A stretch of DNA of 64,000 bases from assembly GCF_022201045.2 (NCBI RefSeq), contig NC_068558.1:51997501-52061500 (forward strand), given 5' to 3'. The notes beneath the pieces are model-generated. The model saw only the letters and a list, made by a program, of their open reading frames with translations, searched no databases and was not told the origin of the DNA. This DNA is from Citrus sinensis. Its lineage: Eukaryota > Streptophyta > Magnoliopsida > Sapindales > Rutaceae. This document shows positions 1 to 64,000 of this stretch, in pieces (the first letter of the stretch is position 1; the number at the start of each line of letters is the position of its first letter). The position numbers were made by a program, and so were the translations under genes.

Positions 1-84
1 AATATCAAACAACAAAACAACATTTTTCAATTTCCAATCGCAAGTTTTAACAGATACTGTCAACAAAAATTAACACAAAACAAG

Positions 85-282
85 CTAAATCTTCACAAAT
101 TCATAATCACCACAACCAAATTTTGAATAAATAAAGCAAATTACCTCAACAAATTGATTACAGCAGCTGAGGACGAATGAAATGAAGGTAAGAAAGTGAA
201 GGTGAGGCGAGAGAGTAAGACACTGTGAGGGAGAGTCGATGGTCAAAGGCACCGTTGTGGTGTGTGAGAATTTGCTAGTCAT
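85..282 (-). other. possible first exon or leader of a gene running off the left edge
   Basis: On the minus strand this stretch is rich in C and T, like a plant 5' leader. It contains an ATG-started open frame of 65 codons and a candidate splice donor (gag|gtaatt near 145). The encoded peptide has no family features that I recognise. It could be the start of a gene lying left of the window, a leader exon, or chance. Confidence 0.15.
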
Positions 283-1483
283 ATTTGGCTTAAGTGAGCT
301 GTGGATTTAATGGGAATCAAGGGGAGAGTGCAACAACATCTACCTTGTGTTCAACAATAGCATTTTATATTATGCTCAAAACGCATCGTTCGGTGCTTAA
401 TGTTGTGCTATATGTTGTGAGAATATCAGAACCGATGCAATTATAGTAAAAGATAAAATTATCTAACTAAACCCATTGTTCCCTTTCTCTCTCTCAAAAG
501 TCAACTCTTTCGTTCGTAATCTCAATATCAAATTGATGAATACAATGATTACTGAATTTGGATCTAACAATAAATTTTTTGAAGATAATTACTCCATAAG
601 GTAACGCAAAAGTTCAACCGTGCAAGTCGCAAACTTGGTTCTCTAAAATCCAAAAAAAAAATTGTTAAAAGATCATTCAAATAAATTAATCGCTTATGTA
701 GTTGTACAATTTACACTAGTGTTTTTAATGAATTCCTTTCAATCTTTATAATAAAATTCTTAAAAATCAAAAGGAGCAAATAAGATCGTTACAAAATCCC
801 ATTTATGTGAACATAGTTCTATTACTAGTTGAAATTATATAAAAGGACAAACTGAATTGAATTAAATTAAAAATATCTTTACACCCAATTATGAAGCCTA
901 TTATCTTTAAATTTTAGGATTCGTTTAGTATAGTTTTTTAAGTAAAACATATTTAAGTAGAGCTTTTACCCAAAGAATTTTCGTTGTTTGGTTGTGAATG
1001 AAATCTTTTATTAAAAGTTATAAATTTATTTTAATATATAAGTTTTTTAAAGTTATGTTATGAAAAGAATAAAATAAGATTTTCAAATAAGTAGATGATA
1101 TTTTAGATATTTTAACATTAAAAAAAAGACTTTTCAACTCTACTCTCAAAAGGCCAAAATTTGAGCTTTGTTAGAGACAAAATAATTTATTTAAGCTTCA
1201 AAAGCCCTACTAAAAAAACCAAATAACACGAAAAAATTTGATAAGATCTTATAGAATTAAATAAGTACTTATAACTATTGGATAAGTCATACCAAATAAA
1301 CACTTAATATATGATATACTTTTTTTTTTATAAAATCATAATTATTTTGAAACAATGAAGAAATAAATTATCTAATGATTAATCCTTATTATGAAAAAGT
1401 ATATTTAAAATTTAATTAATTTATTCTAGATGATAAACACTATTGTATCTTTTGTTCTTTTATGTAATTTTGGTTAAGAGAAA
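283..1483. other. AT-rich spacer, no gene seen
   Basis: Very AT-rich sequence with short homopolymer runs and stops in all frames. I see no gene, RNA or clear repeat here. Confidence 0.6.
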
Positions 1484-1491
1484 AGCTATGA

Positions 1492-2021
1492 TTTGGCAAA
1501 AAAGTCCGGGCCGGCCCAAGCCCAGGCCCGACCCTCACACACCAAGAAAAAAAAAAGCTCGGACAAAGTCCATGCCTACTATTTTTTTAAAAAAATAATT
1601 TTATAAATTAGAATAATATAATTAAAATTGAAAATTCATTTAAAAATAAAAAGAAAACTTAAATTCTTAACTTATAAATCAATTATGATTCAAAAAAGCT
1701 AAAATTATGATACTAAATTCTCTATTTTGTGTCAATTAATTAAGAGAGCGTTTGAATTAGAAAATACAGTATTAAAGAAAATTAAAATTATGAGCTTTTA
1801 TTTACTTATTTATTATTTTAGTTTAAAATATTTATTTTATTTTATTTATTTATGATTGTAATAACTTGTTGATTATTAATTTATTTTAAATTTACAATAA
1901 TTTAAAAAATTAAAATAAATAAATAAAACCTAAGTCCGGCCCGAGCCCGTACACTTAATTAATAATGGGCTTAAATCCGAGCTTGAAAAAGCCTGGTCCA
2001 AGCCTGCTGTTTGCCATCCCT
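1492..2021. mobile_element. short non-autonomous hAT-like DNA transposon
   Basis: About 530 bp flanked by an 8-bp direct repeat, agctatga, at 1484-1491 and 2022-2029, which fits the target-site duplication length of hAT elements. The right end reads, inverted, agggatggcaaa. The left end, tttggcaaaaaa, is a weak match to it. GC-rich stretches of the cggcccgagccc type lie just inside both ends and the middle is AT-rich. There is no transposase. I infer a non-autonomous hAT-like relic with a worn left end. Confidence 0.5.
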
Positions 2022-2248
2022 AGCTATGAATGTAACGAGTGGGGTGTTTTTTTTTTTTTTTTTTTTTAATTTAAAGGTGGGGTTTAATAAGAATTTTCTT
2101 AGGGTGTTAGGGCTCGACTCTATAATGTTCGAGCCGGCCCACTATTTTGCCACCCAAAACACAAACAGCATGAAAAAGAAATAAGAACTTGAAAGTTGAA
2201 ACCCAACCAAAACAGATAAGAGTGAGAGGAAACGAACAAGACACAAGC

Positions 2249-3637
2249 ATGGCGTCGGGACCTGCAACTGATACACCGCCATACGCAAGTGCTGCGCGAA
2301 TCTCAGATTCTCAATGTTACCCTCAGTACACTGCCTCTCTCAAATGTAAGTTCCTCTTTATTTCTTTCTCAACTTTATCTTTTTTCTTTCAATCACGTCG
2401 CTTGTAATTTTTATATTTAATTAGCGATTGGTTTTTGGTCTTGAATCTTGCTACTTGGTATTTATTTGGATGGTTTTGGAATGATTATGACTAATTAGTT
2501 AGCAATTGTTCAGTTCCATGATTGCGATTTTATTTTAATCTTGTTTCAATTCAATGTTAATACGATGATTTATGTGCAAATAGCGTAGCTTTATGTTTCA
2601 TCTTTAATTTTGCTTCCGTTGCTAGACTTTGAATGTACGTAATGGCATGTCCGTGTGGCCTTTTTGATGTTTAAGATATGTCCATGTTATTCGCTCATCC
2701 TCAAGTTGATACCTATCGACTATTGTGATTCACGATTATGATCAGTTATTGGGGCCTTAAAATCCCCTTGGTAGTAAAGATTCCTAGAAGTTTTTGTTAA
2801 GTGACGAAAAAGCAAGATCATGCCTAGAAGCTTCTCATTTTGCATTGCTTGAACATAAGCATGGTGGTGTTCAAAATGCCTTCCTGATTGGTCTATCAAA
2901 CTATTTGACTGCCCATAATCTCAAAGTACCTTTTCAGGTTGGAATTGAAGTTTAGAAACAACGAGTGAATGGAATCGATGAGGACAAGATAAAGAGTTTA
3001 GATGATTTATCTAAAAATGCATTTTTGTCTAGTCTATAGAATCATTTTTCCTTATACAACTCTCCATTTTTTTGTCCACAAGATTACACCAATGATCTAG
3101 TGCCCTTAAGATTGCTGGCCTGGCTAAGGAAACTAAAGCTCTAACTAAGACAGCTCCCAACCTTTCATTCGTAGACATCGATGGTTCTCACCTAAATTTT
3201 TTACATGTGCTTCCTTTTATTTTATGGCTTTTGGAAATTTGCATATTGGTCTTGCCATATTTTAACAGATTAGTTTTCTTTTAATAACATTTGGCCAAAA
3301 TATAATCCTGACTTACACTTTTCAGGTCTGGAAGAATTTAGTACAGACAAGAGTAAATGTCAAGAACATTTTGATGTTTATAAAGAATGCAAGAAAAAGG
3401 AGGTATTGCATTTTCTCTCGACTTTTCATATGTTATTTTTCATTGTGCCTTTTTGTTTTTTCCCATAGACATCTTCACTACAGCATTTAATCCTACCCAA
3501 TAAAGGAAAAAAGGTAACAGGGATAGAGCCTGCATTGAACTGTGCATCTCATGTTGTTATTATACTTTTTGCTTGTGTGGTGTCAACAGAGGGAAGCTCG
3601 GTTGGAACGCAATAGAAGCAGGTCCTTCTTCTCATGA
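2249..3637 (+). CDS. COX23: small twin CX9C (CHCH) mitochondrial protein, COX23-like
   Basis: Three coding exons: 2249-2345, 3326-3402 and 3590-3637, all with GT-AG introns, giving 73 residues. The sequence shows two CX9C motifs, CYPQYTASLKC (residues about 23-33, the last Cys codon being split by intron 1) and CQEHFDVYKEC (about 44-54). This is the coiled-coil-helix-coiled-coil-helix fold stabilised by two disulfides. The spacing and short basic C-terminus match the COX19/COX23 family of intermembrane-space proteins, which are imported by the MIA40 relay and help copper delivery or assembly of cytochrome c oxidase. An in-frame ATG at 2189 would add 20 residues; I prefer 2249 because the family starts shortly before the first motif. 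Identity as COX23 rather than another CX9C protein is an inference. Confidence 0.8.
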
Positions 3638-4344
3638 ACTCCTTCTAGGAGATCCTTCTCCATTATACCCTACCATAGTTAGTAACCGGTTAAATTTTGA
3701 GCTCATATGGAGTGGTGATCCTTCTCTTGTTGCATGAGGTATAGAGTTCAATTGAGTTTCAGCCCACGTTGTACACTGAATAATACATTGTTATGAACTT
3801 TGTCTATTTTCATTTTTTTTTTCTGGACAAGGAAACTTTGGATAAGTTTAATATGGTTCTTTTGTATACCCGGAAAAGATGATGAAATTTTCCTTCCATT
3901 GAGTGATGAGATAAATACTGTATTTTCCTAAATAATTATATTGAGGTGTGAACAATAAGTCAATAATTAGTCTGCTTTGTTGGTCATGCGCTCATGGACC
4001 TGTGTATATGCTCACATTTCTCCAGTTCCTTGAGATTGAAACGCAATCCAATGTTCTAACTGAAATCTTCTCAAAGTATTTGAAGGTTGAATTATTTTTT
4101 TTTCCTTGTAGATAGCATTAGCACTTTGCAGGTATGTATAATCTTTTAAAAATAGCAAGAGAAACCTTTATCCAGTTGAACAAAGGCAAGGGCTGTGACT
4201 TTTCTTTGTGGCCCTCTCTCAGTTGAAGCCTTTTTCATGGTATTCAACTCTTTTTAGGGTAATAATTTTCTGGCTTTGACTACTAATACAGTTAATTGCT
4301 AGTGGTTATAAAATCGATTTTAGAGTACGTTTGTGTGTTCCGAA
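3638..4344. other. 3' flanks of the convergent COX23-like and P450 genes
   Basis: Noncoding sequence between two converging genes. It must hold both 3' untranslated regions and polyadenylation signals. No further gene is seen. Confidence 0.6.
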
Positions 4345-4487
4345 CTAACTTTGGAATTGAATTGAATAGAAGAAAAATAAACTAATCTGCTTTATTCGAC
4401 AAAAGTTTCGAATTTGACTTTGTAATAATACCAAATACAAATTATTTGTCCAAATAACAATATGCTCAGACATGAAAGCACGAGAAA

Positions 4488-7269
4488 TCAAACCCTCCTG
4501 ACATGGAGTATAATTCCATTTCCAGGCACTATATTTACCCTTACAACAGGGCAGTGCTGGTAATTTGGTGAGAGCGAGAAGCTGAACTTTGAAAGAAGCA
4601 GAGAAAGAATCACTTTCAACTCTGCAAGGGCGAAATGTTGGCCTGCGCAAGCGCGAGGCCCTGCACCAAACGGCATATATGCCTGTGGAAACTTGCATGC
4701 GGCCGTAACGCCGTTGGCAAATCTTTCTGGGTTAAACTCGTGAGCATCGGAGCCCCAAGCCTCAGGATTCTGTTGTAGTATTGGGATCGGTACCTGGATC
4801 CCCATTCCTTTTGGAATCACAATGTCTTTAAACTTGATATCATCCAGGGCTTCTCTGAATACAAATCCTGCAGGCGGGTATAGTCGCAAAGTCTCTTGAA
4901 TCACCATTGTTAGCTGACAGAAAAAAAAAAAAAATTAATGATAATGATAATACGTACTAAAAATCAAACACCACCACATGACAATGTGTAATTTATAATG
5001 TGAAAAACATCACCTATAGACTTGTTTATACGTACGTACCGTCTTCATACTTGAAAGCATAGTAGAATCCAGCAAGCATCTGTCTTTACAAACTCTAAGC
5101 ACTTCAGCACGAACACGATCCTGCCATTCTGGATATACAGCTAACAACATTAATGCCCACGAGGATGTGACCGCAGAGGTCTCGTGCCCAGCAAAGTATA
5201 TGTTCTTGCAGTTGTCCACAATGAATTTGTCACGAGAAATATTCAAAGGAACACCATTGTAGTAACCACAACTTTTAGCACCTTCAAGTATCATTTGTAG
5301 AAGATCCTTCTCATGGGAACAAGATTGACTTCGTTCTTTCACTACTTGTAGTATCATTGAGTTGATTTCTTTGTCTAATTTCCATATGTCTCGGTTGTTT
5401 TTGGTGGGCAAGTACCTGTAATTAGCATGATCATATATATGGTACAAGTGATCACTTTCCATCCATATAAAAAAGATAATAAAAAATTTGAGATATTTTG
5501 TTGTACCTTAAGCCAGGAACTCCAACAGCTCCCTTAGACATGGCTAACACAAGACATTCGAACTTTGAAAATATTTCTTGACCTTTGGAATAATTGCTTC
5601 CAAAACAAGCTCTTGAAATTACATCTGCAGCCAAACTTTGCATGTACCTGTCCACTCTAATTTCAGCAATTCCTCCCTCACTTTCAATTCTGCTCTCCCA
5701 AGATTTTACTATGGAAGTTGTTGAATCCACCATTAGCTTCACCATCCCCTTTGAATAAAGTTTGCGTAAGGCATTGTTAGTTTAATGAAATATTTGCATA
5801 CATTATAAGAATTATCAAATGCAGCCTGCTCACACATTTTAAAATGGGAAAATTTTAGGTCAGCGAGATGGTAAACTACTCATTATCAAGGTATTTTTTC
5901 TGTACCTTAACCCTTTCGAGGTATAATTCGGGTGCAATAACTTTTCTTTGATAGACCCAAAGTGGGCCGCTTGATGCTAAAATTCCTTGCCCCAGAAGAG
6001 GCCCACGATCTTTGGACAAATAAGAAGGCTTGCCTAAGCTCAAAGATGTGCACTGGTTTATTTCCTTCACCAAATCCACATCTGTTGTGCAGAATATCTG
6101 GATGCTTCCCATTGAATAAATGTACCTTGATCCTGCCAATTTTTTTTTTTTTAAACAAAATTTGTAAATTGCATTGAAAATGCTTAAAAGATCAATATAT
6201 AGATGGTGTTCGAATACAATACCTAGGACAATGCTTAAGACTTCGTATTAAATTTAACGTATTGTTTAATTAAAAATATATACATATTACGGTCACTATA
6301 ACTTGTTTAAAATCGAAAGAAGAATAAACAGTTTTATACATTAAAATTTAACAAGTTACATGAGGAATTTTATGAGATTGACTTAGTTGACCCACCTCAA
6401 CTATTATAAGTGTAGATCACATTTTGATAATAAAGAAATGACTAAATTACTATTGTGCTCGCTAAGACATCACAATACAATGACTAGATTAGACCAAAGA
6501 AATTGAAACCAAAACAATATAAAAAAATAAAAAAAAAATCGTCTAAGTCACATTTGCGTAACTTACAATTAGGTAAAACAATAAAAGAATGAAAAGAAAG
6601 AAAAGGACGGTGGGCAGAGAGGAAAAGAAAAGAAAGGGAGTTTTCCAATTTTCTTATTCTTCTTTATTATTTTCTATTGACTGCTGGGTGCGGCGGCTCA
6701 GTTTGGGCAACGGTTAACGGAAAAGGTCATGAAAAGGACGGTGGGTGCGATGGTGGTGGCTTCTGAAGAGCGGCGGCTTGGTCCTATTAAAATGCCCCTG
6801 TTACTATTATTTGCTTTAACCAGAACTTAAATTAAGAACAGAACGCTCAGTATGCAAAGCAATAACAGCGATTCTTGTTCTCCCCTATGCTGTGATTATG
6901 AATGAACACGTTAAAAAGCTAATGTTTTGTAGTGAGGTACAAATAATTACTCCGTAAAAGAAAACGACAGAGACAAGAAGGGGTACCATAATCCTTTCTG
7001 TACTTGTCGAGATAGGCGAAAGCTATTGGCGGCCAATTATGAGAAATGCCAACTTTTTGTTGGTCTTTTGCAGCAGCAGCAGCTTGGTGTTGAATTCTTT
7101 TAATTTCAAAGATGTTTCCCCAAAGAAATAAAGGAGAAGGCCCTTTGACGCCTTGCTTTTGTAGCAAAGCCCTCAGCTTTTTTGGTTTTAAAACCAAAGC
7201 ATTGTACATGTGTTGAAGTAGAAACAACACCACAAGCACAACGCCTCCCAAAACTACGGCCATTATCAA
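4488..7269 (-). CDS. cytochrome P450, CYP714 type
   Basis: Five exons on the minus strand: 6987-7269, 5906-6132, 5507-5748, 5040-5415 and 4488-4913. The phases join without a break into about 517 residues, the usual length of a microsomal P450. A hydrophobic anchor lies at residues 3-20, followed by a KGPSP segment. The I-helix AGHETS lies near residue 326, the K-helix ETLR near 380, PERF follows, and the haem-binding FGAGPRACAG with its axial Cys lies near 462. The overall sequence resembles CYP714 (CYP72 clan); known members hydroxylate or inactivate gibberellins (rice EUI, Arabidopsis ELA1), so a role in gibberellin turnover is plausible but inferred. It is anchored in the ER membrane. A decayed copy lies 2.5 kb upstream. 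The first ATG (7269) is followed two codons later by another. Confidence 0.88.
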
Positions 7270-7323
7270 ACTTCAATTTGATTCACTTGCTTGCCCTTTT
7301 CATTTTGCCTGTCTTCCGAAGCA

Positions 7324-7330
7324 TTTTATA
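7324..7330 (-). promoter_or_regulatory. TATA box of the P450 gene
   Basis: The minus strand reads tataaaa about 55 bases upstream of the P450 start codon, a fitting distance for a short leader. Confidence 0.45.
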
Positions 7331-7731
7331 CCAATTTGTCTAGTGGCTAGTGCGGCAACGTTGACATTCTAATGACAAAATACTTAATTTCGGGTTCATA
7401 ATTATGGTTTTCTTTTATAATGGACCCGTTAAAGAATCAAATTTGACTTCACTGTGTTTTCTTTTACCGGGTTTTCAATTTTGTATCTTTAATTAATACT
7501 TAAAATCAAATGGAGACAAAGTTACTTTAATCAACCTTTAATCTAGCTACATAATAAGGGATTTGCCTACCTTACGTTTAACGTAAGGTACGCTCTCTCA
7601 CACAGCTGAAAATGCGACTGCGACGTTCAACTAACTGGGCAATGATTGAACTTTGCGACTTCCTTCTACGAACCACACTAATCAAAGTGAGAAAATTAAC
7701 ATGGGCTGCCAAGGTCGTGCAATGGTATTAA

Positions 7732-8490
7732 GGGTGTGTTTGGTACACTGTATTGTATTATACTGTATTGCATTATTTTTATGCTGGTGTATTGTATTAT
7801 GTTGTATTGCACTAATACTGTATTATAACAATGTTGTACAATGTTTGGTGCTGCACTGTACTGTATTAATTTTTAGTTATATTATGTTTGGTGTTGCACT
7901 GTACTGTATTAATTTTTTATGATTAATTTATATTATATATTTATAAAATAATATTTGTTAGTACTTAAAAAAACTAAATATAGAGGTCTTAAATTTTAGA
8001 AATTTAATTACAAAATGAATTGTGCTAATATTTTATATTATTATTAATTTTAGATTAGTATTATTGAAATTCATTCGTATTTAAATATTTATTATTTGTT
8101 ATATTATATTATTTAAAAATATTAAATTTTATATATTAATATTACAATAATTAAATAGTGTAATATTATATTATATTTTATATACTTTTAAGTATTTATT
8201 ATTAATCATATTAAATTATAAATTTATTAATAAATTATGATGTAAAAATAAAAAATAATATTATATTATAAATTAAAAATTATATAATTATCCATTTTTA
8301 TTATTATTAAGCAAAACTAAAAGTTAAAGTTAAAAAAAAAGAAGGACAAGCTAATGCGGGAGTTCCCGCATTAGCGCGCCTCCCGATGCCCAATCCCAAT
8401 GAGGTTCAGCTGCTGCCAAACATGTTATTGGTTTAAATTTATGTTGGGCCCACAATTAATCCTATGTAATACCACACACCAAACGCACCC
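7732..8490. mobile_element. MITE-like element with GGGTG(T/C)GTTTGGT ends
   Basis: The left end gggtgtgtttggt and the right end accaaacgcaccc are near-perfect inverted repeats, about 760 bp apart. The left subterminal part repeats tgtattgtatta-like words. The interior is AT-rich and holds one GC-rich palindrome (8350-8375). There is no transposase. The termini resemble PIF/Harbinger-type MITEs, but I find no clean 3-bp target duplication (taa on the left, gaa on the right), so the family is uncertain. Confidence 0.5.
8350..8375. repeat. 12-bp perfect palindromic hairpin inside the MITE
   Basis: Arms gctaatgcggga and tcccgcattagc, separated by two bases. It is a GC-rich island in an AT-rich element and is probably part of the element itself. 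Confidence 0.7.
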
Positions 8491-8749
8491 GAAAGGTTGA
8501 ATTTGGAAGCCTCAATTATGGACCAGCAAACACTTAGGTCCACTTTCGGCAAATTTGAATTACCCCATTAACGGGAGGAAAGCAAATAAACTCCATATCA
8601 AGAATAACAAACGACACAGGAATATGTTTGTGTACAGTGTATTTGTGCAGTGGCATCTTTTTCTAATCAATTGATTTTTTTCTTTTTTGTTTATTCATTT
8701 ACTAATTAAGAAAATCAAAGTAATGTAGTATGTAAGAAAAATGTTTCAA

Positions 8750-9740
8750 GGCCATGTTTGGTTTAAAGAAAGGGAAGGAGAGAAAAAAAAAGTAGAATGG
8801 AAGGGAATGGAGAAAAAAGGAGTGGGGGAAAATAGTAAAATTAAATTTTATTGTTTGGTTTGACATAAAATTTGATAGGGAAATGAATTATAATTTTTTT
8901 CTTTGAACAAATTTATCATTGGCCTTAAATATTAAATTACTTATATTAGTAATGAGCTATAATTTAATATCAATACCGAACTTTTTTAATGTCAAAAAGT
9001 CCTAAAACTATTTAAGATTTATATTTAATATAAAATATAAAATAATTTAATATACTAAACTATTTAATATAATTTAATATGAAATATAATTTTTTTAAGC
9101 TAATATGAAATATAATTTAATATAAATAAAAGACAGTCAACGACGGTGGTCAACAGAAGTCAATGGCAGCCAACGGCCGCTTTCCGGCGAAATTCCGCGC
9201 AGCTTCCGGCAATGGTCTAAGGATCCGGCGGAGCTTTGGCGACAGTCCGGTGGAGGTCCGGGGAAGTTCTAGCGGCTGTCCGTGTGGAGTTCCGGTGAAG
9301 TTCTGCGATGTTCCGGTGGATCTCTAGGAAATTTCAACAAAGTTCCGATGACGGTTAATTTATATTTTTATATTTTCAAAATAAATAAGTTTGTTTATTT
9401 TATTATGTTTCTTAAATCATCCATTAAATTTAATTAATATAAAATTATTTATAATATTAAATTGATAAAATAAAATTATAAATAATAATTATTAATAGCC
9501 TTATACAAATTAATATGTTGAAGGGTAATTTTGAAAACTTTGGTTTTCAACATAATAGAAATTTAAATTCTTCACTTCTTGGTGTTGGAATTCAAATTCT
9601 ATATTATAATGGATATTAAATTATAATGGAAATTAAATTCTTATATATTTTGTGTAACCAAATAATGAAAATAAAACGAGAATTTGAATTACTTTCTTAA
9701 TTTCTTCTCCTCCATTCCCTCATCCCAACCAAACAACACC
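8750..9740. mobile_element. second MITE-like element with a GC-rich core
   Basis: The left side reads ccatgtttggtttaaag followed by a gggaaggag-type purine stretch. The right side, inverted, reads ggtgttgtttggttggg followed by gaatggaggag. The two ends are therefore imperfect inverted repeats about 990 bp apart. Most of the interior is AT-rich, except for about 9130-9350, which repeats the theme ttccggcg/ttccggtg. No coding capacity. The family is uncertain (Harbinger- or hAT-like). Confidence 0.4.
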
Positions 9741-9839
9741 TAACTTTCTTAATTTCCATGGCATGTGAAATAAATCTGCAATGAGTCTCTCATTTTCCTC
9801 AGAAATTGGAAAATATCATACCCAGGTTACATGAAGATT

Positions 9840-10960
9840 GACACCATGTCCAGGCTCCGGTTCCATAGAATGGCATATGAGCCTAGAAACTCCATTTGCA
9901 AATCGTTCAGGGGTGCGCCCATAATCATAAATCGGGATGATGTTGCATCATTAATTAATATTGATTTCATGGAATCACAATGTCTTTAAACTTAATATCT
10001 TGAAATGGAAGGCCTCTCTTGGCAGAAGCCAGCCGTATTGGCGGTTACAGGCGCAACGTCTCTTGAATCACCATATTGTCAACCGCAGAAAGATAAGAAT
10101 ATTAATTAAATTGAATTCATTCTCAATTAGAACGGAATTTCAAAGGAAATGCAGTACTACTTGATGATAAATTAGGCCAAAGAAGGAACAGCCAGAAAGC
10201 TAATAGCGCTACTTTGTCTGTTCATTTGAAAAATGGTATTCTGAAAGTGGGAAAGAAGCAATTTACAGACCAAGGCTAGCTGCTTCAATTTTGTTGACCA
10301 TACTAGTAGTATATTCATTTCACATTAAGTATAACCTGTAACTCAGTTGATTTTTTCTAAAAAAACTAGGAGACAGCCTAACCAAAAGCTTTGAAGTAAC
10401 TCATATCATAGGTATTTTACCATTTCCAAGCTTGGAAGCATGTCAGCATCTGGAAGGCCATTTCCACAAGTTCCAGTAACTCGTGCAATGTGACCATACA
10501 GCCAATAAAAGTAATACCCATGACATGATGCTGTAATGGCAGAGGTCTCCGTCTCATGACCAGCGAAGTATTTATTCATATACGCTTGCAATTATCCACT
10601 ATAAATTTGCCCCCAGAGGTTACTGCAAATTAACCACTAGTGAAATTTGGATGAATATTGTGGTATCATTGAGATGTAATAAGTAACTTAAGCCGGGACG
10701 GGAACACCAACACCAACTAATCCTTTCTGCAAAAGAATCTTTTTCGAATCCTTGTGAATATCTCTTGCCCTTTAGGAGTAGCTGCAACCAAACCAAGTAC
10801 TTGTATCCACAGCCAAACTTCTCGAGTCCATGTCAATTCTAATTTCTGCAGTTCCCCCCTCGTCACTTCGGATTCTACTCTCCCAAATCCAATTAAGATC
10901 CTAGCAGTGCCAGTGACGAAGTAGACTCCACCATCAATTTGACCGCACCCTTGGAAAGAA
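9840..10960 (-). pseudogene. decayed tandem copy of the CYP714-like P450
   Basis: Three blocks lie in the same order as exons 3 to 5 of the intact gene. About 10690-10960 resembles exon 3 (motifs like VKLMV and EIRIDMDS, with an in-frame stop). About 10410-10640 resembles exon 4, with the I-helix changed to AGHETETSAIT by two extra residues. About 9840-10085 resembles exon 5 (MVIQETLRL followed at once by a stop, then a FKDIVIP match and an ERFANGV-like stretch). Exons 1 and 2, and most of the haem-binding region, are absent or unrecognisable. Multiple stops, frameshifts and deletions make it a non-functional duplicate of the neighbour at 4.5-7.3 kb. Confidence 0.8.
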
Positions 10961-12160
10961 ACAATTGCTTGAAGTAATTAATAACAGATTAGTACCTTGA
11001 CTTTTGTCAATATAGAATTCAAGAGCAATAATCTTTATTAGTTTTCTATTGTCTCCTGTACTTTGGTTATTTTACGTAATAGAAAATACATTTTGTGCCT
11101 AACTATATATATATATTTTTAAAAAATCTATGTTTAGCCGCCTATAGTTAAATAATTTAAGGGTTATTATCATTTCACTACTTTAAAAATTGACAAATAT
11201 CAAATGATTACAAGAAATATTGTCCTCTATCATTTTTCTACTATATCTTTACAAAAAAAAATCATTTTACTACCTTTCTGTTACAACCGTTAGTTGACCA
11301 GTTAATTCACTAACAAAATATCAATTTTACCCTTCATGATAAAAAAAAAATAATTGAAACTTATTTACAAAATTAGCTCTTTCACATTTATTTGATCATC
11401 CAAGTGTCAAAACTCCCTAATTAAGCGACTCAATCCTGTATGCTTTTCTTTGATAACAAGCGAATAGAAAGTAGATCCATAATTCAACAACATACTTCGA
11501 GGTATGTTTATTTACTTATATTTGTCATAGAAGTCCCCCCTCCTTCCCACCCCAAATTTTCTTTAAAAGATACGATAGTTATATACATATCACGGACTAA
11601 TCCCCAGCCCCAAATTTATTCTTATAGGTTGGACATCAAATTCATATTTGATCCCATGATTTTACAGATTATAAATTGTCAATCCAATCAATTCATGGTT
11701 GGTGAAAATCAATCTAACTCCAACGAGTAAGTCTACGGATCAGCTGCAGATTTGACTCAATTTATATTTAATCTAACATTTTATGCATTGGTTTACGAAT
11801 TAAAATTTTTTAATTCTGTCCAATCCATGAATTAATTAAATTAAAAAGTCTAATATAAAAAATAATTTTACTATTGATCAAATCAAAATTGAATAAGATT
11901 TAAATAAATAAATTTTTTAAATAAAGCTAGAACGATACATTTAAAGTTTCAAAATATAAAACACAGAAAAGAAAATTGAATATTTGTTTATTTTCATTAT
12001 TCTATTATTTAATTACCTTTATTTTATATTATTATCGGATAAGATATAATATACTGTTAATGTAAATACATTTTAACTCATTTATTTATTAGTAAGTGGT
12101 AATGCTACATTTATAAGTTTTATTATTATTATTTATAAGCAGGCGCTTAATGGTTTTATT
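10961..12160. other. AT-rich spacer
   Basis: No gene or recognisable element. Short open frames here have no family features. Confidence 0.6.
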
Positions 12161-12161
12161 T

Positions 12162-12162
<1 letters not shown>

Positions 12163-12254
<92 letters not shown>
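12163..12254. repeat. compound (TAA)n(TTA)n microsatellite, palindromic
   Basis: A run of about 19 TAA units switches at 12219/12220 to about 11 TTA units. The second arm is complementary to the first, so about 35 bp can fold back perfectly. Confidence 0.95.
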
Positions 12255-12349
12255 CCGCCAAATATTTTATGATATATCACTTTAATATCAAAATTTTCTG
12301 ACAATTATACTTAAATATTTCAACTTTTATTATTTTATCACCAAACCAT

Positions 12350-12415
12350 TAAAATTAACATAATTTTAAATAAAAATTAACATAATTTTAAATAAAAATT
12401 AACATAATTTTAAAT
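12350..12415. repeat. three copies of a 22-bp AT-rich tandem repeat
   Basis: The word ttaacataattttaaat recurs three times with a 22-bp period. Confidence 0.85.
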
Positions 12416-12649
12416 GAAAATTATAATAAAAGTCTATTTTACCCCTAAACTGTGTAAGTGTAATTTAATATTCTAAATTAAATAATACCAAATTATTTAT
12501 ATTCAAAGAAATAATACTTTTTTCAATTGATTATTTTATGTATCTAAAATAATTAATTGATAAAATTGTACATACCTTGTGAAATTATTAAAGTAGTGAA
12601 TATACTAAAATTCTTAGAATACTCATGTAACATCAACAATTTATTAGTC

Positions 12650-13020
12650 AACTTAGGGGTCATATTTTTTTTAAGAGGCTCAAAAGTGATTTTGAAAAGT
12701 GAAAAATTAATTTTGATGATTAATAAATTTTTAAAAAATCAATTTTGGCAAAATCACCTTATTCTACAACAGATTTTGGAAAGAAAGGAGGGAATAGCTT
12801 TTCAAAATCTAATTTTAAAAATTACTTTTATACTAACTCAATTCCATATATATCCTCATATATATTACAAAAATCCAAAATTATTATTATTGACTAGGAA
12901 ATAAAATCATTAATTTTAAAGACATTATTATTGTTGCCAATTATATTGAGATAACAAAATAAAAAAATAAAATTAATAATAGAAAATATCTATTTTACTT
13001 ATCAATTATTTTTTGTACAC
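12650..13020 (+). repeat. dispersed AT-rich repeat, copy 1
   Basis: This stretch shares its order of words with 25220-25560, for example cttttcaaaatct (12799) against ttttcaaaatctga there, and later ccaattata(t/a)tgagataac in both. The two are diverged copies of one non-coding repeat of about 370 bp, both in the same orientation. Ends and family are unknown. Confidence 0.6.
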
Positions 13021-14980
13021 AATAAGAAAAATTTGTGTACATGTTTATAAATATTTAAATAAATTTTATTCAATATTATGTCTAATTTAGTCATTTTTAT
13101 CAAACGTTTAACTAATTTTCTTTACGGCTAATTATTTCTACAACACATCTTACAACAATTATTTTAAAAAGTACAAATTACGAAACCGACCCTTAATGAT
13201 TTGATAGTAAAATGACAATAATCGAAACATTCGGTTAAAAAAAATTGTCAAAAAATTTAATGATAAAAGAATATGTCAAAAATAATAGATAGTAAAATGA
13301 TAATATTAAAAAAAATACCCTTAAAAAATTGCGATTCTTTAGTGTTAAAAAAACAAGTAAAATCTCATCAACATATCAAGCTTGCTCTACCTGGCAAACA
13401 AGCAATTCTGTATATAGGAATATTAAAGATCTTTTATCGCCTTCTGATCCAAAAACTAAATCTTGGTCGGAATTAAACGCGTTCAAATCCTTTTTTTTTT
13501 TTTTTTAGGGTAATCAATTTGCTTCATGATCATTTACGAAGCTTAAGAGTGAAAGAAATATTAAAGGTAAAATATGAGAGAGAGTGCTGGACAAATCTTA
13601 AAAAATTAAAAACCACGGAAAGGATGAGAGAGAAAGACGTTAATAGTTGATTAGTTAAAAAAAATTCATTAATCCAAACAAATCTCAATCATTTAAAAAA
13701 GTCAAATGATTGAGATTAATCTATCTCGACTCCCCTTCTGATAAGGGTTTATTTGTCTTTCCGTTTTAGAGGTATAATATATTTTCCTTTAATGTTAAAT
13801 GAGAGTTATTGTTCGGACAGTGCCATATTAAAATTATGAATGAGAGTCTCGATTACTTTCTGATTATAAATATTAGTATAGTTTTGATTGTAATATATCA
13901 GTATTTTAAAAAAATAAAATCTAAAACTGTAGAATTTTGACAGTTAGGAACACAATGAGATAGCCAAAAAAATCAAAATGGGTTAACCCAAATTTAATGT
14001 ATTTAATTAGTAGTAACAAGGGTAAATTTATAATTTAAATAAGTTAGAAAGAAAAAAAAATCTTTTGGAATTTATAATACAAGTCGTCCTTGGTTCCGCT
14101 ACTACTTGCAGATTTGCCCCCTATTATACATACCATAAACTATCATACAAACTAGTTGGAAATTGGTTGAAAAATGAACGTAGTTAATAAAAAATATTTA
14201 CATACCCAATAATTTACATCCAGCAAGTTATTTCATGACAGGTATAGTAGGTAAGTTTACCAACTCAATTTGTACAAGATTGTATTCGTGGCCTCTTTTT
14301 ATAAAATTAAAAAAAAAGTTTCTTTTTAATTGAAATTATCTAAATAACTAAAAATAAAATCAACTCATTTATGTTTTGAATAGAAATTCAAGTAAACAAT
14401 TAATATAAATGATTATTTTAACAAAATTTTTACACCAATCCCATTTGATAATTTATATTAATATTTTAAATATTAATTGACAAATATTTATTTTTGTAGA
14501 AATTTAAGAGTTTAAAATTATAGAGATAAAGACTGCGTAATATCTAATACAAAGAAATGATTTAAATTTTTAAGATTTTGTATGATTTTATTAATAAAAA
14601 CTTAAAAGGAAATATTTTTTTAAGAATGAAGTTTTTATGATCATAGGATGATTAATTTTAATATATGGTGCGTATTTTGTAAATTAGAGTGGGTTGTTAA
14701 AAGCTCTCATCATAAAAGAAATTTGAAGAACGAAGTTGGGCCCTGGAGTCCAAGAAAAGAATTTCAAAAAAAAAAATCCAAAAAATTCAAAAAGAAAAAA
14801 AGAAAAAAAAGAAAAAAAGAAAAAAAAGAAAAAGAAAAACAGTAAGAAAGAATAGATACAACAAACAAAACAAAGTGGGGGGGAGACAGAGAGACCTAAG
14901 AGGAGCTCGTGTGTGTTTAGTTTTTACCTTGGTTTTCTCCGTCTCTGAACTCAAATCAAATCTAGGGTTTCCCGTCTCCA
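13021..14980. other. AT-rich spacer with a purine-rich tract
   Basis: No gene is seen. It contains a perfect stem-loop (13681-13717) and a long A/G tract at about 14765-14840. The right part runs into the promoter and leader of the CK2 beta gene. Confidence 0.55.
13681..13717. repeat. perfect 14-bp inverted repeat with 9-base loop
   Basis: Arms aatctcaatcattt and aaatgattgagatt. It could be a small element relic or a chance hairpin. Confidence 0.8.
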
Positions 14981-15140
14981 TCCCAAAAAAAGTGTCCTTT
15001 AAAGTAAAAAGTCCTTAATTTACGTAATCCATATACAGGTTTTTCTATGTGAAGTATCAAAGGTGGAATCTTTGGGAGTTTAGGGTTCTGAAATTGGAAA
15101 AGGAAAAAAGAAAATCAAGTAAAAAAGAATTGGGGCAGCT

Positions 15141-17590
<2,450 letters not shown>

Positions 17591-18559
17591 CATTGGAGTT
17601 GCAAGTTGCGTTAGTGTTGAGAATTCTGGTGGCAGTGCATTTCACATTTTCTCTTTTGCCTGCCTCTCTACTGAAAGTATGCATGGCCCCAACAAGTGAG
17701 GTAAAGCGGGGTACTTCTGAATATATTACAATTGATTCGCATATGGATATGTTTAAATGCTAGATGGTCTTGGTTGAGTGAAACCTATCTTTAAATTTTA
17801 TTCAAGAATTTAACTGAGCGATTGTAAGCTTATTTCCGTTTCTGGTTTGGAGATTGTTTGAAATGCTTTACTTTGTAGTTCCTGATATGCATTTTTTTCT
17901 TGGTGGTTGGGTAATGCATTACCATGTAATACCTCTTTTAAAAACTGGGCCGCGAATCTGTGTGACTGCTCCAACGGATGCGTGAAAATAATTCTTCAAA
18001 ACAATGTGCTGTCAATAACTGTTTTTGTTTTACGCCATGGTGCAAGAGTACAAGAAGGGAAATAATAGGAGGATATTTAGAAGAGAATCCATTTTTTTTG
18101 GTTTTGCATTATTTATTTATTTATTGCTCACTGCTTATGGTTATATAAAAATGCTTGTACCGTAGAACTGTACCTCTCACTAACATTTTTTTTTTCCTGA
18201 TGAGCTCTCACTACCACCTTAGTAAAGTGTGTAACATGAAAGAATTTATATGGATGGATGGCATTGGATTATATGATAGATGGATATGAACTTTTTGTTC
18301 AATTGTTTGCTTTCTCTCATTCTCTTGTAATTGAAAGTTGATTAATTTAATCCCCACAAGTGGGAAATCAGTAAATTGGACCCCGTGCTTTACAAATTAA
18401 CGAATGGGATTGTTGCCGAATCTGGAAGCAATTAGCAGCTGAAGTGGAGGAGGACCATCTCATTGCTTCTACGTTGATATTTTTCCCCCTTATGATTGTA
18501 AGAAGTAAGCCGTCGTAATAATAAAATTGAAGAAAAAAGTTGTGCATAATTAAAAATGA

Positions 18560-18560
<1 letters not shown>
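17591..18560. other. CK2 beta 3' flank and spacer
   Basis: Noncoding sequence including the 3' untranslated region of the CK2 beta gene. No other gene is seen. Confidence 0.6.

Positions 18561-18616
<56 letters not shown>
18561..18616. repeat. (ATT)n microsatellite
   Basis: About 18 uninterrupted ATT units. Confidence 0.97.
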
Positions 18617-20318
18617 CACTATTATTATTTTTTAATTTTTTTTATCGCTTTCAAATTTTGAAAGCCGGCGTTCGCAGAGTCATCTTCTTAACTTAAAAAG
18701 CACTTGTGATGACGAAATCAAATTCCAAGTGGATGTGGATTCCTCAATTAATAAATAATAAAATCCTAGCCGGGCCTTGCTTAGTTCGAACCTCACAAGC
18801 ACAATGTGGGTATTTTCTTCTTTAATTATATTGTATAATTGAGTAAAAATAGTTTTTTTTTTTACTTAAGTGTAAGTGGAATAAACATTTCTCGAATATT
18901 AGTGAGTGTTAAAATATGAGCAGAGTTTTATAAGTATTGATGTAAGTTGGTTCCAATAATAATTTAATTTGTAAATATTAGTTATAATCTCATATAATAT
19001 GAGTTATAGTTTGGACAATAGTCTCATGTAATAAAAAATAATAATAAAATACTTGGATTGGTTCCCTTTTTGGTCATTTAATTTATTTTGCATTTACATG
19101 ACTACCGCTGACTAAATTTCAGGCGTGCTTCTTGTATGCGATTGATTGTCATACGCTAGGCACTAGCTTGAAATCACAGCAAGCAAATATCAAACAATTT
19201 TATCGATAGAGCGAGAGACGTACGTGCTATATAGATTATTATATTTAGCCTTAATATGATGAGTAATATCTTTGAAGCCGGCTGGTTCCGGATCCGGTTC
19301 CCATCGGGCAGCAAACTTGTCGCTTTAATTTTATTAATTGCTAATCAAATAAAATCTAAAACTCTTCATTATGGCTCACTTTGGGAAATCAGATGTCTGG
19401 CCAATCCAATCCCCCAATTACCTCTTTTATTTATTTATTTATATGTATATTTATTTTGGGGGGGGGGGGGGGGGGGGGGGTTTGCAGCAACAAGCATTGG
19501 GAATGTGATGACGAGGATGCTTTACATGGACGCCACGTGGAAATGGAGAATTTGATCGTCTAAATTGCGTCTTTTGTCGTTCTCCCCAAGTAAAGAGAGA
19601 TGAGATGCTGTCGGATGATGAAAGCCCATAGCCCAAGCCCAATATTGGACTAGCCATTAGAGCCATAAACGACGACGAATCGATGAGTTCAACGAGAACA
19701 CTAGAGAGTGTCTTCACTAGTTTTTCGTTTACGGTACCCTTTCACGTCATCATCAAATATTACAATATTAACAATAGCCGTTTTGTTTAATAAATTTATT
19801 AAATTTCCTTTAATTATTTATGTAATTGGAACTAGTCAACTGCAAATTTAATGTTATGCAATGCAGATTTGGTTTAGCCTTGCCTTAGCGACTGATGTTT
19901 TCTTCCCTATAAATAAATGAAGCAGCACACATACAGTAAGTTGTTTAGGGAGAAAACAAAATAAATTGAAAATTAATTAAATGGCGGGCCATTATTAAAA
20001 TAAATCAAATACAATTACGGAAAAGACAAGAGGAGGGCAGTTTAGGGAGAAAAATAATCCCTAGTTTTGAGTTAAATAAAAACTCAAAACGAGAGAGGAG
20101 TTGGGCTCTGTGGTTCGAAATTAGTGGATTGCTTAATTACCATAAACTCGACGCAGAGACCGCTCTGAAAGTAAAAGCCTTCTATTTATATACAATTCTT
20201 CCGATATTATCTATCTATTTACAAAAGAAATTTGCCGAGAAATTACTTTTTTGAAAAAAAAAAAAAAGAAGAAGAAGAAGAAGAACGACGAAGAAAAGAA
20301 TTTTGATTTTGTTATGTA
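18617..20318. other. spacer and promoter of the MORN gene
   Basis: No gene is seen. It holds a run of 23 G (19458-19480). A tatttatata word near 20183 could be the TATA box of the MORN gene, and a GAA-rich leader precedes the ATG at 20319. Confidence 0.5.
19458..19480 (+). repeat. homopolymer run of 23 G
   Basis: Uninterrupted G run. Such runs are rare in plant DNA and are prone to length error in sequencing. Confidence 0.85.
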
Positions 20319-22760
20319 ATGCATCAGAAGAAATCAGAAGTACAGATCGGAAAAGAAAGCAGCGGCGTCTCTTCCGATTTCAACCCTACACCGCCTCTTC
20401 TTTCTTCAATTCACCAAAAGCACCAGCAGTTGTTATTCGAAACGACGTCGGTTAAGCACAACACTGGAGGAGACGATCATCATCAAATTCCCCAAATTTT
20501 GATCCAAAATGACCCTATTACCCCTTCGCCTTCACCTTACAAGCGATCTCAGCACTCGTCCCTCTCCAAGTCCCCCACCCTCTACCACTTAAACCCTCAA
20601 TTCGATTCTCCCAATCCGCAGTCTCAGTCTCTGTTTTCCGTTTCGATTGCCGCCAAATCCGCCGCGTTTCGGTTGCTCCGCCGCTGCAAGCACCTCCGTC
20701 GTTTGAGAGTTCATTTGCGGCTGATTCTGTTATTGTCGTTGCCCTTCTTTTATTTTCTCGTTTCTCATCCGAGTCATTCGTTTTTTCTCGATTTCTTATC
20801 GGCTTTTGCCTTCTCCGCGGCTTTGTTGTTCTCTCTCAATCTCGCTCTTCCTCGTCTGCCTTCCATCCGTCTGTTCTTCGCCCGTTCTTTCCCAATTAAG
20901 CTCGCTAATTCTTCCAAAATCTCGAGGCCGCCTCTGCCTGTGTTTTGGTCAATCGGGTCGAGGCCCAAGCTAGAAAAGAGGGGAAATTCGGGTTGCTGGG
21001 TGCAAGTTTACAGCAATGGCGACGTTTATGAGGGAGAGTATCACAAGGGGAAATGTTCTGGGAGTGGTGTGTATTATTATTATCTGAGTGGCAGATATGA
21101 GGGTGACTGGGTCGATGGAAAATATGATGGATATGGAGTCGAGACTTGGGCCAGAGGGAGCCGATATAGAGGCCAATATAGGCAAGGCCTTAGGCATGGA
21201 TTTGGGGTTTATAGGTTTTATACCGGAGATGTTTATGCAGGTGAGTGGTCTAATGGGCAGAGTCATGGATGTGGAGTTCATACTTGTGAGGATGGGAGCC
21301 GATATGTTGGCGAATTTAAGTGGGGGGTCAAGCATGGCCTTGGCCATTACCATTTCAGGTATCTTTTTCCTTCCCCTATGGATTTAGTTTTATCAATTAA
21401 TTGGGGTGTCTCGTGTTAATATTTACAAAGTTTTTTGTAATCGGATTGTTCTATTTGGTTTTAAAGTTGGGGACTGGTGGCCTTTGTATGTGCATTGGTT
21501 TTCATGGTTATTATTCTACTTTTCTGGTTTTTACTTTGATAGCATTGAATTGAATTAATGAAATGTTACTTGCATGGTTGGGGAAAGATGACTTACTTCA
21601 TCTGCTAGAATATGATCAACATCGTAATGATATTGATTATGTGATTGTGTTTCATTGGTTTCAAATTAGTGTTCTTATATTAATACTAGACTGTTATACC
21701 TCAGTGGATTTGCTGACAACTGTTGGATGATAATGCAAGTGAGCTTAGGTTTGATTGTAATTTTATTAATCAGTGGACAAAGGTTATAGTGATCTTGAAA
21801 ATGTCATTCATAAGGATAATTTATGTTCATTTTGTTGGTCTGGATACCTTGCTGAATTTTAATGGATAGTGAGTTTAATGGTAGATTGTAGTCATTGTTT
21901 GTTCTGGTATTTTTTAATGCATAGGCATATGATTCTTTTTCTTCCCATATTGACATCCATGTTTCTTACTTAGAAATGGGGACACATATGCTGGAGAATA
22001 TTTTGCGGACAAGATGCATGGATTTGGTGTCTATCGTTTTGCCAATGGGCATCGGTATGAAGGAGCCTGGCATGAGGGTAGAAGACAGGGGCTTGGAATG
22101 TACACATTCAGAAATGGGGAAACCCAATCTGGTCACTGGCAAAATGGAATTCTCGATATTCCAAGCACGCAGACTACGACTCATCCTGTATCACCTATTG
22201 CAGTTTACCACTCCAAAGTACTCAATGCGGTGCAGGTACTTGAATGTTCTTAGCCAAACTTCTGTTCATGACCACTCAGCAACTGTTGATGCCTAAAATT
22301 TATTACAGCTTTATTGTTTCATTGAAGATGTTTCAACGTTCCTTTTGTAATATGATTTACGCACATCTTCACTTTCAGCATTTTACTGATGTTAGAAAGA
22401 TGAATGAAATTTTTGGATAACAGTCAAAAGTTATTTTTGAATTTTGGTTGCCTGAGGAAACCACACTGGGTTACACAAAACTTGTTAACATCATAATAAC
22501 TTTCTTCAATTTAGTTGTTCGATCTCGTTCACTCATTACTTGGGGGATTTTTGTTCTTATTGCTGTTGTCTTTTAATCAGGAAGCACGACGAGCAGCTGA
22601 AAAAGCTTATGATGTGGCCAAGGTAGATGAGAGAGTTAACAGGGCTGTTACAGCGGCTAACAGGGCAGCAAATGCAGCTAGAGTTGCTGCAGTTAAGGCT
22701 GTCCAAAAACAAATGCATCATAACAACAGCAAAGACGGCATCCCACTTCCCATTGTATGA
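20319..22760 (+). CDS. MORN-repeat protein with hydrophobic N-terminal segment
   Basis: Three exons: 20319-21358, 21974-22235 and 22581-22760, giving about 493 residues. Residues 1-110 are Ser/Pro/Gln-rich and likely disordered. An Arg-rich patch (RLLRRCKHLRRLRVHLRL) precedes two hydrophobic stretches at about 135-175, probable membrane anchors. Seven full MORN repeats and a partial eighth follow (about 230-405), with signatures such as GDVYEGEY, GSRYRGQY, GDVYAGEW and GHRYEGAW. The C-terminus is an Ala-rich helix (RAVTAANRAANAARVAAV). MORN repeats often bind phospholipids or act as scaffolds. Plant relatives are sometimes labelled SET7/9-like because of the MORN repeats, but no SET domain is present here, so I would not call it a methyltransferase. 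Confidence 0.9.
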
Positions 22761-23545
22761 TATATACCTATGTGCATCTCATATAGTAATACAATTGTCT
22801 ACAATGACTAATGAGTCATCATCGTATCTTCATCATCTTTCTTCATCAAAGGGACTTCAAATTTTTGAAGTCCCTGCATTAATGATATTTGCTTCTCAGA
22901 GTCAGATGGTGGAAGAGCACTATATTAGGTCTGTCCTAAAATCATCTGTTTAGAAGCATTCCCAGACTAATCGGGAATGGAGAGAGAGAACAGAGGCGAC
23001 GGCGATAGCATGTGTGTTTAGATAATATTTGCCTTTTCCATATTCTTAAGAGTTTTGTAAAGTTAGATGTAATGTAAGAGCTGGAGCGCTGGTAAAAGAC
23101 CTGCGGCTCAGCCTTTGTTGTATTTGAACTCACTGGTTCTTCCAATGAAACGCGATGGATGCCTGCCTGTATCTTGGGGAGTTAATGGGCTTAATCCAAA
23201 AGGATAATCAACCTATGCCTTTGAAGGAATTGATTTCATTTCGCTAAAATACAAGAGCAAATATCCCATTTTCCATTTCAATTAGAGCTAGTTTCTTATA
23301 AATGATTACTAATTGTGGAAATCGCTTTTCATTGTCGCCCTTTTAAATAATTATAGCCTTGAAGCAACAGATCATGAAGTTATCACCACAAAACTAAAAG
23401 TCCATCAAAATCTGTTTAATAAAGAGATTCAAATTCAAAACTTTTTAAACCATATATCCAAGCATAGAAATTCCTTTAGACAATCCTGCCCCAGGAATTA
23501 CTCCTATCACAAATAAATGAAAAAAAAGATAGATTGGCAACAAAA
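22761..23545. other. 3' flanks of convergent MORN and L37a genes
   Basis: Noncoding region holding both 3' untranslated regions. It includes a perfect 11-bp stem-loop at 22851-22874. Confidence 0.65.
22851..22874 (+). repeat. 11-bp perfect stem-loop in the MORN 3' flank
   Basis: Arms gggacttcaaa and tttgaagtccc with a two-base loop, about 90 bases after the MORN stop codon, so probably within its 3' untranslated region. It may affect mRNA 3' end formation or stability; that is inference. Confidence 0.75.
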
Positions 23546-24885
<1,340 letters not shown>

Positions 24886-25000
24886 TTTGCAGAAGCAGAC
24901 CAGAAACTCTAAAAATCGCACTTGCTGCTGCTGAGAATAGAGAGAGATGAGAGTAGCCGAGCTAAAAGCCCTCGTCCGTTCGTTACTGTGGTAGTGGTAA

Positions 25001-25010
25001 TTTATATATT
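25001..25010 (-). promoter_or_regulatory. TATA-like element of the L37a gene
   Basis: The minus strand reads aatatataaa about 115 bases upstream of the start codon, followed by a CT-rich leader. Confidence 0.45.
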
Positions 25011-25136
25011 TTGATAACAAACGCAAAAGATTTTGCCCTACGCCCGACCCGTTAATTACTATAATCATTTTCGCTTTGACCCGTATTGTATACTTACTGG
25101 ACCTTATTAACAACAGAGGCGGCCTAGTATTCTGTC

Positions 25137-25142
25137 GGCCCA
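25137..25142 (-). promoter_or_regulatory. site II-type TGGGCC element
   Basis: TGGGCC on the minus strand about 130 bases upstream of the TATA-like word. Site II elements bound by TCP factors are known in plant ribosomal protein promoters. A single hexamer is weak evidence. Confidence 0.35.
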
Positions 25143-25219
25143 CCACGACATTTTATTTTTGTTTTTTTTTTTTACTTTTACATACTAAAATTCAGTGAAT
25201 TTAATTTGTTCCAAAGATT

Positions 25220-25401
25220 GTTTTCTAGGGGACCGTTGGCGATTTCTTTTGAGGACATTAAAAGTAATTTTAAATAGTTAAAAGTTATTTAGTATTTGAT
25301 CATTTTTTTTTAAAAAAAATTCATCTATCCCGTAGCATATTTCGAAAAGAAAGAAAAGAGTAGTTTTTCAAAATCTGATTTTAGAAATTAGTTTTATAAT
25401 T

Positions 25402-25433
<32 letters not shown>

Positions 25434-25560
25434 TCCTCACAAATATTAAAAAAATATAAAATCATCCTTATTCAATTAAGAAATAAATTTATTAAATTTG
25501 AAGAGATTATTATTATTACCAATTATAATGAGATAACAAAATCTATATTTTTTGTTTATT
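25220..25560 (+). repeat. dispersed AT-rich repeat, copy 2
   Basis: Diverged copy of the repeat at 12650-13020 in the same orientation. It includes an (AT)n run at about 25407-25432 that is shorter in the other copy. Confidence 0.6.
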
Positions 25561-25903
25561 AGTGACGTCCTTTTAATTTAATTATACTTAAGAGAGAATT
25601 TAATATTATAATTTTAGGGTTCTTTGAATTAGTATTAATTTATGAATCACAAATTTAAGTTTTCATTATTATTTTTCCATTATTTTTTAAAAATATTAAT
25701 TTATTATTACTTATATATTTATTTTAAAAAAAAAGAGGACCAGGCTTGGCTCACTTTTTTTTTTTTTTTAATCTTAAGCCGTTGTCCAAGCCACCGGCCT
25801 GGGCGGAGCCGATCCAGACCTATTTACTCACCCGAAAACCACCTGGCGTGACACCATTTCAAACAAATCTCGAATAAACCAAGGATATTAACATACAAGA
25901 ACA

Positions 25904-26296
25904 ACACAAAACACATGATTTGCTTAGCCTTGAGAAAGGATATTAACATTTCCTCAAGATTACATAACTCAAGTTACTCAACCTCAATCTTAGTTTTGCT
26001 TATCGGGATGTAACAGAATCTGAAACCGCGTTATTTTCCAGATCTCCATGTAGTATCTTACATTGACGTAGGCTAATTACTGCTTGGCCCCTGATTTCAT
26101 TCCTTCATTCTCTTAAATTCATTTCTTTCCGGTCTTACTTTTGCTTTCATAACAATTCATCAAATGTTGAGATGTGATACCATGGCACACACGAGAAGAG
26201 CTAACCTGTCACTGTTTACCTTATACCTGGACCCACCACCAGATTAAGACCACTAAACAAAGGTAATAAATTATGTTAAATATCGGAGTGCCCAAA
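25904..26296 (-). repeat. duplicate of the eIF4G 3' flank
   Basis: About 393 bp matching 31261-31654 almost base for base, in the same orientation. The original lies just downstream of the eIF4G stop codon. In this copy the flank is joined directly to eIF4G exon sequence at 26296, at a short shared word. It provides the last codons, the stop codon and presumably the 3' untranslated region of the chimeric gene. Confidence 0.92.
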
Positions 26297-29200
26297 GATA
26301 AACCCCTAGGACCAAAATCCATAGGAGCCCTCCTTGATGAAGAATTCATGCTTGGACCTCTGGCGAGCCTACTAGCTTGTGCTTGCCGTTCTTGAGCAGC
26401 ATCTCTGTGCACTTCCTCGATCTTTTTCGGCCCTTCAACTTTCCTCCTCTGCTGCCATTTATTCTTTCTCAACTCAATTGAATCCTTCAACATAAGCCTA
26501 ACCCTAGAAGATAGTTTCATGTTGTTTGACAACTTTTCCATTCTTTCAAAATAAGCATCCATATGCTCTTTGGCCTTGGGGTGATCGATCATCTCTCCTA
26601 TTGTGCTCATTAATATACACAACGCCTCAACATCCTCCTCGTCAGGATTCTCATACTGGCCCAGCAACTTCTTGATGCATTCATGCATTATTCTCTCAGT
26701 CAACATTTTCTTCTTGTACAACTCACCAATTAGTCTAATGTTGCCTAGCCATCGTCTTCGAGCCTTGATTCTCTTCTCTTCTCTTTCTTCCTCGGTCTGC
26801 TTAATCTCCCCCTCTTTATCAGCTTTGTTAGCTTCTTCTTGCTCTCTCTCTCCTCTCTCAAATTCCTCTTGGCATTTGTTCAGAAGCAGTCTCTTGAAAG
26901 TAATTTTTTCATTGTCTTCACTGAAATCAGGTAACTCTCCAGCAAGAAAATAACAGAAGTTTGCATACATCTCACAGAAAGTAGGCTCCATTAAAGCTTT
27001 GTCAAAAATTTGATAGATCACACCAGTGAGTGTAACAGCATTGTCGATGTTTACTGCTTTTACTTGCTCAAAGAGTTTCTCGAAGTTTTGAGGAGTTAGC
27101 TTGTTCAAAATAGCTTTCAGCTGCCTCTGCTTGGCCTCTTCCCCATAACCACGATTTTGATTAGGCAATCCTCGGAAACTACCCATCTGGGTAGTAGGGG
27201 AAGATAAGCCCCTAGGACCAAAATCCATAGGAGCCCTCCTTGATGAAGAATTCATGCTTGGACCTCTGGCGAGCCTACTAGCTTGTGCTTGCCGTTCTTG
27301 AGCAGCATCTCTGTGCACTTCCTCGATCTTTTTCGGCCCTTCAACTTTCCTCCTCTGCTGCCATTTATTCTTTCTCAACTCAATTGAATCCTTCAACATA
27401 AGCCTAACCCTAGAAGATAGTTTCATGTTGTTTGACAACTTTTCCATTCTTTCAAAATAAGCATCCATATGCTCTTTGGCCTTGGGGTGATCGATCATCT
27501 CTCCTATTGTGCTCATTAATATACACAACGCCTCAACATCCTCCTCGTCAGGATTCTCATACTGGCCCAGCAACTTCTTGATGCATTCATGCATTATTCT
27601 CTCAGTCAACATTTTCTTCTTGTACAACTCACCAATTAGTCTAATGTTGCCTAGCCATCGTCTTCGAGCCTTGATTCTCTTCTCTTCTCTTTCTTCCTCG
27701 GTCTGCTTAATCTCCCCCTCTTTATCAGCTTTGTTAGCTTCTTCTTGCTCTCTCTCTCCTCTCTCAAATTCCTCTTGGCATTTGTTCAGAAGCAGTCTCT
27801 TGAAAGTAATTTTTTCATTGTCTTCACTGAAATCAGGTAACTCTCCAGCAAGAAAATAAAAGAAGTTTGCATACATCTCACAGAAAGTAGGCTCCATTAA
27901 AGCTTTGTCAAAAATTTGAGAGACCACACCAGCGAGTGTAACAGCATTGTCGATGTTTACTGCTTTTACTTGCTCAAAGAGTTTCTTGAAGTTTGGAGCA
28001 TTTAGTCTTCCTATGTCACCACGACATTCAATATGCAATTTTAAGTTTCTCATCCTCTTGCTAAGCCGTCTTTTCCCTCTGTTATCTGATCTGATTTCCT
28101 GATAATAAAAAGCACAGGCAAATCACACAGTTTATCCACTAACCCACTAACAGTAAATGTTTTATCACTAAAGAATTCCAATCAAATCATGCAAATGTAA
28201 GTGTCGCTAATATAATGATTAGTTCATGGAAGTGTATAATCACTACTACAAAAGAGAGATAACCTTATCACGTGAATTTCGATGTTTCTTGTCATTCCTC
28301 TCATGATTATCATTCTTGAGTTCAGATTCATCGTCAGGCAATAAAGAATCCACGAGGTCTTCGCCAAAATCATCCACATCATCGCCACCTTGACTATAAC
28401 CAGGGCCATTCTCCCTCCTCTTATCGCGCCCCAAATGCCTTTCTCGTGGCATTTGGGTAGTAGGGGAAGATAAGCCCCTAGGACCAAAATCCATAGGAGC
28501 CCTCCTTGATGAAGAATTCATGCTTGGACCTCTGGCGAGCCTACTAGCTTGTGCTTGCCGTTCTTGAGCAGCATCTCTGTGCACTTCCTCGATCTTTTTC
28601 GGCCCTTCAACTTTCCTCCTCTGCTGCCATTTATTCTTTCTCAACTCAATTGAATCCTTCAACATAAGCCTAACCCTAGAAGATAGTTTCATGTTGTTTG
28701 ACAACTTTTCCATTCTGTCAAAATAAGCATACATATGCTCTTTGGCCTTGGGGTGATCGATCATCTCTCCTATTGTGCTCATTAATATACACAACGCCTC
28801 AACATCCTCCTCGTCAGGATTCTCATACTGGCCCAGCAACTTCTTGATGCATTCATGCATTATTCTCTCAGTCAACATTTTCTTCTTGTACAACTCACCA
28901 ATTAGTCTAATGTTGCCTAGCCATCGTCTTCGAGCCTTGATTCTCTTCTCTTCTCTTTCTTCCTCGGTCTGCTTAATCTCCCCCTCTTTATCAGCTTTGT
29001 TAGCTTCTTCTTGCTCTCTCTCTCCTCTCTCAAATTCCTCTTGGCATTTGTTCAGAAGCAGTCTCTTGAAAGTAATTTTTTCATTGTCTTCACTGAAATC
29101 AGGTAACTTTCCAGCAAGAAAATAAAAGAAGTTTGCATACATCTCACAGAAAGTAGGCTCCATTAAAGCTTTGTCAAAAATTTGAGAGACCACACCAGCG

Positions 29201-30564
29201 AGTGTAACAGCATTGTCGATGTTTACTGCTTTTACTTGCTCAAAGAGTTTCTTGAAGTTTGGAGCATTTAGTCTTCCTATGTCACCACGACATTCAATAT
29301 GCCATTTTAAGTTTCTCATCCTCTTGCTAAGCCGTCTTTTCCCTCTGTTATCTGATCTGATTTCCTGATAATAAAAAGCACAGGCAAATCACACAGTTTA
29401 TCCACTAACCCACTAACAGTAAATGTTTTATCACTAAAGAATTCCAATCAAATCATGCAAATGTAAGTGTCGCTAATATAATGATTAGTTCATGGAAGTG
29501 TATAATCACTACTACAGAAGAGAGATAACCTTATCACGTGAATTTCGATGTTTCTTGTCATTCCTCTCATGATTATCATTCTTGAGTTCAGATTCATCGT
29601 CAGGCAATAAAGAATCCACGAGGTCTTCGCCAAAATCATCCACATCATCGCCACCTTGACTATAACCAGGGCCATTCTCCCTCCTCTTATTGCGCCCCAA
29701 ATGCCTTCCTCGACCTTCTCTACGCAAATCCAACAAAGACTCTTCAATGTCTAAGGCTGATACTGAATGAAGATTAATTCCAGAAGGAGGACCAGGATGA
29801 TCAAGCTGTCTAGTGAGCCCTACACCATTACCACCTTCAACAGCAGAACTAGTAAATCTGTTAGTCATATCAACATTATGCTCAAATCCCCTTCTGCTAT
29901 TACCACTGCCAGCAACTCTTGCCTTGTTCGAAAAGCCAGGAGGCGGTGTTGAGCCATAATGCTGTTTGCCAAGTCTCAAATCATGTTCTCGAGAATTCTC
30001 CAGATTCCTGTGCTGAAATGAATTCGGATTCGAAATAGAACTTGCTCGGGGTTGGTCAAATTGACTGTTCCTATCCAAATTGTATTTCAAATTATCTAAA
30101 GGATTCAAATTCAATAAGCTGTCGGGTTGGACCTGGAAAGAACCAAACCGCAGATTCTGCTGCTGCTGCTGTTGGTGATTCGGTTGCTGAATAAGATTAT
30201 GAATTGCAGCATAATTGGCGTTAGACAACCCTAGTCTCCCCAAATCCTCGCACAAGAGTCGTTGCTGATTTTCAGTAGAAGGAGAAGCCCAAGGGTTTTG
30301 AGGAAACCCTAGGAAATTGAGAAGGAGAGGAGTGCGGGGCCAGGTCGGAGGAAGATCACCGCCGTTGGATGGCCACTGTGGCGGGAAATTTATGGTGGGG
30401 CCTACAGCCGCAACAGCAGGATCGTTGGGCAGGGATGGTTGTTGCGGTGGAGTTTGATGTGGAGGAGCTTGGGGATGCTGCTGGGGCTTTTGGAGGAGAG
30501 ATAGAAGAAATTCGCCGCTGTTACAGGCTGGCGTAAGCGGCGATTCACCGCCGCCGCCGGTCAT
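26221..30564 (-). CDS. chimeric URT1-eIF4G gene: URT1 N-terminus with three MIF4G domains
   Basis: Proposed exons 29530-30564, 28264-29364 and 26221-28098 join in phase 0 to about 1337 residues without a stop. Exon 1 (345 codons) is the N-terminus of UTP:RNA uridylyltransferase 1: Pro/Gln-rich, with the conserved SGEFLLSLLQ at residues 16-25 and DPAVAAVGPT. Exon 2 starts as URT1 (EIRSDNRG, then MRNLKWHIECRGDIGRLNAP) and switches in frame to the eIF4G MIF4G domain (NFKKLFEQVKAVN). It then switches back to the URT1 exon 1 tail and donor. Exon 3 repeats the switch and carries two MIF4G copies, ending in 23 hydrophobic residues read from duplicated flank. The URT1 nucleotidyltransferase and PAP-associated domains, the eIF4E-binding motif and the MA3 domain are absent. 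Either a new gene or an open-framed relic; transcription is unproven. Confidence 0.65.
26299..27146 (-). repeat. MIF4G exon copy 3 (partial eIF4G exon 7)
   Basis: Matches eIF4G exon 7 from EEAKQRQLKAILN to GPRGLS. It retains the native N-terminal residues of the domain (LTPQNFEKLFEQ), unlike copies 1 and 2, and has TGVIYQIF where the parent has TGVISQIF. It is joined to copy 2 at about 27146 and to the eIF4G 3' flank duplicate at about 26297. The spacing from copy 2 is 906 bp. Confidence 0.92.
27187..28452 (-). repeat. 1266-bp tandem unit, left copy (MIF4G copy 2 plus URT1 pieces)
   Basis: The unit holds, in minus-strand order, the tail of URT1 exon 1, its intron, the start of URT1 exon 2 and a MIF4G copy. 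It repeats the unit at 28453-29718 with very few differences (for example LKLHIE against LKWHIE, and DAYFERME against YAYFDRME). Confidence 0.92.
28453..29718 (-). repeat. 1266-bp tandem unit, right copy (MIF4G copy 1 plus URT1 pieces)
   Basis: Same layout as the left copy. Its URT1 part is continuous with the complete URT1 exon 1 to its right, so this is the original fusion and the left copy is the duplicate. Confidence 0.9.
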
Positions 30565-31260
30565 AGCAGTGAGGTTGTTTTTTACACTTACACTGAAGCG
30601 AGTAAACGGAGAAGAAGAAGAAGAAGAAGAAGAAGAAGAAGAATGACGCGAGAAAGCTTTCTGAGTCTGACTGTGATTTGTTGGTATTTCTTTTAGTTTT
30701 ACGGAATTATTGTTACTCTATTAATTAAATAATTTACTTCATCGGCAAGTATTAGATTTTTCGCTACTCGCATCTGATCTGAAGTGGGTCCCGGTTATTA
30801 GATCAGCGGAAGATTCGTAGACCACGCTACAACGACTTGTCGTCCGTCTGTGTACTATTTGTCATATGTTTGTGGATTTATGATTCTATTCTATTTCTCT
30901 CTTACTTATTCATCAATAATAATAATTATAAAGAAAAAAAAAATCAATAAGCGCTTGAAGCCTGCCTGTTGAATAACTGCCGAAGAATCGCAATGCCAAA
31001 TCCAAGTGGAAGGCATGATCAACACACTAATAAGTATTATACATGTAAGCAAGTCTAATGACAAACTTGAAAACTTTCCATTAACAATATGATAAAATTG
31101 AGTCCACCAAATCAACAACAGTATTGTTTATGCATCAAATTAAGTCCGTTATTTATGTGTTGGCAAGTATGATTCCAAGACAGCTACATTTGTATTGCGT
31201 ACTCCAGGCATTACTGATTAACACACACACACACACACACATCAATTGGATGTATATATT
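30565..31260. other. promoter region of the chimeric gene
   Basis: Noncoding. A GAA/CTT microsatellite (about 30608-30641) lies in the likely leader of the URT1-derived gene. An (AC)n run lies at 31221-31241. No gene is seen. Confidence 0.55.
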
Positions 31261-31654
31261 ACACAAAACACATGATTTGCTTAGCCTTGAGAAAGGATAT
31301 TAACATTTCCTCAAGATTACATAACTCAAGTTACTCAACCTCAATCTTAGATTTGCTTATCAGGATGCAACAGAATCTGAAACCGCGTTATTTTCCAGGT
31401 CTCCAAGTGTTTCTTACATTGACGTAGGCTTAATTACTGCTTTGGCCCCTGATTTCATTCCTTCATTCTCCTAAATTCATTTCTTTCCGGTCTTACTTTT
31501 GCTTTCATAATAATTCATCAAATGTTGAGATGTGATACCATGGCACACACGAGAAGAGCTAACCTGTCACTGTTTACCTTATACCTGGACCCACCACCAG
31601 ATTAAGACCACTAAACAAAGGTAATAAATTATGTTAAAAATCGGAGTGCCCAAA
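31261..31654 (-). repeat. original eIF4G 3' flank (source of the 25.9-kb duplicate)
   Basis: Starts about 240 bp downstream of the eIF4G stop codon and matches 25904-26296 in the same orientation. Confidence 0.9.
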
Positions 31655-31896
31655 ACCGCATGGACAAACATTTTGATGCTCAATTGAACTCTTTTCCATA
31701 ATTGCAGTTGCAGTAAAAATCTGCTGATGAAATAATATTAGTAGAAGGAAAACCCCATACTGCCATGTAGCCGCCCCCATCCCACCCATCAAGAAAAATA
31801 TATTTTAGCATAATAATAATAATAATAACGAGTACCCTAAAGGCACTAGGGATCAATTTCTTCTATCGAGATACAAATGAGCATCACCTATCCCCT

Positions 31897-34800
31897 CTAA
31901 ATAAATTTTTCTAGTATTCTTGATCTGTTAGGCTCTGGAGGCCTGAAATCCTCCAATCTCAAATTCGAGCTCATTCGAACCTCATGTAACACACTTTCTC
32001 CTTTATCTGATTTAATGATCTCTAATGTGCTTCCAAGAACATCACCCGCAAGCCCAATTTCCTGAAGACGCCCAGGTTCCTCTCCACCTTCACGTAACAA
32101 CCTCCCAATCTCCCTCAAGGGAATCACATTCTCTTCGACAACTTTGGCAAATATACGGCCAAGAAATTCTGCTGCTCTTGGAGCATCATTTACTGCATCC
32201 TCCAAAGTAGTGAGAACAGATTCAAACCTACGCAAAAGAAAAATAAAAATAAATAAATATTCAATATATATCACAAGCAGATAAACTTATTATGAATGTT
32301 CATTCATCTAATAAATTTCTTAACACTGTCAAGGTTCTTTTTATTTTGAAAAGAAAAGTGAAAAAATGGTTTATATACCCTTTGATGAGCTGGCCTTGAC
32401 TTAACATGCCTTCCCGAGATTTAGCAAGATTCACAAGCAGCTTAGCCAAAAGATCCCTTTCCATGTCCTTCCTCTCAAAAGAGTCTGTTACCCAGAGAGA
32501 GACCATTGAAGGGTGGAAACCTGGGGAATTCAAATCTTTGATACACCAAGCAACTTCTTTCTCATCCCGGGCACTGAAAGTTTGACGGAAAAAACATCTT
32601 AATGTTACTAATATTACAAAATGCCAGCCATAAAATTCAATCATTAGTTTGAGCATTTAGGCACAAGACATTTGCCAAAAAGTAGAGGATTCTTCTTGCA
32701 TTAAATTATTAGTTCCTAAGAACGATTAGATCATTAGAAAGTGCCACTTGCATTTTTAGGGGATGGCTTTACGTAAGAAACTGTCCTCCTCTAAAGGTTA
32801 ATAATTTATGCATTATGTACAACAGAGTTTAATCCTATAGATAATTGTAGAATACCAAAATATTGCCCCTGTTCCTTTAAGTTAAGAAACCGCCCCATAA
32901 ATGAGAGAATCAATCCTTCATTTCATTAGCGTACATATCACGTCTTTTCCTGCTAAGAATAATATCACAAAAGACTTCAACATACTGAGAATAAATCCCT
33001 GCCAACATTTAGTTCCTGCCTTCAACAAGTATGATCAAAACACAACCATGATTCTAAAAAACTTAAACCTGTAATTACTATATATCACGTTTTTACTCTC
33101 TGTCTCTCTCTCTCTCTCTATATATATATACATATATATATAGTCCAAGAACCCTATTCATCCTGAAATTACTTTAATGAATCAAAAAGTGTGTCATTAG
33201 TATTTCCTTGCACCTAAACATGTTACTGTATTAAGTTCCTTCCCTGTGTTTTGGTGCCATGAAATTGCTGGTCCCCAGCTATTACTAAAGAAGAATATGT
33301 CCCAAACCACACAATTCCAATTCCAATTCCAATTCCATGGCCCTTACCAAGCTGCGAAATGCAGCCTGAATTCCAATATAGTATACTGCATCGTACAAGT
33401 AAAAGAATAGGCATGAAATTTCACCGATCTACAAAGCTTCCACAATAGCATAGGACTTGAGCCCTAGAAGATTCAACACCATCCAAATGATTGAACTTTT
33501 GTCTTGAAACAATGGCAAGCCCAACAAGTACAAAGAATCAGTCAACCCTAGCACCTTCATTTCCAATTTGTGCTAATACATAAATCTACTAAACATAAGG
33601 CGACAACTAATTATCAAACAAATCGGATGCAGATATTTGGATATAAATACATGCATATTTTCTTAAGCAATATTCTGTCAAGATCAGGTAAATGGACAAG
33701 GTGATAAAAGCATGCAAAAAAAAGGAGATACCTGTAGAATTCTTTAATTGCAGCAATTGACTTCTCCCGTAGGTATTCTTCAGACCACACCTTTTCTGAA
33801 GGAACATTTTGGGTGATGGATGGTACCTGGCCTTGTGTGGGTGAAGTTGCAAGAGGCCGATCAAAACTTCGCTCAGCAGCCCTTAGGTCTCGGTTACCGT
33901 AATTGATATTACGCTCTTGGGCGTTCAATTGGTCAAAGGCAGGCGGGGCTGCAAATCTATCCGGGTGATATCTTGGTATTATATCCTCCCTTGAACCATA
34001 AGCAGGCCGCTCTGATAAAGAACTAAAACCATTCAAACCAGCTGGAATTCTTCTAGGTTCTCCAGCACCAGGAGAAATATCGGGTAAGGGAGTGCTTGAC
34101 ATTGCTGGTGGTCCTCTAATGGACATTCCTCTGGCAAGACCGCCTTGTGGGCCCAAGGTTATTGATTCATCACCTATGGGTCTTTGAGGTAAGGGAACTG
34201 ACAAGGTCCGAGCTTCATAAGACTGCCTGTCCTCAAACCGTACATCCTGACCGCCATAACCACGATTTTGAGTAGGCAATCCTCGGAAACTACCCATCTG
34301 GGTAGTAGGGGAAGATAAGCCCCTAGGACCAAAATCCATAGGAGCCCTCCTTGATGAAGAATTCATGCTTGGACCTCTGGCGAGCCTACTAGCTTGTGCT
34401 TGCCGTTCTTGAGCAGCATCTCTGTGCACTTCCTCAATCTTTTTCGGCCCTTCAACTTTCCTCCTCTGCTGCCATTTATTCTTTCTCAACTCAATTGAAT
34501 CCTTCAACATAAACCTAACCCTAGAAGATAGTTTCATGTTGTTTGAAAACTTTTCCATTCTGTCAAAATAAGCATCCATATGCTCTTTGGCCTTGGGGTG
34601 ATCGATCATTTCTCCTATTGTGCTCATTAATTTACACAACGCCTCAACATCCTCCTCGTCAGGATTCTCATACTGGCCCAGCAACTTCTTGATGCATTCA
34701 TGCATTATTCTCTCAGTCAACATTTTCTTCTTGTACAACTCACCAATTAGTCTAATGTTGCCTAGCATTCGTCTTCGAGCCTTGATTCTCTTCTCTTCTC

Positions 34801-37800
34801 TTTCTTCCTCGGTCTGCTTAATCTCCCCCTCTTTATCAGCTTTGTTAGCTTCTTCTTGCTCTCTCTCTCCTCTCTCAAATTCCTCTTGGCATTTGTTCAG
34901 AAGCAGTCTCTTGAAAGTAATTTTTTCATTGTCTTCACTGAAATCAGGTAGCTCTCCAGCAAGAAAATAACAGAAGTTTGCATACATCTCACAGAAAGTA
35001 GGCTCCATTAAAGCTTTGTCAAAAATTTGAGAGATCACACCAGTGAGTGTAACAGCATTGTCGATGTTTACTGCTTTTACTTGCTCAAAGAGTTTCTCGA
35101 AGTTTTGAGGAGTTAGCTTGTTCAAAATAGCTTTCAGCTGCCTCTGCTTGGCCTCTTCCCCATCTTGCACTTTACCGACTTCATATTTTCTATCAGCTTT
35201 GTGCATCATCTGCAAAGGAGTCTGAGGAGAAGGAATTAAACCCTTCTGTTGGAAATTAGCAATGCGTTGCCACCTGTCAGCATCAGGACTATTTCTTTGC
35301 ATCCCTCCCTGAGAACCCATGGGCTGCATAGGCCCAGGTAGGATACCTCCAGGATACTGCATAGGTATTTGTGGTCGGGGATTTCTCAAAACGCCATAGT
35401 TACCACCTTGGCCAGGACGGAATCCTGCATTAGCACCATAACCAACATCCAGACGCAAATCCCTCCCCAAACTTGGACCAGGTAGTCTACCCCATCTATC
35501 ATCATCAACCATTACGCTTCCACGACGATCAACTCGAGGCCCCCCCGATTGCCTATCCGTTGCTCTTCCAGGACTAGGATACGAATCACGATCAACAAGA
35601 TGAGAAATATTGATATTACCACTCATCAAAGCCTCTGCTATATCAGCTGCTATCTCAAAACCCTCTGGAAGATCAGTACATTGTTCAGCAAACTTCAGGA
35701 GAAAATCTCTTGAATACTTCTTCCCCAGATTTCCATTTCCATCTTCATCTAAAGGTTCTAATTTTGGTGTTGACATGTCAGCAGCATCTTCCCAATCATC
35801 AGGCTCTGCTTTACTATGAACACTTTTTTCACTGGCTACAGCATGTACATGAACAGTATCAGCAGCTACTTGCTTTGAATTCGCAATAGTAGATGTGTCT
35901 TGAGCACTTTCTAAAGGCATGGCAGCCTCCTTCTCCTCAGGACCCTTATAAGCCATGTAAAGATCTGAAGTTGTCCCGGCAGCATCAGCTTTCAGAAGGA
36001 TTTCTCTTCTCTTCTTCTTTCCTCTAGTAATAGAGCTCTTTGATCTATTTAATTCTACTACAGGCATATCCTTGGAACCCGATACTGGAAGTAAGACTGA
36101 GCCAGCACCACTATTATCCAGAACCTCCCCTTCAGTTTTTGGGATTGTTTCCAGAAATTCAGTAGCTGAAACAGGAGCAGGATGCTGCTGTATTACACTT
36201 TTGCTTGACAAGGCATCCACAGTCGAAGTCTTATTACCATGTGAACATTCAACATTTGTTGAATCTGCAATTCCGGAGCTAGATGCATCCATATCGTCGG
36301 CAACCCTGTGAGCTTCAGTAGAAGCTCTTGCAGATTCACCCAACACTTCCTCCGTGGTTCCCAATATTGGAACCTCATTGCAAACAGCTGTTGCCTTTAA
36401 TACAGATTCCTGATCAGTTTGGCTGACAAGTTCTATAGATTTCGAAGTAGCAGATTGAGAAGCAATCTCAGAAGGGATAATATCTTGCTTGAAACAGTCA
36501 GCCAAGGTCTCTCCTCCCCTAGCCTCTGTTCCCAAAGATTCTTGTGGAGGAAATTCACCTAGCTTTTTCTTAGCATCACAATCGGTGTCCAAGACATTCG
36601 CAGCATTTCCAGCACCAGATATTTCCGCTAAAACAGAAGTAACACTCTGCTTAGTGCTCTCATCCTTTGCCTCAGAAATATCAGAAGTAGAAGCATCAAT
36701 TGCAGATGACAATTCACTAGTTGTTTTAGCTTCCTTAGTTTCAGAGACTCCACTGTTGGATTGTATGCCAGTTTCTGCAGTTCTCCAGCCCAAGCTAGAG
36801 GTTGAGGTAGATTGCCCACCAACCTGCAGACAAAGGTTTAAGGCATTAGCAGAATAACTTGAAAGAACAGTTATCTCAAAAGTTTGGCACTACCTGCTGT
36901 TGTGTCTGGATTTGTCCTTTCTTGCCTGGCTTCTTCTGATTATCTTTGATAGAGCTTGACCTACTCAGAGACTCCCTTCTTCTTCCTTCCACATTTGCAA
37001 CTGGTACAGACTCCTCAAATGATGACGTGGGCAAAGAATTGGATGCCAGACTCTCAGTAGAGACAGGTAAAGAAACTGCAACAGACTGTTTGATAGCTCC
37101 TGCCAATGAATTGGACACTAACAGTTCGCTGCTGGATTTCATCTTCTGAGAAGATTTTTCTGGAGAAGTCTCCGGGTCTCCTTGATGATGAGATGTAGTA
37201 GCTTCCCCGGAAGGCCTTGAAGGTTTAGGTGTTGCAACCTTACCAACTGCAGGTGAAATGTCTGACGAAGAGGAATCTGCACTCTTTTCTCCAACAGATC
37301 CTGAGGCTGGTTTAACTGTCACCTGTACAGTTCCTAAAGGGGCAGATGAAATATGTGCATCACGCGACTGCTCAAAATTGGTTGGTTCCGCAATACCAGG
37401 CATTGGGGTCCCTGTCTTACTAACAGGCAGAGAATTAAGATTTGGATTCATGAAAGATACATTTTGGGGACCCTGGCCAACCGGATAGTTAAATCGTGTC
37501 GCCTGAGAATTGGGTGTTATCTGGCTACTTGTTAACGGAAGAGAACCTGGTGCTGGATAATAAATGGAACTTGCACCATAAGAATTAGGGTAATAATTTA
37601 TTGGATGAGCAGATGCAAATGATGGTATTGGTTGGGATTGAGACCTAGGGCCTGAGACCCCACCATCCGAATATGTATCTGATCGTTCATCAAGCCTGAC
37701 CTCCTTATGCGTGTCCGGATGAGTAATCTTTACAATGGTTTTACGAGGACCGCTACCAAATTTTCCTCCCTGCTGTTGGGGGTATTGTGGGGTCATGCCC

Positions 37801-39880
37801 ATTCCCATATTGCCTAGCTGGGGAGGTAGTTGGGGAGGACCCATTTGAGTTGTGAAACCCATGCCCTGTCCCTGATGCATGAGTCCCTGAGGCATTGGAT
37901 GTGGTTGAAGACCTGGAACAAACATATGCTGCTGCACTTGTGGAGCATTTCCCATTGGTAATGGAATGGGCATTGGCATAGGGAGTGAAGTGGCCGTTAC
38001 ATTCTGAGACTGAACTTGTGGGTTATGCCCACCAAACTGTACAGAAACTTGTGGCTGGTGAAATGGCATTTGCATAGAAGTCATTGGTATGGGAAGAACA
38101 GACGGCTTTTGCGCTGGGCTTGCCATGGGTGGAAGTGAGACTTGAGGATCCTTTTTGACTTTTGGTACTTGATGAACCTCCACAGTATTAGATTGGTCAG
38201 TAACACCAGCCTCCTTCCTAGGCTGCTGCTGCTTTGGGACAGAAGGCATTGGTATATTTGGCACTGACCTGTAAGCATCATGGCGTGCCTGCAAGCCAAA
38301 AAATAAACGAGACAGCTTCATAATTTGATCATCAAACACTAAGTCCAATGTGCTTCCACAGTAGAGTGTCAAGAATATTGAAACTGAGAAAACCAAACCA
38401 TATAAAAGTTAAGGTATCAACATATGGTTGTTGGGAAAAGTCCATCCCAACACAAGAAAAGAAAATGTGAAATCTAGGTTCAGACTACTTAGGAAGGAAG
38501 AAAAGGGAAATGAGTAAAAATCTACAGTTCATACTATCCAGGAAGACAGTAAACTTTTCTGCACTCTTGGTTCAGATAATAAATCCGACCATTTATAGTT
38601 TACTGCTGAATAATATGACCCCAGGATAGAGAAAAATATAAACAGACCTGGTCACGTTTCTGCTCATCCAAATTAGGGGGTGCAGAACTAGTTCGAGCTG
38701 GAATCTACAAGGAATATAGAAAAATAATCTTTCAGTCTTTTAGATCAAGACTTTAAATATATAACACCAATAAATACTCAAAAACTAACTCTCTAGATGG
38801 CATAAAGTGGAAAAATAATAGAAGAAGAATACCTGCATCCCAATCGAACCAAACTGAAAATGGAATGCCTTAGACACATCTCCAGGAGCTAGACCAAAAG
38901 AAAACATTATAAGCATAAAGGTAGTTACATCAATCTAGAAGTATCAAACAGTAGAACAGGATAATTGATGATAAATAATGCTAATCAGATCATATATTAC
39001 ATCAAAACATCAAAAGACCACCCTCATTTTGATATTCATGATTTTTTTTTTTCAGTAAAATTCATGATTACTTGAAGCATTTATAAAACCAAGCACATGC
39101 AAGGAGAAAAAACCTTTAGCCTGTGTTGCAGAAGCAGTACTGTCAGAACTCATGGAGGCTGATTGAGAAGTTGGAGCCTTTGGAACAGCTCGGGTGCTTC
39201 TCTGAGGGGTGGACGAATCAACTTGCTTGGAAGAATTGGCACCAACTGGCGCATCAGATGCTCCTAGAACAAACATAGATTCAAAATCCCATTCACATTT
39301 TTCTCAACAAATGATCCAATTTTGAGAGTAAATAAAAAATCAAAAACAGAAAACCAACAACAAAATAAAAAAATAAAAAACAATAGCAGATGCGTGCACA
39401 CACCATGCAACTGGGGCTGTAAATGTGCACCGTTTTGTACATTGCGGTGAGCAGAAGCATTGTTAGTAGAGTCCGAAGAATTAACAGCGGGTACATTCAC
39501 CCTAGATTGGCCTCCTTGTGCATTGTGAGACTTCTTAAAACTATCATCAATTAAAAAAAAAAAAAAAAGAATAAGCGCTCATTCTAATAATATAATCAAA
39601 ATCAAAGGACTAATATGAATGAAATTAAAGCAAACACAGAGAATTAAAACCCTAGCTTTAGTTCAAGGATCAAAAGAAAAAGAAATGAAATAGAGAGTGA
39701 CCTGCGATTGGAGGAAGGAAGAGAGGAAGAGGAGTGAACAGACGGTGAAGGGGCGGGGCCACCGCCAGCGCCCTTACCGTAAGAGCCTGAGGAGGTCCGC
39801 TGCTGATTGGAGCCTGCGGATCGTCCTGATTTTCGATACTGAGTCTCGCTTCTATCGGACCTTGATTGATTGAAGGACAT
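31897..39880 (-). CDS. EIF4G: eukaryotic translation initiation factor 4G
   Basis: Nine coding exons: 39702-39880, 39404-39540, 39114-39263, 38833-38888, 38648-38704, 36894-38288, 33732-36823, 32379-32573 and 31897-32227, phases all consistent, about 1863 residues. The long N-terminal half is Pro/Gln/Ser-rich. The eIF4E-binding motif YSRDFLL (Y-x4-L-hydrophobic) lies near residue 1024. The MIF4G domain (about 1216-1450, QRQLKAILNKLTPQNFEKL onward) binds eIF4A, eIF3 and RNA. The MA3 domain follows near the C-terminus (about 1689-1800, ARDEKEVAWCIKDLN). eIF4G scaffolds the cap-binding complex eIF4F for ribosome recruitment in the cytosol. The gene also has a leader intron (39930-40037). Its MIF4G exon and 3' flank have been copied into the adjacent chimeric locus. 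Length and order match plant eIF4G, not the shorter eIFiso4G. Confidence 0.95.
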
Positions 39881-39929
39881 ATATCCTTCGTCGAATTATT
39901 CCCCTTAATTTCGCTTTAATCGTTCGTCT

Positions 39930-40037
39930 CTGTAACCAAAAACAGAAACAAAGTAGATCCACAAAATCAAAAACACATAATAATTTTAATTAGAGTATAA
40001 TTAGGGTTTGGGAGTGAGAGTGGAAAAGAAGCAAAAC
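39930..40037 (-). other. intron in the eIF4G 5' leader
   Basis: The minus strand shows a donor (ctcag|gttttg) and an acceptor (ttacag|agacg), with a CT-rich leader on the upstream side. Inferred from splice signals only. Confidence 0.5.
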
Positions 40038-40389
40038 CTGAGATGAGAGAGAGTGATGGAGTGAAGAGAGAGAAAATTAGGGTTTTAATTTGTGGTCATG
40101 ACGGTAGTCGGATACACACAGAGAAGATGAAAATTTTAAAAAATAATGACAATAATAATTAATAATAATAATTTGAGAACGTTTTGTTTGGTGAGAGACG
40201 GAAAGCGAAGCGAAGAGAGAGAAGGGTAAAATAAATTTAACAAACCGACCAAGAAGGTGGTCAAAAGGTAGGTTTTTTAGGGGATCGAAAGTCGAATGGG
40301 TCGCCCGTTGCGAGTGCTCTTCGGCCTACGCTCCTCTCTCCTTTTACTTGCCGACAAATTACTACTCTCTCCCTCTTCTTTTTTATTCT

Positions 40390-40391
40390 CC

Positions 40392-40418
<27 letters not shown>
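40390..40418 (+). repeat. homopolymer run of 29 C
   Basis: Uninterrupted C run, read as poly-G in the direction of eIF4G transcription, about 510 bp upstream of its start codon. The length is probably uncertain. Confidence 0.85.
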
Positions 40419-40422
<4 letters not shown>

Positions 40423-40469
40423 TTTCACTATTAGGCTATGTTTGGCCTTTAAACTAGTCCCTAAAAAAA

Positions 40470-41523
40470 CCACATTTGGCGGTTGTAAGCCTTGTGGTTG
40501 GTTGGGGGATAATCCTTGGAACTACACAACAAATTGTTAAATTCTAAGGATGCATGCTGGATTGAATGGAATGAGATGGGAATAACACACGAAAGAAAAA
40601 TTTATGATTAGATTACGTAGAGTATTATGTTGTATTTGGTAATTGCCTAATTGGTAGGATATAATGAGATTGGAATGAATTTTATTTAGTATTATCTTGT
40701 GTTCAGTATTCTAGAAGATTAAATAAAAAATAAACTAAATAAATATTTAAATATCAATATGACAATATAATGTAATAATATTTATAGATGTTATATTGGG
40801 GAGATTGTTAATTTCCTCGTTACAGTAATTAATATATACCATCTACTCCCCTAATGTTTTTATAATAGCCAATAACCCCTAACAATATAAGTTTAGAATA
40901 TTACTATTATTTTCAAATACACTCTTATTTATATTTATTATAAATTAAATAAATCACATAAATGAAAAAAAAATTAAGTATTAAAAATAAGAAATATATG
41001 TTTTGATGTGAACAAAAAAATTAATATTAAAATATTTTCTTGTATTTTTTATTTTATAAGCATTTTCTTAATTTAATATGAAAAAATGTTTACAAAATAA
41101 AAAAGTACAAGAAAATTTTTTATTATTAATTATTTTTTGTTCACATCAAATCATATATTTCTTATTTTTAATACTTTTTTATTCAGTTTCTATTCGTGTG
41201 ATTTATTTAATTTATAATAAATATAAATAAAAGTGTATTTGAAAATAGGGGTAATATTGTAAAATAATGTTGTGAGGGGGTTATTAACTATTATAAAAAC
41301 AATAAGGGAGTAAATGGTATATATTAATTACAATAAGGGGGAAATTGGCAATATCCCTATTATATAGTATAGCTATTCTACAATTATTTTTAAACATGAA
41401 AAAATTTATCCCTAGGATCCCAGGGGAATCCTCACTTACCTTTGTGACACCAAATAAATGATTGTACTATTTTTTTAAAAAATAGTTCAATCCTCTTAAC
41501 TTTATGCCGCCGCCAAATGTGCC
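40470..41523. mobile_element. MITE-like element with long internal foldback
   Basis: The outer ends cacatttggcgg (left) and ccgccaaatgtg (right) are inverted repeats. Inside, about 40797-41070 and 41075-41353 are inverted copies of each other: tttataatag, cacataaatg/cattcgtgtg and gttttgatgtgaacaaaaa all recur in mirrored order. A transcript would fold into a hairpin with arms of about 270 bases. No coding capacity. It could be one foldback element, or a foldback element nested in another MITE. Confidence 0.65.
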
Positions 41524-44500
41524 CCAAGCTTAATCCAATATTGTGTAGTGAGTATAAATTTTAAATAGTGATGCATTAACAAGACTAAATCTCAACTAAT
41601 GTGTCGCGAACATAAATTCGTTATTTGGATAAGAAGGAATATGACTCAATATTTGTTAATCACAAAGCCTTACAAAAAAAAAAAAAAAACGACACATTAG
41701 TTAGCATACAAACTTTGTATTATATCTTTTTAACGAACATCGTTAAATAATAGATAATATAACAAGTTTTAGTCAATAATCATATAAAATATATATTTTT
41801 GGTGTTATTAAAGCAATAACTATCTAACAATTTAATAATAAAGTATTATTTTCTTTTTTGTATTTAATGAGTTTCTTATTGTATCAATTGAGTTAAATTA
41901 AGGATCAATTTTGGAATTAAGAAAGTCCGGAGTAAATAAAGAAGTGTGCATCTTAGAAAATTTTAGTGTTTTTTTTTTTTTTCATTTTTGCAAACAAAAA
42001 GATGTTGGGACTGGGGCTAGAGGTATTGCATTGCAATTCTCAAAATAGGTACCTTACGAGATGAAGGGTTTGATAGGGAATTTTTTTTTTTTTTTGGTGT
42101 TAACAAAACAACGCTTAAATATTTTAATGGTGCATTTATTATACTATATTGTGTTAGCCACAAATCATTCGTGGTGACTATAATATTAAATTAAAATTAT
42201 TTAAATTTTATTTTTAAATATATTAAGTAATTATTTTTATAATAATTACTATAATTAAATAATATTGTTATATACAATACTCCTCAAATCTTATAATAAA
42301 AACTACAAAAAAATAATTAAAAATATATATAATATAAATTTATTGTTATATGTTAATTATCATAATATTACAAATATAAAAATAAAAAAGTAGAATACGA
42401 TATAAATTATATTATAATACAGTAAAATATTAAATTCGAAATACACCACCACGATATAATTATATAAGTTCCGAAATTATTAAACATGGGTCAGCAATAA
42501 CTTAAAACCGTATTATGTGGGCTGTCAAAGGTCCCCTAATAACATGTTTCAATGAGCTGGGCTTTTCAAAGGCGCTATTGGAAGTAATTAGTGGATGCCA
42601 ATCCCCACCTTTGGGCTTCGGGCTTCGGGCTTCGGCCTTGTATCTTAAACCTTCTGAAACACGCAAATCTACGAGTGCAACTGAATGAATCTGTGGCGTT
42701 GGACAGCAACGGCAAGCTCGATTTGAGGAGCATTGTATATATATACCTATATAATACAATTTGTCCATGCCAATGATATAATACATGCAATAGGTAAAAT
42801 CAAGTGACCAAATCATGAACTCTTTTTTCATTATCTTTAGCTATAGTGGGATCCCGTAACACTCGTTAATGATATTGAAACTATAAACTTAACTACACAA
42901 ACGTTACAAGATGATAAGTCACCGTACGTAAGTATCTATTTGAACAATACGAACCAATAAGTCATCACTTTGAATTCAGAAACTCAAATAATTGCTAACT
43001 CGTGAACTTCTATTACATTAAAGATAAAAAAATAAAATAGATAACTTAATAAATAATCACGTCTCATTAATTTGTTGAATCAGACGTGTGACTGTGAAGC
43101 TAAGTAATGAATGAATGCATCACCAGCGCCCTTACCGTAAGTTAGTTTAACGGTATATTATTATATGCAGGACGATGCAACTAAGGAAGGAACGATCTGA
43201 AACTTTGGGAACAAGATTCCATGACTTATTTGTTAATAAAAATAGATTTTGCGGGTCAGGGGTGTGATTAAACCGTAGTTGACTCATTCCAAAAGTTTTT
43301 AAGGAACGTGTATGTTCTAGCATTGTCTTGACTAATTAATGCATCTAACAGCTGATAGTTTGCCATCCTCTCCCGTGTTTCATTTATTAATTAATTTATT
43401 TATTAAACTTAGTGGGTTTGACTTTTGTCAAACAAATTTGGTGGAGAAGGTGACAAGAACACAATTTCACAAGAAATTAAGAAAATCGCGTGAATATATT
43501 AAGTAAGAAAGTCAAACAAGTTAACTTCAGAAGAAACAACTAGAATTAATAAAATTGCATTGAAAAGGGCCAAATTGACCACTATAGAGGAGATAATTTT
43601 TTGACTTCCGAAGAAGAAGCCAAGGTGATCGCAACGACGTCTTGTTCGTCTTAAAAAATAGAAAGTTACATTAAAAAGGACCAAATTGACATTGTTGAAT
43701 TTTTGAAATCTATGAAAGGGGATACTTTTGTAACTTTGTAAGACGAAGCCAAGATATTTCACACGGGCCGCATGTAGGATGACTTTGACAGCTCTACTAC
43801 TTAATATGTTGAGTAATGTAAATATCTCATACTTTTTATCCTAAATTTTATTATAAATAATATCTCATTTATTATATATAGTTAATAATTATTTATAAGA
43901 TCTAAATCAATTAACATATTATCCTAAATAATATATTATTTATTAAATAATTAATTTTTTTATTAAATTTAAATAAATTAATTATATTACCTCTCTGTAT
44001 TTTTTTAAAAAATAGGTCCCACTTCTCAACTCTGATCCACATCGATGTCCACGTGGGTACAATGTTTCTTCCGTCGGATAGAGTCAGTCAAAGCTAATAA
44101 TGATAGAAAACTCGCACGCGCCGAACAGAGGACAAAACTGTCTTGCCAGGATGGACGTACCCCACGCCCACTTTGGCATTTTCTTCAGCAGCCCCTACTG
44201 TTTCTTTTAACAATAAAAACGGTAAGTGTTAAAAATATTATATACTAAGCCCCAACTAAAATATAATATTTTTAAAATTTTAACTCTGGTTGACAAATAA
44301 TTTTCCTATCCCTTGCCAAACACATCGACTTAATAGAGGTGAACTGCTTACTTGTCCGAAGGGCGAGGCCGCCGGCCACTCGGAAGGAAGGGTGTAACCG
44401 TCATTTCCCTTATTTTTATTAAAAATAGATTGTTGTGATTTCAACTTTGAAAATACTTTTTCCGTTCATGAAAATCTCGGTGGGATTTGGGATTTACGAT

Positions 44501-45051
44501 TATAAGATCCTAAAAGTTATTGAAATTAATCAAATGTGGTTAACCATAAATTTCTTATTAATGAATTTAATTTAGGATTCTGAGCAGATCCACACCGGCG
44601 CACCGGAACAGCTCCTTTCTTCGACGTTAGATTTAGATTTGGTTGAAACTTGAAACTGAAGGTCAAGGTGTGTAGAAGTGATGATAACTTTTGTCTTTTT
44701 CGTAATGGGTCGCGTAGAGATTTGATAAATCTGTTCAACCGAGCGGGTCCGTTAACCAAGTGAAGTCATAATCAAAACAGTCTCTTGTTTGATCGTCGGC
44801 TGAAAAAAATGACTAGTCATAATTAAATTTTTTATTCTCCAAATTCAAAGCACCAAATATTACAAAATCGTAAACGGGCACGGCAGGGTCAGCGAAAGGT
44901 GTATATTCTTCTTCCTCTAATATTTTGTGCAAAATAAAAAATATATAATACTCTGGTAAATTTTCTTCTTGTTGTGCTCTTGTTGATTTTTGCGGCAAAT
45001 AGGTTACTAGCTTTTCGTTGATTGCTTGTTTTGTTTTTTGAGTTGTATAAG
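41524..45051. other. spacer between eIF4G and the RLCK gene
   Basis: AT-rich, no gene recognised. It includes a short tandem of gggcttc (about 42613-42635) and a degenerate pair of related blocks near 43545-43640 and 43660-43765. The promoter and leader of the kinase occupy the right end. Confidence 0.55.
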
Positions 45052-47288
45052 ATGAAGTGCTTTCACTATTTCAAGGAGAAGAAATTGAGAAGAAGGGAAG
45101 AAAGATCAGCTCCGGAGTTGAAAGAGCCAAGAAAGTCTGCAGATTATTCTGGGGCAGAGAGTGATCGTTTTGTTAAATCTTCATGCTCAGCGTCAGTGAC
45201 TTCCCCGCGTGGGATTCCTGAGTTGTACGAAGAGAAAGCTCATAATTTGAGAGTGTTTTCATATTCTGAGATGAGACAAGCCACAAATGATTTCAGCAGG
45301 ATGCTTAAGATTGGTGAAGGTGGATTTGGGAGTGTGTATAAAAGTTCAATTAAGCCTGCTGCAGGTGATGGGACAAGTGAGGCTACTGTAGTTGCTATCA
45401 AAAAGCTTAACAGGGACGGCTTGCAGGTATGAAATTAAATTAATTATTATCTCAATATTCTTCTTCTTTTTTTAATTTTTTGATTTGTTTGGCGATCCAT
45501 TTTCTAATAAAAATATTATATTTGAATGCTTGGAGTATGTATGTATGTATTTGGTCAAAACTCCGATGTGATTGTAGTTTCTGTTCAAATTTTTGCTTAT
45601 GAATGCCTTTTTTCTTGCTTCTGATTTCTTACTTCACACGAACCTAGTCTTGCATTTCAATCATTATCTTCGGCACTCATTTGTACTCAGATTGCTAACC
45701 TTTGGCTTTAGCTATACATTTTGAACCAAACATATGCTCATAGGCCATATGCAAATGCAAATCAAAGATGCCCAAGCCATATATATATATATTGTGGTTA
45801 GCGTATTAAATCCCTATGTATTAGCTCATTCAGGGCTTTTCTTTAACCCCGAAAGATCACCAATTGGGTTCTTTGTTGTTAGATTTGTATTTTCCAGTAC
45901 ATGATATTTACTTGCCCTAATACTTTGCAACTCAAATAGGGTCACAAACAGTGGGTAGCAGAGGTCCAATTTCTTGGTGTTCTGGAACACCCAAATCTTG
46001 TCAAACTGATAGGATACTGTGCTGTAGATGGAGAAAGAGGGATCCAGCGCCTACTTGTATATGAGTTTATGCTGAATAGGAGCTTGGAAGATCATCTTTT
46101 TAACAGGGCATTTCCACCCCTTCCTTGGAAAACAAGATTACATATAATACTTGGGGCAGCTGAAGGATTGGCTTACCTACATGAAGGATTGGAAGTTCAG
46201 GTTAGTTCAGTTTCATTGTAATTGTGCCACATTTTTACCTTCTTTCCCCAGGTTATGTTCATGATCTAATCAACTTCTTAGTGTTTCTTGCTATCTAATG
46301 TTTTGTTATGGTAATGGTGAAGGTGATATATCGTGATTTCAAAGCCTCCAATGTTTTATTGGATGAGAATTTTAGGCCAAAACTTTCAGACTTTGGACTT
46401 GCAAGGGAAGGGCCAATGGTTGGCCATACACACGTGTCGACAGCAGTAAGTAACTCCTTTTTGCCAATATTCTCATTAACGGTCCCCCCGAATCATATTT
46501 TGAGCACTGGACTTCTGTAAAATTCAACACAAAATCAAGTTGAAAGCATGCACTTGTGTCGAAGTTGTCAGACAGAACAACTTAAAGTAGAAATTTGAGT
46601 TGATCAATGTTGTTTGTGGCTCATAAATGACTTTACAGATTATTTCTTACAAGTAGCAAAACTGGTTAATCTGAAATAAGTAAGAGACTGATTTTATTGT
46701 GCTCATGAACTAACATTTCTAATTTTCTGTGATCAGGTGGTGGGAACATTCGGATACGCTGCTCCAGATTACATAGAGACAGGTCATCTCACAGCCAAAA
46801 GTGATGTATGGAGCTTTGGTGTAGTATTGTATGAGATGCTTACTGGCAGGCGGTCATTGGAAAGAAACCGCCCAAAAACAGAGCAGAGACTTTTGGAATG
46901 GGTGCAGCAGTATCCCGCTGATAGTAAAAAGTTTGGCTTGATAATGGACCCTCGACTTGAGAAAGAGTACTCGATCAATGAGGCTCGAAAAATTGGCAGG
47001 TTAGCAGACAATTGCTTGTCAAAGAGTTCCAAGGATCGGCCAAAGATGAGTCAGGTGGTGGAGAGATTGAAGCAGATAGTGCAAGTTTCAAATGAAGGAG
47101 ACTCCTTTGATAAAACTTTTGAAGAGATCTGTGAAGAGGACCCGGTTGAGGCACAAACGAAGCAGAAGCAACATGAACCTTCTGAGGCATGGAAAAGACG
47201 AATGGCACATTTAGCTAAACTTGGTGAGCATGTAGAAGGAGCTAGTAGAAGAAGATTGTTGATTATGCAGAGAGCCAAAGTGGTTTGA
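45052..47288 (+). CDS. receptor-like cytoplasmic kinase, subfamily VII (PBL19/PCRK-like)
   Basis: Four exons: 45052-45426, 45940-46200, 46323-46445 and 46737-47288, giving 436 residues. The kinase domain begins after the RLCK-VII signature [14 protein letters not shown]. The Gly loop GEGGFG lies near residue 90, the ATP-binding Lys in VAIKKL near 117, the catalytic loop [11 protein letters not shown] near 215-225, DFG at about 235 and the activation segment [11 protein letters not shown] after it. The C-terminal tail (about 370-436) is basic and charged. The N-terminus [11 protein letters not shown] lacks Gly2, so N-myristoylation is not possible; Cys3 and the following Lys/Arg cluster could allow palmitoylation and membrane contact, as in PBL19/PCRK1 relatives. 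Such kinases relay signals from pattern-recognition receptors at the plasma membrane. An upstream in-frame ATG (45022) is less likely. Confidence 0.92.
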
Positions 47289-49477
47289 CAGTTCTTTTCA
47301 TTTTTTTTTTTTTTTTGCTGGCTCTCCTATTGGCGCTTCCCTAAGTTTCGTTCGTAATATGTTTAATGGAGATGTAAGAACTTATTTATGTTCAAATATC
47401 ATATCGAAAAAAATGAAAAAAGAGAGAGAGAGAAAGCTGTAGACAATAGTAATAATATCATGCCTCTGGCTGGCGCGAAGGAAATATGAAAACATACCTG
47501 GAAAAGAGCAGTCAATAGTTTTGCATCCTCAACAATTTCATATTAATAAATGAATGTATTTTGCATAGAGTTTTAAGGAAGTCGGCTGAAAATTTAGCTG
47601 AAAAATTGGGACACGCCGGTGCAGATCCAGGAAATTAAAGGGCAACACTATAATAAAAGAGTTTATGAAAATACTAATCTGCCCCCACTGCAAAAACAAT
47701 TTATAAAATTAGTTCATTATTAATTTTTCTTTACAAAATTATCCCCACTGTAAACATAATTATCCCAAAAATTAACTTATAAATCGCCCAAGACTCGAGC
47801 AAGTAATCTTATTTCTTAGGCTTATGGCTACCCAATAATCAGCATCATCACCCGTAGGTACCACTCCTGCAAACTCAATGCGATGGAGTGTCAAGTGTCA
47901 AGTTCGTCCCGATAACTTTTTTTTTTTTTCACGAATTCAAATCCTCTAGAGGAGGAGAACTTGAAGTAAATTTATGATGCAATAAGTTATGTTTTGTAAA
48001 TGGCCAAAGTTCTTCGAAGGTTTATATTCTTCCTTCCACAACACACAACCCCACCCCCCACAGCCCTTGCCCAAGTATTTCTCGGAAATGTAAGAATTTC
48101 TCGGAAACTGAATGTACTGGTTGTTTCAACATTTGGGACCTTTGTGTTTGGGGCCAGCTTACTAAATGGTCGTGCTAATATTTTCCTGTCCTGACGTAAC
48201 AGACGAGTTTCTTCTTTTCTTCATTTTTTTAAAATCTGGAAGCAGCTTACTTTTTAGAAGTATTAGAGTAAATAATGCCATTAGATAAGCAGCTTAGTTG
48301 TGCAACAACAAAGAGAGCAATGAAAACGACCCTTGCGAGTTTCATTCCGCTAACTTGGAATGACTATTTCCATTTAAATCATTGTCCAATTAAGCCCAAA
48401 AAGCAAGGAGAAAGTTTTTATTCTGTGATTTTGATTCAACTTTAAGTACTGAAACTCCGCAGCATTTCCCTAACTCATCCTTCTAACAAATAATTAACAA
48501 GTCAAGAAGAGCATCCGACTTCATTTGGCTTCCGCATGGTTCCCTTCAACCTTGGCTGCAATGGGCAAATGCTGCCTTCTAAAACAACCCATGACCCAAA
48601 TAGAATTTAGCCTATATGCACACTGGCGCAGTGGACTCAATTTCTATGACAAACCTGCAGAGTTTAAGCCCTCAGTCTGGCTGATCCACCTTCTTGACTG
48701 GCAAAGGCCATACTGCAGCCTGCAACAAAACAGTGTCTCGTTGTCAATCATCAATTTTGATTACTTCATATACATTTTGAAGGTATATGGTGTTTGTTAT
48801 GCTCTTGTTACAGAACAGTTTTGGGTGACAGCAATAACAAAAGGAGAAGCAACCATGCATTACTGACCTGTCTGTGTAATATGCTTTCATAGTAAGTTAA
48901 TAGAAAGCCGCCAGATTTCATAAATGAAACATTAGATCATGCTATACTGCAAGTCCTGCATAAGACTTCATCCACTTCACCTGTTAAAAGCCCAGAGCAG
49001 TTAGGATCTTTCATCTATCCACATATATTTCCTATAATAAATTGCAGAACATAGAGGAAATTTACATCATAAACAATAACTCATTACTTGATTTGCTGGA
49101 GAGGTAACTTGTGCAGAATCTAATAATGTCAGCAGCTTTACATTTTCAATGAAGGTGACACACATACTATTAAAGAGCGGTCCAATAAAATCTCTCCTTA
49201 GGAGCTACACTCATGCCCTCTACCTTACCTGGCACTTTCTTTCATTTGTCCTCTCATATTTTCAATTTGTCTTTCATTTCAAGTAAAGGAACCAATCTCC
49301 ACTGCAGTGTGTCAACGAACTTTCCTGCCTCTTCTTCCAATTGCCGCTGTTTGTAATTTCATCGACTGAACACAAAAATCCCCGGTAACGTTGAGTGTCA
49401 TACACCCCCTAATGACAGTAAATGATTCAGCAAGACAAGTTGAACACACTTCTGAAATCATGTTCTGTGAGGTTATT
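47289..49477. other. spacer; 3' flanks of convergent kinase and PPR genes
   Basis: Open frames in this stretch (for example about 48525-48866) have no recognisable features. No gene is called. Confidence 0.5.
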
Positions 49478-52120
49478 TCAGGATCCAGCAGAACAATGCT
49501 CAATTAATTTAAGGGAAGCCTGGCTGGTTTTATAGTTGGTTCTGTTTCTACAGAAGTAATCATATGTAATGTACATGAGGAAATCCAAAAAAAGGCTCTT
49601 TTCAGATGTTTCTTGAAAAAACTCAGCATTTTCTTGTATATTATGGTAGGCTCTGTCCATTATCTTATAGGAAGTCTCATCAAAATCAAAGGAAATTTCA
49701 CTCAGCTTCTGACCCCACAATAGAGTCTTCTCAGGCATCCCCTGCTTGCAAAAGTGAGACAGTAATACGTTAGTAGTAACGACATTTGGAACAAAGGCCA
49801 TCTTAAGCAATTTTGCAGCTATTATTATAGCACGATCCAGTATGTCACAGCAAACACCATTCATCAGTGTGTTGTATGTTACCGTATTTGGAACTATACC
49901 CGCTGAAACAAGCTCATCCAGCATCATTGCAGCTTGATTCATTTTTCGAATATTGCAGTAACCATGCATCCGTATGTTATAGGTTGTGATATCGGGGTCC
50001 AACCCGCCAGCATACATTTTATTCACCAACTCATCTGCTCTAACAATGTCAAGTGCTTTACAATACCCACCAATCAAAGTGTTGTATGTGACAATATCGG
50101 GGACTAACCCAGTTCGATACATGTCCATAAAGGCATCAATTGCTGGCTTCATTCTGCCTTGTTTGCAAAAGCCGTTGATGATAATATTAAAGGTAAAGTT
50201 ATCTGGAAGGAGACCCTTTTGCCTCATTTCTCTCTCCAATTTCAATGCTTCATTTAGCTTCCCACGGTTACAAAACCCAGCAATTAAAGAGTTATATGCA
50301 AAATTATTTGGTACAAACCCTATCCTTGACATTTCTAAAAACACGCCATAGGCCTCGTCCACCAGACCTGCCTTAGAAAGTCCGTTGATATAGGCTGAGA
50401 AGGCAACAGCATCAGGAAATATTTTTCTCCTATTCAACTCATTCCACAGACTCTGAGCTCCTATCAGATCCCCTATCCTGAAGTACCCATCCAAAAGTAC
50501 AGTAAAAGCTACTTTATTGATGGGAAAACCCTTCTCTATCATCTTACACAAAAGATCCCAGGCTTCCGGCAGCCTCCCCTTTTTGCACAAACCCACAAGC
50601 AGAGAACTACACGTGCAGGATGAAGGAGTCAGACCAAATTGATGCATAATTTTATATGCTTCAAAGGCATTTTCTTCTAACCCTGCCCTGCTATAAGCTG
50701 CGATAATAGAATTAAACGCAAAAATACTTGGGGATATTCCTTTCTCAAACATATCCTCAAAAAATTCCATGGCCTCATCCAACCGACCTGCCCAACATAA
50801 TCCTGCAACTGTAATATCATACAACGTACAATTGGGAAGCAACCCCGACACCGACAAATCCCTTAACAACCTATCCCCATCCTCCATTCCACCATACTTG
50901 CAATGCCCTGAAACTATAATATTAAAAGTTACAGCATCAGGAGCTATATCTCTGCTCCTCATTTCTTCATATAGCATGTTTGCTTGATCAATGTCCCTAG
51001 CTTTAACATATCCATTTAGTAGGGCATTATAAACTACCACATTTGGAGAAAGTCCCTCCTCTTGAATCATATCAAAAATCATCCGGGCCTGCACCACATT
51101 TCCCTCTTTGCACAAGGCATCAATAACAGTACTAAATGTAGCAGTGCTTGGTTTGCAGCCCCTTTCAATCATCAAATGCATCCAATACAGTGCATATGAT
51201 GTCTGCCCTCTGATGCAATAAGCATTGATCAAAATGTTATAGGCAAAAAAGTCAGCAACACACATGTACTTATGCATCACATGAAGCAAACTCTCACCAA
51301 TTCTAATACAACCATTTCTACAAAACCCAAGAATCAATGCATTAAAAGTATAATTAGAAGGTCTAGGCCCTAAATGAATCATATCTCTAAACAACTTCCA
51401 CACACTACCATAATCACCAACTCTAAGTAACGACTTAAACAGAATAGTAATTGCAGACTCACTCGGCATGATGCCCACCTCCCTCATTCTATATAAAATC
51501 TCCATCACCTCAGCACTCATTTCCACCCGCAAATAGCCGTGCAAAAGAGCATCGAGTACCCGAAAATCTGAGCCAAATAGATGAAAATCATCACACATAA
51601 ACTCCACCATATGTTTACTCCTACCTGCTCCAATTCTGCTAATAACCCAAGTAACCACATCTTGTGCAAGAAGCCGTAAATCTTCAGCCGCAAAAATATG
51701 CGCGGCAATGCAACAAGACCTAATTGTGGACTCGGAATCATCGCAAACCACCAACTTGAAGAATGCAAATGCTGTTTCACGAGTTTCTAATAGTTTCATT
51801 ACCTTCACTAAGAAGTATGGGCAGAATTTTTGTGAAAAGGCTTTTAGTATATATCCCTTTTCGTTTTTGACCATCTTCGATAGCCCCACAACGATTTTTC
51901 GCCGCTCATATGAATTTATGTGTGTTAACGAGTTTGAGTTTGGAAAGGAGAAAGGTACAAACTGATTCAAATAATCACAATTTGAAGAAGAGAAATGAGG
52001 TGGAGTGGTGAGATTTTGGGTTTGTGGACAGCTCAAAGTGTGAAGCTTCAGTAAAGAAAGAAGAGAATATGAGTGATGTACCTTGAGAGTACTCCGCAAT
52101 TGGCGCACGTTAGCGCACAT
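49478..52120 (-). CDS. P-class pentatricopeptide repeat protein
   Basis: A single exon of 880 residues, intronless as most plant PPR genes are. The N-terminus (MCANVRQLRSTLKVHHSYS) is basic and Ser/Leu-rich, like an organelle transit peptide, probably mitochondrial. About 18 consecutive 35-residue PPR motifs run from about residue 190 to 825, for example starting VVVYNALLNGYVK and IVTYNTLIGGYCK. There is no E, DYW or SMR domain, so it is P-class: such proteins bind organellar RNA and help splicing, 5' or 3' end formation, stability or translation. Residues 5 and 35 of each repeat allow a tentative target to be read (see findings). Which family member it is cannot be told from the sequence alone. 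Confidence 0.93.
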   Translation of the reverse strand: MCANVRQLRSTLKVHHSYSLLSLLKLHTLSCPQTQNLTTPPHFSSSNCDYLNQFVPFSFPNSNSLTHINSYERRKIVVGLSKMVKNEKGYILKAFSQKFCPYFLVKVMKLLETRETAFAFFKLVVCDDSESTIRSCCIAAHIFAAEDLRLLAQDVVTWVISRIGAGRSKHMVEFMCDDFHLFGSDFRVLDALLHGYLRVEMSAEVMEILYRMREVGIMPSESAITILFKSLLRVGDYGSVWKLFRDMIHLGPRPSNYTFNALILGFCRNGCIRIGESLLHVMHKYMCVADFFAYNILINAYCIRGQTSYALYWMHLMIERGCKPSTATFSTVIDALCKEGNVVQARMIFDMIQEEGLSPNVVVYNALLNGYVKARDIDQANMLYEEMRSRDIAPDAVTFNIIVSGHCKYGGMEDGDRLLRDLSVSGLLPNCTLYDITVAGLCWAGRLDEAMEFFEDMFEKGISPSIFAFNSIIAAYSRAGLEENAFEAYKIMHQFGLTPSSCTCSSLLVGLCKKGRLPEAWDLLCKMIEKGFPINKVAFTVLLDGYFRIGDLIGAQSLWNELNRRKIFPDAVAFSAYINGLSKAGLVDEAYGVFLEMSRIGFVPNNFAYNSLIAGFCNRGKLNEALKLEREMRQKGLLPDNFTFNIIINGFCKQGRMKPAIDAFMDMYRTGLVPDIVTYNTLIGGYCKALDIVRADELVNKMYAGGLDPDITTYNIRMHGYCNIRKMNQAAMMLDELVSAGIVPNTVTYNTLMNGVCCDILDRAIIIAAKLLKMAFVPNVVTTNVLLSHFCKQGMPEKTLLWGQKLSEISFDFDETSYKIMDRAYHNIQENAEFFQETSEKSLFLDFLMYITYDYFCRNRTNYKTSQASLKLIEHCSAGS

Positions 52121-55100
52121 CCGAAGTTTTTGGTTTTTCCGGCGATTGGTTTTAGATTGTCTTATCTCTCACACAGAGCGGCGGGATAGCGGAGTTGAGG
52201 AAGTACACGTCCGTCGTAGCATCGTTTATTTATTTATTTATTTCTCGATGAGTTGTGAGTGACATCTCTAACCCGACTAATTTATAAATGTGTATTTAGA
52301 TATTAAAAGGGTACATTTAGATTCTCCAATAAAATAAACATAAAATTAGCTTTTTTTTCATCAGCAAATCGAACAAGGGGCTGCAAAAATGGTGTGAATG
52401 GAGAATGTCCAGCATTCACAAGCATGTTCGGAAATCTATCTCCGTCAATTTACACAATGTTAAAATAGCATCAAAACGGGTCATGTCATCAAAAAATAAA
52501 AATCCAATCCTGGAGCCCCACCCTATTCAGATTTGGGTCCTGGACATGCCCCGACCTGACTGATTAAATGTCTCCGTCTTTTGGCCCCAATCCAACTCGA
52601 TGGGTCGCTGGAATTCTGCCATTCCAGAAACAGATGGAAAAAAATTATCCGGTCTGAGGAATTCTCTATACGTTTGTTATCTCTAGTTCTTTCGACAAAA
52701 GTTTTCTTCATTGGCAAAAGAAAAAATAAATAAATCATTAAATAAAACCATTTCCCTAAGCTGCAAATAATATGCAAGTCAGAAACCATGTGTTAAGGAC
52801 AAAACTACCTTACAGATTCTGTATGTAACAGCTTAATGGAAATTAGTCTTGTATCAGCTAAATTCCAACAATTTTTCCTCTCTCCTGCAACGCGTGGATG
52901 CTCCTCATTTGCTGCGTTACATACAGAGTCTGTAACGTAGCAAGGTCCTGTGTTTAATGTTTATGTACTGTTTAATTTACACCAACCAATTAAACTCATT
53001 ATCAAAAGAGTTAATATCGGATTACCCCTCCTGAAATAGTTATCTTCAAATCACCCCTTTATTTTAGAAAACCTCAATTTACTCTTCTTTTTATTAAGAA
53101 GACAAAAAAAAAGTTTCATCATCCATCCCATTTTACCTTATTTTTTGAACAAATATTAGTGTAACTTGAGATTTTTTAAAAACAAAGAGTAATTTGAAAA
53201 TAATGAAGAGAGTATTCTGAAATTTATCTTTATTAAAATCTGAAAGTACTAGTTTTACTCTATACGCCATCTAAATATCAAATATACCCTTATGAAAATC
53301 AATTCTTAATTTTTCACTAAATAAATTGATTAAAACTTTTTGCAATCTCACCTGTATTCATTTCATATTTAGCGAATTCTATCAGCCAAATTATCGAAGA
53401 AGAGATACGGAGAGAATTCTCAATGAAGGCCAATTAAAATTCTCATGATCTTAGCGAAGGGTAATTATAAATTCCTGTATTAAAACGCAGAATGAAACAA
53501 ATTTAAATAAATAATAATAAAATTTGGATTGCAATTCGTCCAAGAATCTAGATTTTTTCCCCGCATAATAACCCAAGAAAAAATCTATAATTAAAATTGG
53601 ATGGATTGAAGATGTTTGTAAGGAGTAAAATTATTATATTTAACCCTATCATCTTGTCCCTAGTGCTAAATCATTATGTGGACATTTTAGTAATAAATTT
53701 TTTTTATTAAAAAATAATGTTTATGGTATTTTAATGAGTGCAACTAATCTTATTTCGAGATCAAATAGGATATTTATTTAGATTTTTACTTTTTCTCCCT
53801 TATGTCGATTAAGTTAACAAAATATCTTAACAATATAAGGGTGAACTAATGTCTTTAAATTATAACGGTGGAGTAACAAATGTCGATTTACTATAGAATG
53901 TCGGTCAAGTTTAACCATTTTCTTTAAAAATAAAGAAAATCAACCAAAACATAAGAGAATTCTTGCTCTATCAAAGCGACTTCTAAATATTCAAAATTAA
54001 TATTATTGGTAAAATTGAAATATTTATTTACATGTTTTGAAATTCTAACTAAACAACTCAAGAGAGGTGAACTGCGGTTTTAAAAATTTCTCCAATAATA
54101 AGAACTATAATCCACAATACCAGCTACCATAATCCAATAATAACAAGTACAACAAGTAAATTAAAGAGACAAGGGTTGAGAAAACAAATACTATAATTTT
54201 TACGTGGTTCGACAAAATCCGTTACGTCCATGTCTCGAACAATCCAATGTTGAGGATTTCACTAACACCAAGCCTTATATTTAAGGCTCCAAAAACAAGT
54301 ATAATTAACTTCAAATATATTAATAAATCTTTTCAAATTCGAGGTGTACATCCCACACCTCTTTGCCCAAGTGTTATCCACACTTACAATCACTCAATCG
54401 AAATATTAAGATGAATTTTGCAAAGAACACACTTCTCACAAGAGAGCCGTAGGCAGCTGATCTAGGCTCTTGCCAATGGTTAGGGCATCGGCCATTTACC
54501 TTTGCAATACTTTCAGGGCCTACGCCACATTAGGAAAGCGGTGAATCAATCTTATCAAACCGACAAATTGGTTTCCCGTATAATTATCATTGAAGGATTT
54601 CAAACAAACCTATACGCGGCTTAAGGCAAACCAATTCGCTGATTGCTCTCTGAACAATTTATTTATAACAAACCGGTTCGCCAATTTCCTAAATCGGTCT
54701 ATCGCTTACATTCATGCCAACTTTGAGAGTTTTATATTTTGGTCCACGTTCTTATTCATTTTGATAAAACATTTAACTCCTATTTTTCTTCAAGTATAGA
54801 AAACATATTTCATGGGACCGAATGTAAATTTGAATGCCATGACTAGGTTTTGAGCTATTAAGTACTTGAACATGCATAAATCCGACAAATTAGCTTTACA
54901 AAGATTATGAAGATAAAACATTACCTAAATTAGTCTTCTTCACATTTAAATCTTTACTTAACTAACGTGTCCTTCACTGTTTTAAGCTTGATCTCACACT
55001 AATAATTTTTCACCTCTGAAAACTAATGAGATTCAAAGTATTTTCTTTTCCTATATTAGCTTTACTCTATTGTTTGTTATCATCTTGGATATTAAATAAA

Positions 55101-55877
55101 TATTATGTAACCAAAAAAAAAATGAAACATTTAACTACAAATAAGGTGAAAATAAATTCACATTCACATAAATTATGATAAGCAGAAAATACATAATATT
55201 AAATTAATAAGAAAACGTATTGATTTGAATATACGTCATCAATGCTCAAATGTAATGTTATTTTATTTTAACGGTAAAACTGAATCAACAGACTCAGAAA
55301 GAATGAAATAATATGGACTTATGTGTTAGCGCTTTTCTGATTTTCAACAAAACGATAGAGAAGTTAAGAAACAACCCATAATCACACCTGAACTGGAAAG
55401 AAGGAAAAAAAGGAAAGAGGGAAAAAAAAATGATAGGGCATACTGGGGCAACAAGGATACAAGCAGTTTGATTGCTTCTTTTAATTTTCTCAAACTAGGA
55501 TACGTAAAGAAGTGAGCAAAGTCTTTGATTTTATAATTGATTGCTTCAAAATGCTTCGAACAGGGAAAATTAACATGAAGATCATCACGTCATTACAAAA
55601 ATAACACAGATCATCCCATTCAAAGGATGCTGGTTCCTCTTAATCCTCAAAAAAACTCAACCTAAAATAGAAAAAGAAAAGTGTCTGATTGATCTCATTT
55701 TCTCCTTCTCGCTCTCTCTCTCTCTCTCTCCCACCATTCGTGCCTTTACAGATCAAATCCTTGACCATATTATGTGGAATTTCCATTTCCTTCAATTCTC
55801 TCTCTCTCTTTTTCTTTAAATAACAAAATCCGAAAACATAGTGCTTTTTCAATTGGGGTTCAGTACCCATCAGTTTA
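52121..55877. other. spacer between PPR and FLZ genes
   Basis: AT-rich noncoding sequence. The 54.1-54.3 kb part carries words often found in plant retroelement termini (see next entry). A (TC)n run at 55713-55731 lies just downstream of the FLZ gene. No gene is called. Confidence 0.5.
54080..54560. mobile_element. possible old LTR-element fragment
   Basis: Contains ttacgtggttcgac followed by a cgtccatgtctcga stretch, a word pattern I associate with LTR sequences of plant retroelements. No internal coding region is recognisable and the ends are not defined. If real, it is an old broken fragment. Confidence 0.25.
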
Positions 55878-56453
55878 TCAGGCCACAGCAACTGTACCTG
55901 TCCGTACAGTTTTGCTGGGTGTTGAGTTGTTTGATTCTGATTTTCTAGCTGAAGAAGAAGATGACTTCTTCCAGCTCCTCTCTTTGGCTTCATCCATCTC
56001 TATCTGTTCTTGCCTGCACTCCTTGCTACAAAACGGTGTGTTTCCTCTGCAAAAAATTCATCAAAATTTCGTATTTTAGTAATCAGACTGAGCCAATCAA
56101 AACGAATAAACAATTTGTTTAGACTAGAATGAAAATCTTGAATATCATCGATTTATTATATGATTCTATGCAAATTGAGATATATCTCGATTGCAGCAAA
56201 CGTGACGATATTAATTCTTAAAAAAATTAGTATGATTTCATATGAATCGCAAATTCACATCTGGGTATCTTCGATTTCATATGAATCATTATCATTAAAA
56301 ATTGGACTAAATCGAGATGATCGTATTGTATGTAAATTCTAACCTGTACATGAAGATGTCTGAATTATAGCCAAGGGGCTTGCGGCACAGAAAGCAAGAA
56401 TCAAGGAAGTGGGGCTCCTGGTAATCTGCACATCCAGCGTAATAGTAAGACAT
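55878..56453 (-). CDS. FCS-like zinc finger (FLZ, DUF581) protein
   Basis: Two exons, 56344-56453 and 55878-56046, giving 92 residues. The FLZ domain is complete: [26 protein letters not shown] and [15 protein letters not shown]. This provides the four zinc-binding Cys of the C-x2-C and FCS-x2-C pairs, with the intron inside MYR|G as is usual in the family. The C-terminal Ser-rich tail is short. FLZ proteins are plant-specific adaptors that bind SnRK1 kinase subunits and link energy and stress signalling. The frame stays open upstream to an ATG at 56633, but a TATA box at 56580-56586 lies downstream of that ATG, so I place the start at 56453. The length fits small members such as Arabidopsis FLZ17/18. 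Confidence 0.9.
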
Positions 56454-56579
56454 CGTGGATGTGAATACGATTTGGCTCGCGGAAGCGTATTCCGGTTGGT
56501 CTGATGCGCCGTAAGAGCTGCTGATAGAAGAAGACTGAACAGGTTTTAGGGGGAGGTGGGAAGGTGGGTGGGAAGCTGT

Positions 56580-56586
56580 TTTTATA
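56580..56586 (-). promoter_or_regulatory. TATA box of the FLZ gene
   Basis: The minus strand reads tataaaa within ggctataaaaac, 127 bases upstream of the chosen start. Its position argues against the longer upstream reading. Confidence 0.6.
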
Positions 56587-56639
56587 GCCTCGTGGCCTTG
56601 AAATAGAAGTTGACTTGAGAGAATCGAGTGCACTAGCGA

Positions 56640-59600
56640 CTACTCTAATAATGAGATACTCGACCCGGCAAGGGTATTATTTTTCCACGTGACTGAATAT
56701 GATTGGTTACTGGATGATGCAAAAGGTTATGCGACCGATGGCTTATTTAAAACCAGCGGCGATTATCATAAATCCGGGCGGTTCAATCTATTGGTCCACA
56801 GCATTTATGATGCATCGCTTTCATTAAAATGAAGAATTAATAATTTTTCTTGCTTTGGCAACATATATATTATTACTTTTGGCATTTTGGCCCCTCGGTT
56901 AGTCGCCTTGTGTACTTCTTCTTCGTTGTTTTTGGGCACTCGAGATTCTGTTCTCCCCACCTAGACAGTCACTTTAAAGAAAGGAAAATTGTTCAACTTT
57001 TCTTTCCTCTACTGCTAGTGCTAGTATTAGACTAGTAGCTGCAAAATGAGTTCAAAATTCTTCAAACTTGGTTCTTTAAAATAAAAACGTTAAATTGGCA
57101 GAAAAGTGGTAACATGATCCATGAATGCTATAAGTTGAAAATGCTCCAATGTATAATATATTTTATAATGACATAAGAAAATTAACTAATAAATAAATTA
57201 TACTGAAAAAATAATGTTCAAACCACCTAAAAATTTAAATAATTTTTTTTGATGATGCAATATATTAAAATATCAATGTGTTAGAATCATATTTGTGTTA
57301 CAATTTACACATGAGCAATACATTATTCTGGTTAGATTAAATCTTTTGGGAATATGACATATGTGAACTTGAAAGTTAGAATCATATTTGTGTTATAATT
57401 TACACATGAGCAATACATTATTATGGTTAGATTAAATATTTTGGGAATATGACATATGTGAACTTAAAAGTTAACGAACTATAATATATTTTGAAATTAC
57501 TTCAATTAGAAGTAACATCAATCAACTGATAAATAAAGTCTATCAAACAAAATAATTTTACATAAACAATGTTTCTAAAGAAATACCATAGATAAAAGAG
57601 TAGCCATTTTATTAGAATAAAATTATAATTTTAACAACATTATAAACATGTCAGGGGCTTTAACTTTAATGTCCGATAATAATGATGAAAAAAAGTCACA
57701 CTTAACTATCTAAGTTCTTATTATGACTATTAAGTAGTCCTTAAATAAGAATATCTTTGAATGAGGTAAAAGGTATATAAAAGAGTAGCACATGAATGCG
57801 AATTATTGGGGGTGAAAATCAATATATGAATTTAATGAGGGTGTTAGCATGAAAATATGGAAGTATGGGGAAAAGTTAAAATGTCGAAACCTTAGGGACT
57901 GACGTTAAAAGACCGGTAGGCCACTGAATTAATTATTACAAGCGGACCCTTCATGATCTCTCTAGAGTCCAAGGACCACACTTGTCGTTACTTTCTCCAA
58001 CTAGGAGTTGAGTAAGCAGTGGGCCCCGCACGCCCTCAAAAATAAAAAAATAAAAAGTTAAAAGCACCAAACTTGGAGCTGATTAGACGTAGGACCCACG
58101 GACCCCACAATAGCAGACACAGGCCATTCAATGTTGGGACCCACCTGACGCATAATCTTGCTGGCTCTTTTCCCAAGGTCCTTGTCCTCTCTGGCCCACG
58201 CCACATGACCGCATAAACCGGTCGGCTCCTCCAAACGCTACCCGGTGTACGTGCGATTCTCCTCAGTCCGACAGCACAGCAGCTATAATTAATCGCACGT
58301 GCTACGTGTCAATTGATTAAGAATTAAAAAAAATTTAACTGTACTTTGCCATTGTTGACGGTCAAGATTACGAGGTCAGTTTAAATCAACGGTGTCGACT
58401 GTGCCACGATGGTAAACCATGATGTGACCTCAATTATTGAAGGCAATCAATTGCGTTTCTTTCTCCCACGTTGGAGCATGAGCTGATGTCGATTTTTAAA
58501 TGAGTGGCTGAGCTGTGAAACTGTGATCAACAAAGCCAAGCTTACGTGAGCTTGGAGCATGTCAATAGTGCATGAAACGGATGTTTAAAAGGAAAACTGC
58601 GTCCTTAAAATTAATTAACCGCCTCAGAGATTGAGTCACTTTGCTGTGGGTTCATGTTTTTTTTTTGTTATTTTGACTTAATTATTCAATTTACACATGT
58701 GCTGAAAACACAGCCTGAGCAATCGTCAAATTATTAAACTTCAATAAGATTTTATTTCTTTTATTTCCCTTTTACCTTCTTTATATCATAATCTTGAACA
58801 TGTCCGGGTCCCAACAGCAACCTTTTTGTCGAACTTTACCGTTCCAACTAAGAATGGGCAAATTATTCCCAAATCTACAAATTTGCTAAAACCCACTCAT
58901 AAAAATCCGTCTTTTTATAAGTAATTTTGTAAATTGCATGTAGGTTTGATATTTTAAATTTAAATGCATTATGAATCACATGATATTTAATAAAAAAAAA
59001 TTTAAGGATATTTATGTGGGCATCCATCGACCCGCATTTTATTTTTTTAATTATTTAGGTTTTGAATTTTAATCATAAAAGTTACATAAAAAAAATATTA
59101 AACATATGTGCTAAAGTTATTATTCACGACATTGTCTTCCTCATTCTTAAACCTCACCTAGTTCAGTGTAGCCGTATGCGCTAACCCCCCCTCTCCCAAA
59201 AAAACACATAAACACACACGGGGGCACACATTAAGATAGATAAAATAAATTTAATAAGTCGAAATTTTATGATTTTCAAATTTAATATTAATAATATATT
59301 ATTTTAATTTAGTTGATTTTGCTCGTTCAACCTTAATAACTTGAACCTAATGATTGCTTACTAAATGTGGGTTTTTATTCATTTAAAAAAATTGCTAATG
59401 GTAGTTGTCTAATATTTACTCGTTAATATTGTTGACAATACATGTTGAAAAAAAAAAGATGGAGCAATGCATTAATCTTACTGATAATAATTTTGCCTAC
59501 AATCGAAATATTTTGTATTATATTGATATATTTTGTGCATTTGTTTTAATGTTGAAACTTTAATTTTCGTTTATATTGATAAAATCTAAAACTGAGTATT

Positions 59601-60978
59601 TTATGTGGATTTTTAAGCTATTATTATAAATTTATAGTTTGAAGTATATAATTTAAATTTTTATTTATTATTGAAAGTATTTTTTCAATATTTGTGAGCT
59701 TAAATGTGAGAACTCATAAAAAACTCACAGCGGATTGCAGGAGGGTTTGATAATATTTAAAGCTCGCAATGGGTTTAATAATTTAAAATTTTCACTAGTG
59801 CAAATTTGGTAATGACAAACCCGCAGTGGGTGATACATATTGCCATCCTTACGTCTAACCAATAGTCTTTTTTGTTTGTTAAAAAATAATAATAATAAAA
59901 GTAATCTTCTTACTTAGGCATAACAAAAAACTTAGGAATTGCTAGCCAGCGGCAACGTCCTTAGGGCCAATTTGATGAGTTTGTAGTTTTTAAAATATTT
60001 GATGTTAGCCCTTCTATAAATCTAATTAGTTATAAAGAGAATTAGTTAAACGTTTGGTAAAGTTTATTTGTAAAAGTGTTGTGGGTTTTAAAAAAATCGT
60101 ATGTATTTGGTAAATCGTATTGTAAAAATTTTATTTAACGTCATATCCAATTTAGTTATTTATATTATTACAATAGTTTAACAATAAGATTTACTAAACA
60201 TATATGATTACTTTTAAAACTCACAGCACTTTTAAAGATAAATTTTACTAAACTTTTATCTAATTTTTTTCATAATTAATTATTTAAACAACTAACATGA
60301 ATTATTTTAAAATTTATAGTATTATCAAACTGGCCTCTTACTTTAAAAACGTAAACAAGGTAATGTCAAACTGGTGTTGCGAGAGGGAAAAAAACATCTC
60401 AACAACCTTCGTAAAAATTAGCTCAAAACTACAACCTTATGTTATTGTATTTGTTGTATTTCTTTAAACAAGAAAATAAACTTAATAATGGTTTTTTTTA
60501 AAAAAGAAATGCATTCCTTGGAGCCTATCATGGGTAGAAACAAGTTGAATCCAAGATGAGCCACTTCCTTTTCTTAACACACCCAATTCGATAATGAAGT
60601 ACTACTAAAAGAAAATATTAATAACAATGAAATAAAAGTTAACAGTATACAATAAATATAACTTTAAGTAATATATTTCTTATAGGTTTTTCATCTTACC
60701 TTTCAAACTACAGCAGTTTATTAAACACTTTAATATTATAGTTTTTAAATTATAATTATCCAATCTCGATACCTCAATATCAAACATGCCTCAAACATGA
60801 TGGCGCAGGTTCACTCTTGCAGGCCGCAGCAAGCAGCAAGCCTACTAAAGTGTAAAGAATCCGAGACAAAAATTATTAATATTAGATCAATGTACAACAC
60901 AAAAAGCACATACAGAATTTCAGACAAACTTTTGGCTTCATATCACAAACTTAACAGGGAGTAAAATGACTGGTAACA
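56640..60978. other. long spacer
   Basis: No gene recognised. It holds a 95-bp tandem duplication (57280-57469) and a less AT-rich block at about 57890-58560 with a cacgtg G-box core near 58296. A region at about 58850-59840 has ends (aatgggcaa and ttgccatcc) that resemble non-autonomous DNA elements, without a clear target duplication. Confidence 0.5.
57280..57469. repeat. 95-bp tandem duplication, two copies
   Basis: 57280-57374 and 57375-57469 differ at only about four positions, which suggests a recent duplication of spacer DNA. Confidence 0.92.
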
Positions 60979-61329
60979 CTAACACTTCCCAGTGAGAGCA
61001 GAGTTTAGAGCAACATGCACATCAACTCCAATTTGGGCTTCAGCTTTCTCTAAGTTGGTTGAGGCTAAGCTTAGTTTCTGGGTAAACTCAGCGAGTCCCT
61101 TCTAAATTAGGCTTGGGTCAATTTGTTCAAGTGGCACAGCCTCAACAGCAATTATTTCCGCATAAGAGTTTGTGTGGATAAGTGCAAAGCCACTGCTGAT
61201 AAAATATTTTATTACTTCATTTCCTTCATGCACTGATAGGACGCCAGATTTCAACACAGCAATTATAGACGCATGCCCAGGAAGAACACTCATTAGCCCA
61301 GTTGTCGACGGTATTATAATCTTGTCAAT
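60979..61329 (-). pseudogene. broken exon of mitochondrial ATP synthase delta subunit (bacterial epsilon type)
   Basis: An acceptor site (tatag|attgac) opens an exon reading [20 protein letters not shown], then [20 protein letters not shown] and [14 protein letters not shown]. This matches the plant F1 delta-prime subunit, the rotor-stalk protein that seals the gamma-c-ring contact. An in-frame TAG at about 61102-61104 stands where the family has Gln (expected S-x-x-QKGLAEF). After it the frame continues cleanly ([10 protein letters not shown], then [12 protein letters not shown]) to a natural stop. The presequence exon and the start of the beta-sandwich are not seen nearby. A truncated genomic copy with one nonsense change is most likely. 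Confidence 0.85.
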
Positions 61330-62068
61330 CTATAACAAATAATAAGTCGAGTAAGACACGTGGTGATCAAAGCTCCCTCTAGTTCAGACCATGATCATTC
61401 TACAACACCACTCAAATGAAAAGGTTAAGCAGACAAATCAATTGCTATTATTAATACAATCTAGCAGAAAGAGTTGTGCCACTTAAATGCAACAAGAAAC
61501 AAGTAAAGTGAGAAACGCATTAGCACAGTACCTCCATTCCCCCTTACATCCCTACCATCATAACCAGAGACAAAATCTCATATAGAAATGTTCTAATATG
61601 ACATTTCCAAACTACGCCAATCTCTCTGCCCTTTCATATATATATATATATATGTATATAGTCATTGTGTGGGCCCTTTATTTTTTTTAATGCGGATACG
61701 CTCTTAAATCATATGGTTTAAGGGAATTATTTTTTAATGAATTATAAAGTCATGTAGTTTAAAAGAGTAAAAAACTAATTTTCTTAAATTATATAGTTTA
61801 AAAATGTGTTCATATGAAAAGAAAATGAAGGCATCTGCAATTAAGAAGTACTATGTGTGTGTGCAGGTGCGCGCTCTCGCGCGCAATCTTTTTGACTCGT
61901 AAGAACATGGAGTTAATTGGTCTTTTCACACAAGTGAATTTGTTACAGTCTCATCAAATGTCAACAATGGCATACCTACACAATGTAATGTATTATAAAT
62001 GCAGGCTGACAATCTTTCTTGTTACGCATCTATCGGTATGAACAAGTGAGAATTGTAGAAATTAAAAG
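61330..62068. other. spacer with simple repeats
   Basis: An (AT)n run at about 61639-61662 and a short alternating GC palindrome (gcgcgctctcgcgcgc, about 61869-61884). No gene seen. Confidence 0.55.
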
Positions 62069-62254
62069 GTGTGTTTGGGAGTGAAGTGTTGTAACTTTTA
62101 ATCTGCAACTGCTGTGGAGTAAAAGCTATAACTGTGGAGTAGAAGTTGGAAAAAAAAACTTGCTAAGCTATCAAAGCCCAACTACAAGTGTTACCAAATA
62201 CTGTAGTAGCTGGACTTTGAAAGCCCAATTACCTTACCACACTCCCAAACGGAC
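62069..62254. mobile_element. short MITE with GTTTGGGAGTG ends
   Basis: The left end gtgtgtttgggagtg and the right end, inverted, gtccgtttgggagtg form imperfect inverted repeats over about 186 bp. No coding capacity. The termini resemble PIF/Harbinger MITEs. A target duplication is not clear. Confidence 0.5.
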
Positions 62255-64000
62255 TCAAAACCAAGCCCAAGTGAGAGAAAATAGAATCAGTCCTTGAGTT
62301 TTTCAGAACCCAAGCTTACAACAACATTAAAAACCTAATGCCATTACAGCACAGAGCAAAATCAAGTGTTTCCCATATAAAGTCCAGAGGTGTGCCTCAA
62401 TTACTAGGACAAATCTGTGGTACCACTTTTCGTAGTGCAAAGAAAAAAAAACCACTTTTCGCTAGTGGGCTTCTAAAATGGCCGAGCCCTAATTCCTCTG
62501 CTATTTCTGCGTTGCTTTGTATCTGTAAGCCCATTGTTTTTGCAACCTAGGAATGAATTGTTAAAGAGTTGGGCTTTTAACGCCCCTTTATAATTTTTAT
62601 AACACCCCTTTTAAATATTATTCTTTAATTTGTAAAAAGTAAATTCATATTATATTAAAATTCATCATCTTCTAAAAATTTTCACTAAAAAAAAAATAGT
62701 TGTTTTAAATTTTTATTTATAAAATACATATAAATTTATAAATTTTAAATTATTTTTATTACATAATTTTTATTTCCATAGTTCTAAATTTTTATAATTT
62801 TTTAAAAATATTTTTAACTAAAATTTAAAATATAAATAAAATATGAGCATAAAAATTTATTAAAAATAATTTATTTAAATATTTAATGAAAGTTTTATTA
62901 AAAATTAAAATAAATTAATCTGTCTTTAATTATTTAATACTCATTAGTGAACCCTTTCTCTGCCGCTGCCAATTCTGCTTTTCTTTTGTCTGACAAAGAA
63001 TTCCATTTAGGGTTTTTGTTTCATTGTGTTTCATTGTGCTCTCTGCAGGCCATTGTCTAAGACACTGAGATTCAATGCACTGAAAGTCATTCCAGCAGGA
63101 TCTTCTGGTGGTGGGAAGAAGGAGTTGTTTGGCTTACTAATTTGGTGTTGACCTGAGATGTCATAGAATCATATGAGGTGATCATGATATTCAGTCAGAT
63201 CTTTTATTTGATGTTGTTCTTTACCTGTTTATAAAATCCTAGGGGCGCAAGTCTGTAGCACTGGAAAATATTATGTTCTCAAAATTTTGGGATATTTAAT
63301 TATGCCATCTTTTTTCAAGGTTATTTCATTTCAATGTGGTTATTGAGTTATTTTCTATTTTCTTCTGCTAGGAGTTAAAATATCGATGTACCTCTTGTTT
63401 ATTTGAGAAGTAAAAATGGGCACTTCGAGTGATGCAACTGGGCTAGCCCGTTTGGCCTAAGTAATTGCTTTGCAATTAGGGCATCCTTGTGTTTTCAATC
63501 AATGGAATGATATTAGGAACATAACAATTCAGCCATCGCCAAGTTGTCTCAGTAGCTGCTTATTTAATAGTTCAATCCACTTGGTGTATTTTAATTTCTG
63601 CTGCTGCTTTTTGGTTAGTATGAGCGACAAGGGTCAGTTAGTGGTCATATCATGTTAAAAACGATCCTTGTTTGACAATATTAGGAATTGGATCTAAAAT
63701 CACCTTCTTTTTGGAGAGAAAGTAAAATGTTTCTTGATGATTTGTCACTTTTTCCTATTCTCTTCTCGTATGATGAATCACAACTTGGAACTTTTTTTAG
63801 TGTTTTCTCTTGATGTATATTTCTCAACCTAAAGGAGTATGCGTCTGCTGTAGAGCCAAAAGTATACGTGATTCTTTTCTTTTATTTTCCTATTTTGCTC
63901 CTCTCTTTCTGAAGTCAAATACCCAAATGTGTGTTGCTCAATTTTGTCTTGAGCTTCTTCAGATGTAGAGTAAAAGAAAAAAATTAGGATTTTAAAGTAC
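62255..64000. other. unresolved region at the right edge
   Basis: AT-rich core (62580-62940) flanked by less AT-rich stretches. 63050-63177 looks like an exon between an acceptor (ctctgcag) and a donor (gag|gtgatc). One frame in it is open for 34 codons ([20 protein letters not shown] within it) and then stops. It may belong to a non-coding transcript or to the start of a gene beyond the window. I cannot identify it. Confidence 0.3.

Follow-up and report, generated by a model that had tools for sequence, protein, structure and literature searches.

A putative young fusion gene in Citrus sinensis built from copied segments of URT1 and eIF4G

Directly behind eIF4G, and on the same strand, the 64,000-nucleotide stretch of Citrus sinensis DNA analysed here (the window) carries a minus-strand, three-exon chimera of URT1 and eIF4G segments that stays open through 1,337 codons, with its sole stop at the end. 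Judged from sequence comparison, the chimera is probably a young fusion gene made by DNA duplication, likely to be transcribable, of recent origin, and not, at least so far, retained for its protein. The last of these points is the likeliest reading because the amino acids of its MIF4G copies have drifted without detectable constraint. On this evidence it looks like a complete young gene whose protein sequence as yet bears no clear sign of selective retention. Here is a plant gene built from two genes of mRNA metabolism in which the parents, the upstream copy, the 3' end and several joints can all be read, and this makes it possible to work out, and to test in living citrus species, the order in which a new gene is put together.

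Reading frame, parents and copied segments

The three exons (345 codons, 367 codons, and 625 codons plus the stop) are joined in phase 0 across GT-AG introns, with donors AAG/GTTATC and acceptors TTATCAG/GAA, so that exons of two parent genes lie in one open frame and the predicted protein runs in the order URT1 N-terminus, MIF4G, URT1 fragment, MIF4G, MIF4G (Table 1). An in-frame URT1-eIF4G fusion of this kind had been proposed in a first-pass annotation of the DNA, and the proposal is borne out, together with its gene identities, its splice sites, its three MIF4G domains, all matched by Pfam, and its placing of joints at about 29265, 28452 and 27146. To these is added a fourth joint, at about 26296, where the third MIF4G copy passes into a copied part of the eIF4G 3' untranslated region, DNA that encodes the final ~24 codons of the chimera (LGTPIFNIIYYLCLVVLIWWWVQV). 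As identity to the parents is 94-99% across segments of 0.4-2 kb, a chance origin of the structure is excluded; a chance open frame, rejected for the structure, is compatible with the lack of stops.

Table 1. Features of the chimera and of its eIF4G parent, in window coordinates
Feature	Position	Strand	Remarks
Copied URT1 upstream region and 5' UTR (presumed promoter)	30565..31264	-	Matches parent URT1 flank up to C3:50796886; 32/676 aligned bases differ, 9 indels
Exon 1: entire URT1 exon 1	29530..30564	-	26/1035 bases differ from parent; 3 indels, all multiples of 3
Intron 1: URT1 intron 1 copy	29365..29529	-	GT-AG; 3/160 aligned bases differ, one 5-bp indel
Exon 2: URT1 exon 2 start, MIF4G copy 1, 3' part of URT1 exon 1	28264..29364	-	Open, 367 codons; Pfam MIF4G 153.3 bits
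MIF4G copy 1	28450..29275	-	97.7% to eIF4G exon 34295-35119
Partial second URT1 exon 1 copy (3' 183 nt)	28264..28446	-	99% to exon 1 end; in frame
Intron 2: second URT1 intron 1 copy	28099..28263	-	GT-AG; differs from intron 1 once (position 28251)
Exon 3: URT1 exon 2 start, MIF4G copies 2 and 3, 3'UTR-derived tail, stop	26221..28098	-	Open, 625 codons plus stop
MIF4G copy 2	27143..28009	-	97.9% to eIF4G 34254-35119; Pfam 157.3 bits
MIF4G copy 3 (sole copy with full N-terminal end of domain)	26295..27146	-	98.7% to eIF4G 34312-35163; Pfam 179.7 bits
Partial eIF4G 3' untranslated region copy: last codons, stop, presumed 3' end	25904..26296	-	393 bp; 97.0% to 31261-31654
Tandem unit A, 1,263 bp	28450..29712	-	Spacing 1,266 bp (multiple of 3); 8 differences from unit B, no gap
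Tandem unit B	27184..28446	-	Counterpart of unit A
Parent eIF4G open frame with MIF4G domain	33617..36889	-	Pfam MIF4G 176.7 bits
Source of copied eIF4G 3' untranslated segment	31261..31654	-	eIF4G stop codon 31897-31899

Both parents remain in the genome, eIF4G in the window with its MIF4G and MA3 domains, and URT1, apparently intact, 1.23 Mb away on the same chromosome (C3:50.79 Mb). Exon 1 of the parent URT1 is open, TUTase, central palm and PAP_assoc matches fall in three further exons, and the closest solved structures are those of UTP:RNA uridylyltransferase 1 (chains 7xs4_A and 6l3f_A). The copied URT1 piece amounts to 2.0 kb and comprises about 700 bp of upstream sequence, exon 1, intron 1 and the start of exon 2, and the motif-like GEFLLSLLQKP (residue 17) and PPGF (residue 208) are unaltered in it. 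No stretch of the window matches the URT1 exons past the opening part of exon 2, and 28 of the 108 residues of the parent exon 2 query match at the first chimera unit; the catalytic core of URT1 is therefore absent from the chimera. Of eIF4G, self-comparison of the window found only 34254-35163 and 31261-31654 to have been copied. The MA3 match (32303-32656) lies outside these parts and the chimera is without MA3; the eIF4E-binding site presumably sits in the upstream part of eIF4G, likewise outside the copied segments.

All three MIF4G copies match Pfam PF02854, at 153-180 bits as against 180.8 for the parent exon. Copies 1 and 2 are cut at the joint and cover profile positions 11-203 of 203, copy 3 covers 2-203, and copy 1, taken together with the URT1 residues preceding the joint, covers 4-203 at 156.3 bits. 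Among the best candidates scored in a genome-wide DNA search, URT1 exon 1 has at least three places, namely the parent, the copy and the partial repeat of the copy, and MIF4G at least four, one in the parent and three in the chimera, with no further donor copies of either. A protein search with MIF4G gave eight matches, four to the parent and the three copies and four to exons of two MIF4G genes on C9 and C1 (41-50% identity), which we take to be eIFiso4G genes.

Predicted products of the chimera are 1,337 aa, 970 aa with exon 2 skipped and 350 aa with intron 1 retained. Reads across the splice junctions would be a weak test, as the chimera does not differ from parent URT1 over the 43 nt that lead up to the donor or the 31 nt that follow the acceptor. 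The joints at 28452, 27146 and 26296 each occur once and are specific to the chimera, and that at 29265, present in both tandem units (29265 and ~28000), separates it from both parents.

Assembly, divergence and constraint

In the chimera the URT1 piece is joined to copies of the MIF4G exon and these in turn to the eIF4G 3' untranslated copy, and a 1,266-bp unit has been doubled in frame. Microhomology of 2-4 bp is present at three of the five joints (GTGT at 31264, ATGG at 27146 and TT at 26296), the joint at 29265 lies in a stretch where 8 of 10 bases match, and that at 28450 contains filler bases. The microhomology at three joints and the filler at one suggest template switching, followed by the in-frame doubling. 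The chimera was probably assembled at microhomologies by template switching during replication, or by end joining, and a later unequal exchange or slippage would have added one MIF4G unit. With some 700 bp upstream of URT1 and 393 bp of the eIF4G 3' untranslated region copied along, the locus has the form of a gene made from DNA whose upstream region and 3' end both come from its donors; transcription would probably start from the former and end in the latter. It is not a retrocopy, since an intron is present, and a processed retrogene is ruled out by the presence of URT1 intron 1 twice. Without selection it would be a mild coincidence that three different internal joints and the tandem doubling all preserve the frame, and this counts against our preferred explanation.

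Changes among the MIF4G copies number eight nonsynonymous and one synonymous (8/9 nonsynonymous), the first 6 codons past the joint, which are part URT1, having been left out of the Ka/Ks analysis. For the copies, strong purifying selection can be rejected (P 0.0004 at omega 0.1), and the counts are compatible with neutrality (P 0.46). Compared with the parent, copies 1, 2 and 3 show 11, 10 and 7 nonsynonymous and 3, 3 and 4 synonymous changes, with the lowest omega, 0.41, in copy 3. For URT1 exon 1 against its parent the counts from the nucleotide alignment are 17 and 9, giving an omega of 0.54 that mixes both branches (P 0.11 against 1), about what would be expected from a free copy and a constrained parent combined. 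A count of 17 and 11 (omega 0.44, P 0.03) had included two gap-dependent synonymous changes in glutamine runs. The first-pass annotation had ascribed the long open stretches to recency or selection; these data favour recency and give no support to selection on the MIF4G copies, with the absence of frameshifts as a weak counter-signal.

The open frame fits a young gene, the probability of no stop after 20, 30 and 40 random substitutions being 0.457, 0.320 and 0.205. No frameshift occurs in the ~4 kb coding copy, although in the non-coding copied parts 44 substitutions are accompanied by 11 indels whose length is not a multiple of 3. If coding DNA gained such indels as readily, and had taken 20-35 substitutions (an assumed figure), it should show 5-9 frameshifts (P 0.007 to 0.0002). 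A threefold lower proneness of coding DNA raises the probability of none to 0.05-0.19 and a fivefold lower one to 0.17-0.37, so that the absence of frameshifts hints weakly at frame retention. Silent differences are 44/1068 in URT1-derived and 13/543 in eIF4G-derived sequence (2.4-4.1%), and as these are not clearly different (P 0.087; an earlier URT1-derived count of 46, with P 0.067, included two gap-dependent sites) two ages for the segments are not claimed. The two units of the doubling differ at 8/1263 positions (0.63%). The silent divergence from the parents is above that between mandarin and pummelo (about 1.5%, calculated here from SNV counts); if divergence is a guide to time, pummelo would be expected to carry the fusion too, and the doubling may be missing there or polymorphic. 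Copy 3, with the lowest omega, retains 179.7 of the parent's 180.8 Pfam bits, which counts against a reading of drift.

Alternative explanations

Joined pieces of two genes that have moved as one are typical of capture by a transposable element of the Pack-MULE or Helitron type, and such an origin was considered for the chimera. However, one of the donors is the adjacent gene, and the insert is flanked by a direct repeat of sequence from the eIF4G 3' untranslated region beside it, a structure accounted for by a jump backwards inside the locus. The inverted matches between the flanks (14, the longest being AT repeats) do not exceed 24 bp between 24501-26400 and 30901-33500; lacking a terminal inverted repeat between these flanks, Pack-MULE capture was rejected, and transposon capture as a whole is very improbable. 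A false duplication or mis-join in the assembly is more improbable still: assemblies do fail at near-identical tandem copies, but here the tandem units differ at 8 positions, the copies stand 1-6% from their parents, and the window contains no N.

A functional fusion protein, in which the URT1 N-terminus recruits DCP5 and EXA1 while three MIF4G domains bind eIF4A, so as to form a bridge or a dominant-negative decoy in mRNA decay and translation, seems to us rather unlikely. The intact N-terminal motifs and the lack of frameshifts agree with it, all three MIF4G copies far exceed the Pfam cut-off, and, in the available text of PMC7910438, Arabidopsis URT1 immunoprecipitates include DCP5 and eIF4G and an inactive, over-expressed URT1 is proposed to sequester decay factors via motif M1. 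Against it stand the eight-to-one excess of nonsynonymous changes among the MIF4G copies, the missing N-terminal end of the domain in copies 1 and 2, and substitutions at residues that parent eIF4G shares with both distant MIF4G genes, namely C to F in copies 1 and 2, D to Y in copy 1, and F to L in all three copies at the second of two such sites (at the first, F to L points the other way and restores the residue of both distant genes). The locus might instead act through its RNA, as the transcript would have ~1 kb in common with URT1 and three stretches of ~0.85 kb in common with eIF4G, and could, with no protein function, compete with its parents or silence them. High identity to both parents and the copied upstream region speak for a regulatory or siRNA role, yet the copied parts are all in mutual sense orientation and self-comparison of the window found no inverted match within the locus, which leaves this role improbable.

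Possible function and known systems

The first-pass annotation had stated that the conserved N-terminal motif of URT1 contacts DCP5, and this agrees with the available text of PMC7910438; both GEFLLSLLQKP and PPGF are carried over unchanged. If translated, the chimera would probably act like a URT1 without its catalytic core, the N-terminus occupying DCP5 and EXA1, and its MIF4G modules may still bind eIF4A. A decoy role on DCP5 is possible and unproven. More speculatively, and doubtfully, translation from the copied URT1 promoter could yield a catalytically empty URT1 that ties the decapping partners DCP5 and EXA1 to as many as three MIF4G modules able to bind eIF4A. Such a protein would be a natural dominant-negative or would bridge decay and initiation, and its count of MIF4G units would still be in flux within Citrus. 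Expression of the chimera would provide a natural test of the URT1 N-terminus without uridylation, and a bridge, if real, would link decay and initiation, machines whose parent proteins co-purify in Arabidopsis according to the same part of PMC7910438.

With URT1 the chimera has in common the N-terminal exon, with its DCP5-binding-type motif and PPGF, and unlike URT1 it is without the nucleotidyltransferase and PAP-associated domains. With plant eIF4G it has in common the MIF4G domain, although only part of the MIF4G exon and some 3' untranslated region were copied and there is no MA3. The MIF4G domains of UPF2 are ancient and divergent, whereas those of the chimera are recent eIF4G copies, ~99% alike, and are accompanied by none of the other regions of UPF2. 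UPF2 has its three MIF4G domains in tandem (PMC3936715, available text), and the likeness lies in the presence of three such domains within one protein of mRNA metabolism. The chimera can also be set beside known products of gene fusion. Sdic of Drosophila reportedly acquired a new 5' end by partial duplication and was then amplified in tandem. In the Drosophila chimeras attributed to tandem duplication and exon shuffling, as in the chimera, a partial duplication puts a new 5' end on the exons of another gene (PMC5460883, available text). The chimera differs from these cases and from Sdic in that its URT1 donor lies 1.23 Mb away and that amplification took place inside the gene. Among the Oryza fusion genes, those of Type I (Fig. 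6C) in the accessible account of PMC9199173 resemble the chimera in that both parents are kept, one is duplicated in place, and a copy of the distant parent is inserted beside it and fused; the chimera departs from these in that its pieces have been multiplied further, to three MIF4G and two URT1 parts, with intron copies. For Oryza the same account estimates that 63 fusion genes formed and 16 were fixed per species per million years. The chimera is of a kind common in rice, one among the many young fusion genes to be expected in plants.

Donor genes and architecture of the chimera

Placed in the whole genome (299,734,781 bases in 11 contigs), the window falls at C3:51997501-52061500, and the donor of the URT1 sequence lies on C3 at ~50.792-50.797 Mb, with 1,231,864 bases between its ATG and that of the copy. 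The identity of this parent URT1 rests on individual exon matches rather than on a full gene model: exon 2 matches the solved URT1 structures 7xs4 and 6l3f, and matches to the TUTase, central palm and PAP_assoc domains occur in three exons besides exon 1. The copy does not include the catalytic part: the parent gene past the first part of exon 2 has no match in the window, and at the first unit of the chimera 28 of the 108 exon 2 residues queried match. The other donor, parent eIF4G, adjoins the chimera on the same strand and contributed portions of its MIF4G exon and of its 3' untranslated region. Because the latter and the URT1 upstream piece were both copied, the chimera carries upstream sequence from URT1 and a 3' end from eIF4G, features absent from the first-pass annotation.

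The in-frame fusion proposed there, of about 1337 codons in three phase-0 exons with three MIF4G domains, is borne out. The exons join in phase 0 into a single frame of 1,337 codons, and every MIF4G copy (1 to 3, numbered 5' to 3') matches Pfam PF02854, with scores of 153.3, 157.3 and 179.7 bits against 180.8 for the parent and a cut-off of 30.8. From 5' to 3', the order is URT1 exon 1, the start of URT1 exon 2, copy 1, a repeat of the final 183 nt of URT1 exon 1, a second copy of the intron, a second start of URT1 exon 2, copies 2 and 3, and ~24 codons encoded by former 3' untranslated DNA. In copies 1 and 2 the domain is missing its N-terminal end, and they match profile positions 11-203 when cut at the joint; with the preceding URT1 residues included, copy 1 matches positions 4-203. 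As the sequence reads, retention of intron 1 would yield a 350-aa product bearing the same motifs (GEFLLSLLQKP and PPGF), and skipping of exon 2 a 970-aa product.

Features of the chimera locus and of the surrounding window
Feature	Position	Strand	Remark
Chimera exon 1	30564-29530	-	
Chimera exon 2	29364-28264	-	
Chimera exon 3	28098-26221	-	
Copied URT1 piece	31264 to ~29261		includes 700 bp upstream of ATG
Parent eIF4G stop codon	31897-31899	-	
Source of MIF4G copies	34254-35163		
Source of 3' untranslated piece	31261-31654		copied to 25904-26296
Tandem units	28450-29712; 27184-28446		
Joint	31264		microhomology GTGT
Joint	29265		within short resemblance, 8/10 bases
Joint	28450		a few filler bases
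Joint	27146		microhomology ATGG
Joint	26296		microhomology TT
Open frames with repeats	20319-22757	+	convergent with chimera; repeats resemble MORN repeats
Open frame	23767-24048	-	matches ribosomal protein L37ae, E 3.5e-12; downstream of chimera
Fold-back element	40792-41364		573 bp, own reverse complement at ~85%; just upstream of presumed eIF4G 5' end
Open frame	46737-47288	+	resembles the C-terminal portion of a plant receptor-type kinase
Open frame, 880 aa	49478-52120	-	resembles a pentatricopeptide-repeat protein
Direct repeat	57280-57473		99 bp, 96% identical, offset 95 bp

Origin and age of the locus

The URT1 introns are retained, so the copying route was DNA, and RNA-mediated copying of this piece is rejected. 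Microhomology is present at three of the five joints, and the insert is flanked on both sides by a ~394-bp segment, with the re-entry point upstream of the exit point. Serial template switching or microhomology joining may have built the locus, either of which would fit the joints and the bracketing segment. Differences from the parent common to all three MIF4G copies include ATG to TGG, AAA to ATA and TTT to CTT, and thus either later multiplication of a single MIF4G copy or homogenisation among the copies would account for them. The first of these, at codon 111 of the comparison (CGAATGCTA to CGATGGCTA), would reflect either two adjacent substitutions or a mutually cancelling one-base loss and gain.

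The tandem units, spaced 1,266 bp apart (a multiple of three), differ at only 8 of 1263 positions, so their doubling is probably the youngest step in the history of the locus. Relative to the parents, silent differences number 44/1068 in the URT1 parts and 13/543 in the eIF4G parts (P 0.087 for the difference between them). The two sweet-orange haplotypes are reported to have 96.2% overall similarity, with 4,353,521 SNVs between them (PMC9832951), which by our own division is ~1.5% of ~299 Mb. If rates compare, the fusion is predicted to be older, and the last doubling younger, than the mandarin-pummelo split.

Selection on the domains and on the frame

Of recency and selection, the two earlier suggestions for the long open frame, the Ka/Ks test favours the former. 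No amino-acid constraint was detected in the MIF4G part: changes among the copies are eight nonsynonymous and one synonymous, and the probability of at least eight of nine being nonsynonymous is 0.0004 at an omega of 0.1, 0.01 at 0.2 and 0.46 at 1. The doubling of the tandem units points the same way, with six nonsynonymous coding changes to one synonymous and an eighth change in the intron. Against the parent, copies 1, 2 and 3 show 11N/3S, 10N/3S and 7N/4S (omega 0.87, 0.79 and 0.41). Parent residues common to both distant MIF4G genes of the genome are altered in copies 1 and 2 (C to F), in copy 1 (D to Y) and in all three (F to L, codon 196). At codon 184 the F to L change gives the residue found in both distant genes, so that the parent eIF4G may be the changed sequence there.

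For the reading frame there is a weak hint that it was kept. All three exon 1 indels are multiples of three, as against 11 of 13 in the copied non-coding parts that are not. No frameshift is seen in the coding copy where 5-9 would be expected, a figure scaled by 44 non-coding substitutions and resting on an assumption of 20-35 substitutions in coding DNA along the copy branch. The probability of none is 0.007-0.0002 if coding DNA is equally prone to such changes, 0.05-0.19 if it is one third as prone and 0.17-0.37 if one fifth. Homopolymer density is similar in coding and non-coding parts (10-13 vs 13-17 per kb). The exon 1 repeats are codon repeats, which slip by threes regardless. The absence of stops says little on selection, since 32% of simulated copies remain stop-free after 30 random substitutions. 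Exon 1 differs from its parent by 17N/9S (omega 0.54, P 0.11 against 1, branches mixed and no outgroup), approximately the value to be expected from a free copy combined with a constrained parent.

Possible function and relation to known fusion genes

The contact of a URT1 motif with DCP5, stated in the first-pass annotation, agrees with the account of Arabidopsis URT1 in PMC7910438, in which motif M1 makes the contact and leucines 21 and 25 are required. The same source describes a PPGF motif of the type recognised by the EXA1 GYF domain, co-purification of eIF4G with URT1, and a proposed sequestering of decay factors via M1 by over-expressed inactive URT1. The chimera keeps PPGF at residue 208 and, at residue 17, GEFLLSLLQKP, which we read as M1. 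Given these motifs and the behaviour of Arabidopsis URT1, the chimera, if translated, would be predicted to occupy DCP5 while carrying out no uridylation.

Keyword searches of open-licence papers found no account of this citrus gene. As reported for four Oryza species, 310 fusion genes are known, >44% of them expressed, with purifying selection in 90% of pairs; among 69 expressed fusion genes of rice, 35 have both parents present, and 4 of those 35 lie near one parent (PMC9199173), the same layout as that of the chimera locus. As a kind of gene, a fusion like the chimera is thus already known from rice.
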